Below are positions 1-64,000 of a DNA stretch of 64,000 nucleotides, piece by piece. Position 1 is the first letter of the stretch. Every line of letters begins with the position of its first letter. The position numbers and the translations under genes are program-made. Under the pieces are notes generated by a model. The model searched no databases. It saw nothing but the letters and a program-made list of their open reading frames with translations, and was not told the origin of the DNA. The DNA lies in contig NZ_NTFY01000018.1 of the NCBI RefSeq assembly GCF_002289565.1, positions 62,001 to 126,000 of the forward strand. The letters run 5' to 3'. This stretch comes from Rhodopirellula sp. SM50. GTDB lineage: Bacteria; Planctomycetota; Planctomycetia; Pirellulales; Pirellulaceae.

Positions 1-1
1 G

Positions 2-1135
2 ATCCTTGTCGAACCGCTGTTGGCGACCGGCAAAGCCCATCGGACCGGCCCCGATTTGAAAAAAGACCTGGCCGTGTTCACCATGCTGGGCCTCGGTTTG
101 AGCGGGCTGTTGGCGCTGCTGTTCGAAGCCGGCGCGAAGACCTTTCGCAGCGCCGAAGCGATTCAACAGGAATTGCAGGCCCCTGTGCTGACGCACATTC
201 CCTTTGACGGGGGACGCCGCCAGAATCGAAAGCAAATGCCCACCAACTCGATCGCGCGATTGGATCCCAAGCTGGCGGTGATCCATCGGCCGCATTCACC
301 GGCGGCAGAAGCGGTGCGCGCCGTCCGGACGGCGATGCTGTTGGATCGTCGACAAACCGACAGCAAGGTGTTTCAGATCACCAGCCCCTTGCCGGGTGAC
401 GGAAAAAGCACGCTGGCGGCCAACGTCGGCTGCTCCATCGCCCAGTCGGGAAAGCGAACCCTGCTGATCGACTTGGACCTGCGAAGCCCGCGACTTTCCC
501 TGCGTTTTAATCTGGAGACCAAGATCGGCTTGGCAAACGTGCTCAATGGTGAATTGAGTGCCGCCCAGGCGGTCCATCAAACGCCGATCGAGAACCTTGA
601 CATCCTGCCCTGCGGTCCGCTGCCGGCCAACCCCGCCGAAGCGTTGACGTTGGCCGAACTGGCTGACGTTTTCCAATGGGCGCGGGCCAACTACGACTTT
701 ATCATCGTCGACACGCCTCCGCTGCTGATGGTCAGCGACCCCACGGTCGTGACCACCTATGTCGATGCCGCGATCTTGGTGATGCGGATCCAACGTCGTT
801 GCAAACCGAACGCGAAAGAAGCCGTCGCGATGCTGCGGTGGACCGGATCACGGGTGATGGGCGTGGTCATCAACAAGTTCACGGCGCCCCGTTCCATGGC
901 GTCTTACCAGAGCAGTGCGAGTGGAAGCTACCAGTCGATCGGCTACGGCTACGGCGACCGGTATCGCCGCCGCTATCAACGCGAGGTCAACGCCCAGGAC
1001 ACCTATATCGTCACCGGCACCAAGAATCTGGAACGGGTCGATCTCGTCGCGCCGAGCAACTCCAGCCAGCCGGGCAAACCGCACCTGCGCCAAGTCGTGC
1101 CGCAGGACTCGGCGTCTGGTCCACGACCTCTCTGA
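2..1135 (+). CDS. BY-kinase (Wzc/CpsD-type) C-terminal part, 5' end outside window
   Basis: Bacterial tyrosine autokinase of the polysaccharide co-polymerase type, which controls chain length and export of exopolysaccharide at the inner membrane. The frame is open to the window edge, so the N-terminal Wzz domain lies upstream. What remains begins with a hydrophobic segment (FTMLGLGLSGLLALLF), the second membrane helix of such proteins. The cytoplasmic kinase follows, with Walker A PGDGKSTLA, Walker A' LLIDLDLRSPRL and Walker B FIIVDTPPLL. A Tyr-rich stretch near the C-terminus (YQSSASGSYQSIGYGYGDRY) is the expected autophosphorylation cluster. About 70 residues follow the cluster, more than usual. 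The family call is secure; which polymer it serves cannot be seen. Confidence 0.9.
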   Translation: MLVEPLLATGKAHRTGPDLKKDLAVFTMLGLGLSGLLALLFEAGAKTFRSAEAIQQELQAPVLTHIPFDGGRRQNRKQMPTNSIARLDPKLAVIHRPHSPAAEAVRAVRTAMLLDRRQTDSKVFQITSPLPGDGKSTLAANVGCSIAQSGKRTLLIDLDLRSPRLSLRFNLETKIGLANVLNGELSAAQAVHQTPIENLDILPCGPLPANPAEALTLAELADVFQWARANYDFIIVDTPPLLMVSDPTVVTTYVDAAILVMRIQRRCKPNAKEAVAMLRWTGSRVMGVVINKFTAPRSMASYQSSASGSYQSIGYGYGDRYRRRYQREVNAQDTYIVTGTKNLERVDLVAPSNSSQPGKPHLRQVVPQDSASGPRPL

Positions 1136-1379
1136 CGCGCGGGACTCGACGACTGGCCCGCCTGTGCAATCGCGATACCGCCATCACGATCGGAATCGCC
1201 CGATCCAGAAAAGCTCTTAAAGCGTGCGGTTTCGCCCAACGCGGCACAGGCTTTGCTTACCTGAGTGCGATCACGGACAGCAGGCGTTGCTGTCGCGCGA
1301 CGTATCGGATCAGGCGTGCAACTTCGACGACGTTTGAGCGGTACACGATCGCATCCAATTGTTGCAGAGGAGCTAAACA

Positions 1380-2099
1380 ATGACGTTTTCCGACGAGAGC
1401 TACAACCTAAGAATTGAACTGGACACCAAAGGCTGCGAATTGTCGGCCGACGAGATCGAAGACATGGAACTCGATCTCCACACGTTGCGCAACCTGGTGG
1501 CGGACTTCCCTGTGTCAGATCTGCACATCACGGTCGTCCATCATCAAAAAGCGCGTGACTACCACGTCAAAACCAGTCTAGGGCTCTCCGGGAAAATGCT
1601 GTTCACCGGCGAACGTCACCACAAGGTGCACCCGGCATTCGAAAGCTGTATCCGAAAACTGACCAAGAAGGTTCGCGCCTACAAACGCCAGATGCGGGTC
1701 GGCGAGGAGGCCGAGAAACTCGCCGCGGGCACCCGACATGATGTCGCCCCGCTGGGAGAAATCAATGTCGAGTCCATCGTCCAAGCCGTGGGCGATGACG
1801 ATTACCAGCAGTTCCGCCGTGAAATGGATGTCTTCGAGTCCTCGCTGGCCTCGCGGATCAGCCATTGGATCGAACGCTACCCCGAAATCGGCTCGCGGTT
1901 GGAGCACCCCTTTCAGGTGTCCGACATCGTCGAAGAAGTCTTCCTCAATGCCTTCGATTGCTTCGCCGAACGGTCTCATGACATTCCGCCGGGGCAGTGG
2001 CTGGAAAGCTTGATCGATCCGTCCGTGCAAGCGTTGCTGCAATCGCCCGACGAAGAATATGAGAGGATCCAATTCGCAAAAATGGCGATGATGGATTGA
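1380..2099 (+). CDS. HPF/RaiA-like protein with sigma-70 region 2-like C-terminus
   Basis: Protein of 239 residues. Residues about 8-105 resemble the ribosome hibernation factor fold (HPF/RaiA, S30AE): an alternating strand/helix N-terminus, then LHITVVHHQKARDYHVKTSL and a basic helix with KLTKKVRAYKRQ. Residues about 135-239 are helical and contain VSDIVEEVFLNAFDCF, which resembles sigma-70 region 2 (the ...EDLVQEVFLRAF... helix), without a region 4. The start is supported by an AGGAG ribosome-binding site 8 bases upstream of the ATG. A strong hairpin terminator follows. It probably acts on ribosomes, perhaps under stress; a role in transcription is only suggested by the C-terminal resemblance. 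Family assignment of both halves is by eye. Confidence 0.65.
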   Translation: MTFSDESYNLRIELDTKGCELSADEIEDMELDLHTLRNLVADFPVSDLHITVVHHQKARDYHVKTSLGLSGKMLFTGERHHKVHPAFESCIRKLTKKVRAYKRQMRVGEEAEKLAAGTRHDVAPLGEINVESIVQAVGDDDYQQFRREMDVFESSLASRISHWIERYPEIGSRLEHPFQVSDIVEEVFLNAFDCFAERSHDIPPGQWLESLIDPSVQALLQSPDEEYERIQFAKMAMMD

Positions 2100-2144
2100 A
2101 TGGCAATCACTTGGCGTGCGTCATCGCACGTTCCCATACGTGAC

Positions 2145-2183
2145 CAAGACGAGAGCGTGCCCTCGGGCACGCTTTTGGTCTTG
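2145..2183 (+). terminator. Hairpin terminator after the HPF-like gene
   Basis: A perfect 8-bp stem AGCGTGCC/GGCACGCT with a CTCG tetraloop is extended by an outer CAAGAC/GTCTTG pairing. A short T-rich stretch (TTTTGGTCTTGTTGTT) follows. It lies 45 bases after the stop codon of the HPF-like gene, in the position of an intrinsic terminator. Confidence 0.65.
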
Positions 2184-2199
2184 TTGTTCCCGGGTTCCG

Positions 2200-2336
2200 C
2201 CCTACGCCGTGAACGATTTGTTAGCGGCAGGGCGCGAGCCCTCCGGTGTTTTGGCACAGTTGCGCAAGCCGGAGGGCTCGCGCCCTGCCGCTACAACCTC
2301 GTCAAACACAGGAGATAAATCGTTCACGGCGTAGGG
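2200..2336. repeat. Nested palindrome, copy 1
   Basis: The outer arms are a perfect 20-bp inverted repeat starting CCCTACGCCGTGAACG at 2200-2219 and 2317-2336. Inside it is a second perfect inverted repeat of 25 bp at 2222-2246 and 2269-2293 (core GGCAGGGCGCGAGCC). A second copy with the same nested arrangement is at 42900-43036, and inner-arm-only copies are at 21092-21241. This repeat accounts for most of the 315 bases between the two flanking genes. Confidence 0.9.
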
Positions 2337-2414
2337 TTCTGCCTGGAAGCACATTGTCTTGCAGGCTCCGCGTCCTTCCATCAATGCCCCCTTCTAACCA
2401 GCAGTCCGACGCGG

Positions 2415-3002
2415 ATGAGTCACCCCCTCGAAAAGCTGATCGCCGAGATCCAGACACTTGAGCGCAGCGTGGCGGAGAAAATCCACCATTCGGCCGGTGA
2501 ACCTCCCGACGAACGGCATCGTGAAAACGTGGTCTTCGACGCGGATCTCCGCCGTCGCCATCGCGCCTTCGCAACCTCGCTTTGGCGCTATCTGCTCGGT
2601 TCGACGGTGATGACGGTGCTCACCGCGCCGGTGATCTATGCGTTGTTGATCCCGATCGCGATGCTGGATTTATTCGTGACGGTCTACCAGTGGGTTTGCT
2701 TTCCGGTCTATCGGATTCCCGGCGTTTACCGACACGAGTACGTGGTCATCGATCGGTACCAGTTGGCCTATCTCAATGGGATCGAAAAACTGAACTGCGT
2801 GTACTGCGGTTACTCCAATGGCGTGCTGGCCTATGCCCGGGAAATCGCTTCCCGGACCGAGCAATACTGGTGCCCGATCAAGCATGCGCGGCGGGCGAAG
2901 GGCTGCCATACTCGGCAATGTCTGTTTTGCCAATTCGGTGACGCGGAGGGGTACCGCCGCGAGTTGGACCGGATTCGAAAGCGATTTTCGGACCTCCAGT
3001 GA
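2415..3002 (+). CDS. Conserved Cys-rich membrane protein, function unknown
   Basis: Protein of 195 residues. A charged N-terminal helix is followed by two adjacent hydrophobic stretches at about 60-95 (STVMTVLTAPVIYALLIPIA and a second containing LFVTVYQWVCF). A C-terminal soluble part carries four ordered cysteine sites: CVYCGYSNG, YWCPIKH, GCHTRQC and LFCQFG. The paired Cys-x2-Cys and Cys/His pattern suggests a metal site next to the membrane. I recognise the pattern as that of a widely conserved uncharacterised bacterial protein but cannot name a family. It is codirectional with the CHAD gene downstream, with a 112-base gap. No function is claimed. Confidence 0.75.
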   Translation: MSHPLEKLIAEIQTLERSVAEKIHHSAGEPPDERHRENVVFDADLRRRHRAFATSLWRYLLGSTVMTVLTAPVIYALLIPIAMLDLFVTVYQWVCFPVYRIPGVYRHEYVVIDRYQLAYLNGIEKLNCVYCGYSNGVLAYAREIASRTEQYWCPIKHARRAKGCHTRQCLFCQFGDAEGYRRELDRIRKRFSDLQ

Positions 3003-3114
3003 CTCGGGACGTCGACAACTCCCCGATTCCGGAAGGGGGTGGATGGGATGGAGTACAATGGGGCCCGAGAGACGACGCGATGTTGAATCCTAAACTGCGA
3101 TCTTTATCTTCTCC

Positions 3115-4059
3115 ATGTCTTCCAAGCGTGACAACTCAAAACACGGTCTGCCCGCTCTGGACTCAGGGAAATGGGTACGTCTTGACACCGCCGAAGGCTG
3201 CGTCGCCACCGCCGCTCGTCTGACCCTCTCCAGCCGGCTCGCGGCGGTGCTGTACTATCTGCCCCGGGCGAGTTCGCGGTCGGACGCGTCGATCGAGCAC
3301 GTGCATCAGTTACGCGTCAGCACGCGACGGGTCATCGCAGTGTTGCAACTGTACCAGGACGTCTTGCCTGGCAAATTGGCGCGTCGGATGGAGCGGCAGA
3401 TGAAACGCATTCGCCAAGTTGCCGGTGTCGCTCGTGATCTGGACGTGCTTGCCCTGCGCTATCGCGACTCGGATTCGCGAAAACACAAGCGGTTGGTGCG
3501 ACGATTAACACCGTTGCGGCGAAAGGCTCGGAGATCGATCGCGGACCTGAATCGCGCACTGATGGACAAGGACCATTTGGCAAGACGCGTGAAGAAGCTG
3601 CTCAGGTCGATCCGCTGCCAGTCGCAACAGGATTTGAATGCGTTCGCAAAAATGCAACTCGCCCGTCGTTCGCAGTGTTTCTTCAAGCACGCCAAACGCG
3701 ATCTCGACCGCGTCGACGAACTGCATCGATTTCGCATCCAGGCGAAGCGGTTCCGATACACCGTCGAGCTGCTCGGTGACGTCTTGCCCGCCGAGATTCG
3801 CACCCGGATCTATCCGGTCGTTTGCAACGTCCAAGAGGTGCTCGGTGAGCTGCACGACCATTCGATTGCCCGTGAACGCATGAAACGGTTGGCGCGAAGG
3901 GAAACCAAGTCCAGTCGTGCTAGACAAATCCGGAAACTCGCTCGAGAGGAAGGGCGTTTGATGGAACAGGCGGAGCAGAGGTTTCGGGAGTGGTGGACAC
4001 CGAGCTTTTCCGACCAGCTCGAGCGTTCGGTCCAGCGGATTCTGCACGACGCCGAGTGA
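3115..4059 (+). CDS. CHAD domain protein
   Basis: Protein of 314 residues, almost all CHAD domain (conserved histidine alpha-helical domain). The two helical repeats show the hallmark His/Arg/Lys pattern: EHVHQLRVSTRRVIAVLQ at about residue 60 and DELHRFRIQAKRFRYTVELL at about 200. Many lysines and arginines line the helices. CHAD proteins bind inorganic polyphosphate through this basic surface. Unlike many relatives it has no CYTH triphosphatase domain. No ribosome-binding site is evident before the ATG, so the exact start is less certain than the domain. Its stop is 1 base from the stop of a converging CBS-domain remnant. Confidence 0.85.
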   Translation: MSSKRDNSKHGLPALDSGKWVRLDTAEGCVATAARLTLSSRLAAVLYYLPRASSRSDASIEHVHQLRVSTRRVIAVLQLYQDVLPGKLARRMERQMKRIRQVAGVARDLDVLALRYRDSDSRKHKRLVRRLTPLRRKARRSIADLNRALMDKDHLARRVKKLLRSIRCQSQQDLNAFAKMQLARRSQCFFKHAKRDLDRVDELHRFRIQAKRFRYTVELLGDVLPAEIRTRIYPVVCNVQEVLGELHDHSIARERMKRLARRETKSSRARQIRKLAREEGRLMEQAEQRFREWWTPSFSDQLERSVQRILHDAE

Positions 4060-4060
4060 T

Positions 4061-4183
4061 TCAAAGTCGTCCGTCGTCGATCAAACGCTGCAGGTCGATC
4101 GTGGTGACGATTCCCACCGGCACGCCTTGATCGGTCACCGGCAGGCGGTGGACAGGATGCGTGATGAACTGCTGGTTTGACAG
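4061..4183 (-). pseudogene. C-terminal fragment of a CBS-domain protein
   Basis: Read on the minus strand, directly after the TAG of the P-loop gene and in the same frame, are 40 sense codons and a TGA. They contain THPVHRLPVTDQGVPVGIVT followed by TIDLQRLIDDG. This is the second half of a CBS domain (HRLPV.D..G..VGIVT..DL). The first half of the domain and any start codon are missing. The most likely reading is a decayed end of a former CBS gene; read-through of the TAG to give a C-terminal extension is a less likely alternative. Confidence 0.7.
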
Positions 4184-5206
4184 CTAGATTTCCAGTTTGT
4201 CCTTGAGCAATCGGTCCAAGTCTTCCAGCGTGTGTGGATTGGTCAGATTCAGCGCGTAGGCGTTGACGAGTCCGCGGACGACTTGGACACCCGCCGACGT
4301 GCTCGTGCAGACTCCGGTCACCAGGTCCGGTTGAAACCCGAACCCCTTGGTGACGCCGATCACCGAGTACGGGTCGGAGGCGCACAGGACCGTCAATCGC
4401 CGTCCCTGGCTGAGCCCGGACGCGGCGACTTGTCCGTTGTACGGTTCGATCGGGGACGCGCCGGCCTCGGCGACCAGAACATCGGGATGCGTTTGGGCAA
4501 TTCGTCCGACCAGGGTGTCGAAGGCGCGCTGATAGACGTCTTCTTCGCAAATCGTCGAGGGAAGCCCCGTATCGACGAAATCAAACACCGCGTCGGCTCC
4601 CGCATCGGACATCGACAGAATATCTCGATAACGTCCGGCACCGGTGAACTTGGCACCCGCGACACGCAAGCCCATCTTCTTCAGACGCCGAATGATGATT
4701 TTGGCCGATGTCGTCTTGCCCGATGACATCGACGTTCCGATCAACAGCACGATCGGACATTGCAGTTTGGCCGGCGTGATCGGGCCGACAAAGTCTTGCA
4801 TCACGACTTTTTCTCCCCCGCGTTTGACATGCCCCCGATAGAGCAAATGGATCGGTTCGCCGACAAAGCTGGAGCGTGACGTCACCGTGCCGATCAACCC
4901 CGCGGCGGTCATTGCGTGCATCTGACCGTCGTAGGGAATCGCTTGCCAGTTGCCGACCGATTCGAGCGTGGCTGCGCGAAAGCCGAACGCACCGACGATC
5001 CAATCACCGATCGAAACCTCGATCATCCGACCCGTCGTCAGCTCGATCTTGCGATTCGGTGACGTCTGCGTCACTTCGCCGACGACGTAGTCACCTGTCG
5101 CCCAAGCATCGCGTGACAGGAGTTCTACGTCGAACGGGGTTTCGGCGAGGTCCGAAATTCGGGTCAGCGATCCGAACGTATATTTTGTTTCACACATCGC
5201 CGGCAC
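4184..5206 (-). CDS. P-loop NTPase, DUF1611/MobB-like
   Basis: Protein of 340 residues. The N-terminal half (about 1-140) is beta-rich and unrecognised. A Walker A motif, GTSMSSGKTT, lies at 157-166 after a hydrophobic strand (CPIVLLIG). LVAEAGASPIEPYNG at about 245 looks like the Walker B/switch region. The layout resembles the C-terminal P-loop domain of DUF1611 (DgcN-like) or MobB-type proteins. It is the last gene of a three-gene minus-strand set: 16 bases separate it from the M20 peptidase upstream, so cotranscription is likely. The substrate is unknown. It could instead belong to the dethiobiotin-synthetase-like group. Confidence 0.65.
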   Translation of the reverse strand: MPAMCETKYTFGSLTRISDLAETPFDVELLSRDAWATGDYVVGEVTQTSPNRKIELTTGRMIEVSIGDWIVGAFGFRAATLESVGNWQAIPYDGQMHAMTAAGLIGTVTSRSSFVGEPIHLLYRGHVKRGGEKVVMQDFVGPITPAKLQCPIVLLIGTSMSSGKTTSAKIIIRRLKKMGLRVAGAKFTGAGRYRDILSMSDAGADAVFDFVDTGLPSTICEEDVYQRAFDTLVGRIAQTHPDVLVAEAGASPIEPYNGQVAASGLSQGRRLTVLCASDPYSVIGVTKGFGFQPDLVTGVCTSTSAGVQVVRGLVNAYALNLTNPHTLEDLDRLLKDKLEI

Positions 5207-5222
5207 CTCGTCGTCGGTCCAT

Positions 5223-6467
5223 TCAAGTCACTTCTGCGTTGCTGGAATCCTCGGGCGCAAGCGCCACCGATTCGGCCCAGGCGTTGGGGTCCGGTGGGCT
5301 GTCGCGATCCGAGATCGGAGCCCCCATCAGCAAGCACGCCAACAGCGCGGCGCGTTCAGGCATCTTGTCTTCGATGACATGTTCGATCAGCGCATGGGCT
5401 CCGTCACCGACCGCGCCCAAACCGTCCAACGTCGCGGTGTGCAGGCTGGTGTAATTGCCGTCGGAACCTCCGCCCGCGGCGCCTTCGCGAATTTCAATCC
5501 CCAGCGCATCGGCGGCTGCTTGGGCGCGGTGCCAGAACGCTCGATTGCGTGGCGTCGGCTCCAGCGGAGGTCGACCGATTTTTCCGGTGACCTTGATCTG
5601 CGTTCCGGCCACGGTCGGCTCAATCGCATAGATGGCCTGTTCCACCCGCCGCGCGATCGCTTCGGTGCGGACTCGAACATCGACTTCCGCGCGGCTTTCG
5701 GCGGCAACCACATTCGGGCGGACACCGCCATCGATGGTCCCCACATTGACCGTCGTGCCGGCTTCCGAATCGTTGAGCGCATGCAGCGTCTGGACGACGT
5801 GCGAGAGTTCCAGAATCGCGCTGATCCCCTTGTCGGGATCCAAACCGGCATGGGCCGCTTTGCCGCTGATCGTGATCACGAATCGGCCGACGCCCTTGCG
5901 GGCCGTCTTCAGCCGCCCTTCCGGCCCCAACGATGGCTCCATCACCATCGCCCGATCGACACACTGGGCCAGCTTTTGGATCCGCCAGGCTGATTCGCCG
6001 CTGCCGATTTCTTCGTCCGAATTGATAAACAACACCGGCGCCACCGACGGAATGACCTTCAGTTCACGCAGTGCACGTATGGCGAACACCGCTTGCACGA
6101 GACCCGCTTTCATGTCGTACACGCCGGGACCATGCAGCCGTCCGTCACGTGACTCCACCGGCATTTTGGCCAGCGTGCCGACCGGCCAAACTGTGTCGCA
6201 GTGTCCCAGCAGCAGTTGTCGGTGGGTGTGCGAACTCGGGTCGCCCGGCATCGCCAACAGCTGCCCCCCGGAGATCTTGCCCGGATAACGCCGGCAGCGG
6301 AATCCGATGGATTTCAATTCGGCCTCGAACCGATCAAACACTGCGGCTTGGGTCGCCGGGTCGGCCGAGGGCGATTCGATCAGCGCGGTTTCGCGGGTCA
6401 GCCGCACCATGGAATCCTGACGTGCCGTCAACCAGCTGAAGATCTTTCCTGCGGTTGCTTTGTTCAC
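5223..6467 (-). CDS. M20 family metallopeptidase (carboxypeptidase G2-like)
   Basis: Di-zinc amidohydrolase/peptidase of 414 residues. The M20 metal and catalytic motifs are present in order: LLGHCDTVWP (His and Asp), GPGVYDMKAG (bridging Asp), NSDEEIGS (catalytic Glu-Glu), MVMEPS (metal ligand), and GDGAHALIEH near the C-terminus (last His). A dimerisation domain lies between, with KAAHAGLDPDKG. The order matches carboxypeptidase G2-type enzymes that release glutamate or other C-terminal residues. The start is GTG and overlaps the flavin reductase stop by 4 bases (GTGA), so translation of the two is probably coupled. The natural substrate cannot be read from the sequence. Confidence 0.9.
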   Translation of the reverse strand: MNKATAGKIFSWLTARQDSMVRLTRETALIESPSADPATQAAVFDRFEAELKSIGFRCRRYPGKISGGQLLAMPGDPSSHTHRQLLLGHCDTVWPVGTLAKMPVESRDGRLHGPGVYDMKAGLVQAVFAIRALRELKVIPSVAPVLFINSDEEIGSGESAWRIQKLAQCVDRAMVMEPSLGPEGRLKTARKGVGRFVITISGKAAHAGLDPDKGISAILELSHVVQTLHALNDSEAGTTVNVGTIDGGVRPNVVAAESRAEVDVRVRTEAIARRVEQAIYAIEPTVAGTQIKVTGKIGRPPLEPTPRNRAFWHRAQAAADALGIEIREGAAGGGSDGNYTSLHTATLDGLGAVGDGAHALIEHVIEDKMPERAALLACLLMGAPISDRDSPPDPNAWAESVALAPEDSSNAEVT

Positions 6468-7099
6468 GATTCGGTGTCCCTGGTTTTCTGAAAGCCGGCA
6501 GGGAACGGAAACGCGTGGCTGCGATTGATGCTTGCGTAGCGTGTCGGAGCAAGAAAAGCCAACAGCGGTGACTCGGCGATCATTTCTTGGTCATCGACAT
6601 CCATCGATCGCAGCGCCGCCGCAGAAATCATCGCCGAAATGATTTTACCGGCGATCAAACTGTTGTCGCCGAATCCATCGACGATGCGATCAAGTTTGCA
6701 TTCGAAGAACAACGTCGATTGCGTCAAGAATTCGCCGTCAATGGTGGTCGCCTTGAATCGCGGCAAGGCGAGCAGGGCGGGCTTGGAATGATCGCCGCAG
6801 CGGGGCGAGGCCGCCAAGCTGGCCAGGACCACGGCATCGGCGGTGGGAAAGCTAACCGTGAACACCTCGTCGCGGCGAATGTTTTGATACGTCGCGTGCT
6901 CCGGCGTGCAGACAAAACCGAAATAGTTTTCCCAACCCAGCGGCGTCACCATGTGCTTGGGGGCCAAGTCATAGTCCCCGTCCTGTTCCCGCGTGCCGAT
7001 CACCACCAATGGAGCGACCATGAAAAAGCGATCCCAGATCGGAACGCTGACATCCAGTCGGACCAAGTCGTCAGGTTGTTGATTCGTTGAGCGTTCCAC
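6464..7099 (-). CDS. Flavin reductase-like domain protein
   Basis: Protein of 211 residues resembling the FMN-binding split barrel of the flavin reductase family. The N-terminal part has PIWDRFFMVAPLVVIGTREQ and the characteristic DLAPKHMVTPLG segment that contacts flavin, followed by CTPEHATYQNI and FTVSFPTADAVVLASL. Such proteins reduce FMN with NAD(P)H or carry bound flavin; members often serve as partners of oxygenases. It is the first gene of the set with the M20 peptidase (4-base overlap) and the P-loop protein. Which substrate links the three is unknown. Confidence 0.8.
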   Translation of the reverse strand: MERSTNQQPDDLVRLDVSVPIWDRFFMVAPLVVIGTREQDGDYDLAPKHMVTPLGWENYFGFVCTPEHATYQNIRRDEVFTVSFPTADAVVLASLAASPRCGDHSKPALLALPRFKATTIDGEFLTQSTLFFECKLDRIVDGFGDNSLIAGKIISAMISAAALRSMDVDDQEMIAESPLLAFLAPTRYASINRSHAFPFPAGFQKTRDTES

Positions 7100-7236
7100 C
7101 GATCACCTCTCTTGCTGGATCCGACGCGGGATCATTCGCCATGGAGCAATGATACCGTGCAAACGGCATACCGCGATCAAGGTGGGATGTGTGCAAATCT
7201 TCAATGCCGGACGCAAGCTGGAAGCTTACGCCACTG

Positions 7237-7725
7237 TTACTTCGATCCCAAAACGATGTTGATGGCGGTCTTGCCATCGTTGGATGAGACCACGACGTTG
7301 GCGCTTCGCTCTCCCTTGGTCGCCGTCAGCATGCCTCCGTCAGGGAGCTTCATGTTCATTTGGATTTCCCAGCCGGCGTCGCGCAGTTTTTGTTCGTGAA
7401 AGGCGAGTGTCTCGCTGCTTGATTTCGGCGACTCGAGCGAGACCACCAGGCCTTGCGGGGTGGTGGCGGTGGTCATCACCTTGATTCCCGGCAGCGTTTC
7501 CAGGTCGTCGGGCCATTCGTCGGGCAGACTGAGCCCGGACGAGGAGGCTTTGATTCGGGTTTGGCCGCCTGAATCGTTCGCGACCGTCACGTCCACCGCA
7601 TCGCCCGACTGCGACACCGTGACCTCTTCTCCGTCTTCGGTCGTCACGACGGTTTGCTTGCCGCCGCATCCGACGACCATCGCGAGCAATGCGATGGCGA
7701 ACGTCGCCTTGAATTGAGTGAACAT
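7237..7725 (-). CDS. Putative lipoprotein, unknown function
   Basis: Chosen to start at the ATG that gives a lipoprotein signal peptide: FTQFKATFAIALLAMVVGCG, with Cys 20 as the candidate lipidation site. The frame extends 16 codons further upstream but without signal character. The mature part (about 140 residues) is rich in short beta segments: KQTVVTTEDGEEVTV early, then KVMTTATTPQGLVVSLESPK and GGMLTATKGERSANVVVSS. This looks like a small beta-sandwich protein exported to the periplasm or outer membrane. It lies alone between a minus-strand operon and a divergent plus-strand gene. I do not recognise a family. Confidence 0.7.
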   Translation of the reverse strand: MFTQFKATFAIALLAMVVGCGGKQTVVTTEDGEEVTVSQSGDAVDVTVANDSGGQTRIKASSSGLSLPDEWPDDLETLPGIKVMTTATTPQGLVVSLESPKSSSETLAFHEQKLRDAGWEIQMNMKLPDGGMLTATKGERSANVVVSSNDGKTAINIVLGSK

Positions 7726-7891
7726 GGTGCCGGCTCCCAAACGCGTGCGTGGTGAGGAATAAACTACGTCCACTATTGTACCGCTTTAGTGTGGGGGAAG
7801 CATCCAGCTTGCCTGGGAACGGTGGACGAATCGGTGTCTAATACGTGCCAGGATTCCAACCTCTTCACCGTTTACGTTTCCATCAGGTTTC

Positions 7892-8491
7892 ATGACCGCC
7901 ACTGCGCTGCTCTTCGCTGATACCGCCGACGGATGGACACCGTGGCTGGAAACGACCGGCGTCATTCTGTTGGCGATCGGGTTGGTTCTTGGTTGCTTGG
8001 CGGCCTGGATCACGAACCTGATCGCGCTGCCGGGCAATTGGATCTGTGTGTTGTTGATCGCGTTGTACGCTTGGCTGGGACCGGCGACGGGGCGTTTGGC
8101 GATCGGTTACGGTCCGGTGTTGGCCGGATTTGGGATCGCATTGGTCGGCGAACTGTTTGAGTTTTTTGCCGGTGCCGCCGGCGCCAAGCGTGCCGGGGCG
8201 AGTCGTAAATCGACGCTGTATTCGATCATCGGATCGATGGCGGGCGCGATCACCGGCGCGGTCGTGGGTGTCCCCGTGCCGGTCGTCGGATCGGTCATTG
8301 CGGCGATTCTGTTTGGCGGGATCGGCGCGGCCGCCGGGGCGATGTACGGCGAGTGGTCCGACGGCAAGTCCTGGAAAGAAAACTGGTCGGTCGGACATTC
8401 GACTTTCTGGGGACGCACGTTCGGCACGCTCGGAAAAGTGGTTGCGGGACTGTTGATTGTGATCCTGGTCTTGGCCGCCGTCCTCGTTTAA
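7892..8491 (+). CDS. DUF456 family membrane protein
   Basis: Protein of 199 residues with about five membrane segments, the first at 22-45 (GVILLAIGLVLGCLAAWITN) and the last at the extreme C-terminus (VAGLLIVILVLAAVLV). The glycine-rich central helices (GSMAGAITGAVVGVPVPVVG and GAAAGAMYGE) and the ALPGNW motif after helix 1 are typical of DUF456. Function of the family is unknown. The TPR-methyltransferase gene begins 11 bases after its stop, so the two are probably cotranscribed. Confidence 0.85.
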   Translation: MTATALLFADTADGWTPWLETTGVILLAIGLVLGCLAAWITNLIALPGNWICVLLIALYAWLGPATGRLAIGYGPVLAGFGIALVGELFEFFAGAAGAKRAGASRKSTLYSIIGSMAGAITGAVVGVPVPVVGSVIAAILFGGIGAAAGAMYGEWSDGKSWKENWSVGHSTFWGRTFGTLGKVVAGLLIVILVLAAVLV

Positions 8492-8502
8492 CCCAGCCTG
8501 CT

Positions 8503-9684
8503 ATGCCTGAATCCAAACACGCGATTCTACAAACAGGTCTCGACCTGTTGTCGGCGGGGCGGTACCCAGACGCGATTGCGAGATTGCAGCAGGCCGTGCG
8601 GTTGTCGCCCCAATCAGCGGCAGCGTTTCGTGCCTTGGCCGAAGCACACCTCGGCTGCGGCGATCTGGATGAAGCACGCCGCTGCTGCGAACGATCAACC
8701 ACCCTTGATCCTTCGTTCGACCGAGCGTTTTACTTACTCGGGGTGATCTGTGCCCATGCTGGAGACCTCGACGACTCGATCGCTGCGTTTGAACGTGCCA
8801 TCGAGTTGCGTCCCAAGTATTTCGATGCTCTCCGCGGTTTGGCCGCCGTCGCCGGACGATCGGGTCAGCTGGCTCGGGCCTTGGAGTGTTATCGAGAGCT
8901 GATCGTGGCGGGAATCGATCACAGCGAGCTGCTGTTGGAATTTGCCGAGACGGCGGAGCGACACGGGGATCTCGATGACGCCATCACCGCGCGCAAGATT
9001 CTGTTCAAACGCGAGCCCGACAATCTTGAAAATCGTTTCAACTTGTCGTCACTGACCGGAAAGAATCCACCGCCGGCCACGCCGGCGACAATGGTCACCC
9101 AAACGTTCGATGATTACGCGGATAGGTTCGAGACCCACCTGGGGGCGCTGCAGTATTCAGGGCCCGAATTGCTGTACCGTGCGGTCAACCGTTGTGAATC
9201 GCGGAGCGACTTGCAGGTCCTGGATCTGGGGTGTGGCACGGGACTTTGCGGTCAACCGTTCCGGCAGATGGCAGGACAGTTGATCGGCGTCGATTTGTCA
9301 CCGCGGATGCTGGAGAAGGCCAAGGACAAGAACCTCTATGACGAGCTGCATTGTGCCGAGGTGCTGGATTTCTTGTCGCAGCAAGTCGAGTATGACTTGA
9401 TCATCGCCGCCGACGTGTTGATTTATTTCGGCGATTTGCAGCCGGTCTTCTCGGCGGCGCGCAGCCGAATCGGGAGCGGTGGCCATTTCGCATTCACGAT
9501 TGAATGCAGCGATTGCGATGACGTGGTCGTTTCACGGAACCATCGGTACCTCCACTCGCCGGGCTATGTTCGCAGCGTGATCGCCGAATCGGGTTGGCAG
9601 ATCGAGGTGTTCGACGAGTGCACGCTACGACAAGAGCACCACCAGGACATCGCCGGGATCGTGGCCGTGGTCGTTCGGCGCTGA
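8503..9684 (+). CDS. TPR-repeat class I SAM-dependent methyltransferase
   Basis: Protein of 393 residues. Residues about 5-190 form tetratricopeptide repeats (for example LLSAGRYPDAIARLQQAVRL and AFERAIELRPKYFDALRGLA). Residues about 230-393 form a Rossmann methyltransferase with motif I VLDLGCGTGLCG, motif II GVDLSPRMLEKA and motif IV YDLIIAADVLIYFGDL. The repeats probably recruit the substrate, and the C-terminal half transfers the methyl group from SAM. The ATG at 8503 was preferred to an upstream in-frame start lying inside the preceding DUF456 gene. Substrate unknown. Confidence 0.85.
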   Translation: MPESKHAILQTGLDLLSAGRYPDAIARLQQAVRLSPQSAAAFRALAEAHLGCGDLDEARRCCERSTTLDPSFDRAFYLLGVICAHAGDLDDSIAAFERAIELRPKYFDALRGLAAVAGRSGQLARALECYRELIVAGIDHSELLLEFAETAERHGDLDDAITARKILFKREPDNLENRFNLSSLTGKNPPPATPATMVTQTFDDYADRFETHLGALQYSGPELLYRAVNRCESRSDLQVLDLGCGTGLCGQPFRQMAGQLIGVDLSPRMLEKAKDKNLYDELHCAEVLDFLSQQVEYDLIIAADVLIYFGDLQPVFSAARSRIGSGGHFAFTIECSDCDDVVVSRNHRYLHSPGYVRSVIAESGWQIEVFDECTLRQEHHQDIAGIVAVVVRR

Positions 9685-9754
9685 GCGCGTAGGTCACGCT
9701 GTACGTGACAGCAGGCATGCACAGCATGCCCTACCGGTTCAGCAAGAAAGTGGC

Positions 9755-9810
9755 GTAAGCTTCCAGCTTGCGTTTGTCGAGTGAAACGAGACGGCAAGCT
9801 GGAAGCTTAC
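9755..9810. repeat. Perfect 17-bp inverted repeat (GCTTCCAGCTTGC family)
   Basis: GTAAGCTTCCAGCTTGC at 9755-9771 pairs perfectly with its complement at 9794-9810 across a 22-base loop. It lies between the stop codons of two converging genes (methyltransferase and atpC), so it could act as a terminator for either strand. Related half copies are at about 7197-7225, 7788-7810, 48611-48632 and 48777-48800. Confidence 0.9.
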
Positions 9811-9835
9811 CCCACTTTTCGTCCTGGACAAAGCA

Positions 9836-10222
9836 CTAGCGTGCCGAGCGAAGTTGTCCGCGGGCGCGTCGGACGGCGGTGTCCTTCAGTTGCGCCAACT
9901 CGGGTGTCGAAGCCGGCATCTCTTGAGCGACTTCGAGCGCCTCCTCGGCTTTGCCGACATCGAGCAGGTCGACGGAGATCGAGCGTGACGTCAGCAAGCT
10001 GACGACGTTGCCTTCGACCTGGGCGAAGCCGCCGTCGACGAAGTACCGCTGCGGACCCGCCGCGGTAGCCAGATGAAGCGTGCCGAAACCCAACCGACCG
10101 ATCATCGGGGCGCGTCCGGGCAGGATGCCGACAGATCCGTCGTACATAGGCAGCGTCACCGAATCGGCTTCGCAATCCACTTCGGTGCGTTCGGGTGTGA
10201 CTACGATGCAGCGTATCGCCAT
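9836..10222 (-). CDS. atpC: ATP synthase F1 epsilon subunit
   Basis: Protein of 128 residues that couples the rotor stalk to the catalytic head and can inhibit ATP hydrolysis. The N-terminal beta-sandwich is clear: IRCIVVTPERTEV, then the conserved MYDGSVGILPGRAPMIGRLG and YFVDGGFAQVEGNVVSLL. The C-terminal helical part (about 90-128) is short, with TPELAQLKDTAVRRARGQ. It is the last gene of the operon, 3 bases after the atpD stop. Confidence 0.95.
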   Translation of the reverse strand: MAIRCIVVTPERTEVDCEADSVTLPMYDGSVGILPGRAPMIGRLGFGTLHLATAAGPQRYFVDGGFAQVEGNVVSLLTSRSISVDLLDVGKAEEALEVAQEMPASTPELAQLKDTAVRRARGQLRSAR

Positions 10223-10225
10223 GGC

Positions 10226-11728
<1,503 letters not shown>

Positions 11729-11746
11729 TCACCAGAGTGTGTGGGA

Positions 11747-12631
11747 TTAACCTTCCAAAGCTTCGACGCCGCCGATGATCTCCATGATCTCGCCGGTGAT
11801 CTGGCTCTGTCGGGCCCGGTTGTAAGTCATCGAGAGTTGTTTGATCATGTCGCCGGCGTTCTCGGTGGCGCCCTTCATGGCGATCATCCGTGCGACCTGT
11901 TCGCTGACCGCGGCGTCCAAGAAACACTTGAACAGGCGGACTTTAAAACTGGTCGGCACGACTTCTTCGAGAATGCTTTCCGCCGAGGGCAGGAATTCGT
12001 ATTCGACGTTGGTGCCGCCGGCATCGTCTTGATCGGTGTCATCGCCGAGCGAACCGAGCGGCAGCAGCGTTTCGACCGTGGCGATTTGCTTGGACGTGCT
12101 GATGAACTTGGTGTAGATCACGTCCAGCCGGTCCAGCTCGCCGGTGATGTACCGGGAAAGGTACGATTCGGCGATTTTTTCGACCTCGGCGTAGGCCGGT
12201 TGGTCTTCGAAATTGAGGTGTTTTTCGTCGATTGTGACGCCTCGGAATGCGAGCCCGTCGACGCCTCGTTTTCCGCTGACGTCGACATCAACGTTCGGCA
12301 ACGATTCCTTCATTTCTCTGATCCGCGGCATCGCTTCACGCAAAATCGAGGCGTTGTATCCGCCGCACAGGCCGCGGTTGCTGGTCAGCACCAGGACGCG
12401 TGCGTTCTTGATTTCGTCACGTTGCTCGAGCAACGGATGCTGGACATCCAGGCCGGCGGCAGCGAGACGCCCGACGATCCGGGTGATCTGTTCGGTGTAG
12501 GCGGTCGCGGCTTGGGCCCGGTCCATCGCTTTCTTGTACCGCGCCGTCGCGATCAGCTCCATCGTCCGCGTGATCTTGCGGATGTTGCGGATCGACTTGC
12601 GTCGTTTATCAAGCGCTCTTGCGTTGGCCAT
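11747..12631 (-). CDS. atpG: ATP synthase F1 gamma subunit
   Basis: Central rotor shaft of 294 residues. The N-terminal coiled-coil helix starts ANARALDKRRKSIRNIRKIT with MELIATARYKKA, and the C-terminal helix contains GATENAGDMIKQLSMTYNRA, both hallmarks of gamma. The middle Rossmann-like domain has VLVLTSNRGLCGGYN. The insertion around residues 185-205 (SLGDDTDQDDAGGTNVEYEF) is acidic and lengthens the middle domain slightly. It lies between atpA (40-base gap) and atpD (72-base gap). Confidence 0.97.
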   Translation of the reverse strand: MANARALDKRRKSIRNIRKITRTMELIATARYKKAMDRAQAATAYTEQITRIVGRLAAAGLDVQHPLLEQRDEIKNARVLVLTSNRGLCGGYNASILREAMPRIREMKESLPNVDVDVSGKRGVDGLAFRGVTIDEKHLNFEDQPAYAEVEKIAESYLSRYITGELDRLDVIYTKFISTSKQIATVETLLPLGSLGDDTDQDDAGGTNVEYEFLPSAESILEEVVPTSFKVRLFKCFLDAAVSEQVARMIAMKGATENAGDMIKQLSMTYNRARQSQITGEIMEIIGGVEALEG

Positions 12632-12671
12632 GAATCGTTAAACGGTGACGGAATAGGTTCAGTGAATGAGA

Positions 12672-14186
12672 TCAGGCGGTCGGCGTGTAACCGGCCTTGA
12701 ACTCTTTGATGGCAGTTTCCAGCGTATTGACGACGTCGTCGGTCAAATCGCCTTGTTCCATCAACGAATCGAGCAACGAAGCGTGCTTGTCGTTGATGTA
12801 CTGCAAGAAGTCCTTTTCCCATTGTTGGACGGTCTTGATGTCAACATCGTCCAGGTGACCCTTGGTGCCGGCGTACAAGCTGACGACCTGTTCGGCGACC
12901 GAAAGCGGTTGGTACTGGGGTTGCTTGAGCAGTTCGACCATCCGGTAACCACGATCCAACTGGGCTTGGGTGGCCGGGTCGAGGTCGGTGCCCAACTGGG
13001 CGAACGCTTCCAAGGCCCGGAACGCCGCGAGGTCCAATCGCAAACCGCCGGCGACCTTCTTCATCGCCTTGATCTGGGCCGCACCACCGACGCGTGAGAC
13101 CGAAATCCCGGGGTTCATCGCCGGGCGAACGCCGGAGAAGAACAGGTCGGGCTGGACGTAGATCTGGCCATCGGTGATCGAAATCACGTTGGTCGGGATG
13201 TACGCCGACACCTCGCCTTCGAGCGTTTCGATGATCGGCAAACTGGTGATCGAGCCACCGCCGAGTTCGTCGGACAGCTTGGAGGAGCGTTCCAGCAGAC
13301 GGCTGTGACAGTAGAACACGTCACCGGGGAATGCTTCGCGGCCCGGCGGGCGACGCATCAACAGACTCATTTGACGATAGGCAACCGCTTGCTTGCTCAA
13401 ATCGTCATAAACGATCAGGGCATGGCCGCCGTTGAACATGAAGTGTTCGGCCATCGCGGTCCCGGCGTAGGGCGCGACGTATTGCAGCGGGGCGGGGGAA
13501 CTGGCCCCGGCGACGACCACCGTCGTGTATTCCATCGCACCGTATTTTTCCAACACGTCGACGACGCCGGCGACCGAGCTGTCCTTTTGGCCGATGGCGA
13601 CGTAGAAACATTTCACGTCTTGACCCTTTTGGTTCAAGATCGCGTCGATGGCGATCGCGGTCTTACCGGTTTTACGGTCGCCGATGATCAGCTCCCGTTG
13701 ACCGCGACCGATCGGCGTCATCGCGTCGATCGCTTTGATGCCGGTTTGCATCGGCTGGGTCACCGGTTGCCGTTCGGCGACACCGGTTGCGATGATTTCC
13801 ACCGGGCGGGTGACGTCCGATTGCACGGGGCCTTTGCCGTCGAGCGGGTTGCCGAGCGGGTCGAGGACGCGTCCGATGACCGCATCGCCGGCCGGCACGC
13901 TCAACAGCGTGCCCAACGCTTTGACCTCGTCGCCTTCCTGAATCGTCAGGTAGTCACCGAGAATAATCACCCCGACGCTGTTCTCTTCCAGGTTGAACGC
14001 CAGGCCGATCGCACCGTTGGGGAACTCCACCATCTCCCCGGCCATCACACCGGACAGACCATACACACGCGCGATCCCGTCACCGACTTCCAGGACGGTA
14101 CCGACTTCGCGGACGTCGATCTTGCTGTCGAAGTTTTCGATCTCCTGTTGCAAGACCGATGCGATTTCATCGCTGCTAAATTTCAT
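12672..14186 (-). CDS. atpA: ATP synthase F1 alpha subunit
   Basis: Non-catalytic nucleotide-binding subunit of 504 residues, the usual length. Walker A is GDRKTGKTA (GDRQTGKT in most bacteria). Other landmarks are [15 protein letters not shown], the [20 protein letters not shown] region and [20 protein letters not shown]. The N-terminus [16 protein letters not shown] is the segment that binds the delta subunit. The start ATG follows an 86-base gap after atpH. Confidence 0.98.
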
Positions 14187-14272
14187 GGCAATCTAATGCG
14201 TCAGAGTGTTTGTGGTTTTGATAGGTCGATTGTGGAAGCGGGGCCTGATCAGGCGGAGGCTGCTTCCGATTG

Positions 14273-14911
14273 TTATTGGGTCAATTGATCGAATTTCTCA
14301 GCGATCTTCGCCGAAAATCCCTCGCTGGCTCGTTTGGCGATGCCATTCAAGCGATTGGCGACGGAATTGTCGAAAACCGTATCTCCGATTCGGATCACCA
14401 TGCCGCCGATCAAGTCGGCGTCGACGACTTCCTGAAGTCGAACTTTCTTTCCCGTTGCGGTCCCCAGCTTTTCGCTGATCGACGCACGCAGGCCGTCGTC
14501 CAGCGGGACGGCGGTGCTGACTTTCGCAAGCACTTGGCCGCTCATCTCGTCAAACAGCGTCAACACGCCCTCGCGAACCGCCGCGACATGGGCGAGCCGA
14601 CCACGCGACGCCATCACCTTCAAGAACGTCAGCAACAGCGGATCGAAATCACCGCCGAAGACTCGGTCGATGACCCGTTGCTTTTCGTGAAGATCGATTC
14701 GCGGCGAAGCAAACGCGGCGGCAAGCGGAGGACTCTTGCGCAGGTACTGGTCGACCACCTGGTTGAGTTGGTCGACGATCTGGTCGGTCCGCCCCGCTTT
14801 CTGGGCGGCAGCCAGGAGAGCCTGCGCGTAGGTCTTCCCCAGTTGCTCGGCTCCGGTGTCCAGCACCGTTTCATGTTTTACGTCGTCGGGAGTATCCATC
14901 GCTAATTCCAA
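14273..14911 (-). CDS. atpH: ATP synthase F1 delta subunit
   Basis: Peripheral-stalk connector of 212 residues, about 30 longer than the E. coli protein because of an N-terminal extension (first ~25 residues, acidic). The body has YAQALLAAAQKAGRTDQIVD, the central FLKVMASRGRLAHV motif and the C-terminal DADLIGGMVIRIGDTVFDNS, which is the family signature. An alternative start four codons downstream (second Met) is equally possible. It lies 21 bases after atpF. Confidence 0.95.
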   Translation of the reverse strand: MELAMDTPDDVKHETVLDTGAEQLGKTYAQALLAAAQKAGRTDQIVDQLNQVVDQYLRKSPPLAAAFASPRIDLHEKQRVIDRVFGGDFDPLLLTFLKVMASRGRLAHVAAVREGVLTLFDEMSGQVLAKVSTAVPLDDGLRASISEKLGTATGKKVRLQEVVDADLIGGMVIRIGDTVFDNSVANRLNGIAKRASEGFSAKIAEKFDQLTQ

Positions 14912-14932
14912 AGGTGTTTCACCTGGCTCGGA

Positions 14933-15583
14933 TCAGTTGTTGCTCGGGACTTGCTCGAGCGCTTTCTTGATCAACTCGGCGTGATCCTCGGGGTTCAGTT
15001 CACGTCCGACGACCTGTTTGGCGACTCCCATGGCCAGCACGGAGGTTTGGCTGGCGATTTCGGCCAGCGCCACCTTCTTGGCCGTTTCGATGTCGGCCAG
15101 GGCACGCTCGGCTTGCCGCTGCGCGTCTGCTTTGGCTTCGTCGACAATTTTTGTCGCGTTCGCCTGGGCGTCACGTCGCGCGTCGGCCAGGATCGTTTGC
15201 GCCTCGTTGGCCACCTCCTGCACCTTCTTCTTGTACTCGGCCAGGGTGGCTTCCGCCTTTCGGTTGGATGCCTGCGCCTGCTCCAGATCACCGGCGATCT
15301 TTTCCTCGCGAGCCTTCAAGCCGCCCAGAATGACCGGCCAGACGAACTTCGCGAGCACCGCAAAGGTCCCCAGGAAGATCGCCAGATTGATGACCGCCGC
15401 CCCGGGATCGAACGACAGAATGGGCGGCAGTGTTTCGTGCGCACCGTCACCATCGACCTCGCCTTCGGGCGATTCCGCAACGACCTCGTCGGCTTGCACC
15501 GACATCGGGGACAGCGCCACGGGCGGGCCCACGGCAACAAAGCAAACGGCGATAGCCATCAAGGCAAAACGCATATACGACAT
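14933..15583 (-). CDS. atpF: ATP synthase Fo b subunit with N-terminal signal-like extension
   Basis: Peripheral stalk subunit of 216 residues. The expected membrane helix (AAVINLAIFLGTFAVLAKFV) is at about 60-80, followed by a long charged coiled coil (REEKIAGDLEQAQASNRKAE onward) that reaches delta. Unusually, it is preceded by a further hydrophobic helix (MRFALMAIAVCFVAVGPPVA) ending in a signal-peptidase-like VQA-DE site and an acidic linker. This makes it about 60 residues longer than the E. coli subunit. The ATG at 15583 was chosen as the first Met after which signal-like sequence begins; the frame is open 17 codons further up. Confidence 0.93.
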   Translation of the reverse strand: MSYMRFALMAIAVCFVAVGPPVALSPMSVQADEVVAESPEGEVDGDGAHETLPPILSFDPGAAVINLAIFLGTFAVLAKFVWPVILGGLKAREEKIAGDLEQAQASNRKAEATLAEYKKKVQEVANEAQTILADARRDAQANATKIVDEAKADAQRQAERALADIETAKKVALAEIASQTSVLAMGVAKQVVGRELNPEDHAELIKKALEQVPSNN

Positions 15584-15702
15584 CAAATTACCTAAGGGTG
15601 GGCAACCGGAATCGGAGTGCCGCCTCGGCTTCACTGCCGCGAAAGCGAGGCGACCGACCGAAACACGCGGCCGATCTCTCTAGTTGTTACAGTTCGTGCG
15701 AA

Positions 15703-15948
15703 CTACAGCAGGTACATCAAAATCAACGCGATCACGGTCACACCTTCGATCAGTGCGGCCGAAATCAGCATCTGCGTGCTGATCGTTCCGCTTGCTTCGG
15801 GTTGACGGGCGATCGCTTCGACGGCGCCGCCACCGATACGACCGATGCCCCAGCCGGCACCCAAAATCACGAGGCCGATGCCGATACCGACACCCATCTT
15901 GCCAAATTCTGCAGCCTCTTGAGCCAGCATCATTGCGAATTCAAACAT
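15703..15948 (-). CDS. atpE: ATP synthase Fo c subunit
   Basis: Proteolipid of 81 residues that forms the rotor ring. It has two helices with a polar loop RQPEA: the first is glycine-rich (GIGIGLVILGAGWGIGRIGG), and the second (MLISAALIEGVTVIALILMY) carries the ion-binding Glu in LIEG. The residue after this Glu is Gly rather than the Ser/Thr typical of sodium-binding rings, which points to protons. The ATG at 15948 has an AGGAG ribosome-binding site upstream, so the longer in-frame start is rejected. Confidence 0.96.
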   Translation of the reverse strand: MFEFAMMLAQEAAEFGKMGVGIGIGLVILGAGWGIGRIGGGAVEAIARQPEASGTISTQMLISAALIEGVTVIALILMYLL

Positions 15949-16042
15949 CTCAGGTTCGCTCCTAGAATTCTCTCGTCGCCCGTCTTTCTCGCAAAGGAAC
16001 GGACGCACAAAAAAGGGGAAAGGTCAAAGGGTTAGTCATTCG

Positions 16043-17086
16043 TTACGCATCGGCCAATCCGGCCAGCCGCGACGGTTCAATCAACTTATCCAGATCCATC
16101 TGCGATTCATCGCTAAACGGATCGTGTTCGTGTTCATGGCCGTGGTCGCCATGGTGTGCCGCAACGGTCGAGATGAACAGGACCGTCAGGAAGGTGAAAA
16201 TGAAGGCCTGGAGCATGCAGATGAACAGCTCCAGCAACGTCAGCACGATGCAGCCGATGACCACCGCGATGCCGACGCCATAGCCCAGCAGGTGAGACAC
16301 CGAAGCGGCCGTAAACACCAGCCCGACGATCGCCGCGACGACCAGGTGTCCCGCCATCATGGTCCCGAAAAGCCGCATCGCAAGGACGACGCACTTGATC
16401 AGCAAGCCCAGCCACTCCAGCACATAGAGTGGCAATCCGATGCCGAAGGACATCGCTTTGGGGCCGTCCCAGCCGATCGGATTGAAGTGGGAGAAAAACG
16501 CTTTGGCACCGGTCTCTCGGATCCCGATGAACAAGATCGCGACAAAACTGCAAATCGCCAACATCGCGTTAAGTGACAGGTTGCCCGTCGCCGTGCCGCC
16601 GAAATGGCCGTAGTGGCTCGCGTGGTCGCTCCAAATCAGCCCGGCCATGTGCAGGCCGCTGCCGAACGGGATCAAACCCAGCACGTTGGAGAACAGGATG
16701 AAAAAGAACACCGTCCAAATGTACGGAATGTATTTGTCGGTCAACTCGTGCAGGTTCGGCCGGGCCACCTCATCTCGGATGAACCAACAGACCGTCTCGA
16801 ACAACTGCGCCAGGCGACCCTTGGTCTGGTAGGCTTGCAGCCCTTCACCCTTGACGCGAATCTTCGCTGCGACGTAGCTGAAAACCAGCATCACCACGAT
16901 CGCCGTGACGGCGGTCATCATCAAATGATTGGTGACGTAAAAACTGTATTGGCCGTCCTTGATGAACAACGCCGGAATGTTCGTCTCCGGACCACCCACG
17001 TTCACGGTAAACAGCGGCTCGTGGTGCAACGGGTGGGGCACGACGTGCGACAGTGGATCATCGGCAGATGCGAATAACAGATTCAT
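16043..17086 (-). CDS. atpB: ATP synthase Fo a subunit with His-rich C-terminal tail
   Basis: Membrane stator subunit of 347 residues forming the ion half-channels. The essential Arg is in VVLAMRLFGTMMAGHLVVA; the last helices contain LLELFICMLQAFIFTFLTVL. After the final helix is a tail of about 45 residues beginning TVAAHHGDHGHEHEHDPFSD, which most homologues lack. The ATG at 17086 is preferred because the preceding 36 codons are low-complexity arginine-rich sequence without homology character. It is followed by atpE with a 94-base gap. Confidence 0.96.
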   Translation of the reverse strand: MNLLFASADDPLSHVVPHPLHHEPLFTVNVGGPETNIPALFIKDGQYSFYVTNHLMMTAVTAIVVMLVFSYVAAKIRVKGEGLQAYQTKGRLAQLFETVCWFIRDEVARPNLHELTDKYIPYIWTVFFFILFSNVLGLIPFGSGLHMAGLIWSDHASHYGHFGGTATGNLSLNAMLAICSFVAILFIGIRETGAKAFFSHFNPIGWDGPKAMSFGIGLPLYVLEWLGLLIKCVVLAMRLFGTMMAGHLVVAAIVGLVFTAASVSHLLGYGVGIAVVIGCIVLTLLELFICMLQAFIFTFLTVLFISTVAAHHGDHGHEHEHDPFSDESQMDLDKLIEPSRLAGLADA

Positions 17087-17106
17087 TGATTTGAATGCTT
17101 GGCTAT

Positions 17107-17571
17107 TTAGCTTCTTGTGGTGGCCGCTCGGTCTCGGCGTGGCAACAGCAGCGCCAGGGCGACGACGTCGATCGAAGTCAGGTAGACATACCACGCGAGA
17201 ATCATTCCCGCGATTTCCTTCTTGGCGGCGGGCAAGTGATAACTACACAGACCAAGGAGTGCAACAGTGCCAAACAACCGAATTATCACTCCGGCAGAAA
17301 AACCGAACGTGATTCGTGCCGGCGACTCGTCTCGGCTTGGCAATATCTCCGTCGCAACCCCGGGCAATCCGCCGGCAACAGCGACTCCGCCACTGCCCAG
17401 GCCGATCGCCACCAGCAAGGACGCATTGGCCGTCAGCATGCCGCTGGCAACGAGCGCCCAACTCGCCAGCATCCCGATCGCCCACGCGATCGCAATCGCA
17501 ACGAGACAGCACAGGTAAGGCCGGCAGCTGACCATGGTGGCATTCAGGATGGGAGTGCGGAGGGTGGTCAA
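17107..17571 (-). CDS. AtpI-like ATP synthase membrane protein
   Basis: Protein of 154 residues with about four hydrophobic segments (VAIAIAWAIGMLASWALVAS, then a glycine-rich one, then ITFGFSAGVIIRLFGTVALL and AGMILAWYVYLTSIDVVALA). It sits 20 bases upstream of atpB in the operon, where atpI lies in many bacteria. AtpI-type proteins assist assembly of the c-ring or ion uptake. The sequence is too divergent to name with confidence. The next in-frame ATG, 12 codons downstream (MVSCRPYL), could also be the start. Confidence 0.75.
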   Translation of the reverse strand: MTTLRTPILNATMVSCRPYLCCLVAIAIAWAIGMLASWALVASGMLTANASLLVAIGLGSGGVAVAGGLPGVATEILPSRDESPARITFGFSAGVIIRLFGTVALLGLCSYHLPAAKKEIAGMILAWYVYLTSIDVVALALLLPRRDRAATTRS

Positions 17572-17661
17572 CGGATTATCGGTGGATTATCGGTCCGACG
17601 GCGTCGGAGTTGGTAGGGGCATGGATGATGGGGTTCAGGCCGCCGTGGCGGAAGTCGTCCT

Positions 17662-18006
17662 TCAATCGTGCGGCGGTTTCGCGTCAGGCTTGTCGTCGCT
17701 CGGCTGGCTTTGCTCGATCTGTCGTTGCCGGTTCGAAATCGAAGTCGCCAAACGGATGAATCGAATCATGCCAAGGGTGAAGCCGAGTAGTCCGCCGATG
17801 GCCGAGCAGATCGGGCGGGCCGATTGCAGGTGGCGGTCGATCGCAGCGCCAATGGCACCAAACACGATCGTGATGAAGGCGAGCTCCAGGCCGGCGCCGG
17901 ACAGGCGGATCCAAACCGGAGGCCGGCCCAATGCAGTGCCGGGCACTTCGCCGGTGGCGTCTCGCCGCCGGTCGGGTCGCTGTGGCGACCGATCGTGTTG
18001 CGGCAT
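17662..18006 (-). CDS. AtpZ/AtpI-family protein
   Basis: Protein of 114 residues with two membrane segments forming a hairpin: GLELAFITIVFGAIGAAIDR and a second containing SAIGGLLGFTLGMIRFI. The spacing, and the polar loop DRHLQSARP between them, match the AtpZ/AtpI (F1Fo-associated) family. Together with the following gene it gives the operon two small membrane proteins ahead of atpB. The N-terminus is Arg/Pro-rich. It probably helps magnesium or assembly functions of Fo, by family analogy only. Confidence 0.8.
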   Translation of the reverse strand: MPQHDRSPQRPDRRRDATGEVPGTALGRPPVWIRLSGAGLELAFITIVFGAIGAAIDRHLQSARPICSAIGGLLGFTLGMIRFIRLATSISNRQRQIEQSQPSDDKPDAKPPHD

Positions 18007-18028
18007 TGTGCACCTTTGTTCAGTGTTC

Positions 18029-18331
18029 TCAAGTCCAGTTGACTGTCTTCCAGTCGTCCGGTCTTTCCCACGCCGAATCGAAGTGTTGTTCGATCACGGC
18101 CCGGGCGGAGTCTGCTTTCATCACGTGACGCCGGTAGAGTGTGATTGGTGAGCCGGAGAGGGATAGGAGGGGCGACCGATAGCCGCACCCGCCGGTGACC
18201 GGGATGCCGGTCCCGGTGGCCGCGAGCAGCCCCCGCGGCGACTTAAAGTAGACTTTGTGTCTAAATTGGCGGCTGGAATCCGCAGAAAATTTGCGGTCGT
18301 TTTCCCAGTCTTTCCTGCGGTTTCCGGCCAA
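18029..18331 (-). CDS. Possible small protein upstream of the atp operon
   Basis: Frame of 100 codons ending 22 bases before atpZ on the same strand. The last ~60 residues look coding: GTGIPVTGGCGYRSPLLSLS, then VMKADSARAVIEQHFDSAWE and PDDWKTVNWT, with GC-rich third positions. The first ~35 residues (from MAGNRRKDWENDR) are less convincing, and the true start may be internal; a 30-residue version starting at 18121 is possible. If real it would be the first gene of the ATP synthase transcript. I recognise no family. Confidence 0.4.
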   Translation of the reverse strand: MAGNRRKDWENDRKFSADSSRQFRHKVYFKSPRGLLAATGTGIPVTGGCGYRSPLLSLSGSPITLYRRHVMKADSARAVIEQHFDSAWERPDDWKTVNWT

Positions 18332-18722
18332 AATCTCGTCGCAAGCCCGGCAATCCTACCGGACGACTCTGGAACTTTTTCAAAGCGTTGGCATAATGAC
18401 TGCGGTGTTGATTGCTCCGTTAATGGTTCCTGAGCGGCAAGGTGACCCCGCCAACTCCCCTCTCTACGGGGGAAGACGCACCGGTTTCTGGAAATCAGAT
18501 GGGCAGCAGACCACCCACCAAGACGCGGACGAGCCGATCCTTTGAGGTCAGTGCTTTTCCAATCGTTTCTTCCCAGGCCGTCGCAGCGATGACCGTTGCC
18601 CCCGCCGGAAAGCGAACGAGTCACAACGATAACGCCGACTTAACTTGTGGATCGCAGCAATGTCTTGCAGCAATGTTCACGAGTGGCTGGCCAGCACGAC
18701 TAGCACATCTGGAGATAGTACT
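18332..18722. other. Divergent intergenic region between the atp operon and the DUF4912 gene
   Basis: About 390 bases with no gene I would defend. It must carry the promoters of two diverging transcripts. A GGAG ribosome-binding site at 18711-18714 lies 8 bases before the TTG start of the DUF4912 gene. No clear -35/-10 pair or palindrome stands out. Confidence 0.6.
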
Positions 18723-20096
18723 TTGATCAAAACGGCAGATCTCAAGTCACAGACGCGGCGTGAACTCGCCTCTCTGGCCAAGAACTATGGCATCGCCGGA
18801 TGGCATGGCATGCGGAAGGAAGAGCTCGTGGACGCGATCAGCAAGACTCAGCGGCGGCTGCGTCGAAAATCAAAATCCTCCGCGTCGTCCTCGTCGCGGA
18901 GCTCCGGTGGCAACGGGGTGTCGGCGAAATCGAGTTCGGCCCGCAGCGCCTCACCGCGCGGCGTGCGGCGATCCAAGGCCCAGGCGGGCAAGAGCAGTGA
19001 TGGCGGTGCCTCCAAAGCCAAGTCGATGTCCAGCTCGCAGACGTCCAGCTCGCAGACGTCCAGTTCACAGGCTGGGGCCGGCAAGCCGGGACGCAGCGTC
19101 AAGCCGAGATCGCGGCGAAACGTTTCACTCAACGACCGCCCATTGCCGGAGATGCGAGCCCCCAAAGTTTCGGCAAAGACCGCTCGCATCCGGGCGCAAC
19201 TTCGTCGCCAGAAAGAGCAGGCGGAAAAGCACCGCGACCTTTCCACCGGCACGCTCGTCGGCGGCTCCGCGGTTCAAAATGGCCCCCAGCGGACGCGGGC
19301 CGGCGAGCCCCATCGCGACCGCATCGTCTTGATGGTTCGAGATTCTTACTGGTTGCAAGCGACCTGGGAGATCACGCGGGCGAGTGTTGCCCGAGCCGAA
19401 TCATCGCTGGCCGAGCGTTGGCACACGGCCAAGCCCGTGCTGCGGGTGATGGAAGTCGAAGACGTCGCCAACAACATCGCCGAAACCGTCCAACGCGATA
19501 TCCCGATTCATGGCGGCGTCGACACCTGGTACATCGATGTCCAGAACCCGCCGACTCGATTCCGCGTCGCGATCGGGTACATCACCTCCGATGATCAGTT
19601 TCATTCGATCTGCCGCAGCAACATCGTCGAAACACCCAGTCCGGGAGAGTGCGATCGACTGGACGAGCACTGGCATGACATCGCCGACGATTACGAGCGA
19701 ATCTACTCGCTCAGCGGTGGCTACGACACCGACGGCGGCGACTTGAAGGAAATCTTTGAAGAGCGGCTGCATCGTTCGATGCCCACGCGTGGTTCACAGG
19801 GCCAATTGACGGCCGATCCGACGCTGTTGCGGCAAAGCAAGTTGCCGTTCGAAGTCGACGCGGAACTGATCGTGTTCGGCCGAACCGCCTCGGGATCGTC
19901 GGTCTCACTCGGTGGACGCCCCGTCAAGTTGCAGAGTGACGGAACGTTTACCGTTCGGATGAAGCTGCCCGACAAGCGCCAAGTGTTGCCCGTGACGGCC
20001 GAAAGCCGCGACGGAATGCGACAGCGGACCACCGTGATCGCCGTCGAACGCAACACCAAGGTGATGGAAGCGGTCGACGTCAAGGACAACATGTAG
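18723..20096 (+). CDS. Rho_N/SAP-like and DUF4912 domain protein
   Basis: Protein of 457 residues. The N-terminus (LKSQTRRELASLAKNYGIAG, then GMRKEELVDAI) is a Rho N-terminal/SAP-like helix-extension-helix that usually binds nucleic acid. A long Ser/Lys/Arg-rich low-complexity linker (about 40-125) holds a 15-base tandem repeat encoding repeated SSQTS. The DUF4912 core begins at about residue 200 with RDSYWLQATWEITRAS and includes DTWYIDVQNPPTRFRVAIGY. TTG at 18723 was chosen because GGAG lies 8 bases before it; ATG at 18660 has no ribosome-binding site. Function unknown. Confidence 0.8.
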   Translation: MIKTADLKSQTRRELASLAKNYGIAGWHGMRKEELVDAISKTQRRLRRKSKSSASSSSRSSGGNGVSAKSSSARSASPRGVRRSKAQAGKSSDGGASKAKSMSSSQTSSSQTSSSQAGAGKPGRSVKPRSRRNVSLNDRPLPEMRAPKVSAKTARIRAQLRRQKEQAEKHRDLSTGTLVGGSAVQNGPQRTRAGEPHRDRIVLMVRDSYWLQATWEITRASVARAESSLAERWHTAKPVLRVMEVEDVANNIAETVQRDIPIHGGVDTWYIDVQNPPTRFRVAIGYITSDDQFHSICRSNIVETPSPGECDRLDEHWHDIADDYERIYSLSGGYDTDGGDLKEIFEERLHRSMPTRGSQGQLTADPTLLRQSKLPFEVDAELIVFGRTASGSSVSLGGRPVKLQSDGTFTVRMKLPDKRQVLPVTAESRDGMRQRTTVIAVERNTKVMEAVDVKDNM

Positions 20097-20159
20097 CGCG
20101 GCCAAGTGGGATAGGCTTCTCGCCTGTCATCTCCAGACGCGACACTGAACGAACGAAAA

Positions 20160-20197
20160 CCCTTCCTCCCGGGAGGGGCGATCGAAGCGAGGGGAGC
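20160..20197. repeat. GGGAGGG...GAGCGAAGCGAGGGG-type short repeat
   Basis: A short hairpin (CTCCC/GGGAG) followed by a tail reading ATCGAAGCGAGGGGAGCG. Similar copies lie at 59327-59425 and 62312-62350. It is preceded by one arm of the GGCTTCCAGCCTGTC-type repeat at about 20106-20130, here degenerate. Confidence 0.7.
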
Positions 20198-20303
20198 GCT
20201 GCCGCAATCCGCATCGCGCTGCCGACTCCGGCGCGATCCAAGTCATCCGCCCACCGCTTTCACTACGCGTGTGTGGCCAACCACTCTCTACCCCACAACC
20301 GCG

Positions 20304-21053
20304 ATGCCACGCACCCCTCTCACCAGCCTGACACTCGTCTGTCTCTTTTTCCTCGCTGCCAACACCAAGGCTGCCGATTCTAAGCCGCTAAATATTCTGC
20401 TGATCACCAGTGGCTGCTGCCACGACTATGACTTTCAAACCAAGTCCTTGCAGCTGGCCTTTGAAAAAGCCGGGGTCGCGGCGAATTGGACGGTGGTCAA
20501 TGAGGGCGGCAACGGCACCGACGCGCAGATTGATTTTTATCGGGAATCAGATTGGGCCAAGAACTTCGACGTCTGCATTCACAACGAGTGCTTCGCCAAG
20601 ACGACCGATGCCGAATACATCCGCACCATCACCGGACCGCACTTCGAAGGATTACCCGCGGTCGTGATCCACTGCGCGATGCACACCTATCGCGACGCGA
20701 CGATCGATGATTGGCGCAAATTGCTGGGCGTGACCAGTAAACGTCACGACCACAAAAGTTCCTACAAGGTGGACGTGAAAGCGAAGGATCATCCGATCAT
20801 GAAGTCGTTTCCCGACGGCCACGTGATCCAGTTCGATGAGCTTTACATCATCGAAAAACTGTGGCCCAGCGCGACCGCCTTGGCGACCAGCAAGAGTGAA
20901 AAGGACGGCAAGGAACATCCGGTGATCTGGACCAACCAGTACGGAAAAGCCCGCGTGTTCGGCACGACGTACGGCCACTCCAACGAGACGTTCGAGGACA
21001 AGGTGTTTCTGAACCTGATCGTCAACGGAACGGTTTGGGCAGCAGGCAAGTGA
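20304..21053 (+). CDS. Secreted ThuA domain protein
   Basis: Protein of 249 residues. The N-terminus is a signal peptide (PRTPLTSLTLVCLFFLAANT, cleavage probably after TKAA), which decides the ATG at 20304 over an upstream frame extension. The mature part is a ThuA-like/GATase1-like fold: NILLITSGCCHDYDFQTKSL, LPAVVIHCAMHTYRD, HPVIWTNQYGKARVFGTTYG and a C-terminal helix FEDKVFLNLIVNGTVWA. ThuA-like proteins are numerous in planctomycetes and are linked to carbohydrate metabolism. Here the cysteine pair GCCHD replaces the usual nucleophile context; activity is not established. Confidence 0.88.
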   Translation: MPRTPLTSLTLVCLFFLAANTKAADSKPLNILLITSGCCHDYDFQTKSLQLAFEKAGVAANWTVVNEGGNGTDAQIDFYRESDWAKNFDVCIHNECFAKTTDAEYIRTITGPHFEGLPAVVIHCAMHTYRDATIDDWRKLLGVTSKRHDHKSSYKVDVKAKDHPIMKSFPDGHVIQFDELYIIEKLWPSATALATSKSEKDGKEHPVIWTNQYGKARVFGTTYGHSNETFEDKVFLNLIVNGTVWAAGK

Positions 21054-21091
21054 CCGTGGGATAGGCTTCCAGCCTGTCGTTCTTGAAGTTT

Positions 21092-21241
21092 TAGCGGCAG
21101 GGCGCGAGCTCTCTCGTTCTCATCTCTGCCACAACACCGGAGGGCTTGCGCCCTTCCGCTATTTAGGTTTTAGCGGCAGGGCGCGAGCCCTCCGGTTCTT
21201 CGTCTCTGCCGCACCATCGGACGGCTCGCGCCCTACCGCTA
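21092..21241. repeat. Two tandem palindromes of the GGCAGGGCGCGAGCC family
   Basis: Two consecutive inverted repeats, each with about 25-bp arms: 21092-21114 with 21137-21161, and 21171-21195 with 21217-21241. They match the inner arms of the nested palindromes at 2222-2293 and 42943-43014 but lack the outer GTGAACGATTT arms. A single GGCTTCCAGCCTGTC arm precedes them at about 21058-21079. They separate the converging ThuA and kinase genes. Confidence 0.9.
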
Positions 21242-21266
21242 AAAAAATGCTTCACAGCGTTGCCCG

Positions 21267-23126
21267 CTATGGTTCGGTTGTCCGTTCCGCCCGTCGGCGA
21301 TCGTCTAACTCTCGTTGCATCTCTTGAAAGTCTCGCGGCGAAAGTTTGTCCCAGTCGGCTTCGGCGACTTCAATGCCCGGCGTGTAGCTTTGGTAGGGCA
21401 TCTGGCGAAGTAGGAAGCCGGCCGCAGCGATCAGTATGACCAAAAAGACGGCCAGTGAAATCGCGGTCACACGGGAGAACGCGCCGACGAAGGGGCGAAA
21501 GACGGTCGTGAACAACCGTGGAAACGCCACGTGCGCGCCGAGCAACACAAGCCAGGCTGTCGCGGTCACCGCGACCGTCAGCGAGACCACTTGGACCCAG
21601 TCCCGGAGCCAGCCCAGTCGTCCGATGTCCCTGGGATCGTCGTAGATCTCCATCCAAAGCGCAGGCGTGGCGATGGCCGGGGCGATGAGGATCGGAACGG
21701 CGACAAGCAAGTACAGCGCGCCGAGGACAAACCGGCTGACCAGGATCGGATGCCCGCCCTCGGACTCCGACTCGCGGGCCAGCGAGATTCTCGACAAGAT
21801 GATCGCCAAGATTGCAGCCAGGGCAAACCACGCAGCCCCGACTTCGCCGTTGCCGGGGCCATTTCCAAAGAAGAACCCACCGAAAATACCGAGGGCAAGG
21901 ATCCCGACGCCGACATAAGCCGGTGTCTCGACGCGAGGATCGCGCAGCCAGCTTGTTTGGGCGTGTGAGATCCACTGGCCGGACGATTCGATCGATGTTG
22001 CGGCGAATTCACCCAGTGTTTGACCCGCGCGGTGAATCGTTTCGCGGACGCGACGAGGGTGGTCATTGGGCAGCGTGTGGTCACGGCGGGACGGTCTCGG
22101 ATGCTTTTCGATTTCATCGATGTCATGCATCACCGCCGAGGCAGAGGCGTAGCGTTTCTCGGGATGTTTTTCGAGCGCTCGCAGCACCACCTCGTCCAGC
22201 CGCACATCGATCGTGACCCTGGGAGTGCTTTCGCGGCCATTGCTCTGCAGGCATTGACTGGGTGGTTCGAATCGACCGATCGGCAGTTCACCGGTGAGCA
22301 TTTCGTAGAATACGACGCCGAGTGCATAGATGTCTGCACGATGATCCACCGATCGCGGGTTTTCCAATTGCTCCGGTGCCATGTAATGCACCGTTCCCAC
22401 CACGCCTTGCGTCGGGTCGGGCGCCCGGGAATCCTCGTCGGTCGTTGTCGCGTCGTCGGCATCGGCGGCCGTCTTATTGGCGACCAGCTTGGCCAGGCCG
22501 AAGTCGGTGATCTTTAATCTGCCTCGGCTATCGAACAGTAGGTTTTCCGGTTTGATGTCGCGATGCACGACACCTTCGTCGTGTGCGTAGGACAACGCGT
22601 CGCAGAGTTGTGGAATGATTTCCAGCGCCTCAGCCGGCGAAAGTCTGCCTTGGGCGAGCACCTCGCGCAAATTTGCTCCTTCGACCAACTCCATCACCAG
22701 CATTGCATAAGGGCCGGCTTGGCCGAAGTCATGAACGGCAACGATGTTGGGATGATTTAATTTCGCCAGCGCCCGGCCTTCTTGGGCAAACCGTTGGCGG
22801 AAACCCGCGCGTTCGGCGATTTGCGGAGGCAGGATTTTGATGGCGACGGCGCGATCGAGCGACTTTTGCCGGCCGAGATAGACCGCCCCCATGCCGCCCT
22901 GGCCGATCAACGCTTCGACTTCATAGCCGGTGATCTGTTCGGACAGTTCTTCGATCGATGGCGGGGTAAAACTCTGTCCGGGGCCGAGCGTGATGGCCAC
23001 CGGATGCGGTTTGTCCCACGGCGGTCGAAGCAAACAACGAGGACACTGGACAGGGTCACCTGAATCCTGCGACGCGGGGTCGGATGGAATCGGTGTGCCG
23101 CAGCGTGGACAGGGATTGTCGGTCAT
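21267..23126 (-). CDS. Membrane Ser/Thr protein kinase with N-terminal zinc ribbon
   Basis: Protein of 619 residues. An N-terminal zinc ribbon has two CPRC motifs (Cys 6/9 and 28/31). The Hanks-type kinase domain (about 68-345) has GQGGMGAVYLG, the ATP-anchoring Lys 97 in AIKIL, the catalytic loop VVHRDIKPENLL (HRD 188-190) and DFG at 208-210, so it should be active. The remainder (about 395-590) holds roughly six hydrophobic segments, for example VGVGILALGIFGGFFFGNGP and AISLAVFLVILIAAAGFLL. No extracellular sensor domain is obvious. It follows the ECF sigma gene by 112 bases on the same strand. Confidence 0.95.
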   Translation of the reverse strand: MTDNPCPRCGTPIPSDPASQDSGDPVQCPRCLLRPPWDKPHPVAITLGPGQSFTPPSIEELSEQITGYEVEALIGQGGMGAVYLGRQKSLDRAVAIKILPPQIAERAGFRQRFAQEGRALAKLNHPNIVAVHDFGQAGPYAMLVMELVEGANLREVLAQGRLSPAEALEIIPQLCDALSYAHDEGVVHRDIKPENLLFDSRGRLKITDFGLAKLVANKTAADADDATTTDEDSRAPDPTQGVVGTVHYMAPEQLENPRSVDHRADIYALGVVFYEMLTGELPIGRFEPPSQCLQSNGRESTPRVTIDVRLDEVVLRALEKHPEKRYASASAVMHDIDEIEKHPRPSRRDHTLPNDHPRRVRETIHRAGQTLGEFAATSIESSGQWISHAQTSWLRDPRVETPAYVGVGILALGIFGGFFFGNGPGNGEVGAAWFALAAILAIILSRISLARESESEGGHPILVSRFVLGALYLLVAVPILIAPAIATPALWMEIYDDPRDIGRLGWLRDWVQVVSLTVAVTATAWLVLLGAHVAFPRLFTTVFRPFVGAFSRVTAISLAVFLVILIAAAGFLLRQMPYQSYTPGIEVAEADWDKLSPRDFQEMQRELDDRRRAERTTEP

Positions 23127-23238
23127 CTTTAATTTCGTGGGTATCGGAGAAACCGGTCGGGGCTCTGTTGTCTCCTACACGCGTTCTTGGACCGGGTTAC
23201 AGACAAAAAGATTAATTTTGATGGGGAGTGAAACCCGT

Positions 23239-23994
23239 CTATTCGCTTCCTAACGCATCGAACAAGCACTGTCGCTCCCGCCCCGAATCCGCGGGGTTTT
23301 CGACCGTCTGGGCGACCGCATCGAGCAATCGTTTTCGATACGTCGCACGCAACCGATGGATCGCGACTTTTAAAGCCGTCGAGGACAGTCCCAGTTCGGA
23401 AGCGATTTGCTGACGCGACGGCCCGTCGGTGTCGGTCGAAGTCAACATCGGGGCAAGTTTGGAAAACCATTCCCCTTTGCCCTTGGCCTGGTAGTCCCGC
23501 TCGAGTTCGGCAAGCGTTTGACCGATCAGGCAAAACGCCCACTGCCGATCGAACAGGGTGGCGGGGTCACCGCTGGGGTCGGCGAGGGCGTCGGCAGGAA
23601 AGAACCGATCGACATCGTCCAAGGATTCGCGGTCGAGAGAAAACGTCGTCGCGTCCCCGCCCCGTTTCAACGCGTTTTCGCGACGATGTTCGTTGGCCAC
23701 GTAATGGTCCAGCGACGCGTACAAGAACGCCCGAAAGCGGCCTCGCGAAGCATCGGCGGCCGCGATGGAATCCCGCTCAAGCAAATTGGCAAAGAATCCC
23801 TGGATCAGGTCCTCGGCATCCTGACGCGATCGTCCGCGACGGCGCAAGTATCCGTAGAGTGCGGGCCAGTAGATCGCGCAGAGTTCTTCGAGCGATTGCC
23901 GTGCCAGACGTCGAACCGACGAATCTCCCGAGGTCTCGCCGGCGCGAATGACCAAACTCCAGCGCGTCGAGGGAAGGCGTCCGGCAAGTGTCAT
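23239..23994 (-). CDS. ECF sigma factor (planctomycete kinase-associated type)
   Basis: Protein of 251 residues. Region 2 contains ARQSLEELCAIYWPALYGYL and QDAEDLIQGFFANLL; region 4 contains PSRQQIASELGLSSTALKVA followed by HRLRATYRKRL. The N-terminal TRWSLVIRAG motif and the ~60-residue linker (with GEWFSKLAPML) are typical of the large ECF groups that accompany Ser/Thr kinases in planctomycetes. No anti-sigma gene is adjacent; the downstream kinase is the likely regulator. Confidence 0.93.
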   Translation of the reverse strand: MTLAGRLPSTRWSLVIRAGETSGDSSVRRLARQSLEELCAIYWPALYGYLRRRGRSRQDAEDLIQGFFANLLERDSIAAADASRGRFRAFLYASLDHYVANEHRRENALKRGGDATTFSLDRESLDDVDRFFPADALADPSGDPATLFDRQWAFCLIGQTLAELERDYQAKGKGEWFSKLAPMLTSTDTDGPSRQQIASELGLSSTALKVAIHRLRATYRKRLLDAVAQTVENPADSGRERQCLFDALGSE

Positions 23995-24179
23995 GATTCA
24001 AGGGAGGTGGGCCAGCGGCGAAAACGAAGATCGACGTCTATTGTAGCCAGATGATCGATCGATGACTCAATCGCCGTTGAACACGGCGCTCGGTTCTTGT
24101 CAGCGCGTCGAGACTGACTTAGCATCGTCCGATTTCCGCTCCGATCGCCCAATACCGCTAAGTTAAGACAAATGGAGAG

Positions 24180-24247
24180 GCCCGGACGCTGGCGCGAACC
24201 GGCTGGTACCAAACGATTATCAGCCGTTTGGCGCGAGCCTACGGGCC
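24180..24247. repeat. Imperfect 27-bp inverted repeat between divergent genes
   Basis: The left arm, GGCCCGGACGCTGGCGCGAA and on to CCGGCTG, pairs with the complement of CAGCCGTTTGGCGCGAGCCT and on to ACGGGCC, at about 21 of 27 positions. One arm recurs at 51066-51092 upstream of the PPIase gene. The rest of the 329-base gap (23995-24323) holds no gene I can support and must contain both promoters. Confidence 0.75.
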
Positions 24248-24323
24248 CCGGCCTAAGGAAGCGACGCTTAGCTAAGCGTTATTGCTCCGATCGCCCGCTC
24301 CGCCGAACTCGAAGAATTGAACA

Positions 24324-25085
24324 ATGAAACTGGTTTCTTGGAATGTGAACGGCATCCGTGCAGCGATGGACAAGGGGTTTCGCCAATTCGTCGAAGACCA
24401 TCAGCCCGACATCCTGTGTTTGCAGGAAACGAAAGCCGAACCGCAGCAAGTGAATTTGGATTGGGTCGATGGGCTCGGCTACCACCAGACCTGGAATTGC
24501 GCGACGAAAAAGGGATACAGCGGCACAACGATCTGGAGCAAGGTCGCTCCCAACAAGACCGTGCTGGGGATCGGCGACGGGGAACATGACCAAGAAGGCC
24601 GTGTGGTGACCGCGACATTTGACGATTTTCATGTGGTCAATGTCTACACGCCCAATGCGCAGCGTGGACTGGTGCGGTTGCAGTATCGCATGCAGTGGGA
24701 CGCCGCTTTCCTGACGTACCTCAAAAAACTGAATCGTCGAAAACCCGTCATCTTTTGCGGTGATGTGAATTGTGCCCACCAGGAAATCGATCTGGCCAAT
24801 CCCAAATCCAACCGCAAAAACGCAGGCTTTACCGACGAAGAACGCCAGGGGTTGGACAACATCGCCAAAGCGGGATTCATCGACTCGTTTCGCCAGTTCG
24901 ATCAAGGCCCCGGCAAGTACACGTGGTGGACCTATCGCTCCAACGCACGCGAGAAGAATATCGGCTGGCGTTTAGATTATTTTTGGGTGTCGAAACGGTT
25001 TTGGAATCGTGTAGCCGGTGCCAAAATCCATCACGATGTCTTTGGTTCGGACCACTGCCCGGTCGAATTGACGCTGTTGCCGTGA
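24324..25085 (+). CDS. xthA: Exodeoxyribonuclease III
   Basis: DNA repair AP endonuclease/3'-5' exonuclease of 253 residues, the usual length. All family motifs are present: KLVSWNVNGIRAAM at the start, LCLQETKAE (metal-binding Glu), VVNVYTPNA, PVIFCGDVNCAH (catalytic Asp and Asn), GWRLDYFWVSKRF and the final FGSDHCPVELTL (catalytic Asp-His). It acts in base-excision repair. It stands alone and diverges from the sigma/kinase pair. Confidence 0.97.
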   Translation: MKLVSWNVNGIRAAMDKGFRQFVEDHQPDILCLQETKAEPQQVNLDWVDGLGYHQTWNCATKKGYSGTTIWSKVAPNKTVLGIGDGEHDQEGRVVTATFDDFHVVNVYTPNAQRGLVRLQYRMQWDAAFLTYLKKLNRRKPVIFCGDVNCAHQEIDLANPKSNRKNAGFTDEERQGLDNIAKAGFIDSFRQFDQGPGKYTWWTYRSNAREKNIGWRLDYFWVSKRFWNRVAGAKIHHDVFGSDHCPVELTLLP

Positions 25086-25119
25086 CGACGCCGTGCAGGG
25101 ACCGATCGGGAGGCGGGGG

Positions 25120-25256
25120 GCGTCAATTGTATTACTGCAGGATTTGGCAACCGATTTAGATTCTCTCCCTCTGGGAGAGACGGCGTTTGCGCAGCAAGCA
25201 AACGTCAGAGAGGGCCGGCGGCTCGCGAAAGTCTTGGCGACGTCCGCTACGATCAA
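25120..25256 (+). mobile_element. MITE-like element, copy A (left half)
   Basis: Begins with the terminal inverted repeat GCGTCAATT-GTAT-TACTGCA, then continues GGCAACCGATTTAG, CTCTCCCTCTGGGAGAGA and a GCGTTTGC/GCAAACG hairpin. It stops after GCGACGTCCGCTACGATCA; the right half present in copies C and D is missing. It lies between xthA and the PHP gene and makes up most of that gap. Confidence 0.75.
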
Positions 25257-25362
25257 CTCCGCCCCTATACAATTGACGGCCCGAGCTTCCAAAGAAATGC
25301 GTGTTCCCAGCCAGAGCCTGGGAACCAGTGGAATCTACTTTTACTACGAACCGAAACAGACT

Positions 25363-26598
25363 ATGAATCGATTGCTTTGTTTGATGATCGCCTGCCTGGG
25401 CGTGTCCCCCGTCATCGCGACCGCCGCGGACCCCGTGATCAACGACCAGGTGCGGTGGTGGAAGGGGAACCTGCACACCCATTCGTTGTGGAGTGACGGA
25501 GACCAGTTTCCCGAGATGATCGCGGATTGGTATCGTGAGCAGGGTTACCAGTTCCTTGCCCTGACCGATCACAATGTGCTGAGTGAAGGCACACGCTGGA
25601 TGAGTGTCCAGAAAATCGTCGCCCGCAGCGATGACGGCATCGTCGATCGCTATCGAGAACGGTTCGGGGATCATTGGGTGCAACAGCGTGCCCATCCTGA
25701 AACCGGTGATCAGGAAGTGCGTTTGAAACCACTCGATGAGTTTCGCCATCTGGTCGAGGAGCGCGGGCGGTTCATCATGATCCCCGCCGAAGAAATCAGC
25801 GATCGGTCCGAAGGAAAGCCGGTTCACATCAACGCAACCAATCTGGCCGAAGTGATCGCGCCGGCCGGCGGCGCGACGGTTCGTGAAGCGATGCAGAACA
25901 ACCTGCGAATCATCCTGGAACACGAAAAGGCGCACGGGCGAGAGGTGTTGCCGCACATCAATCACCCGAATTTTGGTTACGCGATGACCGCCGAGGACTT
26001 GGCAGCGGTGGTTTCGGAGCGATTCTTTGAAGTCTACAACGGTCACCCCGGCGTCAATCAACTCGGCGACAAGGACCACCCCAGCATCGAGCAGATGTGG
26101 GACCAGATCAACGCGATCCGCTGTGGAATCGCCGGCGTTGCACCGATCATGGGGCTGGCCACCGATGACTCTCACGAGTACCACGGCAAGCCGGGATCAC
26201 GCCCGGGACGCGGCTGGGTGATGGTTCGCAGTCGCTTTCTGACGCCGGAGCACTTGATCCAAGCGATGAAGCGTGGCGACTTCTATGCCTCCAGCGGTGT
26301 GACACTGGACGATGTCCGCTTCGACGAATCGACTCGGGAATTGACGCTGGAGATTCAGGCTCAAGACGGCGTGAACTACCGAACGGATTTCATCGCCACG
26401 CTCAAGGGCGACGCAACAGATCACGATCGGATCGGCGTCGTGGTCAGCTCGCACGAAGGAACCTCGGCAAGCTACCAGATGACCGGCAAGGAGCTGTATG
26501 TGCGGGCGTTGGTCACCAGCGACCGGCCGCACGTTGACCCGTCTTTCAAAGACCAGATGCAACAGGCTTGGACCCAGCCGGTCGGCTGGTCGAAGTAG
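25363..26598 (+). CDS. Secreted PHP-domain phosphoesterase
   Basis: Protein of 411 residues. The N-terminal signal peptide NRLLCLMIACLGVSPVIATA decides the ATG at 25363; the open frame upstream lies in repeat DNA. The PHP motifs are present: KGNLHTHSLWSDG (first His pair), FLALTDHNVLSEG, ISDRSEGKPVHINA, VLPHINHPNFG and LATDDSHEYHG (final metal ligands). This is a metal-dependent hydrolase fold used on phosphoesters. The last ~100 residues form a small beta-rich domain. Exported PHP proteins of this type are common in planctomycetes; the substrate is unknown. Confidence 0.88.
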   Translation: MNRLLCLMIACLGVSPVIATAADPVINDQVRWWKGNLHTHSLWSDGDQFPEMIADWYREQGYQFLALTDHNVLSEGTRWMSVQKIVARSDDGIVDRYRERFGDHWVQQRAHPETGDQEVRLKPLDEFRHLVEERGRFIMIPAEEISDRSEGKPVHINATNLAEVIAPAGGATVREAMQNNLRIILEHEKAHGREVLPHINHPNFGYAMTAEDLAAVVSERFFEVYNGHPGVNQLGDKDHPSIEQMWDQINAIRCGIAGVAPIMGLATDDSHEYHGKPGSRPGRGWVMVRSRFLTPEHLIQAMKRGDFYASSGVTLDDVRFDESTRELTLEIQAQDGVNYRTDFIATLKGDATDHDRIGVVVSSHEGTSASYQMTGKELYVRALVTSDRPHVDPSFKDQMQQAWTQPVGWSK

Positions 26599-26649
26599 CG
26601 GTTGATGTTACGTCGCTGCCGGGGGATATCGATCGTTTAACGGCAGCGT

Positions 26650-26760
26650 TTGGCAACCCATTTAGATTCTCTCCCTCTGGGAGAGACGGCGTTTGCGCTG
26701 CAAGCAAACGCCAGAGAGGGCCGACGTTGAGAAAGGCTTAGCGACTTCCGCGACGATCAA
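26650..26760 (+). mobile_element. MITE-like element, copy B (internal fragment)
   Basis: Matches copy A from TTTGGCAACC through GGAGAGACGGCGTTTGCG, GCAAACGCCAGAGAGGGCC and AAGGCTTAGCGACTTCCGCG to ACGATCA. The left terminal repeat and the right half are missing. It lies between the stop codons of the converging PHP and yidC genes. Confidence 0.75.
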
Positions 26761-26788
26761 GTCCGTCACTTTCGCAACGAGCGGCCGA

Positions 26789-29242
26789 CTACCGTTTCTT
26801 CTTGGTCGGCGGACGTTTGCGTTTGCTCGGTGGCTCGACCGGGGCTTCCGGCGTTTTCTGGTTCACCTGGTCGAGCAATTTTTCGGTCAATGTTTTCTTA
26901 CCACTGCCCGCTTTTTTCTTGGTGGCCACCGCGTCGATCACCTCGCCGTCGGCGTCCAGGTCAAAGTGCTTGCCCTTGGGCAGGGTTTTCTTGACCAGCA
27001 ACCGTTCGCCGATGCCCCACATGCTGCTAGCGATGAAGTAGATGCACAGGCCGGCCGGGACTCGGAAGAAGAATAGACCCATGAACAGCGTCATGATCGT
27101 CATTACCTTTTGAGTCATCGCGGTCTGTTCGTCGGTGGCCGGCGGCATGAACAGCTTCTGCTGCGTGATGAACAGCACGACGACGAAAATCGGCAAGATA
27201 TTCAGATAGGGGCCCAGCCAGCCCGTGCCGCGACCGGCGATGAATTCCGGCATCCAGTCGCCCCAGTACATGAATTGATCGGGGGCGGCCAAGTTGGAAG
27301 CCCAGCCGTTGGGCGACCATAGCGGTTTTTGCCTCAGGTCGATGTCGACCGACAGGGCCCGGTACAGTCCCATGAAAATCGGCAACTGCAAAAACATCGG
27401 CAAGCAGCCGGCCAGCGGATTGAACCCGACTCGCTTTTGCAGTGCCTGCTGAGCCTTCAAGCGGCCTTCCATGTCGTCCTTGTATTTCTCCGCGATCTTT
27501 TTCATCTCTGGAGCCAGCTCTTGCATCCGCTGCGCATTGACCGCCGCGTTACGGCTGAGCGGGAACATGCAACCGCGGACGATCACCGTCAGCAGAACGA
27601 TGGCGACGGCGTAGTTGCCGACGATGCTTTGCAAAATGTGCAGCAGCCCGGAAAGCAAACTGGAAAAGAATGAGAACCAGCCGTAGTACACAAAGTCGCC
27701 GATCCCATATTGCTCTAGCAACTCAGGTTCTTTGGGGCCGGCGTACATCCGCAGCGACTGACCAAACGCCTGACCCGGCGGAACCTCGATCGTCTTGCCG
27801 TTCAAGAAGTACGAGACATTGACGGCTCGCTCTTTGTGTTTCTCCACCTCCGATTCATCGGCAACGATCGTCGCGCTGGCTCGATCGTAAGCCCCCAGTG
27901 ACGTCTTGTCCTCGGGCGGCATGAAGGCGACGGCGAAGTATTGCGCATCAACGCCGATGTAGTCCAAAGCGCGCCCCGCCTCGCCGCTGTCGGAGGCAAA
28001 GATCGCGTAATTGGGGTCCTTGGGGTCATTGCGTGCTTCTTTCAGCAGCGTCATCCCGCTGACCAGGCTATGTCCATCGGCTGTGGTGCGATAAACCACA
28101 TCGCGGGCCGCTGCACCGCTGAAGTTGGGGCTGATCTTGTTGCTGTACCACCACCCTTCCGGCGTGATCCCGTTGGGGCCTTCCAGCCTCAACGCCAGAT
28201 TTTGTGCGGTCTCGCCGAGGTTGACGACTTCGACATCCATGTCGACGACATAGCTTTGCGGATTCAGGGTAAACGATCGTGTCATTCGCACCGCTTCGCC
28301 GCCGATCGGCTGGAGGGCTTTGGAGCCGATCGTCGTCTCGAAACGAATGGTTTCGCTTCCATCGTCACCGGTTCGCTGACTGGCCGTCCACATTTGAGTT
28401 TCCGGGTCGGCCAACGTTTGCAGCGAGCGCTCGCCGATGGGGATTTCCTTGCGGCCGACTTGAGCCAGGGTGACCAGGCAGGACAGACGCGACAGGTTGC
28501 CCGGGATTGCGTCTTCGCCGCCGTAGTTTGCCAGCCGGATCAGATCCAAGGGGTGCTCGGACAGTGTGGCATCAAACAGCAGCGCTTTCGCCGTCGGTCC
28601 ACCGCGGACGACTTCCACGGTCACGGTGTCGCCCGGTTTGGTGGTCACCAGCGATTCTTGAATGTCGTCGACTGAGGAAATCGGGGTTTCGCCGATCGCC
28701 ACGATCACGTCCCCGACCTCGATTCCTGTTTCGCCGCTGGTGGCGACGGCACGCGCGGCGGGCGTCCCCGGGCCGACGACGTTGACCGTCACCCCGTCGA
28801 TCTCAGCGTTCGCCCGGCCGGCAAAGTAGCCCAGGTAACCGCTGCGGGTGTCGACACGACGGTAGGCAAACCTGCCTTCTTCGTTGCGGGTCGTGATCTC
28901 GATCCGCTCGATCGCACCGCCCTGATTGCGGAACGTGATCAGCAGATTGTGCTTGTCGGCCGGATCCATGGATCCGATGGTGAACCACTTTGTCGCACCC
29001 TTGGTCGACTGGATTCCCTCTTCTTCGGTCTCTGCATCGCCGCCCCCCAGCACTTCTTCGCTGGTCGGGGCGACCGGATCGCTGGCCGCGGCATTGTCGT
29101 CGGTCGCGTCGGCAACCTCAGCAGCTTGATCGGCCAGTGGTGCCTGCTCGGGCTGTGGCGGTGCGACGACGGCGCGAAGGGACAGATAAAAAAAGAGGAA
29201 TGCCGCCGATGCGACGACAAACGTGTAGGTGCGGCGATCCAC
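26789..29242 (-). CDS. yidC: Membrane protein insertase YidC with inserted PDZ domain
   Basis: Sec-assisting insertase of 817 residues, about 270 longer than the E. coli protein. The N-terminal signal-anchor is RTYTFVVASAAFLFFYLSLR; the periplasmic beta-sandwich follows. Within it, at about 148-215, is a PDZ-like segment: VGPGTPAARAVATSGETGIE, then VGDVIVAIGETPISSVDDIQ and KPGDTVTVEVVRGG. The conserved insertase core begins at about residue 535 with YGWFSFFSSLLSGLLHILQS, and contains GCMFPLSRNAAVNAQRMQEL (the functional Arg), AGCLPMFLQLPIFMGLYRAL and VPAGLCIYFIASSMWGIGER. The C-terminal tail is Lys-rich, as in ribosome-binding YidC proteins. Confidence 0.95.
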   Translation of the reverse strand: MDRRTYTFVVASAAFLFFYLSLRAVVAPPQPEQAPLADQAAEVADATDDNAAASDPVAPTSEEVLGGGDAETEEEGIQSTKGATKWFTIGSMDPADKHNLLITFRNQGGAIERIEITTRNEEGRFAYRRVDTRSGYLGYFAGRANAEIDGVTVNVVGPGTPAARAVATSGETGIEVGDVIVAIGETPISSVDDIQESLVTTKPGDTVTVEVVRGGPTAKALLFDATLSEHPLDLIRLANYGGEDAIPGNLSRLSCLVTLAQVGRKEIPIGERSLQTLADPETQMWTASQRTGDDGSETIRFETTIGSKALQPIGGEAVRMTRSFTLNPQSYVVDMDVEVVNLGETAQNLALRLEGPNGITPEGWWYSNKISPNFSGAAARDVVYRTTADGHSLVSGMTLLKEARNDPKDPNYAIFASDSGEAGRALDYIGVDAQYFAVAFMPPEDKTSLGAYDRASATIVADESEVEKHKERAVNVSYFLNGKTIEVPPGQAFGQSLRMYAGPKEPELLEQYGIGDFVYYGWFSFFSSLLSGLLHILQSIVGNYAVAIVLLTVIVRGCMFPLSRNAAVNAQRMQELAPEMKKIAEKYKDDMEGRLKAQQALQKRVGFNPLAGCLPMFLQLPIFMGLYRALSVDIDLRQKPLWSPNGWASNLAAPDQFMYWGDWMPEFIAGRGTGWLGPYLNILPIFVVVLFITQQKLFMPPATDEQTAMTQKVMTIMTLFMGLFFFRVPAGLCIYFIASSMWGIGERLLVKKTLPKGKHFDLDADGEVIDAVATKKKAGSGKKTLTEKLLDQVNQKTPEAPVEPPSKRKRPPTKKKR

Positions 29243-29743
29243 GATCGATCCGGTTGGGTTGAGATGGAGGGAAGTCCACCGGCAGGGATTTGACGCGGTT
29301 CGACACGCCAGGATTCAGTCCTGAACACCGCGGAGTGCCAGGGAGTGCCAGGGAGTGATTGTGTGGTGGTGGTTTTTCAATTGGGAGGAAAAACGGGCGT
29401 TCCGGGCGCGTATTCTGGCCCCCAAGGCGGATCTTGGGAAGGCGAAGCCGGCAAGAAAGCCCGGGCGGAAGTGCCGGGACCGGCTGGAATCGGAACACTC
29501 GGAGCAAATTGCCTGGCCGGACGAGCAAATTCTCGCCATCTCCTCGCCTCGACGGGCGACCCGGGGAACCTCGGCAAGACTCGGCACTTCACCGAGCCTT
29601 CACGGCAGCGAAACAGCCTTCACGGCAGCGAAACAGGAAGTCGATTCGCGTCCTTCGGTCCGGCAAACTTCAATTGACGCCGCCGCGACCGTTCTGCTAT
29701 CTCTCCACACGCCAATTTCCCTTTCGGCTATGGATACTCAAGG
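29243..29743. other. Divergent intergenic region with short tandem duplications
   Basis: About 500 bases between yidC and the glycine-zipper gene. No gene can be supported. It contains a perfect 20-bp tandem duplication (AGCCTTCACGGCAGCGAAAC at 29595-29614 and 29615-29634) and a GGAGTGCCA direct repeat at about 29334-29355. Promoters for both flanking genes must lie here but are not evident. Confidence 0.65.
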
Positions 29744-30415
29744 ATGACTTCCACACGACCCTTCGGCCTGTTTCTGTCTCTGGTTTTGATCGCCATCTGC
29801 ACCCCTCGCGATGCATTCGCCCAGGCGAATCAGCAGCGCGGCGCGACGTTTGGCGGAATCGCCGGCGCGATCGCCGGGGGACTGATCGGGGATCACAACG
29901 ATGAAGCCGGCGCGGGGGCCGCGATCGGTGGCGTTGTCGGTGCGGTCGCCGGTGGCATCTTGGGCAACGCGGCCGACAAGGAAGCGGCGCTCGAGCAACA
30001 ACGGGCGGCGTATTACCAGGCCCAGCGACAACAGTATGCCGCCCAGCAGCAGGCCGCGGTCCAGCAATCCGCCGTCACGCTGCAGGACGTGGTGTCGATG
30101 TCGCGAAGCGGATTGAGCGACCAAGTGATCATCAATCAAGTTCGACAACGTGGCTACCTCGGTAAACTCGTCGTCGCCGATATCATTGCGTTACACCAGC
30201 AGGGCGTCAGCGAAAACGTGATCACGGCCTTGCAAACGGTCGGTCCGCCAAGTTCGCCCGCCCCCGTCTCGGTCGCGCGTCCCGCGCCAACCGTGGTCGA
30301 GCAACGGATCTATCGACCGGCGCCGATCATCATCGAGCAACACACGCTGCCACATTATCCGCCGCCGCACTATCGGCACGGGCGTCGGCCGATGTTCTAT
30401 TACCATCACCACTGA
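29744..30415 (+). CDS. Secreted glycine-zipper protein
   Basis: Protein of 223 residues with a signal peptide (TRPFGLFLSLVLIAICTPRD, cleavage near AFAQA). Two glycine-zipper helices follow (GGIAGAIAGGLIGDH and AAIGGVVGAVAGGILGNAAD), of the kind that pack in the outer membrane or periplasm. A Gln/Ala-rich coiled segment comes next, then LQDVVSMSRSGLSDQVIINQ and LVVADIIALHQQGVSENVIT, two similar helical repeats resembling ones seen in other planctomycete exported proteins. The C-terminus is His/Pro/Tyr-rich and ends MFYYHHH, possibly metal-binding. No function can be assigned. Confidence 0.8.
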   Translation: MTSTRPFGLFLSLVLIAICTPRDAFAQANQQRGATFGGIAGAIAGGLIGDHNDEAGAGAAIGGVVGAVAGGILGNAADKEAALEQQRAAYYQAQRQQYAAQQQAAVQQSAVTLQDVVSMSRSGLSDQVIINQVRQRGYLGKLVVADIIALHQQGVSENVITALQTVGPPSSPAPVSVARPAPTVVEQRIYRPAPIIIEQHTLPHYPPPHYRHGRRPMFYYHHH

Positions 30416-30426
30416 CGCATGCGTTG

Positions 30427-30484
30427 GTGAGACAGGGTCCCCGCCTGTCGGCGTGTTGCATGACAGGCTGGAAGCCTATCCCAC
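30427..30484. repeat. Imperfect 23-bp inverted repeat (GGCTTCCAGCCTGTC family)
   Basis: The left arm 30427-30449 (GTGAGACAGGGTCCCCGCC and TGTC) pairs at about 18 of 23 positions with the complement of GACAGGCTGGAAGCCTATCC and CAC at 30462-30484. It fills the gap between the converging glycine-zipper and permease genes. The same arm sequence occurs at about 20106, 21058 and 41307. Confidence 0.85.
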
Positions 30485-32149
30485 TTAGCCGTCAGACAGG
30501 CCTTGCCGCGCCCTCAACCGCAGCACCATCGCTGCGGTGATCGCCATCACCAGCGTTGCGCTAAAGACAAAGTAGCCGATCACGATGTGCAATTGGCCGG
30601 CGTTCACCTCCGGGTTCTCCGGCGCGATTTCTTCGTTCAGCGGTAACGCGAACAATGCCGAAAACGGGCTCGCCACACCGGTCCAATCGGCCTGGGCGAT
30701 CACCGGGGCGGACATTTCCAACGTTCTCGCCAGGGTTGAGAGCGCCGGCGGTGCGACATACAGCATCAGCAGAACGGCATAGGTCGTCAGCAATGCGATC
30801 GACGACTTGCGTGTGAACAAGCTGCACGCCAGCGCGATCACACAGTTGACTAAACAGACCACGGCGATGATCAAAAACATGCCCAGCACCGTCAAGCCGT
30901 TGGACCAAAACGACGTATTGAGCGCCGCACCGAGAATCAACGGCCACATCAGAAACGACGTCAGCACGAAACTGATTCGAAACCGCACCACAAATTTTCC
31001 CCACAGAATCTGGACGGGAGAAAGCGGCGTCGTCAGCAACAGATCCAGGGTCTGGCGTTCGCGTTCGCTGGTGATGCTGCTGGCCAAAAACGATGGCCCG
31101 ACCAGCATGTTGAACACGATCACGTAAACGCCGAACCACGGGGCATGTTCTTGTTTAAAGAATAGGAACACGCCCATCATCGGGATCGCCAGCAAGATGC
31201 TGATCTGGATCACCAGGCGCAGCATCAACGTGCCCTGACTGAAAATCTCGCTGTGTAATTCTTTGTCGTAGACGGGATTCGCCCCGTCGGCCATCATTTC
31301 GTCTTTGCGTGGCGGGGCGAACAATCGGTCGGGAAATTGGTCCGGTTGAATCACCAACCCGACCGCCTCTTCGGCTTCACGTTCCAAGTCGATCACTTCT
31401 TTGCCTTCGCTGCCGACGTCCGGCGGATAGAGCATGCGCCCGGCTGCGGCGGCTCCCATCAAGATCACGGCGGTCAACCCGAAGGCGGGGAAGACGACCG
31501 CGGAGATCTTGAGCCGCAAGTCACCCTCGCTGGCCATCGAGGCCCAGAACAGGCAGGCGCCGATCACCAACGGCAAGATCGCCAGGTAGCTGACCACCAA
31601 CGCACTGCTTGTCCGCGGAAAATAGCTGCTGGCCATCACGCCGATCGCGCCGAACAGGACCACCGAAATGATCAATCCCAAGTAGGCGGCCAACACCTCG
31701 TAAACACTCACGCCGCCCAGCGGCAGACACAAGACGATGATCGGCAGCGAACCGATGATCAGCATGCCGATGTGGGTCAGCGAAGCGACGATCTTGCCGA
31801 TGATGATCGCGCCGGGCCGCAACGGACTGGCCAATAACATCTCATACGTCTTGCGTTCTTTTTCACCCGCGATCGTGCCCGCCGCAAAGCTGGGAGCCAT
31901 CAGCGAAGCGATCACGTACTGCCCCAGAAAAAACAGGTTCACTAACTTCGTCGCCGAGGGCGGATTCGACGTCAGGTCCAGTCGTTGGTCCGAGGGCCAG
32001 GCGGCGACGACCACCGTCGCCAGAAGTAACTGGTAGACGGCCAGCAAGACGAACGCTCGCTTGGTGCGCAGGTTGACCAGTAATTCGCGTTGCAGGACCG
32101 GGTTTTCGAAAACGTACATCGATGAAAAGACTTCCGTATCACGGGACAT
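30485..32149 (-). CDS. ABC-2 type permease, two fused halves
   Basis: Protein of 554 residues with about twelve membrane segments in two similar halves. Each half has the ABC-2 coupling motif: GEKERKTYEMLLASPLRPGA at about residue 95 and SERERQTLDLLLTTPLSPVQ at about 390, each followed by IGK/WGK. Such permeases work with an ABC ATPase to export drugs, lipids or polysaccharides, or in gliding-type Gld systems. No ATPase gene is adjacent. The ATG at 32149 (SRDTEVFSSMYVFENPVLQR) was chosen; a start 10 codons later is possible and the upstream extension overlaps epmB. It is probably transcribed with epmB, which ends 49 bases upstream. Confidence 0.88.
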   Translation of the reverse strand: MSRDTEVFSSMYVFENPVLQRELLVNLRTKRAFVLLAVYQLLLATVVVAAWPSDQRLDLTSNPPSATKLVNLFFLGQYVIASLMAPSFAAGTIAGEKERKTYEMLLASPLRPGAIIIGKIVASLTHIGMLIIGSLPIIVLCLPLGGVSVYEVLAAYLGLIISVVLFGAIGVMASSYFPRTSSALVVSYLAILPLVIGACLFWASMASEGDLRLKISAVVFPAFGLTAVILMGAAAAGRMLYPPDVGSEGKEVIDLEREAEEAVGLVIQPDQFPDRLFAPPRKDEMMADGANPVYDKELHSEIFSQGTLMLRLVIQISILLAIPMMGVFLFFKQEHAPWFGVYVIVFNMLVGPSFLASSITSERERQTLDLLLTTPLSPVQILWGKFVVRFRISFVLTSFLMWPLILGAALNTSFWSNGLTVLGMFLIIAVVCLVNCVIALACSLFTRKSSIALLTTYAVLLMLYVAPPALSTLARTLEMSAPVIAQADWTGVASPFSALFALPLNEEIAPENPEVNAGQLHIVIGYFVFSATLVMAITAAMVLRLRARQGLSDG

Positions 32150-32198
32150 GCCGACGGGTGCTTGCGCACCACAGACGTGCTTGCACACGGCCGACATT

Positions 32199-33242
32199 CT
32201 ACGCGATCGAAGTCTTGGAGTTTTCGCCTGCCTGCTCAATCACGTATTTTGGTACGGCATAGCCGGGTAGTCTGGCCCGCAGTTGCTCAAGGATCTGCTT
32301 GCCGCGTTGGATGTCGACCCAAAAATGGCCGGCTCCGCGGACGCGATCGAGTTGATGCAAATAGTACGGCACGACGCCCGAATCGACCAATTTCAACGAC
32401 AGATCTGCCAGTGCGTCGACCGAATCGTTGATTCCGGCCAACAGGACCGCCTGATTGAGCACCGAGATCCCCGCACGCCTCAACCGATCCAGCGCCGCGA
32501 CGACGTGGCAATCGATTTCTTGAGCGTGGTTGCAGTGCACGACGACCCAGACGGCCAAACGCGAGCGGTCCAGTCGGTCGACAAGCTCGGCGGTGACCCG
32601 TTGCGGAATCGCGATCGGTAGTCGGGTGTGAATCCGCAGTCGGCGGACGTGGCCGATCGCTTCGATCCGGCCGATCAAGTCGGCCAACACGTCATCGGTC
32701 AACGTCAACGGGTCGCCCCCGCTGAGCAATACTTCTTTGATCGAGTCGTCCTGCTGAATGTATTGCAAGGCAGGCGCCCAGGACTGTTTCCGCGATCCGT
32801 TTTCCAGGTAGGGGAATTCGCGTCGGAAACAATAGCGACAATGCACCGCACAGGCCCCGTGTGTGACGATCAAGGCCCGCCCGTCGTACTTGTGCAACAG
32901 CCCGCCGCCTCGTTGGGCCGGTAAATCGCCGACGGGGTCGGACACGAACCCGGGCCGCTCGGCGAGTTCATCCGCGGTGGCCAGGACCTGGCGCAAGATC
33001 GGATCGTCGGGATCGCCGGGGGTGATTCGGGAAACAAGTTCGAGGGGCACGAAGGTCGGGAACGCCTCCGCCCGCTCCGCCTGGGGGTCCGCCGCGACGC
33101 CCAGCAACCGCCGCAGCTCGCTTTGAGACCGGATGGCCCGTTTCATCGCGGTCTGCCAGCCGACTTGGCGGGGGGGCGCGGCGGACAAACGGGCACCGTT
33201 TTTCGGCGCGGTGGCGGTGGGCGAGCAATCAGAAGGTGACAT
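32199..33242 (-). CDS. epmB: EF-P beta-lysylation protein EpmB (KamA-family radical SAM)
   Basis: Lysine 2,3-aminomutase-like enzyme of 347 residues that makes (R)-beta-lysine for modifying elongation factor P. The radical SAM cluster motif is CAVHCRYC (Cys 131, 135, 138) within the KamA signature ALIVTHGACAVHCRYCFRRE. The mutase region includes VLLSGGDPLTLTDDVL and the candidate PLP lysine in YAVPKYV near the C-terminus. The N-terminal WQTAMKRAIRSQSELRRLLG fits EpmB homologues. It is divergent from efp across 160 bases, which strongly supports the assignment over a catabolic aminomutase. The ligase EpmA is not in this window. Confidence 0.92.
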   Translation of the reverse strand: MSPSDCSPTATAPKNGARLSAAPPRQVGWQTAMKRAIRSQSELRRLLGVAADPQAERAEAFPTFVPLELVSRITPGDPDDPILRQVLATADELAERPGFVSDPVGDLPAQRGGGLLHKYDGRALIVTHGACAVHCRYCFRREFPYLENGSRKQSWAPALQYIQQDDSIKEVLLSGGDPLTLTDDVLADLIGRIEAIGHVRRLRIHTRLPIAIPQRVTAELVDRLDRSRLAVWVVVHCNHAQEIDCHVVAALDRLRRAGISVLNQAVLLAGINDSVDALADLSLKLVDSGVVPYYLHQLDRVRGAGHFWVDIQRGKQILEQLRARLPGYAVPKYVIEQAGENSKTSIA

Positions 33243-33401
33243 GGATCCGATCCCGGGGCGGTTTCTGGAGGGTTCGAGAAAACTAGCTTCTACCCGGTCG
33301 GGACAAAACCGCCCCTGCTCGGTAAACTCTCGCCCCGATGGGAGTCATTGAAACTCCTGATCGCCCCCGCAGAAGTCTGTATCACGGAGCCGGACAAACC
33401 G

Positions 33402-33971
33402 ATGGCAACTTACAACACCAGCGATTTCCGAAAAGGGCTGAAAGTCCAAATCGATGGAGAACCTTACCTGATGACGGACATGCAGTTCGTCAAGCCGGGC
33501 AAAGGCAACGCGCTTTACAAGTGCAAACTGAAGAACTTGATTCGGGGCACCACCTTGGATCGAACCTACAAAGGCGGCGATTCGTTGGAAGCCGCCGACG
33601 TCCAGACCACCGACGTGTCGTTCCTGTATCGCCAAGGTCAGGACTACGTCTTCATGCACCAAGAGACGTTCGAGCAATACGAAGTGCCCGAGAATGTCGC
33701 CGGGGACATTTGGAAGTACCTCAAGGACGGCATGATCTGCACGATGACGACCTACAACAGCAACCCGATCATCGTCGAACCGCCCACCATGGTCGAACTG
33801 GAAGTCACCGATTGCGCCCCCGGCGCCAAGGGTGACACCGCGACCAACGTGACCAAACCGGCGACGGTCGAGACCGGTGCGGAGTTCATCGTTCCCGGAT
33901 TCATCAAGACCGGCAACGTGATCAAAGTGGACACGCGAACGGGCGAATACAGCGAACGCGTCAGCAACTAA
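33402..33971 (+). CDS. efp: Translation elongation factor P
   Basis: Protein of 189 residues with the three beta-barrel domains of EF-P; it helps ribosomes through polyproline stretches. The modification loop reads FVKPGKGNALYK with Lys at position 34, the residue that receives beta-lysine in EpmA/EpmB organisms. Domain III ends IKVDTRTGEYSERVSN. The ATG at 33402 gives the canonical N-terminus ATYNTSDFRKGL; the frame is open 18 codons upstream. The mgtE gene starts directly at the base after its stop. Confidence 0.98.
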   Translation: MATYNTSDFRKGLKVQIDGEPYLMTDMQFVKPGKGNALYKCKLKNLIRGTTLDRTYKGGDSLEAADVQTTDVSFLYRQGQDYVFMHQETFEQYEVPENVAGDIWKYLKDGMICTMTTYNSNPIIVEPPTMVELEVTDCAPGAKGDTATNVTKPATVETGAEFIVPGFIKTGNVIKVDTRTGEYSERVSN

Positions 33972-35318
33972 ATGGTCAACCCTCTCCTGCTTCCCGAACT
34001 CCGAGAGATGTTGGCCGAAAGCAATTCGGCCGAGCTGGTCGAGTTCTGCACGGCGCTCAATCCCGGACGAACCGCGGAATTCATGGAGGGGCTCGATGAC
34101 GTCGACCTGTGGTCGGTGTTGCAGTACGCGGATCTGGATCGACGGGCGGAGATCTTCTCCTACTTCGAGGAACAGCGACAAGTCGATCTGTTGCAGAGTC
34201 AGGAGCCGCGCGAAGTCGCCACGTTGGTCGACAGGATCGCTTCGGACGACCGCGTCGACCTGATCCAGCAGCTTTCTCCGGCACGTGTCAAGGCGATCTT
34301 GCCGCTGTTGCCGGTCGAAGACCGCCGCGACATCCTGCGACTGTGTTCTTACGAAGAGGGCACCGCCGGCGCGTTAATGACGTCGGAAGTCGCGATGCTT
34401 GCCGAGTCGCTGACCGTGTCCGAAGCGCTCAAGGAACTCGGCAAACAGGCCAGCGAGCTGGAAACGATCTACTACCTGTACGTGGTCGACGACGACAACC
34501 TGCTGCGAGGCATCGTGTCGACGCGGCAACTCGTTTCATCTTTATCGCGTACCGGGCGAACGCTCGGCGAAATGATGGAGACCGATGTCATTGTCGCCGA
34601 AGTCGACGAGGACCAGGAATCGGTCGCCGAAAAAGTCGAGCGATTCAACCTGCTCGCGATCCCGGTCGTCGATTCGGGACGTCAGTTGCTGGGGATCATC
34701 ACCCACGATGACGTGATCGACGTCGTTCGAGAAGAGCTGACCGAAGACGCCCACCGAATCGCCGCCGTCGAACCGCTCGAACAGGACTACTTGCGGATCG
34801 GTTTGTTGACGCTGTCCTGGAAGCGGGGCATCTGGCTGATCATCTTGTTCTTCGCCGCGCTGCTGACCGCGTTCGCGCTGGAACATTATCACGAAGAGCT
34901 GCAAAACTATATTTGGCTGGTCTCGTTCATTCCCCTGATCATCAGCGCCGGCGGAAACTCGGGCAGCCAGTCGGCGACGCTGGTGATCACCGCGCTGACC
35001 GGCGGCCAGTTGGAACTGACGGATTGGCGGACCGTGATCCAGCGTGAAATCGTGGTGTCCTGCGTGTTGGGCGTTTTCCTTTCGACGATCGGTTATTCGG
35101 TCGCGATCTTCATGGCGCCGACACCGTTTGCCGCCTTGGTGATCCCGCTGACCTTGCTGGCCGTGATCATCGTCGGCTGTTTCTTCGGCGCCGCGCTGCC
35201 GTTGATCTTCCAAAAACTCGGCCTGGACCCCGCCATGATGAGCAACCCCTTTGTCGCGGGAATCGTGGATATTTTGGGCATCGTGATCTATATTAATATC
35301 GCTCGGTTCATGCTGTAG
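33972..35318 (+). CDS. mgtE: Magnesium transporter MgtE
   Basis: Mg2+ channel/transporter of 448 residues. The N-terminal superhelical domain includes AEFMEGLDDVDLWSVLQYAD and VKAILPLLPVEDRRDIL; two CBS domains follow (TAGALMTSEVAMLAESLTVS and MMETDVIVAEVDEDQESVAE, ending LGIITHDDVIDVV); then five membrane helices from about residue 285. The pore motif region ISAGGNSGSQSATLVITAL and the C-terminal PFVAGIVDILGIVIYINIA are family hallmarks. There is no gap after efp, so the two are probably cotranscribed. Confidence 0.97.
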   Translation: MVNPLLLPELREMLAESNSAELVEFCTALNPGRTAEFMEGLDDVDLWSVLQYADLDRRAEIFSYFEEQRQVDLLQSQEPREVATLVDRIASDDRVDLIQQLSPARVKAILPLLPVEDRRDILRLCSYEEGTAGALMTSEVAMLAESLTVSEALKELGKQASELETIYYLYVVDDDNLLRGIVSTRQLVSSLSRTGRTLGEMMETDVIVAEVDEDQESVAEKVERFNLLAIPVVDSGRQLLGIITHDDVIDVVREELTEDAHRIAAVEPLEQDYLRIGLLTLSWKRGIWLIILFFAALLTAFALEHYHEELQNYIWLVSFIPLIISAGGNSGSQSATLVITALTGGQLELTDWRTVIQREIVVSCVLGVFLSTIGYSVAIFMAPTPFAALVIPLTLLAVIIVGCFFGAALPLIFQKLGLDPAMMSNPFVAGIVDILGIVIYINIARFML

Positions 35319-35427
35319 AAAGCCAAGTCGCCCCTCTTCTGGTGAGGCCGCGGTCTGGGGTCTCTCAGGGGCAAGTCCCAAGCCGCCTGATCCATTTATT
35401 TCGGAGTGCCCGGAGCGTCTGACCATC

Positions 35428-38400
35428 TTGAGATTCGATCGCCGCCGACAAAAACCATTGGGATTCGAACGGCTCGAGCGAAGACGAGTCTTGGCCGCTT
35501 CATTCGACATCGAACCCAACGACCGCATCGCCGACGCCCAGGTTCCCGCGTTGGAACAATCGATTGCGGTTCCCCAGCTTTCTCGCGGCATCGTCCGTGG
35601 CACAGTCTCCGGATCGGATTCGGACGTTTTTCGGATCGAAGCCGATCGAGCTGATGAGGTCCTTGTCACAATCCGCTCCACGGACATCTTTTACGGCCCC
35701 GTCGTTCCGGGCAACTCCAGTGATTCCCTACGGATTAGATCACTCAATGCGGCGACCGTCGGGTTCGGGGCGACGTGGTTGCACTTCGGCCGGTCGGACG
35801 AACCCATCTTTGTCCGGGTTTTCAATGATGCCCCATTGCAAGCGACGTCCTATGAATTGTCCGTCTTGGTCGGTCACGAAATTCAATTCGAATCGGAGAC
35901 GAGGACGGGGAATGATATAATGCGCAATGCCGTCGAGCTTCCGTGGATCCAATCGACGTCGCGGCTTGATGCGCAGATCGTTGCGACCGCGACGCTCGGC
36001 GATCCTTCCTTCCGCGACGTCGATTTTTTCGCGCTCGGCAACCGCGACGCTGCGGACACGATCACCGTCACGACCCGAAAAACCGAATGGAGTACCGGCT
36101 CCCCACAAATCCAGGTGGTCGATGCATTCGGCGGGGTGATTGCGCAATCAACTTCGGGACAGCCAAGTTCAACTCAGCATCTGACCGCAACGATCCCGGT
36201 AGACGGAAAGTACTATGTGAAAACGACTTCCGTCGGCCAGTGGGAAGCCGACTCGCATTGGTTGTTGGAAGTGGGGATCTCCGATCGAATCGCACCTCGG
36301 GTGGAAGACGTCCAAGGATTACCCACACCGGATGCGACAGGAAGCGACTTCATTGACCAATTTGAAATCAAGTTCGACAGCGAAATCGATCCTGATTCGC
36401 TGACCGACGAAGACGTGGAACTGCTCGGCGCCGGACCTGACCAGCAGTTTCAAACGGCGGACGATCAAGTCTTTCATTTGATTGATGCATTCACGGTGGT
36501 GTTCAATGAATCGGTTGCACCGGAATCGGTCGCGTCGTCGGGAATCACACTCACCGCGTTTGGAGCCGATGGTGTGTTGGGAACGACCGATGACGTCCCG
36601 ATCGAGCTGCAGGTGTCGCCATCGGATGTGTTAAGCCGGTGGGACGTTCGGTTAGCCGCTGATCCGCTACCGCCGGGCAGCTATCGGTTTCAAATCGATG
36701 GTCCCGTCGCAGATTTGGCGGGCAACGCCTTGGTCGGCGCAAACGGTTCGCAAGCATCGCCGGCATTTGCACGAGAGTTTTCCGTCGTCAATCAACCGGA
36801 TGATCGCGTCTTTGAGATCTCTGATCGCGAGGTTCCGGGGCTCGCAACCCCGTTGCAATTCATCAGCGACAATCGGGGAACAGGTTGGCAACGAAGCGAG
36901 TTGGCGTATGGGAAAATTCAATCCGATGACGACGTCGATTGGTGGCAGTTTGATTTACAGGCGGGCGTCCGACTCCAAGCGATTGCCTACTCGCTCGAAA
37001 GCTCGACGCGGGGGACGTTGTATGCGCCGAAGTTGACGTTCTATCAATTGGACCAAGGGCAGAGGGCTGAAGTTACCGACGCAGTTTATCCGTCCGCGGG
37101 GAACTACCTGGATACGTTTCAAGCGATCAACGACATTTCCCAGTCGGGCACGTACTTGGTCGCAATTGAGCAACTGTTTGCGGGGCAACGCGGCGACTAT
37201 GAACTTCGACTCTTGACCAGCGATTCGTCGTCGACGGAGTTTGATTTCCCGCCCTATTACTACGATTTCAGCCAGAACGCGTTCGCGTGGGATCGCGTCG
37301 ACTTTGTCGCTTCAGCGACGTTCCACGGCACGTTGAACTCGCACCGTGACGAGGACGTATTTCCGCTGGGGTACTTGCGCGCCGGCGATTCGATTACGAT
37401 CGAGCCGACCACCGTACCACACTGGTCCTCGGCGCATCCCCGCGTCGAGTTGCGACAAGGGTACACGCCAGTGGCGGACCAGACTCAAACAGACGACGTC
37501 TTATTTGCGGCGATTCCAGTCGATGGTTGGTACAGGATTGTCGTCGATGGATACCTTTCCGATTCGAAAAGCATCGATGGGCAATATGCGGTCGATGTGA
37601 CTTGGCAGGACAATGTCGCCCCCCAGATCGTTTCGGTGGACGGTATTCCCGCCGCGGGCGGAACTCAAGACGAAGCCGTCTCGTCACTGACCATTTTCCT
37701 CAGCGAGCCGACCAATATCGAAGACGTTTTACACACCGCGATTTCGATCGTCGGTGCCGGCGACGACGGCATCTTTCAAACGGGTGACGATCAACAATTC
37801 GAACCCCAGCTGGACTATAACGCCGACGACTTTTCGATTTCGGTTCGGCTGGGTGACGACTGGCTTTCGGGACAGTCTTATCGATTGACCGTCTCTGACG
37901 CGATCCGTGATCTCGCCGGTCGGCCGCTCGACGGTGACGGTGATGGCGAAATGGGAGGCGACTCTGTCCATAAATTCACCATCGCGTCACTCGGTGCTCC
38001 GTACCTGCTCGAAACTGCCGGGAACGACGATTTTCTTGGGGCGACCGAGTTGACGTTTGAGGACGTCGATCGCGATGGAACCGGTTGGATGAGAACCCAG
38101 ATCGGACTCGGTCGACTTCAATCGGGTGATTCCACCGACTGGTGGCGTTTTTCGGTACAAGAAGGTGATTCCTTCCTGATCGATCTTCAATCTAAAACGC
38201 GCTTTGTCGGCATGATGGCACAACTGATGAGGCTATCGAGCGATGGACACAGTGTGGAAGCCGTTTCCGTGAATTCACCCTCCGGTAAAGATCCATGGGG
38301 CAACGCCTTCATCGCCGAATCCGATGCCACCTACCTGTTTCAATTGCAACGTCCCGGTGAAACGATCGATGTTGAGTATACGATTTCAGTCCAGGCCAAT

Positions 38401-41256
38401 CGTAGCCATTCAATTGAAGTAGAGAGCGACTGGTATCCGAATCGTTTTTCCACACCCGATCCCAGCCCGATGCGTTTCACGCCTTCCGAATCGGGGCGGC
38501 GAGGATCGATTGCAGGCCGATTCACCGGGTCCGAAGATTTGGATGGATACTACTTGGGCGTCCTGCATGCTGGTAGCGAAGTGGTGTTGGATGTCACCAG
38601 CGTTCCCGACTGGTCCGGGGTCACTCCCCGTGTGACGCTTCGAGCTGAGCCCTTCGAAAGAAACGCCACCGTGGAAACGGTCGTCGACATGGCCCCCGAC
38701 GATGGCGTCTTCCGAGGAACCATTCAGACCGAAGCGTTTTACTACGCCCATCTGGACTATCGAACCATCATTGCTGACGATCGGCGATACACGCGATCCG
38801 ACGATGCGGTCCAATGGTTTGAAGCGTTCGATGCCGGATATCGTCAAGGGGCTCCCATGGTTTCGATCGGATCCGCACGAGAAAACGCGGTGCTGGCGGA
38901 CTTCTTCGGCGCCGGTCACTTCATCGGATTGTGGGATCCGAGCAAAAGCGGAACGTTTCGGTGGATCGACGGATCTCCATTGACGTTTGAGGCTTGGAAA
39001 GTTGGCGAGCCCCGCAGCAGTTGTTGCCCGGTCGCCACGCGATACGCTGTACTGGCAGACCAAGGACGTTGGTCGACCGCTACGTCGGGACAACGGACCT
39101 GGATCTCTGAGCAGCCGATCGATCAACAGGGCACTCCGCCGGATGAGCCTTGGGTCAACGTCCGCCGCAGCGCCCAGTATGTCCTGGATGTGACGATTGA
39201 TGACAACGCCCCACTGGCGATCGATCGAATCACCGGCCTGCCCGGCGAGGGCGAAGTGCTGGATGCTCTACTGCATCGATTTTCCATCGAGTTTTCCGAA
39301 CCCTTCGACAATACGGGCGTCGCGGATTCAATTGAACTACGAGCGGCCGGAAATGATGGTCAATTCGATACCGGCGATGACCGGATCTACGCGTTTGATT
39401 CCCTGTACAGCGATGATGCGGAGTCGCGGACATTGACGGTCAATGTCGCGGACGGCCCACTGACCGATCAACTGCATCGGTTGACGCTCAAGGACTCGCT
39501 CTCCGACTGGGCCGGCAACGCCCTCGATGGAGACGGCGACGGGCAGCCCGGAGGTGACGTTGTACGCATCTTTGATGTCGACGCGGTTGCCGACGATATG
39601 GTTTTCGAAAACCTGGCAAGCCACTTGCCCGAAAACGCTACGAGGGTGCGGTTCCAGGCCGACACGCTGGGGACCGGATGGCTGAGCAGCGAAGTTGGTC
39701 GAGGCGAATTTAATGAGGTCGACAATGTTGATTGGTGGTCTTTTGAAGCCCGCGCCGGTGAACACGTCGAACTGATTTTAGAAGGCACCATCGAATCAAG
39801 TCGCAACCAAATCCAGATCGGCTACATCGACGATCTTTCGGGTGATCTGATCGTTTTGGAAACGTACCGCGGTAACGCGTCCTACCAGATCATGATTCCT
39901 CCCGCGCTGGTCGTCCCGCTGGATACCGTTTACCTCGTCGGCGTCACGGCGCTTGCGGGACTTCCCTTTTGGAACACGCCACCGAGCTATCTGCTGCATG
40001 TCGGCCGACAAACGACAGGATCAATTGGTGCGGAATCCACTCTCCCGGTCGAGATTTGGTCGCATCCGGAGGAGCCAGCTTCGGACGCCGAAAAGGTCGA
40101 GAAATCCGCTTCCGTCGCCGGATCCATTTTCAGTCCCCGCCATCTGCTTGCGGGCACGGATCGAGATGAGTTTCATTTGGGCACCCTTCATGCCGGTCAG
40201 CATGTCATGGTGGACGTTTCCCAGACGGCCTGGACCGATGCCCAAGGATTCCTGCGTGTGTTCGACGATCAGGGAAAACAATGGCACTTTGACGTGATCA
40301 GCAAATCCAACAGACGCGTCGAGTGGGTTGCTCGCCAATCGGGGTCTTACCGCTTGTCTTTGGATTTCGTCGACGGCGCTCAACTGGATGCCCAATATCT
40401 GTTCGACGTTTCAGTCTTCCCGCCCGAATCGCTGCCTGACCTGGTGGCGGAATCGGTGTTGTCAAAGTTGCCGATCTCGGTTGATCCACGCGAACCGCTG
40501 AAGCTGTCTTGGACCACGGCGAACCGGGGGACGGAAACGGCGTCCGGGCCATGGGTAGAACGCGTCTATGCAACGCCCCAAATCACGCCCGATGCGTCGC
40601 TCGCGGACCGGAAGTTGATCGCGACATTTACGTTCGATACCCAACTCGCCCCTGGGCAATCGGTCAATCGAACAGCTTCGGTCCGGTTGCTTCAATCACT
40701 GACGCAAGGCCGCAATTACTACTTTTCAGTGGTCGTCGACGCGGAAAATTCCGTGACGGAAACCGACGAACAAAATCAATTCATTCAACCCGTCAACCAC
40801 GGAATCGCTCGTGTGGTGTCCACCGAGTCGTCACAACAGCCGGTTGTGTTCGACGCACAATCGAGCGCCGATCTGCCACGGCAAATCATCGTCGCTGGGG
40901 AAACGTCGCCCGAATTTACGGGCGGTTGGACTGTCAACGCACCTCTGTTTTCGAGAAGCGGCTTTGTGCATCATTTGGCCAGCACGCGTGGTCAGGTCAT
41001 GCTGCTGGATAACCGCCCTTGGACGAATCCCGTTCGTCGTACGGACGTCGACCACGACGGTTTGGCCAGCCCACGTGATGCGTTGATCGTGATCAATCAA
41101 ATCGGCGACCCGAGCACGCAGATGGACGACGTTTTGAAGGCTCCTGCTCCAGGCAAGCTCCACCACTATATCGACGTCAACGGCGATGGTAGGGTCACTC
41201 CGCTCGATGCGCTGATCGTCATCAATTCGATCGGGGATTCCGCCGCCGCCAGTTAG
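35428..41256 (+). CDS. 1942-residue surface protein: LEPR-XLL-type N-terminus, PPC/Ig-like modules, C-type lectin, CARDB, dockerin
   Basis: Giant exported protein starting at TTG, which gives RFDRRRQKPLGFERLERRRV, the planctomycete LEPR-XLL type of N-terminus (LERRRVLAA at about 16-24). It is built of repeating triplets: two PPC-like beta modules (pattern DWWQFDLQAG or DVFPLGYLRAG) then an SbsA-like Ig module (LLGAGPDQQFQTADDQ, IVGAGDDGIFQTGDDQ, LRAAGNDGQFDTGDD at about 293, 742 and 1257). A C-type lectin-like domain is inserted at about 1127-1232 (FEAFDAGYRQGAPMVSIGSA to STATSGQRTWISEQP). A CARDB-like adhesion domain lies at about 1668-1792. Two dockerin type I repeats (TDVDHDGLASPRDALIVIN, DVNGDGRVTPLDALIVIN) end the protein at about 1870-1935. 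Confidence 0.9.
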   Translation: MRFDRRRQKPLGFERLERRRVLAASFDIEPNDRIADAQVPALEQSIAVPQLSRGIVRGTVSGSDSDVFRIEADRADEVLVTIRSTDIFYGPVVPGNSSDSLRIRSLNAATVGFGATWLHFGRSDEPIFVRVFNDAPLQATSYELSVLVGHEIQFESETRTGNDIMRNAVELPWIQSTSRLDAQIVATATLGDPSFRDVDFFALGNRDAADTITVTTRKTEWSTGSPQIQVVDAFGGVIAQSTSGQPSSTQHLTATIPVDGKYYVKTTSVGQWEADSHWLLEVGISDRIAPRVEDVQGLPTPDATGSDFIDQFEIKFDSEIDPDSLTDEDVELLGAGPDQQFQTADDQVFHLIDAFTVVFNESVAPESVASSGITLTAFGADGVLGTTDDVPIELQVSPSDVLSRWDVRLAADPLPPGSYRFQIDGPVADLAGNALVGANGSQASPAFAREFSVVNQPDDRVFEISDREVPGLATPLQFISDNRGTGWQRSELAYGKIQSDDDVDWWQFDLQAGVRLQAIAYSLESSTRGTLYAPKLTFYQLDQGQRAEVTDAVYPSAGNYLDTFQAINDISQSGTYLVAIEQLFAGQRGDYELRLLTSDSSSTEFDFPPYYYDFSQNAFAWDRVDFVASATFHGTLNSHRDEDVFPLGYLRAGDSITIEPTTVPHWSSAHPRVELRQGYTPVADQTQTDDVLFAAIPVDGWYRIVVDGYLSDSKSIDGQYAVDVTWQDNVAPQIVSVDGIPAAGGTQDEAVSSLTIFLSEPTNIEDVLHTAISIVGAGDDGIFQTGDDQQFEPQLDYNADDFSISVRLGDDWLSGQSYRLTVSDAIRDLAGRPLDGDGDGEMGGDSVHKFTIASLGAPYLLETAGNDDFLGATELTFEDVDRDGTGWMRTQIGLGRLQSGDSTDWWRFSVQEGDSFLIDLQSKTRFVGMMAQLMRLSSDGHSVEAVSVNSPSGKDPWGNAFIAESDATYLFQLQRPGETIDVEYTISVQANRSHSIEVESDWYPNRFSTPDPSPMRFTPSESGRRGSIAGRFTGSEDLDGYYLGVLHAGSEVVLDVTSVPDWSGVTPRVTLRAEPFERNATVETVVDMAPDDGVFRGTIQTEAFYYAHLDYRTIIADDRRYTRSDDAVQWFEAFDAGYRQGAPMVSIGSARENAVLADFFGAGHFIGLWDPSKSGTFRWIDGSPLTFEAWKVGEPRSSCCPVATRYAVLADQGRWSTATSGQRTWISEQPIDQQGTPPDEPWVNVRRSAQYVLDVTIDDNAPLAIDRITGLPGEGEVLDALLHRFSIEFSEPFDNTGVADSIELRAAGNDGQFDTGDDRIYAFDSLYSDDAESRTLTVNVADGPLTDQLHRLTLKDSLSDWAGNALDGDGDGQPGGDVVRIFDVDAVADDMVFENLASHLPENATRVRFQADTLGTGWLSSEVGRGEFNEVDNVDWWSFEARAGEHVELILEGTIESSRNQIQIGYIDDLSGDLIVLETYRGNASYQIMIPPALVVPLDTVYLVGVTALAGLPFWNTPPSYLLHVGRQTTGSIGAESTLPVEIWSHPEEPASDAEKVEKSASVAGSIFSPRHLLAGTDRDEFHLGTLHAGQHVMVDVSQTAWTDAQGFLRVFDDQGKQWHFDVISKSNRRVEWVARQSGSYRLSLDFVDGAQLDAQYLFDVSVFPPESLPDLVAESVLSKLPISVDPREPLKLSWTTANRGTETASGPWVERVYATPQITPDASLADRKLIATFTFDTQLAPGQSVNRTASVRLLQSLTQGRNYYFSVVVDAENSVTETDEQNQFIQPVNHGIARVVSTESSQQPVVFDAQSSADLPRQIIVAGETSPEFTGGWTVNAPLFSRSGFVHHLASTRGQVMLLDNRPWTNPVRRTDVDHDGLASPRDALIVINQIGDPSTQMDDVLKAPAPGKLHHYIDVNGDGRVTPLDALIVINSIGDSAAAS

Positions 41257-41287
41257 TGCATCGTCAACTCTTCAACTTGGGGTGAAC

Positions 41288-41330
41288 AGCCTGTCGACGC
41301 TGAAATGACAGGCTGGAAGCCTATCCCACT
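41288..41330. repeat. Short inverted repeat of the GGCTTCCAGCCTGTC family
   Basis: CAGCCTGTC (41288-41296) pairs with GACAGGCTG (41307-41315), and the right arm continues GAAGCCTATCCCACT, identical to the arm at 30462-30484. It lies between the giant surface protein gene and fumC, 31 bases after the stop. Confidence 0.75.
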
Positions 41331-41446
41331 CGGAAGAAGACGATCTTCTTCAAGCGTGCGTGACCGCACACCAATTCTCAATTCATTGTGGTGACGGTAA
41401 ACTTCGACTTCTTCACTTCTGCACTCCAACCGCGATCGCAACAGCC

Positions 41447-42871
41447 ATGACGGATTATCGAACCGAACACGACTCGATGGGTGACGTTCAGGTGCCGGCC
41501 GACGCCTATTACGGTGCCCAGACCCAACGCGCCGTCGAGAATTTCCCGATCAGCGGATGGCGACTGCCGCAAACCATGATCAGCGCCATGGGCATGGTCA
41601 AGCACGCCTGCGGCGTCGCCAACCGTGACCTCGGCAAATTGACCGGCAGCGGCAAAAACCCGCTGACGGATTCACAGGTCGACGCCATGCTGGCCGCCGC
41701 CGAGGAAGTGGTCGAAGGCAAACTCGCTGCTGAATTCCCCGTCGACGTCTTCCAAACCGGAAGCGGCACCAGCAGCAACATGAACGTCAATGAAGTGATC
41801 AGCAATCGCGCGATCGAAATCGCCGGCGGCGATCGGATGGCGTTGGAAAAGCCGATCCATCCCAACGACCACGTCAATATGGGGCAGAGCACCAACGACA
41901 CCTTCCCCACCGCCATTCATGTCGCGACCGCCGTTCAAATCCAGACCGCGCTGATCCCGGCACTGGAGTCGTTGCATGCGTCCTTGGTCACCAAAGCGAA
42001 AGCCTGGGACAAGGTGATGAAGATCGGACGCACCCACCTGATGGACGCCACCCCGCTGCGGCTCGGTCAAGAGTTCGGCGGATTCGCGCGACAGGTGGAA
42101 CTGTCGATCGCGCGGGCCAAGGTGGCTCGCGATGCCGTGTTGGAATTGCCCGTCGGCGGAACCGCGGTCGGCAGCGGAATCAACACGCACCCTGAATTCG
42201 GCGCCCGTGTCGCCGCCGCACTGCAACAACGAACGGGCATCGCGTTCATCGACGCGGTCAATCATTTCGAAGCCAACGCCCAACGCGACGCCTTGGTTCA
42301 ATCGCACGGCGAACTGAAGTGCATTGCACAAACGTTGTTCAACCTGGCCAACAACATTCGCTGGTTGGGTAGCGGTCCACGCTGCGGATTCTACGAGGTG
42401 CAGCTTCCGTCGCGACAGCCCGGCAGTTCGATCATGCCCGGCAAGGTCAATCCGGTGATGTGCGAGTCGATGATGCAATTGACCGCCCGCGTGATCGGGA
42501 ATGACGGCACGATGACACTCAGCGGCGCCGCCGGCGGCAATTTTCAGCTCAACATCATGATGCCGGTGATGGCCCACACCGTGCTCGAATCGATCGCCTT
42601 GCTCAGCAGCGGCTCCAATGCGTTTGTCGAATTCTGTGTCGACGAGATGGAGGCGAACGAAGAATCCTGCAACGCGGCGGTCGAGCAAAGCCTGTCGATG
42701 TGCACCAGCTTGAATCCGTTGATCGGCTACGAACAGGCGGCAAAGTTGGCCAAAGAGGCGTTCGCGAGCGGTCAGACGATTCGCGAACTGTGTCTGGAGA
42801 AAGGGATCTTGGCCGAAGACGTTCTGGCCGATGCGTTGGACCCTTGGAAGATGACCGAACCGCAGGGTTGA
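41447..42871 (+). CDS. fumC: Fumarate hydratase class II
   Basis: TCA-cycle enzyme of 474 residues interconverting fumarate and malate without an iron-sulfur cluster. Signatures: YRTEHDSMGDVQVPADAYYG at the start, FQTGSGTSSNMNVNEVISNR, HPNDHVNMGQSTNDTFPTA and the family signature GSSIMPGKVNPV. The ATG at 41447 gives the expected N-terminus MTDYRTEHDSMG; the 29 codons of open frame upstream are not homologous in character. Confidence 0.97.
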   Translation: MTDYRTEHDSMGDVQVPADAYYGAQTQRAVENFPISGWRLPQTMISAMGMVKHACGVANRDLGKLTGSGKNPLTDSQVDAMLAAAEEVVEGKLAAEFPVDVFQTGSGTSSNMNVNEVISNRAIEIAGGDRMALEKPIHPNDHVNMGQSTNDTFPTAIHVATAVQIQTALIPALESLHASLVTKAKAWDKVMKIGRTHLMDATPLRLGQEFGGFARQVELSIARAKVARDAVLELPVGGTAVGSGINTHPEFGARVAAALQQRTGIAFIDAVNHFEANAQRDALVQSHGELKCIAQTLFNLANNIRWLGSGPRCGFYEVQLPSRQPGSSIMPGKVNPVMCESMMQLTARVIGNDGTMTLSGAAGGNFQLNIMMPVMAHTVLESIALLSSGSNAFVEFCVDEMEANEESCNAAVEQSLSMCTSLNPLIGYEQAAKLAKEAFASGQTIRELCLEKGILAEDVLADALDPWKMTEPQG

Positions 42872-42899
42872 GCGTTTTTCGGCTTGTTTCCGGGCTCCG

Positions 42900-43036
42900 C
42901 CCTACGCCGTGAACGATTTATTTCCTGTGTTTGACGAGGTTTTAGCGGTAGGGCGCAAGCCCTCCGGCTTGCGCATCTTTACCAACACACCGGAGGGCTC
43001 GCGCCCTACCGCTAAAAAGTCGTTCACGGCGTAGGG
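42900..43036. repeat. Nested palindrome, copy 2
   Basis: Same architecture as at 2200-2336: outer 20-bp arms (42900-42919 and 43017-43036, one mismatch) enclosing inner 25-bp arms (42943-42967 and 42990-43014). A GGCGGAGCCT-type stretch (CTCCGCCTGGGAACACG) follows. The palindrome lies between the converging fumC and glycosyltransferase genes. Confidence 0.9.
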
Positions 43037-43100
43037 CTCCGCCTGGGAACACGCCTGGTTGGAGGCTCCGCCCCCTGTCAGTGCACCGCGTGTGGCGGAG

Positions 43101-43365
43101 GACGTCAATTTGACTACTGCAAGATTCATGGCTCCCTTCTCCCCCACAAATCGTAACAAGCTTGCTTGTCGATTTGTGGGGGAGAAGGGCTGGGGATGAG
43201 GGGGCTGGTGATCGGTTTTGCAGCCCACATCGATCGTCGCGGAAGTCGCTAAGCCTTTCGGGGCGCCGGCCCTCTCTGGCGTTTGCTTGCTGCGCAAACG
43301 CCGTCTCTCCCAAAGGGAGAGAATCTAAATCGGTTGCCAAGTTCTGCAGTAAAAGAATCGACGTC
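43101..43365 (-). mobile_element. MITE-like element, copy C (complete, 265 bp)
   Basis: Both ends carry the terminal inverted repeat: GACGTCAATT-TGAC-TACTGCA at the left, and GACGTCGATT-CTTT-TACTGCA read inward from the right. Internally, on the minus strand, it holds CTCTCCCTTTGGGAGAGA, a GCGTTTGC/GCAAACGC hairpin, CTTAGCGACTTCCGCGACG, and a long hairpin with 17-bp arms TTCTCCCCCACAAATCG. Nearly identical to copy D at the other end of the window. No transposase is encoded, so mobilisation would need an enzyme from elsewhere. Confidence 0.8.
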
Positions 43366-43492
43366 CCGAGCCACACCGCCATTGCGTTCCAAGGCGGAGC
43401 CTTGGAACGAGAGAAACGCAACCGGACGGCTCGCGCCGTTCCGCTAGCACGTTCAGCGCCGCTCGCTGACGCTTCCCGCTGGAATGAATCCG

Positions 43493-44638
43493 CTACGTTG
43501 ATTCCGTTCGGCCGCGCCAGGCGACTTGACGCCCGGCGAGGTGATTGGCCAACGCGATCCACTGCAGCACCACGAACGTCAGCGTCGCCGGCACATGACA
43601 CAGCGCTCCGAACCAAGACTGGCGCAACCGTGCCGCCGCGACCAGTCGCGGGACGTGGGCCAACACCACCGCCAGTATTGAAATCACGATCGCGACCGGT
43701 TTCCTGTCAGCCAGCGAAACGGCCAATGCAACCAACGGCAGCACGCTGCAGCCGAGCAGCAAGAGGGTGAACACGACGATCAGGCGTGGATTGGCGATCC
43801 CTTCGATCGCATTCTTCAGCACGCCGCGAACCACCTCGGTCGCTCCCCGGTACATCCGGCAATCCGCCAGTTCGGTCCCGTCGACCACGTCGGTCATGAT
43901 GCCGGCCGATCGATACGCACGCGGCAGTTTCACCCCATCGTGCCTCGATTGCTTGATCGCTTCGTGGGTGCCGGCCTTGTTGTAGGCGTCACGTGTGGAA
44001 AGAAACAATTGCCCGCAACCGGCGGCGAGACTTGCGTCACCATGGGAACGCATCCTCGCGAAAGGCAGGTAGCACAGCAAAATAAAATGCATCATCGGGA
44101 TCAACCATTTCTCCAACCACGTCCCGGTGATCTGGTGGGGAAACCCGCTCAGTAGTCCGACGTCGGTTTGGTCTTGGTACTGCATCAATTGGCACAGCGC
44201 GTCAGGCGTCAGGCGAACGTCCGCGTCGATGAACACCAATCGCTCGCTGGTGGCGGCGTCAGCGAGTTGCCAGCAGGCGTGTTGTTTTCCGTTCCAACCG
44301 GACGGCAAGGGTTTGCCGTGAATCAACCGAACGCGCCGATCGCGTTGCGCGAACTCGGTCACGATCTCCGCCGTGGCATCGGAGGAGGCGTCATCGAGCA
44401 CGACGACTTCGATCATGACGTTGTCGCTCGACAAGGCCGCTTGGATGCAGTCGCCGATTCCCGGCGCTTCGTCACGCGCGGGGACAAGCACCGAAATTTG
44501 CGGTACCGAATTTGGATCGGTGTTTGACGGAGGTTTGTCATCGGTGCCGAGACATTGAAACAGCCGCAGGTTGGCTAGGAACATCGCGGCTGGAAAGCTC
44601 GTCAACACCAACGCCGTGATCGCCAGAAACAGGGTCAT
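43493..44638 (-). CDS. Family 2 glycosyltransferase, CrtQ/HpnB-like
   Basis: Protein of 381 residues. An N-terminal membrane anchor (TLFLAITALVLTSFPAAMFL) precedes a GT-A catalytic domain with ISVLVPARDEAPGIGDCIQA, VVVLDDASSDATAEI, the LVFIDADVRL metal site, and LLSGFPHQITGTWLEKWLIP. About three C-terminal helices follow (LIVVFTLLLLGCSVLPLVAL). This architecture matches CrtQ of staphyloxanthin synthesis, which glucosylates a carotenoid carboxylic acid. The ATG overlaps the stop of the acyltransferase gene by 4 bases (ATGA), indicating translational coupling. HpnB-like hopanoid transferases are the main alternative; the neighbours favour carotenoid. Confidence 0.85.
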   Translation of the reverse strand: MTLFLAITALVLTSFPAAMFLANLRLFQCLGTDDKPPSNTDPNSVPQISVLVPARDEAPGIGDCIQAALSSDNVMIEVVVLDDASSDATAEIVTEFAQRDRRVRLIHGKPLPSGWNGKQHACWQLADAATSERLVFIDADVRLTPDALCQLMQYQDQTDVGLLSGFPHQITGTWLEKWLIPMMHFILLCYLPFARMRSHGDASLAAGCGQLFLSTRDAYNKAGTHEAIKQSRHDGVKLPRAYRSAGIMTDVVDGTELADCRMYRGATEVVRGVLKNAIEGIANPRLIVVFTLLLLGCSVLPLVALAVSLADRKPVAIVISILAVVLAHVPRLVAAARLRQSWFGALCHVPATLTFVVLQWIALANHLAGRQVAWRGRTEST

Positions 44639-45477
44639 TGGAATTGGTCTCCGTGCCCGGCCTTGAAGGACTTGCCCGTCAACATCGCTTTGACACGTCG
44701 ACAAGAATCGTACACCCAGCCACTTCCACTGGTGCCGCTGAGCAGGTTGTCGAACGGTTCACACGATCGCGAGATGGTCAATTCGGCCAACCGCGTTTGG
44801 GCGTCGCGAAGCCCACCGGCTAAGTGTTTGGCCCAATCCGGCTTGGACCATTCCGGATGGTCTCCCGTTCGCAGCGGCACACCCAGCGACACCAGGCAAA
44901 CCGGCAGCCGTTCCTCCCAAAACACATACTCCAACGCCAGCGGCAGCGCGACGGCATGGTCGAAACGTTTACACAGGTGCGACAGGCCGGGCATCAATTC
45001 AGCGCCGTGGTCACGCACGTCTGCGAACCGGCCTTCGGGAGTGATCCAGATGGCCGAATCCGGTTGATTCAAGATCGAGACGCTTTTTTTGAGAAACGAC
45101 GCGGCACCCGACGTGCTGGAGAGTTTGACGCCGTAGAAGCCGAGCTTTTCAAAAACGCTGTATTGTTCCAGGGCATCGGCATCGATCGGCGCGAAAAAAT
45201 GGCGTTCAGGGAACAGCGTCCGGTGCAGGAAATGCGCGATCAGCGGGTCCCACCACGAAGGATGATTCGCGTAGACGATCAACGGTGCGTCGCTGGCGAA
45301 GTCGGCCGTCGGGTGCGTCGACCGATCGATGGCGATGGAATGAAAGTGGCGACGGAGATAAGGCCGCAAGAAAGCGTGGAAACCGCCGAGGAACCAGGCG
45401 GCCGATTTCTTGACCAGCAATTCGTCGCCTTGCGTTTCTCGCACAACAGCCTTCGTCATGGAGTCCGTCGGGGGCAA
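44635..45477 (-). CDS. 1-acylglycerol-3-phosphate-type acyltransferase, CrtO-like
   Basis: Protein of 280 residues of the PlsC acyltransferase superfamily. The catalytic motif NHPSWWDP (His-x4-Asp form) is at about residue 71, and the substrate-binding ITPEGRF is at about 145. In the staphyloxanthin pathway the acyltransferase CrtO esterifies the glucose moiety; here the gene lies between the CrtI-family oxidoreductase (28 bases upstream) and the glycosyltransferase (4-base overlap), so the same role is likely. A general phospholipid acyltransferase is the alternative. Confidence 0.82.
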   Translation of the reverse strand: MPPTDSMTKAVVRETQGDELLVKKSAAWFLGGFHAFLRPYLRRHFHSIAIDRSTHPTADFASDAPLIVYANHPSWWDPLIAHFLHRTLFPERHFFAPIDADALEQYSVFEKLGFYGVKLSSTSGAASFLKKSVSILNQPDSAIWITPEGRFADVRDHGAELMPGLSHLCKRFDHAVALPLALEYVFWEERLPVCLVSLGVPLRTGDHPEWSKPDWAKHLAGGLRDAQTRLAELTISRSCEPFDNLLSGTSGSGWVYDSCRRVKAMLTGKSFKAGHGDQFQ

Positions 45478-45505
45478 TGGTGTGGGGATGATCAGAAGGA
45501 CGATT

Positions 45506-47095
45506 TCAAGTTGTACCGGATCGAAGCGGCGTCAGTTTGCCACCGCGGACATCCTGGTCCAACGAATCGGCCGCAATCCAGCCGCTCATCATCACCATCG
45601 GCATGCCCGGGCCGGGATGTGCGGCACCGCCGGCCAAATACAGTCCACGGAGATCCTTGCGGCGATTGCCTGGCTTGAACGCGCCGAGAAATTTGCCGTG
45701 ACTGGCCAGCCCATAGATCGCACCGTTGAGCACGCGATAGCGGTTGTGAATGCCTTCGGGCGTCAACGCCGATTCGTGCACGATCGCATCACGGATTCCC
45801 TTCGTCCCGGCGCAGGATTCCATCTTGTCGAGAATCACTTCGCGATACTCCGGCAGCATCTTTTTCCAATCATGATGCTCGCGCAGGTAAGGCGTATGGA
45901 CCAAGATGTACAACGACTCACAACCCGGCGGCGCCACCTCCGGCTCACTGATCGCCGGGGCACAGACGTAGGCGGTCGGGTCGGGCGCCGGTTCGCCGCG
46001 ATCGTAGATGTGTTCGAACTCCTGCTCGGGGTCTTTGGAAAACACAAAGTTGTGGTGCAACAGTTGTTCGTATCGTCGGTTGAGCCCCAAGTACAGCACG
46101 ACACCGCTGCAAGCCGGGGAGTACGTGTTGCTCTTTTCGAACTTCGTCGATTGCGGCGTGTCTTGCAGCAGCTCGCGGTAGGTGCGGACGGCATCGCAGT
46201 TGCTGACCACGGCGTCGCACGGCAGCGTCTCTCCCGACGCCGTGATCACTCCGGTCACCCGATTGCCACTGGTTTGGATTCTCATCACGTCGACGCCGGT
46301 GCGGACTTCGACGCCCAGTTCAACGGCCAGTTTGCAGAGCGCTTCGGGGACCGCACGGGTTCCGCCGACCGGATACCAAATGCCTTCTTCGGTCTGCATG
46401 TGGGCGATGCTGCACAGGACGGCCGGTGAGGCGTAGGGCGACGAACCGACGTACTGGGTGAAGTGGTCCATCATCTGAGCGACGCGGGCATCCGGGACAT
46501 GCGACCGCACCACCGACGCGACGCTCTTACCCATCCTTAGCGAGAGCACATCCTTGAGCACTTTCAACGAAAACGCTCCGCCGACGTCCATCGTGTCTCC
46601 CAGACCTCCGATCGATCGCCAAAAGAAAAATCGATCCGAGACGCCGTGCAGGTGTTCGCTCAAGTGGATGAATTTTTCATAGCCGTCCGAATTGGCATCG
46701 CCGCCGGTAAACGCTTTCAGGCGGGCTTTCATCTCCGGCGTGCTGGAAACCAGGTCCAGGACGGTGTTTTCTTCGACCTGGCCGCCTTTGCCATCGCTTT
46801 CAAAGAAGCATCGCCATTGCGGATCGAGCGGCAAGATTTCCAAGTAGTCTTCCATCTTGCGATCGGCTTCGGCGAAGACGCGTTTCAACACGCTCGGCAC
46901 GGTCAAGATCGTCGGCCCCATGTCGAATCGGTAGCCGTCGGCGCAGTGTTGGGCGGCTTTTCCTCCCACCCAATCGTTCTTGTCCAACAAGGTCACGCGA
47001 TGTCCCCTCGCGGCCAACACGCAAGCACTCGACAAACCCGCCAAGCCGCTACCGACGACGATGACGTTCAAACTATTGGAATCGGCTGCAATCAT
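45506..47095 (-). CDS. CrtI/CrtP-family carotenoid desaturase or oxygenase
   Basis: FAD-dependent oxidoreductase of 529 residues. The N-terminal dinucleotide-binding motif is VIVVGSGLAGLSSACVLAAR, followed by the family's GGKAAQHCADGYRFDMGPTI. The C-terminal FAD motif is GLYLAGGAAHPGPGMPMVMM. This is the phytoene desaturase family (CrtI, CrtN, CrtP). With an aldehyde dehydrogenase next door the best guess is the CrtP-type oxygenase that oxidises a terminal methyl group of a C30 carotene. A desaturase (CrtN-like) cannot be excluded from sequence alone. Confidence 0.88.
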   Translation of the reverse strand: MIAADSNSLNVIVVGSGLAGLSSACVLAARGHRVTLLDKNDWVGGKAAQHCADGYRFDMGPTILTVPSVLKRVFAEADRKMEDYLEILPLDPQWRCFFESDGKGGQVEENTVLDLVSSTPEMKARLKAFTGGDANSDGYEKFIHLSEHLHGVSDRFFFWRSIGGLGDTMDVGGAFSLKVLKDVLSLRMGKSVASVVRSHVPDARVAQMMDHFTQYVGSSPYASPAVLCSIAHMQTEEGIWYPVGGTRAVPEALCKLAVELGVEVRTGVDVMRIQTSGNRVTGVITASGETLPCDAVVSNCDAVRTYRELLQDTPQSTKFEKSNTYSPACSGVVLYLGLNRRYEQLLHHNFVFSKDPEQEFEHIYDRGEPAPDPTAYVCAPAISEPEVAPPGCESLYILVHTPYLREHHDWKKMLPEYREVILDKMESCAGTKGIRDAIVHESALTPEGIHNRYRVLNGAIYGLASHGKFLGAFKPGNRRKDLRGLYLAGGAAHPGPGMPMVMMSGWIAADSLDQDVRGGKLTPLRSGTT

Positions 47096-47166
47096 CTTTG
47101 CTCTCGATTGGATGGATACCCTGGACTATAGCCGGGTAGGAAGCCTGCGGCGCTTGCACGGGTGGC

Positions 47167-48561
47167 TTATGTCTTTTTGACGCCCCCGACCATCCGCCGC
47201 AACCCGGCGAGTCGTTTTCGGACTCCGCCCCCGTGCATGACCTGCAATACACCGTGCAGCATCTGCCGGTCGGATTCAGACCGGGGCCGCAAATGCGGCG
47301 CGATCGGTCCGCGGCGTCGACTGATCACCTTCGCCGCGGTCATCGCCAATAATCCTTCCGGCCCACGCGTCACCCCGAATCCACTTTGCCCCCGTCCGCC
47401 GAACGGCAACCGCGGATCCGCCGTCGGTGCGATCAAGTCGTTGATCGTGACGGTTCCGACGTTCAATTGACTCGCCACGTCAGCGGCCGCCGGGTTCGGC
47501 CCGAACACGCTGGCGGCCAACCGGTACGGGCAACCATTGACCAGCCGAATCGCGTGATCGGTGTCATCGGCACCCATCACCGACAGCACCGGCGCGAAAA
47601 TGTCCGCCGACGCGATCTCGTGGTCTTCACAGACCCGGTCCAACAGCAACGGATACATCGTTCCCTCCTCCCGCAGCCGGGTTTCGCAATATCGCCCCAT
47701 CGGATCAACCGCACCGGCCTCTAACGCCTTCGCGATCTGGTCGGCGACCGAGGGACGGGCCGTGGGGTGGACGATCACCGGCGGTTGATCCGCAAGCGCT
47801 TGTTGCAGCCGGTCAAGGATCGCATCGTGATGGGCGCGCGGCAGGATCAATCGTCGCGGCGCGATGCACGTCGCGCTGCCGTTGAAACTCAATCCGAACC
47901 GCAGCGCAGCCATCAGCCGCCGTTCGTCAACGCCCGGTAAAACGACCACCGCATCGCATCCACTCAGTTCCATGATGGAAGCGGACAACGTATCCGCGGC
48001 GCCGTGCAACACCTTGCGGCCCGTCTCCGCGGCCCCCGTCAGCACGATCAAATCCACTCCATCGGCGATCGCATCGACCGCTGCGGAGGTGTCCGAATCG
48101 AGCAAGACCAGTTGATCGGCAGGGACGCCACACGCATGAAAGCACTCGACCAGGATGGTAGAGGCTTGTTCGGCACCGACGGCGGGTTTCAGCAAAACTC
48201 GATTGCCGGCGGCGAGTGCCTGGGCCAGCTGCACGCCCGGCAACAACAGCGGGTAATTCCATGTGCCGAGCACAAGCACCTTGCCCAGCGGTACACGATG
48301 AACGACCGAATGCACGCCGATCAGCCAAGCCGGTCGCCGCCAGATCCCGACACGTCGCGGCGCAAGGATCTTGGGGCCACGTTTGGCCAAAAAACGCAAC
48401 GCCGCACAGAGCGGAAGCAACTCGCTGGTGATCGTTTCAACCGGATCGGTTCGTTGATCGGAGCTGCAGGCCTGGATCAGTTCGTCGGATCGATCACAGA
48501 GAGCCGCGGCGACCGAGCCGACGATTTGGCATCGTATTTTGGAAGAGAGTTGTTGCCACAT
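47167..48561 (-). CDS. Aldehyde dehydrogenase, probably carotenoid-aldehyde oxidising
   Basis: NAD(P)-dependent aldehyde dehydrogenase of 464 residues. Visible motifs: VLVLGTWNYPLLLPGVQLAQ (cofactor-binding), ILLTG-equivalent LIVLTGAAETGRKVLHGAAD, MELSGCDAVVVLPG (general base Glu), FNGSATCIAPRRLI (catalytic Cys) and LPFGGRGQSGFGVTRGPEGL. The WNYP pattern is that of class 3 fatty-aldehyde-type enzymes. The gene is 71 bases upstream of the CrtI-family gene on the same strand, as AldH accompanies CrtP in staphyloxanthin synthesis. The ATG at 48561 was chosen; the open frame of 117 further codons runs through intergenic repeats. Confidence 0.88.
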   Translation of the reverse strand: MWQQLSSKIRCQIVGSVAAALCDRSDELIQACSSDQRTDPVETITSELLPLCAALRFLAKRGPKILAPRRVGIWRRPAWLIGVHSVVHRVPLGKVLVLGTWNYPLLLPGVQLAQALAAGNRVLLKPAVGAEQASTILVECFHACGVPADQLVLLDSDTSAAVDAIADGVDLIVLTGAAETGRKVLHGAADTLSASIMELSGCDAVVVLPGVDERRLMAALRFGLSFNGSATCIAPRRLILPRAHHDAILDRLQQALADQPPVIVHPTARPSVADQIAKALEAGAVDPMGRYCETRLREEGTMYPLLLDRVCEDHEIASADIFAPVLSVMGADDTDHAIRLVNGCPYRLAASVFGPNPAAADVASQLNVGTVTINDLIAPTADPRLPFGGRGQSGFGVTRGPEGLLAMTAAKVISRRRGPIAPHLRPRSESDRQMLHGVLQVMHGGGVRKRLAGLRRMVGGVKKT

Positions 48562-48932
48562 CACACCCACTGTAGCCGAACCCCGCGCGGTTTTCGAAGG
48601 GTGGAGTGAAGTGGGGTAAGCATCCAGCTTGCCACCCCGGCCGGCTTCTCTCGTTCCAAGGCTCCGCCTTGGAACGCAATGGGGGTGTGGCTCCGCCACA
48701 CGCGGTGCGCTGACAGGAGGCGGAGCCTCCAACCAGGCGTGTTGCCAGGCGGAGCCCGGCAACAAGCCGCGATGAAGTGGGGTAAGCATCTTGCTTGCCA
48801 CTCTGGCCGGCTCTGCCGGCGCGTTTCGGAGGCAGAGCCTCCGAGACAGCGTGTTCCCAGGCGGAGCCTGGGAACAAGTCAAATCCTTTGCCGTCACGCA
48901 CCGCGTGACCAACGCGTCCCGTCCGTCGTTTG
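48562..48932. repeat. Cluster of GGCGGAGCCT- and CATCCAGCTTGCC-type repeats
   Basis: About 370 bases made of short repeats: GTGGGGTAAGCATCCAGCTT at 48611-48630 and a variant at 48777; CAAGGCTCCGCCTTGGAACG at about 48657-48676; GGAGGCGGAGCCTCC at about 48717-48731; AGGCAGAGCCTCCGAGAC and AGGCGGAGCCTGGGAACAAG at about 48830-48876. Similar GGAGCCT stretches occur at 43036-43080, 43390-43412 and 51178-51225. No gene is supported here. Confidence 0.75.
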
Positions 48933-50768
48933 TTACCGAGTCGCCTTGCCGCTCGGTGGGGCGGTGGCGATCTCTTTGGCGGCGACGAAGAAATTATCGA
49001 CTTGGGCGGTGTCCTTGAGTCGATCGAATTCCTTGGCCATCTCGGCGGCGAACTTCTTTTCCGTCAGATCTCGAACCAGTTCACTGCGAACCGCTTCGAT
49101 GTCGGCGACGATCGGTTTGGTCCGCCCTTGGCACTTCATGATGATGTACTTGTCACCGGTCGCGATGATCCCACTGAGTTCACCTTGCTTGAGCGCGAAC
49201 GCTTGACGCTCGATCGTCGGCTGGCCGCTGTACTTGCGGATCGGCGGAACTTTGCCGCTGTTGCTGGCTGAGACCGGTTCGATGCTGTACTGCTCGGCCA
49301 GACGTCCGAAGAATTCTTCCGACGGGTTATCGCGGGCCATCTTCCAGACCTTTTGTGCGGTCCGCTGGTCGCTCAAGACACAGGCCAGGATCTCCACGCG
49401 GGGACCAAAATTCGATTCGAAGCCCTGCTGCATGTCTTCTTCGGTGACAGCGACGCGATCTTCGACCAGCTTCTTCAGTGCAACACTGGGCCAAACGACG
49501 TCTTTGACGTAGATGTCATAGGTCGTGTCGCCGTCGCTGGTGACCGATTCGGTCCAGGCTGCCAAGTCGGCCGACCCATCGCTGCGGATGTAACCATAGC
49601 TTTTCGCCGCGCGTGCGATCTCGGCTTGCAGGTCCGCTTCGGCGACCGTCTTTTTGGCTTTGGAGAGGGCTTGGGTCAGTAGTTTTCGATTGATCTCACC
49701 GTCCAAGACGTCTTTGCCGTGTCGTTTGACGCACTCGGCGGCCAATTGGGCGATGCTGATGCGTTGGTTATTCACGATCGCCGCGACGCCGGGGTACTGT
49801 TGCATCCGCTCCGCGTTGCCGAGGACCTTCACCAGGTTGGCGTCGCGTTGCAGTTTCGCGAACAGTTCGCTCGCGGCACCCTTCATCTTTTGGTCACGAA
49901 TTCGGTCGCTGATCTGTTCGCGAATCGTCGGCATCGCTGTCATCGGCGGCGTGGTGGCCGGGATGCGTCGAACGGCTTGCAGAAAAATCCATTGATCGGC
50001 CAATTGCATCACGGGCGAGATCTGGTCGTTGGCCAGTGCAAAAGCGGCTTCTTCCAGACGTGAATCACCGGTGTAGCGTCGAATCGGTGGAATCAATCCG
50101 CCGACGCTGGCGCTGACTTCGTCTTCGCTGTGCGCCTTGGCGAGTGCACCGAAGGCGGCCGGGGTGGTCGTCGCTTGCTGGTGCAGCTGGCGTGCTGTTT
50201 GTTCGTCGGCCACCATGATCATCCGGCACTTCACCGCCTCGCCGTACTGGGCCAAGTACGCGCGATTGAATTCGTCTTCGGTCGGCTCCACTTGATCGGC
50301 CACCAGTTTTCGCAACGCCAACATCGGCCACACGATTTCGCGGCCGTATTGGCCCGGATCAATGTCGCGTTCTTCTTGCAACAGACCCAAATAGTCCGGC
50401 ACGCTGAAGCCGAACTTGGTCGCCAACCGCTGGATTTCTTGCCCCACTTCGGCCTGAGTCACTTCCAGACCGCGGTCTTTGCAGGCCTGCAGAATCAGCT
50501 GGCGGTTGACGATCACGTTGTCCAATACCGTTTCGCCGTAACGTTCCAACGTTGCCGTTGACAGCATTTGCCGGGTGATCGGATCGGCGTTGACCACCGC
50601 GACCACCGAATTGCTTTCCTGGCCGGCCGCGGGCAAAACGGACACGGCGGCCGAACAGACCAGGACGGCAGAGAAAACGAGGGCGGCAAAAAAGCCTTGG
50701 GCGGGAAGGGCTGAGCCAACGGCAAAACGGATGTTGCGTTGCCTATTCGTAAAAACCATGGCGATCAC
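48933..50768 (-). CDS. Parvulin-type peptidylprolyl isomerase with two SurA-like modules
   Basis: Periplasmic folding factor of 611 residues. Signal/anchor QGFFAALVFSAVLVCSAAVS with probable cleavage after PAAGQE. Two similar modules follow, about 55-290 and 325-575, each a SurA-like N-domain (VNRQLILQACKDRGLEVTQA; INRKLLTQALSKAKKTVAEA) and a rotamase-like domain (SASVGGLIPPIRRYTGDSRL; SASNSGKVPPIRKYSGQPTI). The paired GGLIPPIRRY/SGKVPPIRKY motif, then EEAAFALANDQISPVMQ/ERQAFALKQGELSGIIA, shows an internal duplication. A start three codons later is possible. Confidence 0.87.
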   Translation of the reverse strand: MIAMVFTNRQRNIRFAVGSALPAQGFFAALVFSAVLVCSAAVSVLPAAGQESNSVVAVVNADPITRQMLSTATLERYGETVLDNVIVNRQLILQACKDRGLEVTQAEVGQEIQRLATKFGFSVPDYLGLLQEERDIDPGQYGREIVWPMLALRKLVADQVEPTEDEFNRAYLAQYGEAVKCRMIMVADEQTARQLHQQATTTPAAFGALAKAHSEDEVSASVGGLIPPIRRYTGDSRLEEAAFALANDQISPVMQLADQWIFLQAVRRIPATTPPMTAMPTIREQISDRIRDQKMKGAASELFAKLQRDANLVKVLGNAERMQQYPGVAAIVNNQRISIAQLAAECVKRHGKDVLDGEINRKLLTQALSKAKKTVAEADLQAEIARAAKSYGYIRSDGSADLAAWTESVTSDGDTTYDIYVKDVVWPSVALKKLVEDRVAVTEEDMQQGFESNFGPRVEILACVLSDQRTAQKVWKMARDNPSEEFFGRLAEQYSIEPVSASNSGKVPPIRKYSGQPTIERQAFALKQGELSGIIATGDKYIIMKCQGRTKPIVADIEAVRSELVRDLTEKKFAAEMAKEFDRLKDTAQVDNFFVAAKEIATAPPSGKATR

Positions 50769-51306
50769 TCCTTTGAATCGTTCGCACGGGTCATGCGTTG
50801 CGGGAATCGACCCGGAAAACTACTCGGTCCGGTCGACTGACCCGCGAAAGTAGAAAAATTTCCGTTTCGCCTCAAGTCGAATCCCGATCCTGCCGACCCG
50901 CCAACCTCCGGGTGGGCTGCGTAAAATCACCGTCTCGCGCCATCGCTAAATTTCTGCCGAATCGATTCTGCGATGGACCATCGATGAGCATGGAGCGGTT
51001 GGGCATCAAAAACACGATGGACATCAGCCGATTCGCGCAAGCGTTCGGGCCTCGGCAACCACGGAGGGCCCGTAGGCTGGCGCCAAACGGCTGATCCCAC
51101 GAAGCCCCCGAGGGAATTGAAACCGCCAAAATTCTGCGAATGAATGCACGTTTCAACGGAGAGATCTTGCGCAGCCCAGGCGGAGCCTCTGTGGGAAACC
51201 CGTTCCAAGGCAGAGCCTGGGAACGAGTTGACATCGGACAGCCCGCTCGCGCCGTTCCGCTTACACCTTCGGTACCGACGCCGCTCACACGTCACGGTTC
51301 ATCAAT
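50769..51306. other. Intergenic region with repeat arms
   Basis: 538 bases between the PPIase start and the dihydropyrimidinase stop. No gene can be supported. It contains one arm of the GGCGCCAAACGGCTG repeat at 51066-51092 (partner family at 24180-24247) and a GGCGGAGCCT/GGCAGAGCCTGGGAACGAG pair at 51178-51225. The PPIase promoter must lie near its upper-numbered start, at 50769-50880. Confidence 0.65.
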
Positions 51307-52713
51307 TCAAACGACGTCCCCGCCTTGGGTGGTGCGGGCGACTTGTCGTCCGTGACCGAGGGTTCCGATGAACTGGCCGTCGCGAACGGAGACTTTTCCG
51401 CGGCAGGTGACGACGGCGGGGCGGCCGATGATTTGAAAACCTTCGAATCCGTCGTAGTCGGTGTCCATCGTGTGCGTGGCCGCCGAGATCGAGCCCCGGT
51501 AGTCCGGATCCCAAATCACCAAGTCGGCGTCGCAGCCCGGTTGGATGCTTCCTTTGCGTGGGAACATGCCGAACTGCTTTGCCGCCGACGTCGACAGTAA
51601 TTCGACGAAGCGGTGCAAGTCGATGCGGCCGGTCGCAACGCCGTGGGTGTACAGCAGCGTGGGACGATGCTCGACCGACGGGATGCCGTTGGGGATCTTG
51701 GTGAAATCGGATTCGGGCGGCTTACCCATTTTCTTTTGCCCGACAAAGTCGAAGGGGGCGTGGTCGGTGGCGACGGTCGAGATCACACCGGATCGGAGCG
51801 CATTCCAAAGGTAATCTTGATGAGCGACATCGCGGATCGGGGGACTCATCACATACTTGGCGCCTTCAAAGTTTGGACGTTCCGCGTAGGTCTTGTCGAG
51901 TACCAAGTACGGGATCACGGTTTCGAGTTTCACGTCGACCCCCTGGACTTGAAACTTCAGTGCCGCTTCGACCGCGTCTCGGCATGACGTGTGGACGATG
52001 TAGCCGGCCGCACCGGTCATTTGCAGGAACGTACAGAAATGGTGCACCCCTTCGGCTTCCACCGCGACCGGACGCGACGGTTCGTGAAATTCCGGGCCGG
52101 TCTTGCCCGCGGCAACCAGTGACGTCTGCAGCTGGGCAACCAAGTCCGCGTTCTCGCAGTGCGCCGTGACCACCACGCCCAATTCTTTCGCCAGGCGACA
52201 GGTTCGATAGAGTTCCTCGTCGCTCACACCGAAAGCGCCTTTGTAGGCTAGAAAAACTTTGAACGACGTGACGCCATCTGCAACGATGCGCCGCAGCAGT
52301 GGCTCGGTCGTCTCGTCAAACCGAGTGACGCCCATGTGAAACGAGTAGTCGCACGCCGAGAGGCCTTCCGCTTTGTTCTTCCACAACTGATAGGCATCCC
52401 AGGGGTCGTCTTCGCGTGCCGGACAGCACATTTCGATCAGCGTCGTCGTGCCGCCGACCAGTGCGGCACGGCTGCCGGAGTCGTACGTGTCCTTGGCGTA
52501 GGTCCCCATGAACGGCAGGTAGATGTGGACGTGGGGGTCGATGAAACCCGGAAACACATACTTGCCTTTCGCGTCGATGATCTCCACATCGCCGAGGTCC
52601 GAGGTGTCGATCACGGGGGCGATCCGGTAAATCGACTCGCCTTGGATCAAGATGTCAGCGACGTAACGCTGATCGGGGGTGATGATCGTGCCGTTTTTGA
52701 TCAATAGTGACAT
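51307..52713 (-). CDS. hydA: Dihydropyrimidinase / D-hydantoinase
   Basis: Cyclic amidohydrolase of 468 residues that opens dihydropyrimidines or 5-substituted hydantoins. Metal ligands: GFIDPHVHIYLPFMG (His-x-His), the carboxylated Lys in SFKVFLAYKGAFG, VVTAHCEN, YIVHTSC and the final ATDHAPF (Asp). Next to the conserved Lys the spacing is that of the hydantoinase group rather than dihydroorotase or allantoinase. The FHA protein gene ends 27 bases upstream, so they may share a transcript. Confidence 0.92.
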   Translation of the reverse strand: MSLLIKNGTIITPDQRYVADILIQGESIYRIAPVIDTSDLGDVEIIDAKGKYVFPGFIDPHVHIYLPFMGTYAKDTYDSGSRAALVGGTTTLIEMCCPAREDDPWDAYQLWKNKAEGLSACDYSFHMGVTRFDETTEPLLRRIVADGVTSFKVFLAYKGAFGVSDEELYRTCRLAKELGVVVTAHCENADLVAQLQTSLVAAGKTGPEFHEPSRPVAVEAEGVHHFCTFLQMTGAAGYIVHTSCRDAVEAALKFQVQGVDVKLETVIPYLVLDKTYAERPNFEGAKYVMSPPIRDVAHQDYLWNALRSGVISTVATDHAPFDFVGQKKMGKPPESDFTKIPNGIPSVEHRPTLLYTHGVATGRIDLHRFVELLSTSAAKQFGMFPRKGSIQPGCDADLVIWDPDYRGSISAATHTMDTDYDGFEGFQIIGRPAVVTCRGKVSVRDGQFIGTLGHGRQVARTTQGGDVV

Positions 52714-52740
52714 CGTACCAATGCACCCTCAATAGAAAAA

Positions 52741-55700
52741 TTAGCGATCCGTCGAGAGCTCTTCGTCGGCCAACTCGTCGTCGGCCTCCTCGGCGGTTTG
52801 CTGATCCGCCAACGCCAGACGACGTCGAGCATCTCTCGCCAGCACGTAGCCTTCTTGCCCGAACACGCCGGCGAGCACCAGGAACGCGCCGACCAATCCG
52901 AATTTAATTGTCCCCGACCACGTGACGAAAATAAAGGCGGCGATGCCCATGGTGGCAAACCCGAGAGCCAAGCCGCCTTTGAGTGCGGCTTTCATCTGGG
53001 TGTCACGTGCCTGGATTCGAATGCTGCGCGAGACGGCATTGCGGGCCGACTGGTTGGCCAGTTCACGCATCGCCGAAAGGTTGCGCGACAGCTCCGGCGC
53101 TTGGGAACGCGGAACCAACGGCACGCTGTCCTTGATCGACGGTTCGACCGGCTGTGACTGGTCCAACTCCGCTTCGTCCGATTCGTCTAACTCCATCTCA
53201 GAATCGTCTTGTTCGGTTTCGGCGACGGGAACGCTGGGCGGCGTCGGCGGAGCAGGCTGCTTCGGTTGATCCTCGCCTTGAACGCGTTGCAGCAAGCGGC
53301 TCATGTAGGCTTCGATCGAATCGTCTTCCGGCCCGTCTTCCGCGGCGACCACGGTGTCGTGTTCGGATACCAGGGCGGTCTGCGACGTGAATTCCTCTTC
53401 GGCGGCGTCGCGGTCGAAGTCATCTTGCGCCTGATCGTACGATTCCGCCAGACCGGTCGCGTCGTTTGCCAGTTGTCCTTCCTGGTCGGGAGACTCCAGG
53501 CTCCACCCGCCGGATTCGCCATCGGTTTCATCGGCGGAGAACTCAATCTCGCTGTCCATCACGAAGGTCGCATGATGATCCTCGTCGGTGGCGTCCGCGG
53601 ATTCGGTTGATTCAGCGGAGGCATCGTCGGCGAACGAGTTGTCCTGATAGGACTGATCGTCATCCGAGCTTTCATCGTAAGCGTTTTCTTCGTAAGCGTT
53701 TTCTTCGTAAGCGTTTTCTTCGTCTGCGTTTGCTTCGCTGTGTTCTTGTTGTGCCTCGTCGTCGCCGGCCAAGTCGCGGATCAGCATCGCGGCCAGACTT
53801 CCGGCGGGTGGTTCAGCGTCCTCGACAGTTGGGTCTTCCGCGACCGCTTCGTCTTCTTCGCCGTGAAGCAGTGAATCCAGCCCGGACGACGCGCTGACAT
53901 TCGCGTCGTCGGTGACACCGTCCCACTGCTGCGTCGCCTCATAGTCGTTGGCTTCACCGGATTGCTCCGCATCGGTCTGCCAGGATGACTGGTCCCATGC
54001 GTTCGCTTCCAGGCCCACCTGTTCGGGTTCGGACTGTTCGGGTTCCTGGTCGAGCAGCTGTTCGGGTTCCTGGTCGAGCAGCTGTTCGGGTTCCTGCTCG
54101 GGCGACTGAGTGTCGTCATCGCTGGACGACTGGACTTCGCCGCCGGGCATGAAGGCGGACCAGTCCAGTGGCGACTCTTGTTCGGTTGTCGATTCACTTG
54201 AGAAGTCGTGCGCGATGTCGACGTCCGCCATTTCGCCGGCCGGGTGATCGGCGTCGCCATGGTCTTGTTCGCCATGGTCTTGATGGTCTGGCCAGACCGA
54301 TTCCGCCTGCGGTGCTTCGTAGTCCGAGATGGCTTGTTCGACGTTGTGTTCGATCTCATCGATCGCGCCATCGATCGCTTGCTCGGGCAATTCATCGTGC
54401 CAGGAAACACCTGGATCGATCTCCGCTTGACCTTCGGACGAGGCTTCCGCGGTGGGGTCGGAGGCTGGTTGGTCGTCGGTCGTGGGGTCGGCCGCATCGG
54501 AAAGCGATTCGGTTGGCGACCAATTCTCCGGCTCTGATTCGCCGCCTGCGGCAGAGGCGTCGTCGTACCCTTCGTCGTATCCCCGTTCCTCGTACAGATG
54601 GCTGCTTTGTTCGACCGATTGTTCGGACTCCAACCGCCAGCGATTTTCACCCGACTCGACGAATTGTTCCGTCGCTGGACTGGGGCTGTTGGCCGGTTCC
54701 GAGTCCGTTGCCTGGGCGAATTCTTGGAGGTGTGCTTCGGCGGTTTGCTGTGCCGAGGCGATTTCACCACGCAGTTGTTCGATCTCGTGACGCAGCGCCG
54801 ACTCGCTTTCTTGTCGCTCGGTTTCCAAACGTGAAACGGTTTCGGCGTGCGTTTCTCGCAACCGCTCGATTTCCTGGCGGGCTGAATTGAGTTCCTGTTC
54901 CAGGATCCGGAACTGTTCCGAATCGATCACCGCCTGGGTGGAGGTTTCGTGATCGTCGTCGGACGAGGATTGCGCCAGCTCGTAGGAGAGCGCTTCGTTG
55001 GCGGATTGAAGCTGGCCGAGTTCGACGTTTGCCGCGGCCAGTTGGATCGACAGGTCTTCGATCGTCTGCCGCAGTTGGTCGCATTCTTGCGTCCAGGATT
55101 CTTGCTGCGCCGATTGGTTATGTTTCGTTTGGTCGACCAGCAATTCGAGCTGTCGGATGGACGCGTTGGCGCCTTCATGGTCGATCCGCAACTGGGACGC
55201 TTCCTGCGTCGCTTCGGTGACGTTTTCTTGCAACTGGCGAATGTTCTCGCGCAGTTCTTCGGCAACGGCTTCGGCATCGGTGCGGGCCGCTTCGGCGGTT
55301 TGGCGAGCAGCCTCGGCCTGGGCACGGGCTTCGTCCGCTTCGGCCCGGGCCTCTTCGGCGGACGCATGCTTGCGATGCAGTGCGGCGATTTCCTCGTCCG
55401 TCGCCCGCTCGCTCTCTTCACGATTCTCTTGAATCTTGGCGAGTCGTTCTTCGAGTTCGGCGATCCGTTTTTCGTTGTACGCTTGTTCTTCTTCGGCAGC
55501 GCGACGCGATTGTTCGGCGTCTTCGCGCGTCGCCTGAAGCTCCTGGCCGGTCGCGCGCAGCTTCTCGCTCAACTCATGCTGGCACTGTTTGCTCTCCTCA
55601 CGGATGCGGGCCAGTTCTTCGCGTGTGGATTGTAGGTCTGTCGACACTCGCTCCAGTTCGCTCTCGGTCGCCTCACGTTTGGCTTCGCTTTCGGCAACGC

Positions 55701-56856
55701 TGTCGAGCGCTTGGTCACGCGCCGCTTCCAGTTCACTCCGCAGCCGCTCGTGCTCTTGCTGTTCGCGTTTCTCGCGGGCCTGCAACTCGCTGTGTCGTTC
55801 CCTCAGTTCCGTCAGTTGTTCGCTGAGCGTGGAAAACTCATCGCGCATCCGACCGACGGCATCACTGGCCGATTGAGCCTGTTGCTGGGTTTGTTCCAGT
55901 TTTCGCTGCGCCTCGGCGGCATGCTCGGCATACTGCTCCTCACGCTGTTGCCATTCGGCCTGGCGTCGCTCGAGTTCCGCTTGCCGTTCGCGCAGCAAGT
56001 CACTCTTGTGCTGTAACTCGGCTTCTTTTTCTTGCAGCGCCTCGCTGGTCTCGATCTCTCGCATCCGCAGCGATTTCAGTTCTTCTTGGGTCGCCGCATA
56101 GGTCTCTTGGATCTCGCGGACGGCTGCTTCTTGGGCCAGCAGATGACTTTCGCGGTGCTGGAGAGATTCGGCGCGGCTCCACAGCTCCGTTTCGCGGCCG
56201 TGCAATTCGGACTCGCGTTGATCGCAACGGCTCTCGCGCACTTCGCATTCGGCGTGCCGCGCATGCCACTGCTGGCTCAACTGAGTCAGCCGCTCGTGCA
56301 ACACCGATTCGCGGGTTTCCAACGAGGCGTGTCGCGGTGCGGACGATTCCGGTGCGGCAAGCAACTCGAATCGATACTGACCCATGCGGATGATGTCACC
56401 CAGGCGAAGCACCGATTCGGTGACGCGGTTGCCGTTGCATTCCAGCGGAACCGAATAGGCACGCATCAGAATCCGGTGTGCGTCACGCAGCAGGACGGCG
56501 TGCATGGGGCGAAGCGATTCATCGTCCAGTCGGATCGAGCACCCTTCGCCGCTGCCGAAGGTGTAGCGGTTACCGGTCAGTCGCAGCCGGCGGACCGGGG
56601 CACCGGGGCGAATCACGCGAAACTCCAAAGCCGTCTGGCCCGTCGTCGCAATCGACCGCGATCCTTCCAGCGACGCTCCGCCAGCGGTCAGACCACCGAG
56701 CCGCGACAGGGACTCGGTCAACGCATCCGGGATGATCCCGATCCGCGAGGATTCGTCGTCGCGCAGGTGTCCCGCCGCTGCCACGAATTTGATGTCGTGG
56801 TTGGACGGGTGCAGATCGGTGGGGCTCGAGGGGCCGTCGTTTTGGTCGTTCATCAC
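52741..56856 (-). CDS. Large FHA-like, coiled-coil and acidic-repeat membrane protein
   Basis: Protein of 1371 residues. An FHA-like domain at about 88-165 (RRLRLTGNRYTFGSGEGCSI, then RPMHAVLL and ECNGNRV) lacks the usual Gly-Arg and the Ser of the Ser-Arg-x-x-His motif. Residues about 175-700 form a very long coiled coil (ERRQAEWQQREEQYAEHAAE, AEADEARAQAEAARQTAEAA). About 700-1230 is acidic and low-complexity with tandem repeats: EQEPEQLLDQ units and NAYEE units. Two membrane helices end it (LALGFATMGIAAFIFVTWSG and FGLVGAFLVLAGVFG), followed by a short acidic tail. It looks like an inner-membrane scaffold; no function can be assigned. Confidence 0.85.
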   Translation of the reverse strand: MMNDQNDGPSSPTDLHPSNHDIKFVAAAGHLRDDESSRIGIIPDALTESLSRLGGLTAGGASLEGSRSIATTGQTALEFRVIRPGAPVRRLRLTGNRYTFGSGEGCSIRLDDESLRPMHAVLLRDAHRILMRAYSVPLECNGNRVTESVLRLGDIIRMGQYRFELLAAPESSAPRHASLETRESVLHERLTQLSQQWHARHAECEVRESRCDQRESELHGRETELWSRAESLQHRESHLLAQEAAVREIQETYAATQEELKSLRMREIETSEALQEKEAELQHKSDLLRERQAELERRQAEWQQREEQYAEHAAEAQRKLEQTQQQAQSASDAVGRMRDEFSTLSEQLTELRERHSELQAREKREQQEHERLRSELEAARDQALDSVAESEAKREATESELERVSTDLQSTREELARIREESKQCQHELSEKLRATGQELQATREDAEQSRRAAEEEQAYNEKRIAELEERLAKIQENREESERATDEEIAALHRKHASAEEARAEADEARAQAEAARQTAEAARTDAEAVAEELRENIRQLQENVTEATQEASQLRIDHEGANASIRQLELLVDQTKHNQSAQQESWTQECDQLRQTIEDLSIQLAAANVELGQLQSANEALSYELAQSSSDDDHETSTQAVIDSEQFRILEQELNSARQEIERLRETHAETVSRLETERQESESALRHEIEQLRGEIASAQQTAEAHLQEFAQATDSEPANSPSPATEQFVESGENRWRLESEQSVEQSSHLYEERGYDEGYDDASAAGGESEPENWSPTESLSDAADPTTDDQPASDPTAEASSEGQAEIDPGVSWHDELPEQAIDGAIDEIEHNVEQAISDYEAPQAESVWPDHQDHGEQDHGDADHPAGEMADVDIAHDFSSESTTEQESPLDWSAFMPGGEVQSSSDDDTQSPEQEPEQLLDQEPEQLLDQEPEQSEPEQVGLEANAWDQSSWQTDAEQSGEANDYEATQQWDGVTDDANVSASSGLDSLLHGEEDEAVAEDPTVEDAEPPAGSLAAMLIRDLAGDDEAQQEHSEANADEENAYEENAYEENAYDESSDDDQSYQDNSFADDASAESTESADATDEDHHATFVMDSEIEFSADETDGESGGWSLESPDQEGQLANDATGLAESYDQAQDDFDRDAAEEEFTSQTALVSEHDTVVAAEDGPEDDSIEAYMSRLLQRVQGEDQPKQPAPPTPPSVPVAETEQDDSEMELDESDEAELDQSQPVEPSIKDSVPLVPRSQAPELSRNLSAMRELANQSARNAVSRSIRIQARDTQMKAALKGGLALGFATMGIAAFIFVTWSGTIKFGLVGAFLVLAGVFGQEGYVLARDARRRLALADQQTAEEADDELADEELSTDR

Positions 56857-57292
56857 GACACGTTCCTTGCGTCTTTGCTTGCAAAATTGCCTGGATGGGG
56901 TCGTTGCCGACAGACAAGACCGTTTTCAGAGTTTCGGACAGACCGGTCGCTGGGGTGAACCAAAATCACCTGATCTGTGCGGTTTCAGTTCTCAACGGGC
57001 GTTCAAACGGCTCTTGAGAGTGGTAGGCGGACCCCAACGCAAACTGTCTCGTCGCAAAAGCGGATTTGGAGCGAGCGAAATTTGCGGAATATCGCAAAAA
57101 TGGTTGCCCTGGCGCCCTTGCTGGGGCATAAGGGAAAATTCCTTGTCTTTCAAGGGTGACTTTACGAGCGGCGCCTCTACTATTTCACAGCTGTGGTTGC
57201 CAAGTTCAGTTCAATTGGTAGGCGAATTGCGGAACTAAAGGCTGGCAGGGCTCGTAAGACCGACAGGCATACATAGAGATTTAGGTGATCCG
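56857..57292. other. Divergent intergenic region
   Basis: 436 bases between the FHA protein and the DksA-type gene. No gene can be supported. A ribosome-binding-like TTAGGTGAT sits 5-12 bases before the ATG at 57293. Promoters for both genes must lie here, but no clear boxes are visible. Confidence 0.55.
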
Positions 57293-57700
57293 ATGGCAAG
57301 AAAAGACTCAATTAAGAAATTGCGAGCGACTCTCCTGAAACGACGCGACGCATTGATTCGGTCCGCCATCGGCGACCTCAGTCTCTTGCAGGGCAAACCG
57401 TCCAAGACCGGCGACGTGCTCGATGCGGTCGCCGACACGGTGCAAGCCGAATTGAACAGCCAGCTGTTGGAGGTCGAGGGTCGCGAGTTGGAGGCGATCG
57501 ATGCGGCGATCCAGCGGTTGGACGAAGGCAAGTACGGAGACTGTGAGAGTTGTAAAAAGCCGATCCCACTGACACGGCTCCGCGCGGTGCCGTACGCGCG
57601 AGAATGTATCGGCTGTCACCGACTTGCCGAGAAACGCAAGTCCCACCCCGCGGCGATGATGAGCCGGGTGTTTGATTCCTACCAGGCCGACACGGCTTGA
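57293..57700 (+). CDS. DksA/TraR-type C4 zinc finger regulator
   Basis: Protein of 135 residues of the DksA/TraR family. A coiled-coil N-terminal half (KDSIKKLRATLLKRRDALIR to EAIDAAIQRLDEGKYG) is followed by the zinc finger YGDCESCKKPIPLTRLRAVP and AVPYARECIGCHRLAEK, with all four cysteines. DksA-type proteins bind the secondary channel of RNA polymerase and act with ppGpp. It lacks the acidic tip motif DxxDxA of E. coli DksA, so the mechanism may differ. A strong terminator follows 34 bases after the stop. Confidence 0.9.
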   Translation: MARKDSIKKLRATLLKRRDALIRSAIGDLSLLQGKPSKTGDVLDAVADTVQAELNSQLLEVEGRELEAIDAAIQRLDEGKYGDCESCKKPIPLTRLRAVPYARECIGCHRLAEKRKSHPAAMMSRVFDSYQADTA

Positions 57701-57733
57701 CCGTATCGGTTGTGACCATTGTGTCCTGCTGTG

Positions 57734-57779
57734 ACGGCCGAGATGCTTCGATGGACGTCGAATCATTCGGCCGTTTTTT
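57734..57779 (+). terminator. Intrinsic terminator of the DksA-type gene
   Basis: Perfect 8-bp stem ACGGCCGA/TCGGCCGT with an inner TTCGA/TCGAA hairpin, followed directly by TTTTTT. It lies just after the gene's stop codon and before the HtrA gene, so the two are separately transcribed. Confidence 0.85.
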
Positions 57780-57924
57780 GATGCGCGGGCGATGACGATT
57801 CTGACTTCTCGCCGGACGAGGGATAGCGAACCGGACTGACGAAAAGTTCCTTGCCGCAAAACGACGATGCGTACAATGCGACGCCTCCCCGTCGAACCTC
57901 CCTCTCTCTGTTGAAGCTTTTCCG

Positions 57925-59313
57925 ATGGTCGACCTCTCCCAACCCAGCGGACGCACACGATGTCGTGTGCGCAATCCTCGACGACTTGCGATCACACTCT
58001 GCGGCGCGGCACTCGCCTGGATGTGTTCAACGCATTTCATGTCCACGTCGGCGTCTGCCCAAGACGTTTATGGCGGCGGCAGTCGATATGCTCCCGCACG
58101 AGCCGCACAGTCCAACGCGACACCGCAGCGGACGCCTGCGAGCGCGTCGATCGAAAGCAATGGCAATCCCCGCGCATCGGGGTCGACGTCCATTCGTTCC
58201 TTGCGCCCTTCGCTGGCTCCGTCCCCGGGCGCGTCGCCTCAACTTGCACCGACGATCGACTCGGCATCCGAGCTCGGCGGCGCGGTCCCCACCGCCCAAT
58301 CCATTCAGGCGCGACGTGAAGTCTTGTTTCGGGAATTGGCCGACGAATTCAATGCGTTCGATCGGCTGGGCAATCTCGTTCGAAAAGTGTCTCAGCTCGT
58401 CAAACCGAGTGTCATTCATATCGAAGCCCACAAGACCGAGACCAAGGGCGGGCAGTACGAGTCCTACGATGAAGCCGGCAGCGGTGTCGTCATCGAAACG
58501 GCCGACGGGGTGTGGGTGCTGACCAATCGACACGTGATTCTGGGATCGCAGCCCGCAGAAATCTTGCTCCGCAGCGCCGACGGTCGCCAGTACCATCCGT
58601 CACGCATTCTCTCCGATGAAAGCACCGACGTGGCCGTCATGAAGGTCCCCGATTTGCGGCTACCACCGGCCCGAACCGGCGACAGCAATCTGGTCAACAT
58701 CGGAGACTTCACGATCGCGATCGGCAGTCCTTTTGGGCTCAGTCATTCGGTCACGTTCGGCATCCTCAGTGCCAAGGGACGGCGTGACCTGTCGTTGGGC
58801 AACCAGAAGATCGATCTGCAAGATTTCTTTCAAACCGACGCCGCGATCAACCCCGGCAACAGCGGCGGCCCGTTGCTAAATCTTCGCGGCGAAGTGATCG
58901 GCTTGAACACCGCGATCGCCAGCAGCAGTGGCGGCAGCGAAGGTATCGGTTTCGCCATCCCGATCAACATGGCCGTCCAAGTGGCCGACGAGCTGATCCG
59001 CCATGGACGGTTGCGTCGCGGTTATCTGGGCGTCACCCTGGAACCCGATTTCACCGTTTCCGACCTGGGACCCTTGCAAGCGGTCGCCTCCGGCGGTGCC
59101 AAGGTCAAAGGGGTTCGGCATGGTTCACCGGCGGCCAAGGCCAACTTGCAACGCGGTGACATCATCGTCGAATTCAATGGCAGCCAGGTCGACAACGACG
59201 ACCATTTGGTCGCCCAAGTCGGACTGACCCCGATCGGTTCGGTGGTCCCAATGATCATCTACCGCGACGGCAAACGCTATCGCACCGAAGTCCGACTGAC
59301 CGACGTCAATTAG
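57925..59313 (+). CDS. HtrA/DegP-type serine protease with one PDZ domain
   Basis: Exported protease of 462 residues. A signal peptide (RRLAITLCGAALAWMCSTHF) ends near SASAQD; a Ser/Pro/Ala-rich linker follows. The trypsin-like domain has the catalytic triad His 203 (VLTNRHVIL), Asp 235 (STDVAVM) and Ser 313 (NPGNSGGPLL). A single C-terminal PDZ domain (about 365-455) includes GVRHGSPAAKANLQRGDIIV. One PDZ, a long linker and no second PDZ is the DegS/planctomycete-type arrangement. It acts in periplasmic protein quality control. Confidence 0.93.
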   Translation: MVDLSQPSGRTRCRVRNPRRLAITLCGAALAWMCSTHFMSTSASAQDVYGGGSRYAPARAAQSNATPQRTPASASIESNGNPRASGSTSIRSLRPSLAPSPGASPQLAPTIDSASELGGAVPTAQSIQARREVLFRELADEFNAFDRLGNLVRKVSQLVKPSVIHIEAHKTETKGGQYESYDEAGSGVVIETADGVWVLTNRHVILGSQPAEILLRSADGRQYHPSRILSDESTDVAVMKVPDLRLPPARTGDSNLVNIGDFTIAIGSPFGLSHSVTFGILSAKGRRDLSLGNQKIDLQDFFQTDAAINPGNSGGPLLNLRGEVIGLNTAIASSSGGSEGIGFAIPINMAVQVADELIRHGRLRRGYLGVTLEPDFTVSDLGPLQAVASGGAKVKGVRHGSPAAKANLQRGDIIVEFNGSQVDNDDHLVAQVGLTPIGSVVPMIIYRDGKRYRTEVRLTDVN

Positions 59314-59326
59314 TGTCAAATTCAGT

Positions 59327-59545
59327 CACCCTCCCTGGCAGGGAGGGGCGCGCGAAGCGAGGGCATTCGCACCAAGTTAGGAAGCAACCCTCCCGTGTGC
59401 GGGAGGGTCGAGCGAAGCGAGGGGAGGGCTTCCGACATTGACGCTCCATCGTGGCTAGCAACTTTGGCGTTGCGACAACCCTCCCCGCGCCGAGCGCACA
59501 CTCCTCCGCGACCCTCCCAGAGGAAGGGTGACGACAACTTCGTTG
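59327..59545. repeat. Cluster of GGGAGGG...GAGCGAAGCGAGGGG repeats
   Basis: Two clear copies: 59327-59363 (CCTCCC/GGGAGG hairpin then CGCGAAGCGAGGG) and 59385-59425 (ACCCTCCC/GGGAGGGT with tail CGAGCGAAGCGAGGGGAG). A reversed partial copy lies at about 59480-59545 (CGACCCTCCCAGAGGAAGGG). They occupy the gap between the converging HtrA and anti-sigma genes. Confidence 0.8.
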
Positions 59546-59571
59546 TCGAACGGTGAATCATCACGTTTACT

Positions 59572-61635
59572 TCACCGTTGATCCATGCGGTTGATCACCG
59601 CCCGCCAGGCGTTGGCCGCCCGTGCCCGCGCCGCCGCCGAGGCATTCAAGTCGAATCGCGGGCCGGGACCGTAGAACGAACGAAGTAAATAGTTCGCCGT
59701 CGCCCGCGCCGCTGGATCGGAAGCTTGCAGCATCCGCAGCAGCTGTTCGCGTTTGGTCGCGTTCGGTCGACGGCCGGACCACAGGTCGACGAAGAACGAT
59801 CGGACGGTCGCGAAGGTGCGGGCGTTGTTGCCATTGGCTTGCAAACGACGCCACACTAGCTGGTGCCTTGGGTCTTTCGGACTGACGGTACGTAGGTGTC
59901 GCAAAGCGGCTTCGCGCAGCAACGGATCGGGAGAGCCGATCAGCCGCAGCAGTTGGTCGCCGCTGGCCGCCACCAGCCAGGCACGCACCGTCGTGGCCGC
60001 GTCGCCGCGTACCGCGCCCGAGGCAAGGGCTTGCATCAGCGTGACTCGGACATCCGTGCTCTCGCTCAATTGTGCCAGAACGTTGCGGCCGACTTCGATT
60101 CGATCCACGCGTTCTCGCGTCCAACGCGGCAGCCGCTCGGGCGCTTCCTCGGACGGCTCTACGGCAAGCAGCGGGCCTTCAAGTTTCAAACGCGAATCGG
60201 CGACCGCTTGATCGTTTACCTTCACCGGCGTTCCCGTCACATCGACCTCCATCCCGGTGACCGTCTTTCGCACGACCACATCGCCGCCATCTTGACCGTC
60301 CAACGCGACGCCCTCCAGCGAGACACTGTTGGCGATGCTTCTGCCAAGCCGGACAACCATGTTTTCATGCAGTCCCAGCAGCGCGATGGAACCGTGCAGC
60401 AGGTGGATCGTGCCGCCGGGGGTCAGTTCCAGTTCGGTGTCTGCGGCGATGACCAATTCGCCGCCGCCGGCCAACGCGGCCGTGGCTCGACACAGCGGAA
60501 GCGTTTGTAACTTCATCAGCTGACCGGGACCCTCGGCGGCCAAATCGAACGCGCTGCCGACCGCCACACTTGCCGGCGTGGACTCGCCCGAAGACGAACC
60601 GGCCGCCCCCACCGACGATTCGCTGCGAAGCAACAAGCCGTCAATCTGGCTCCACTGGGCGACCAGCTTTTGTGGCGTCCGCGCAACCAAGGGTCGCGAT
60701 TCGCTGTTCGGTGTTTCCGGCGTTGGCGTCAGCGTGTTGTCGGGTGTGGATTCCACCGCCACCATCGGCGCGTCGGCTTGGACGTCCGGTGCGACGGCGA
60801 CGTCGGAGGGGGCAGCCGGGTCGCGATCCGAAGGTGGCTCGATCGCAGGCTTCGGTGCAACGTCAGGCTGTGGGGATGAGTTGGATTCGGGATGTTCGGC
60901 CAACAGGGGCGCTTGTCTGTCCGGCTGCCCGTCCGGCTGTCTGTTCGATGGATCCGCGTCGACGTTTTGGTCGGGAACAACCGGTTCGGGTGATTCGATT
61001 CGTTGGCCGTCTTCGGCGATCGGATCATTCGTCGGTGTCATTCCCGAGCGAACCCACCAACCGATCGCCAGCAGGACGACGGCGGCGGTCGTGAACCAGA
61101 CGATCCCTGCGCCGTTGACGCGCGTCGCTTGGGCAGCGGCGGGCTTGGTCGTCCGCACCAACGGCGGCGTCGAGGGACGATCCGATTGTGGCGGCTCCGT
61201 TGCGGCCGTCACCGTTTCCGCGGACGGTGTCTTTGCGTGTTGCAGCGCGAGCAGACGCGAACGCAAATCTGGCGCCAGCCCCACCGTTTTCGCTTCGCCG
61301 CGGCTGCGCACCGCCGCAACGATCTCCATCATCAACCCCGGATCTGATGTTGCCGCTTCCGTGATCGCCATCAATTTTTCCGGATCGTCCATCGTGCCGT
61401 CGACGTAGGCCGCGACGTCGTGCAGGGGGACGGGGACGGCGCCGTTGGTTTCGTCGCGGGAGTGTGTCATGCCGTCGAACACCTGTTGCATCACTTGACG
61501 AACGACGCGACCGAGGACGTCGCCGTGATCTTCGGCGCGGACATCGGAGCTGGCCCCGGCCGCGGAGACTGCATCGAGTCTTCGCTGGACAAGCTGCAAT
61601 AGCGTTTTGCGGTTGAAGGAATTATTCGGTTTCAT
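59572..61635 (-). CDS. Anti-sigma-factor-like membrane protein with FecR-like C-terminal part
   Basis: Protein of 687 residues paired with the ECF sigma gene upstream; their coding regions overlap by 14 bases. Residues about 70-112 resemble the sigma-binding helical domain of planctomycete anti-sigma proteins (DVAAYVDGTMDDPEKLMAIT). A membrane helix lies at about 176-197 (GAGIVWFTTAAVVLLAIGWW). After a Pro/Ala-rich periplasmic linker, residues about 350-520 resemble a FecR beta fold (ELVIAADTELELTPGGTIHL, VEVDVTGTPVKVNDQ). The C-terminal ~180 residues are helical (DPLLREAALRHLRTVSPKDP), HEAT-like. The ATG at 61635 is preferred to one 40 codons upstream. Confidence 0.8.
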   Translation of the reverse strand: MKPNNSFNRKTLLQLVQRRLDAVSAAGASSDVRAEDHGDVLGRVVRQVMQQVFDGMTHSRDETNGAVPVPLHDVAAYVDGTMDDPEKLMAITEAATSDPGLMMEIVAAVRSRGEAKTVGLAPDLRSRLLALQHAKTPSAETVTAATEPPQSDRPSTPPLVRTTKPAAAQATRVNGAGIVWFTTAAVVLLAIGWWVRSGMTPTNDPIAEDGQRIESPEPVVPDQNVDADPSNRQPDGQPDRQAPLLAEHPESNSSPQPDVAPKPAIEPPSDRDPAAPSDVAVAPDVQADAPMVAVESTPDNTLTPTPETPNSESRPLVARTPQKLVAQWSQIDGLLLRSESSVGAAGSSSGESTPASVAVGSAFDLAAEGPGQLMKLQTLPLCRATAALAGGGELVIAADTELELTPGGTIHLLHGSIALLGLHENMVVRLGRSIANSVSLEGVALDGQDGGDVVVRKTVTGMEVDVTGTPVKVNDQAVADSRLKLEGPLLAVEPSEEAPERLPRWTRERVDRIEVGRNVLAQLSESTDVRVTLMQALASGAVRGDAATTVRAWLVAASGDQLLRLIGSPDPLLREAALRHLRTVSPKDPRHQLVWRRLQANGNNARTFATVRSFFVDLWSGRRPNATKREQLLRMLQASDPAARATANYLLRSFYGPGPRFDLNASAAARARAANAWRAVINRMDQR

Positions 61636-62182
61636 CGTCGATCCATTGCCGGAGTCTTTCTTCGGCGCGTCGAAGCGTCGTGCCGATGGAACCGATCGGA
61701 ATGTCGAATCGGTGACTGATTTCTGCGTACGTTTGTTGCTCCCGGTAAAACGCAACCACCAAGTCTTTTTGCCGTTGCGGCAGGCGATCGACCAGCGTCA
61801 ACAGTCGGTCTCGTTCTTCCCTGTCGATCAGCAGCGATTCCGGATCGACCGCCGAGGGTCGATCGTCCAGATCGTCCAACGAATCACGTTGTCCATGCGA
61901 ATGGCGCACCAGTTTTGCCATCACGCGGCGTGCCACGCGGGTGGCGATCACGGCCAAGTAGGTCGCCAGGCTACTCTGGTTGCGAAAGGCCCGCAGGGCG
62001 GCGGCATCGCGAGCCAACAAGGTCGCAAACACCTCCGCGGTCACATCGTCGATCGTCGACCAATCACGCCCCCTTTGAAACACGGCCGCGACGTCCGCCA
62101 CACGACTTCGCACCAATGCTCCATAGCGATCGATCAGTTTTTCCCACGCCTCGCCGCTGCCGCCCAACAGGTCGTCGATCAA
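61622..62182 (-). CDS. ECF sigma factor
   Basis: Protein of 186 residues. Region 2 includes GEAWEKLIDRYGALVRSRVA and IDDVTAEVFATLLARD; region 4 includes LPQRQKDLVVAFYREQQTYA and ISHRFDIPIGSIGTTLRRAE followed by ERLRQW. The start is TTG at 62182, the only usual start codon in the frame; the frame is open for about 37 codons upstream without ATG or GTG. It overlaps the anti-sigma gene by 14 bases. Confidence 0.88.
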   Translation of the reverse strand: MIDDLLGGSGEAWEKLIDRYGALVRSRVADVAAVFQRGRDWSTIDDVTAEVFATLLARDAAALRAFRNQSSLATYLAVIATRVARRVMAKLVRHSHGQRDSLDDLDDRPSAVDPESLLIDREERDRLLTLVDRLPQRQKDLVVAFYREQQTYAEISHRFDIPIGSIGTTLRRAEERLRQWIDDETE

Positions 62183-62311
62183 TTCCGCATCAACGACCGA
62201 AAGCTCCGACGACTTGCGGTCGCCGGAGCCGATGCCGGTGCGCGTTGGGAGGCGTTGTTGCTCGATCGTCTCGGGTGTCCAACGGTCGATTGGAATCTAC
62301 ACATCATCAAT

Positions 62312-62350
62312 AACCCTCCCACGCAGGGAGGGTCGAGCGCAGCGAGGGGC
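62312..62350. repeat. GGGAGGG...GAGCGCAGCGAGGGG repeat copy
   Basis: AACCCTCCC pairs with GGGAGGGT across a short ACGCA loop; a tail CGAGCGCAGCGAGGGG follows. Same family as 59327-59425 and 20160-20197. The gap 62183-62415 otherwise shows no gene. Confidence 0.75.
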
Positions 62351-62415
62351 CGGTTGAATGGTCGTTGCGGAGAAACAGCGAATCCTGCCCGGCCGCCCGT
62401 CGTTAGCCCGCCATT

Positions 62416-63381
62416 CTAGACGCTCGCTGCCAGTGCATCACCCGCGTCCGTGGAATCTCCATCCCCACGGCGGACAATGCGGTCGATGTCGTCGACGAAC
62501 AACTCATCGAGCCGATCGGCAAAGATGACGTCCACTTCTCCGTCACGGGCACGGATCACGTCCGCACCCAAGCCGCCGCGAAGGTCATCGTTGCCCGCTC
62601 CCCCGATCAGTTCGTCATCACCACGCTCGCCGCGGATGCGATCATTCCCGCCGCCGCCGTGCAAGAAATCGTTGCCGACGCCTCCGCGGATCCGGTCATT
62701 GCCGTGTCCGGCAAACACCATGTCGTTGCCGCGGCCCCCATGGATGATGTCGTCACCACGGTTCACATCCATCGTCCGTCTGGCGTATTCCAGCGGATCG
62801 GTCTCGCCTTCGGGCAGTGAATTGGTGGCGTCCCCGAAGATCCAGTCGTCGCCCGCGCCGCCCCGCAGGATGTCATTGCCCGCACCGCCGATGATGTAAT
62901 CGGTCGAAGCACCGCCGACGATGCGGTCATTGCCGGCGCCACCGAACAGCACGTTGACCCCCTTGCCGCCCCGAATTCGGTCGCGACCGTCGCCGCCTTC
63001 GATCAAGGTCGGTCCGCTGCCGGCGGCCAGCCGGTCATGGCCGTCACCGCCGAAAATCTGGGTCGGGATTTCGACGCGACGTGAAACACGAACGGCGTCA
63101 TTGCCTGGGCCGGCAAAGATTTTCATCAGGCTGATGTTGGCCGCCGGGAAATCTTTGCTGCGGCCGTCGATCGAGACCCGCAGCCGTTCGCCGCTGCGAC
63201 TTTGCGCGACCCAGATGCGATTGTTGTCGGCGTCGCCTTCGATGACCAGCAAACCGTCCGGCGACAGATCGACGGCGGCGGCCATCACGCGGCGGGTTTC
63301 AAGGGTTTCGCCCCGCAGACGGCGAGTACGCAAACGGCGAGAAGGAGTAGAACGACGAGTTGAAGTATTTCGAGAAGTCAC
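62416..63381 (-). CDS. RTX/hemolysin-type calcium-binding repeat protein with LEPR-XLL-type N-terminus
   Basis: Exported protein of 321 residues. The N-terminus is Arg-rich with GETLETRRVMAAAVDLS, a LEPR-XLL-type planctomycete export motif. Residues about 85-280 contain at least twelve RTX nonapeptides ([52 protein letters not shown]) that form a calcium-binding beta roll. GTG at 63381 is chosen because an AGGGA ribosome-binding site precedes it and a terminator-like hairpin lies between it and the next upstream ATG (63456). Confidence 0.85.
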   Translation of the reverse strand: MTSRNTSTRRSTPSRRLRTRRLRGETLETRRVMAAAVDLSPDGLLVIEGDADNNRIWVAQSRSGERLRVSIDGRSKDFPAANISLMKIFAGPGNDAVRVSRRVEIPTQIFGGDGHDRLAAGSGPTLIEGGDGRDRIRGGKGVNVLFGGAGNDRIVGGASTDYIIGGAGNDILRGGAGDDWIFGDATNSLPEGETDPLEYARRTMDVNRGDDIIHGGRGNDMVFAGHGNDRIRGGVGNDFLHGGGGNDRIRGERGDDELIGGAGNDDLRGGLGADVIRARDGEVDVIFADRLDELFVDDIDRIVRRGDGDSTDAGDALAASV

Positions 63382-63414
63382 AGCAGCGTCCCTAACGAAC
63401 CGGAAACGAAAAGC

Positions 63415-63437
63415 AAAAAGCCGACACGTTCGGCTTT
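63415..63437 (-). promoter_or_regulatory. Terminator-like hairpin in the leader of the RTX gene
   Basis: On the minus strand AAAGCCGA-ACGTG-TCGGCTTT is a perfect 8-bp stem followed by TTTTTGCTTTT. It lies 34 bases upstream of the RTX gene start, with no gene before it on that strand. It may be an attenuator or the end of a small RNA rather than the end of a gene. Confidence 0.45.
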
Positions 63438-63548
63438 GGTGCCCCGTTAGTGACAACCTGCCCGCCCGCGCTTACGAGAATCTTTTAGTTTTTTCGTCGG
63501 TCCCGCATCAAACAGCTGATCCTGAATCGACATCCCGAAGGGATCCAA

Positions 63549-63912
63549 GCCAGTAGCCGGAGGCGAGCGAAGCGACACCTCTGGAAAGCCCTTTACTGCA
63601 GGATTTTGCAACCATTTAGATTCTCTCCCTCAGGGGGAGACGGCGTTTGCGCAGCAAGCAAACGCCAGAGAGGGCCGGCGTTGCGAAAGGCTTAGCGACT
63701 TCCGCGACGATCGATGTGGGCTGCAAAACCGATCACCAGCTCCCTCATCCCCAGCCTTTCTCCCCCACAAATCGACAAGCAAGCTTGTTACGATTTGTGG
63801 GGGAGAAGGGAGCCATGAATCTTGCAGTAATAAAATTGACGTCCCTCGGGGTCGATGGGCGGATTTGGGGCGTGTTCCGGAGGTGGCGCTGCGCTGACCT
63901 CTGGCTACTGGC
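63549..63912. repeat. 37-bp palindrome split by MITE copy D
   Basis: Left arm 63549-63585 (GCCAGTAGCCGGAGGCGAGC onwards) and right arm 63875-63912 (complement GCCAGTAGCCAGAGGTCAGC onwards) match at about 30 of 37 positions. The MITE-like element (63592-63844) lies between them, as if inserted into the loop of an older palindromic repeat. No gene is supported from 63457 to 64000. Confidence 0.75.
63592..63844 (+). mobile_element. MITE-like element, copy D
   Basis: Nearly identical to copy C over about 250 bp, in the opposite orientation. The right end, read inward, is GACGTCAATT-TTAT-TACTGCA; the left end retains only TACTGCA of the terminal repeat. Contains the same internal hairpins, including the 17-bp-arm TTCTCCCCCACAAATCG palindrome at about 63759-63807. 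Confidence 0.8.
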
Positions 63913-64000
63913 TGTGATCACGTCGGGACGAAAACGCTGGCACCCTCTGGCAGGATCCGTTCTAATCGAGTCCCTTCACCGACACGCCTGACGGGCGACA

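Follow-up and report, generated by a model that had tools for sequence, protein, structure and literature searches.

Between two convergent open reading frames of Rhodopirellula sp. SM50, 41360–42871 (+) and 43493–44704 (−), which from their sequence alone we take to encode a fumarase and a glycosyltransferase, a short element without a gene of its own splits a palindrome in two. To which family does this element belong, how does it choose its sites, and what could have moved it? We followed the locus from the window, the whole stretch of 64,000 nucleotides analysed here (G000:C57:62001–126000), to its own genome (G000, a 9.8-Mb draft of 146 contigs) and to related genomes, referred to below by number (G001, G002, G003, G013) or strain. 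An original prediction made from the window had described four copies of a MITE-like element and suggested recent movement.

Anatomy of the copies and extent of the family

Copy C is a complete long form of 269 bp at 43099–43367 (+). Its inverted ends and interior hairpins were seen correctly in the original prediction, but the boundaries given there (43101–43365, 265 bp) fell 2 bp short at either end. The left terminal inverted repeat is AGGACGTCAATT (43099–43110, +), beginning with A where GGGACGTCRATT-type ends have the usual G, and the right one is AATCGACGTCCC as read on the + strand (43356–43367, −). A hairpin with arms perfect over 20 bp (43134–43189) is part of a CCCTTCTCCC...GGGAGAAGGG module that is found in other planctomycete repeats too, and the conserved core hairpins, GGCGTTTGC/GCAAACGCC and CTCTCCC-AAA-GGGAGAG, lie at 43278–43321. 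The split palindrome reads GTGTGGC-GG on the left (43090–43098) and GA-GCCACAC on the right (43368–43376), with its central G duplicated. Copy C together with its flanks was predicted to fold into one extended hairpin (z = −10.0; 0/100 shuffles equally stable). No Rfam match in the window reached the gathering score. To the left of copy C, at about 42890–43045, there is a palindromic repeat, GGGCTCCGCCCTACGCCGTGAACGA ... TCGTTCACGGCGTAGGGCTCCGCC, which by eye is missing beside the G003 counterpart (L031).

All four related copies were recovered in the window, with revised extents. Copy A (25117–25282, −), previously called partial, is a complete 166-bp short form with flanks GG and GA whose right end had been missed, and copy B, placed at 26650–26760 as another partial copy, is a short form of near full length at about 26623–26787 (−) with decayed ends. 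Copy D is a long form at about 63590–63845 (−) that has lost ~12 bp of its low-coordinate end, the terminal inverted repeat; the near-identity claimed for C and D amounts to 94% over 253 positions, with D short of that end. The relatedness of the copies is not due to chance, since the profile matched copy D at 8.2e-93 (copy C, one of the four training sequences of that profile, matched at 3.5e-102). The TACTGCA described as a shared end after variable bases follows GACGTCRATT at some ends only, and the usual short-form left end is GTATAAGTGGCGGA. A remnant end of another copy, AATCGACATCCC, lies at 63525–63536, ~55 bp left of copy D, and adjoins CCCGAAGGGAT. Elsewhere in the window, a separate repeat of ~135 bp (24147–24285) has about ten BLAST rows in G003 and is absent at the corresponding G001 place, where the flank matches overlap by ~13 bp; it probably represents a further MITE family, one whose duplication is longer.

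The four copies of the window belong to a far larger set. The own genome contained at least 52 BLAST rows, with 40/134 candidates scored, and 151 matches to the end pattern at ≤2 mismatches (about 100 places among those listed) vs 20 for a backward control pattern; the same comparison in G001 gave 176 vs 16. The termini are thus conserved genome-wide, a point on which the original prediction had staked itself. The 67 end pairs of the own genome measured mostly 164–167 bp, with others of 269, about 342, and about 480 bp, and these forms (165, 269, 342, and 480 bp) had common ends and different interiors. We kept 57 of the 67 as complete copies for the target counts and dropped ten in which one "end" was interior or a chance match (L081, L097, L110, L090, L085, L067, L104, L080, L009, and the 209-bp pair of the window, which is copy D). 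Contigs C7, C15, C36, C92, C95, C103, and C123 of the own genome stop inside element copies or no more than about 200 bp from them, as if the repeat had broken the assembly.

Beyond this genome, a 22-base end pattern at ≤1 mismatch occurred in 14/199 family genomes and 4/68 genera, with no control match among those listed. An exact scan of GTDB genomes, which may have excluded records close to the genome of the window, returned records of strain TBK1r (presumably Stieleria magnilauensis), Rhodopirellula sp. JC639, S. sedimenti ICT_E10.1, and Aporhodopirellula aestuarii ICT_H3.1. Complete copies were mostly 123–490 bp. The usual form was about 390 bp in TBK1r and 123 bp in A. aestuarii, the latter with a different interior hairpin, and genera g52, g60, and g68 contributed additional interiors of roughly 146–394 bp. 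Matching contig positions suggest that A. aestuarii corresponds to G180 in genus g68. When the interiors were clustered, hybrid copies acted as bridges and 106/137 fell together, so we claim no number of interior classes. Genes within long end-to-end intervals were either inserted IS110-type elements or enclosed by chance end pairs.

The MITE-like anatomy first proposed has held up: the elements have conserved terminal inverted repeats, small size without a transposase gene, many dispersed copies, unoccupied sites, and a target-site duplication. We consider it reasonably probable, jointly with the symmetric target and the trans-acting enzyme discussed below, that they form a superfamily of non-autonomous mobile elements whose defining feature is the ends GGGACGTCRATT, often continuing NTATNACTGA.

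Insertion sites and their unoccupied versions

Their flanks show that copies tend to occupy the centre of symmetry of palindromes, which are of several kinds unrelated in sequence, and where an empty version is known the central base is usually duplicated, stem-XYZ-stem becoming stem-XY, element, YZ-stem. Left and right flanks frequently mirror each other. Joining the flanks of the 57 complete copies gave a stem score of at least 6 in 31 (shuffle mean 5.5, maximum 13; 500 shuffles) and a lower score in 26. Flank complementarity was 4.84 of 8 at offset 2,2 vs 2.77 when shuffled and 2.2–2.7 at asymmetric offsets, with high values at symmetric offsets only. The base before the element equalled the base after it in 42/57 copies (shuffle mean 16.6, maximum 26; 300 shuffles), including 24 of the 26 with at least 6/8 paired positions at offset 2,2, and differed in the remaining 15. 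Identity over two bases was found in 8/57 (shuffle mean 3.3, maximum 9). A target-site duplication is thus present and mostly 1 bp, which is far shorter than usual for a MITE.

The palindromes themselves differ. Examples are TCGCTGC-GTA-GCAGCGA, GTGTGGC-GGA-GCCACAC, GGAGGC-TCC-GCCTCC, and CCCTCCC-TGGCA-GGGAGGG, each kind of which also occurs unoccupied; on the two sides of an element they read GT and TA, GG and GA, TC and CC, and TGG and GCA, respectively. Sites of the type ATCCC-NNN-GGGAT frequently resemble 2–3 bp duplications. No fixed tetranucleotide was present at the insertion sites of the own-genome end pairs, and beyond GGGACGTC/GACGTCCC the bases are those of the target palindrome.

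The 1-bp duplication recurred in other genomes (1000 shuffles for each of the first three). It was found in 25/30 copies of A. aestuarii (shuffle mean 7.7, maximum 17) and in 21/31 of G001 (mean 8.9, maximum 18), the latter set retaining some false pairs such as L123, L124, and L128. TBK1r had it in 9/12, which equals and does not exceed the shuffle maximum of 9 (mean 3.8), and its flank complementarity over these 12 copies, 4.67, was below the shuffle maximum of 4.75. Six genomes of genera g52, g60, and g68, pooled with omission of loci L286 and L291–L293 whose genomes were already counted, gave 10/12 (mean 4.6, maximum 9). The single copy in G002 had no duplication (0/1).

We sought both 14-base flanks of each copy together in the loci collected for the analysis and found an unoccupied version for 25/137 copies, with an overlap of 1 bp in 19, 2 bp in 4, and 3 bp in 2. 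When flanks of different copies were paired once as a control, 1/137 gave such a site. All 137 copies differ in their flanks, yet some are orthologues, the same insertion in sister genomes (e.g. L001, L031), so the 25 sites are not all independent, and many are paralogous repeats rather than orthologous loci. Copy C is the clearest case: an unoccupied paralogue of its site in the window (48640–48770, −; 96% identity over 112 bp spanning the junction) reads GTGTGGCGGAGCCACAC, and the site of copy C reads GTGTGGCGG-[269]-GAGCCACAC. The G001 copy L057:6797–6961 is absent at the corresponding G003 place (L060), where the junction is readable; the window is also without this insertion, but the site there is rearranged and the junction unreadable. 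Copies that always filled the same orthologous positions would have counted against mobility in the original prediction, and empty sites do exist.

Recent movement, which had been suggested by the similarity of C and D, is not supported for copies A, B, and C, which are common to sister species. A comparison of flanks by eye places copy C at the equivalent position in G003 (L031). The site of copy A is filled in G001 and G003 and has other sequence in G013. G001 also carries copy B; in G003 another element interrupts it, and in G013 it is missing, with flanks too diverged for the junction to be read. Both copies in L073 have G001 counterparts. Copies A, B, and C and the L073 pair, being present in sister genomes, are therefore older than the species split.

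Candidate mechanisms and enzymes

The enrichment at palindrome centres, the 1-bp duplication, the interiors, and the nesting described below are features of the sequences themselves. The best explanation, which we hold with moderate confidence, is that MITE-like elements defined by their ends are moved in trans to palindrome centres by an enzyme reading symmetry or hairpin structure. This trans-acting enzyme would bring two element ends together, forming an end-to-end junction of palindromic sequence, GACGTCCC-N-GGGACGTC. The ends would be exchanged with a target whose recognised feature may be two-fold symmetry or an extruded hairpin, and the two strands would be cut one base apart. A stronger version, which we advance tentatively, is that symmetry itself is the target signal. 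A recombinase acting in trans through a palindromic junction with a one-base stagger would then accept any palindrome or extruded hairpin, and nested hairpins would grow from the inside with any interior.

An ordinary MITE of a DDE insertion sequence that prefers a symmetric target, with an autonomous copy that was lost or has diverged ends and a stagger that yields the 1-bp overlap, is a plausible alternative that we do not favour. It fits the inverted ends, small size, dispersed copies, and empty sites. However, the full-length insertion sequence with the same ends that the original prediction proposed to look for did not appear: no element combining these ends with a transposase of its own turned up among the ends listed for G000 (a draft) and G001 and those examined in G002 and TBK1r, part of the unpaired ends having been fetched, or among the family loci read in genera g52, g60, and g68, a search that more diverged ends would escape. 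Unpaired ends of G002 and TBK1r led to L180, where another IS110-like gene (457 aa) is inserted in an element; other G002 ends had only ~90–240 bp common to each other, and the remaining long intervals in these two genomes look like chance pairs around host genes. IS30 has a symmetric target preference, with a palindromic target and duplications of 2–3 bp. Against a MITE of that type, two-base identity in the elements here stayed within the shuffle maximum, and the overlap was mostly 1 bp (19/25 empty sites, with 2–3 bp in 6).

A Y1/HuH transposase of the RAYT/TIRYT type that works on hairpin loops in single-stranded DNA, the mechanism proposed for REP elements, is in our view an unlikely mover of these elements. 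The own genome has eight PF01797 (Y1_Tnp) loci, and a RAYT-like Y1 transposase gene (L226, G000:C67:15354–15695) lies within an array of multi-hairpin units that resembles the interior of the 342/390-bp forms, at up to 90% over 111 bp. None of the eight loci is bounded by a GGGACGTC pair, however, and they have single 2–3-mismatch matches as by chance; the sites lack a fixed tetranucleotide, and no base duplication is expected from insertion by an HuH enzyme. REP dimers inside palindromes, as published in the accessible text of PMC3733652, are a point in favour of such an enzyme.

Other elements insert into these elements in turn, and some of them bring into consideration a DEDD recombinase of the IS110/IS1111 type, guided by an RNA or recognising structure. 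G001 has nine near-identical copies of an IS110-family IS (PF01548 + PF02371; 331-aa transposase), which lie inside at least six of the elements here, and an IS110-like gene is nested in the same way in G002; IS110-type elements are also described as targeting REP palindromes in the accessible parts of PMC1525189, PMC11208160, and PMC11187229. We nevertheless judge this source of mobility quite improbable. The G001 IS obeys a different rule, inserting at CCCCCT^CATCCCCAGCCC (also written CCCCCT^CATCCCCAGCCCTTCTCCC) with CT at both junctions, and its protein has no match in G000, G002, or G003, all of which carry the elements. PF02371 has just two loci in the own genome, and neither is enclosed by these ends (single 2–3-mismatch matches, as by chance); many unrelated palindromes would require many guides. 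PF13751 had no match in the own genome. The G001 copies of ~1794 bp that contain both ends and the 331-aa DEDD transposase were considered as an autonomous parent and rejected: all 10 distinct insertion places of the IS (9 in G001, 1 in G013) are at CCCCCT^CATCCCCAGCCC with CT on both sides, and three (L144, L158, L166) are by eye not inside such an element. The loci of this IS in G001 and G013 are L123–L128, L143, L144, L153, L158, L162, L166, and L170.

A second MITE family, with ends GGTTCTTCGYGGATTTTAGTGG and a length of about 316 bp, has 109 BLAST rows in G001 vs 3 in G000 and mostly sits at the apex of the CTCTCCC...GGGAGAG hairpin in other copies of the element. Despite this hairpin-apex preference, direct repeats of ~8–9 bp (by eye in L203, L213, and L215) rule out the same target rule; 3/30 loci had no end pair. 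G001 lacks the copy that this family has in L073, and the empty flanks there overlap by 11 bp. Loci of this family are L195–L224, L073, L058, and L131, the last a 1780-bp version with IS110-like reading frames.

That the elements are not mobile, the ends and flanking stems together being one family of large hairpins that selection maintains or gene conversion copies, is suggested by the single extended hairpin predicted for copy C and its flanks, but is very improbable because unoccupied sites exist and the flanking palindromes vary in sequence between copies and occur unoccupied too.

Relation to known repeats and transposons

Known transposases choose targets mainly via sequence, DNA shape, or an RNA guide. 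Landing at the centres of unrelated palindromes, usually with a 1-bp duplication, suggests an enzyme for which symmetry or hairpin structure is the cue. This would help explain the nested hairpins in intergenic regions of these bacteria, would make palindrome extrusion in living cells testable, and would mark out an enzyme still to be found in genomes whose sequence is complete.

In the literature within reach, mostly without subscription papers, neither this element nor 1-bp insertion into the centre of palindromes was described. The general kind, REP dimers within palindromes, is already known from the accessible text of PMC3733652; a target of many palindromes with a 1-bp overlap was not encountered in the literature searched.

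Mitochondrial repetitive hairpin-forming elements are likewise small and mobile and have no known enzyme, but belong to different genomes and have different sequences, and the accessible part of their description contains no inverted-end family or dyad rule (PMC2800124). REP-targeting insertion sequences (Tobes and Pareja 2006, PMC1525189; IS110/IS1111, PMC11208160, PMC11187229) insert in repeated palindromes as the elements here do. As far as those sources extend, they have a transposase and an RNA-guided specific site, whereas our elements have no gene and use sequence-unrelated sites. IS1111 has subterminal inverted repeats with 7-bp and 3-bp extensions (PMC11187229, accessible text); here the bases beyond GGGACGTC/GACGTCCC belong to the target palindrome, and the IS110 genes found inside are secondary insertions with their own CT junctions rather than internal DEDD genes of the elements. 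The IS30-type duplication of 2–3 bp in a palindrome differs from the mostly 1-bp overlap.

The bacterial MITEs RUP, NEMIS, ERIC, and Nezha, as summarised in the accessible text of PMC3733652, share a size of 70–300 bp, inverted ends, absence of a gene, and dispersal. Our elements would be set apart from them by the palindrome-centre target, the 1-bp overlap, and the want of a same-ended autonomous parent among the ends examined.

Similar in habit are the GTAG/CGTC-tagged REP dimers inside palindromes, A. variabilis GTAG-15, T. roseum GTAG-23, and H. neapolitanus CGTC-1 (Di Nocera et al. 2013, PMC3733652), and tagged REPs have been reported in planctomycetes too. According to the accessible text, which in treating REP dimers in palindromes does not mention a duplication, these dimers are small structured non-coding repeats inside palindromes like the element here, and a tagged REP is a hairpin of 20–40 bp whose tag is unpaired and which keeps to a single palindrome consensus (PMC3733652). 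In our elements, CGTC lies in the paired ends and complete copies exceed 100 bp. A REP/BIME repeat would flank its RAYT gene, whereas 0/8 Y1 loci of the own genome are so bounded and only the 342/390-bp interior resembles a RAYT-linked array. Unlike tagged REPs, the elements described here have inverted-repeat ends, varying interiors, many kinds of palindrome as targets, and a duplicated base.
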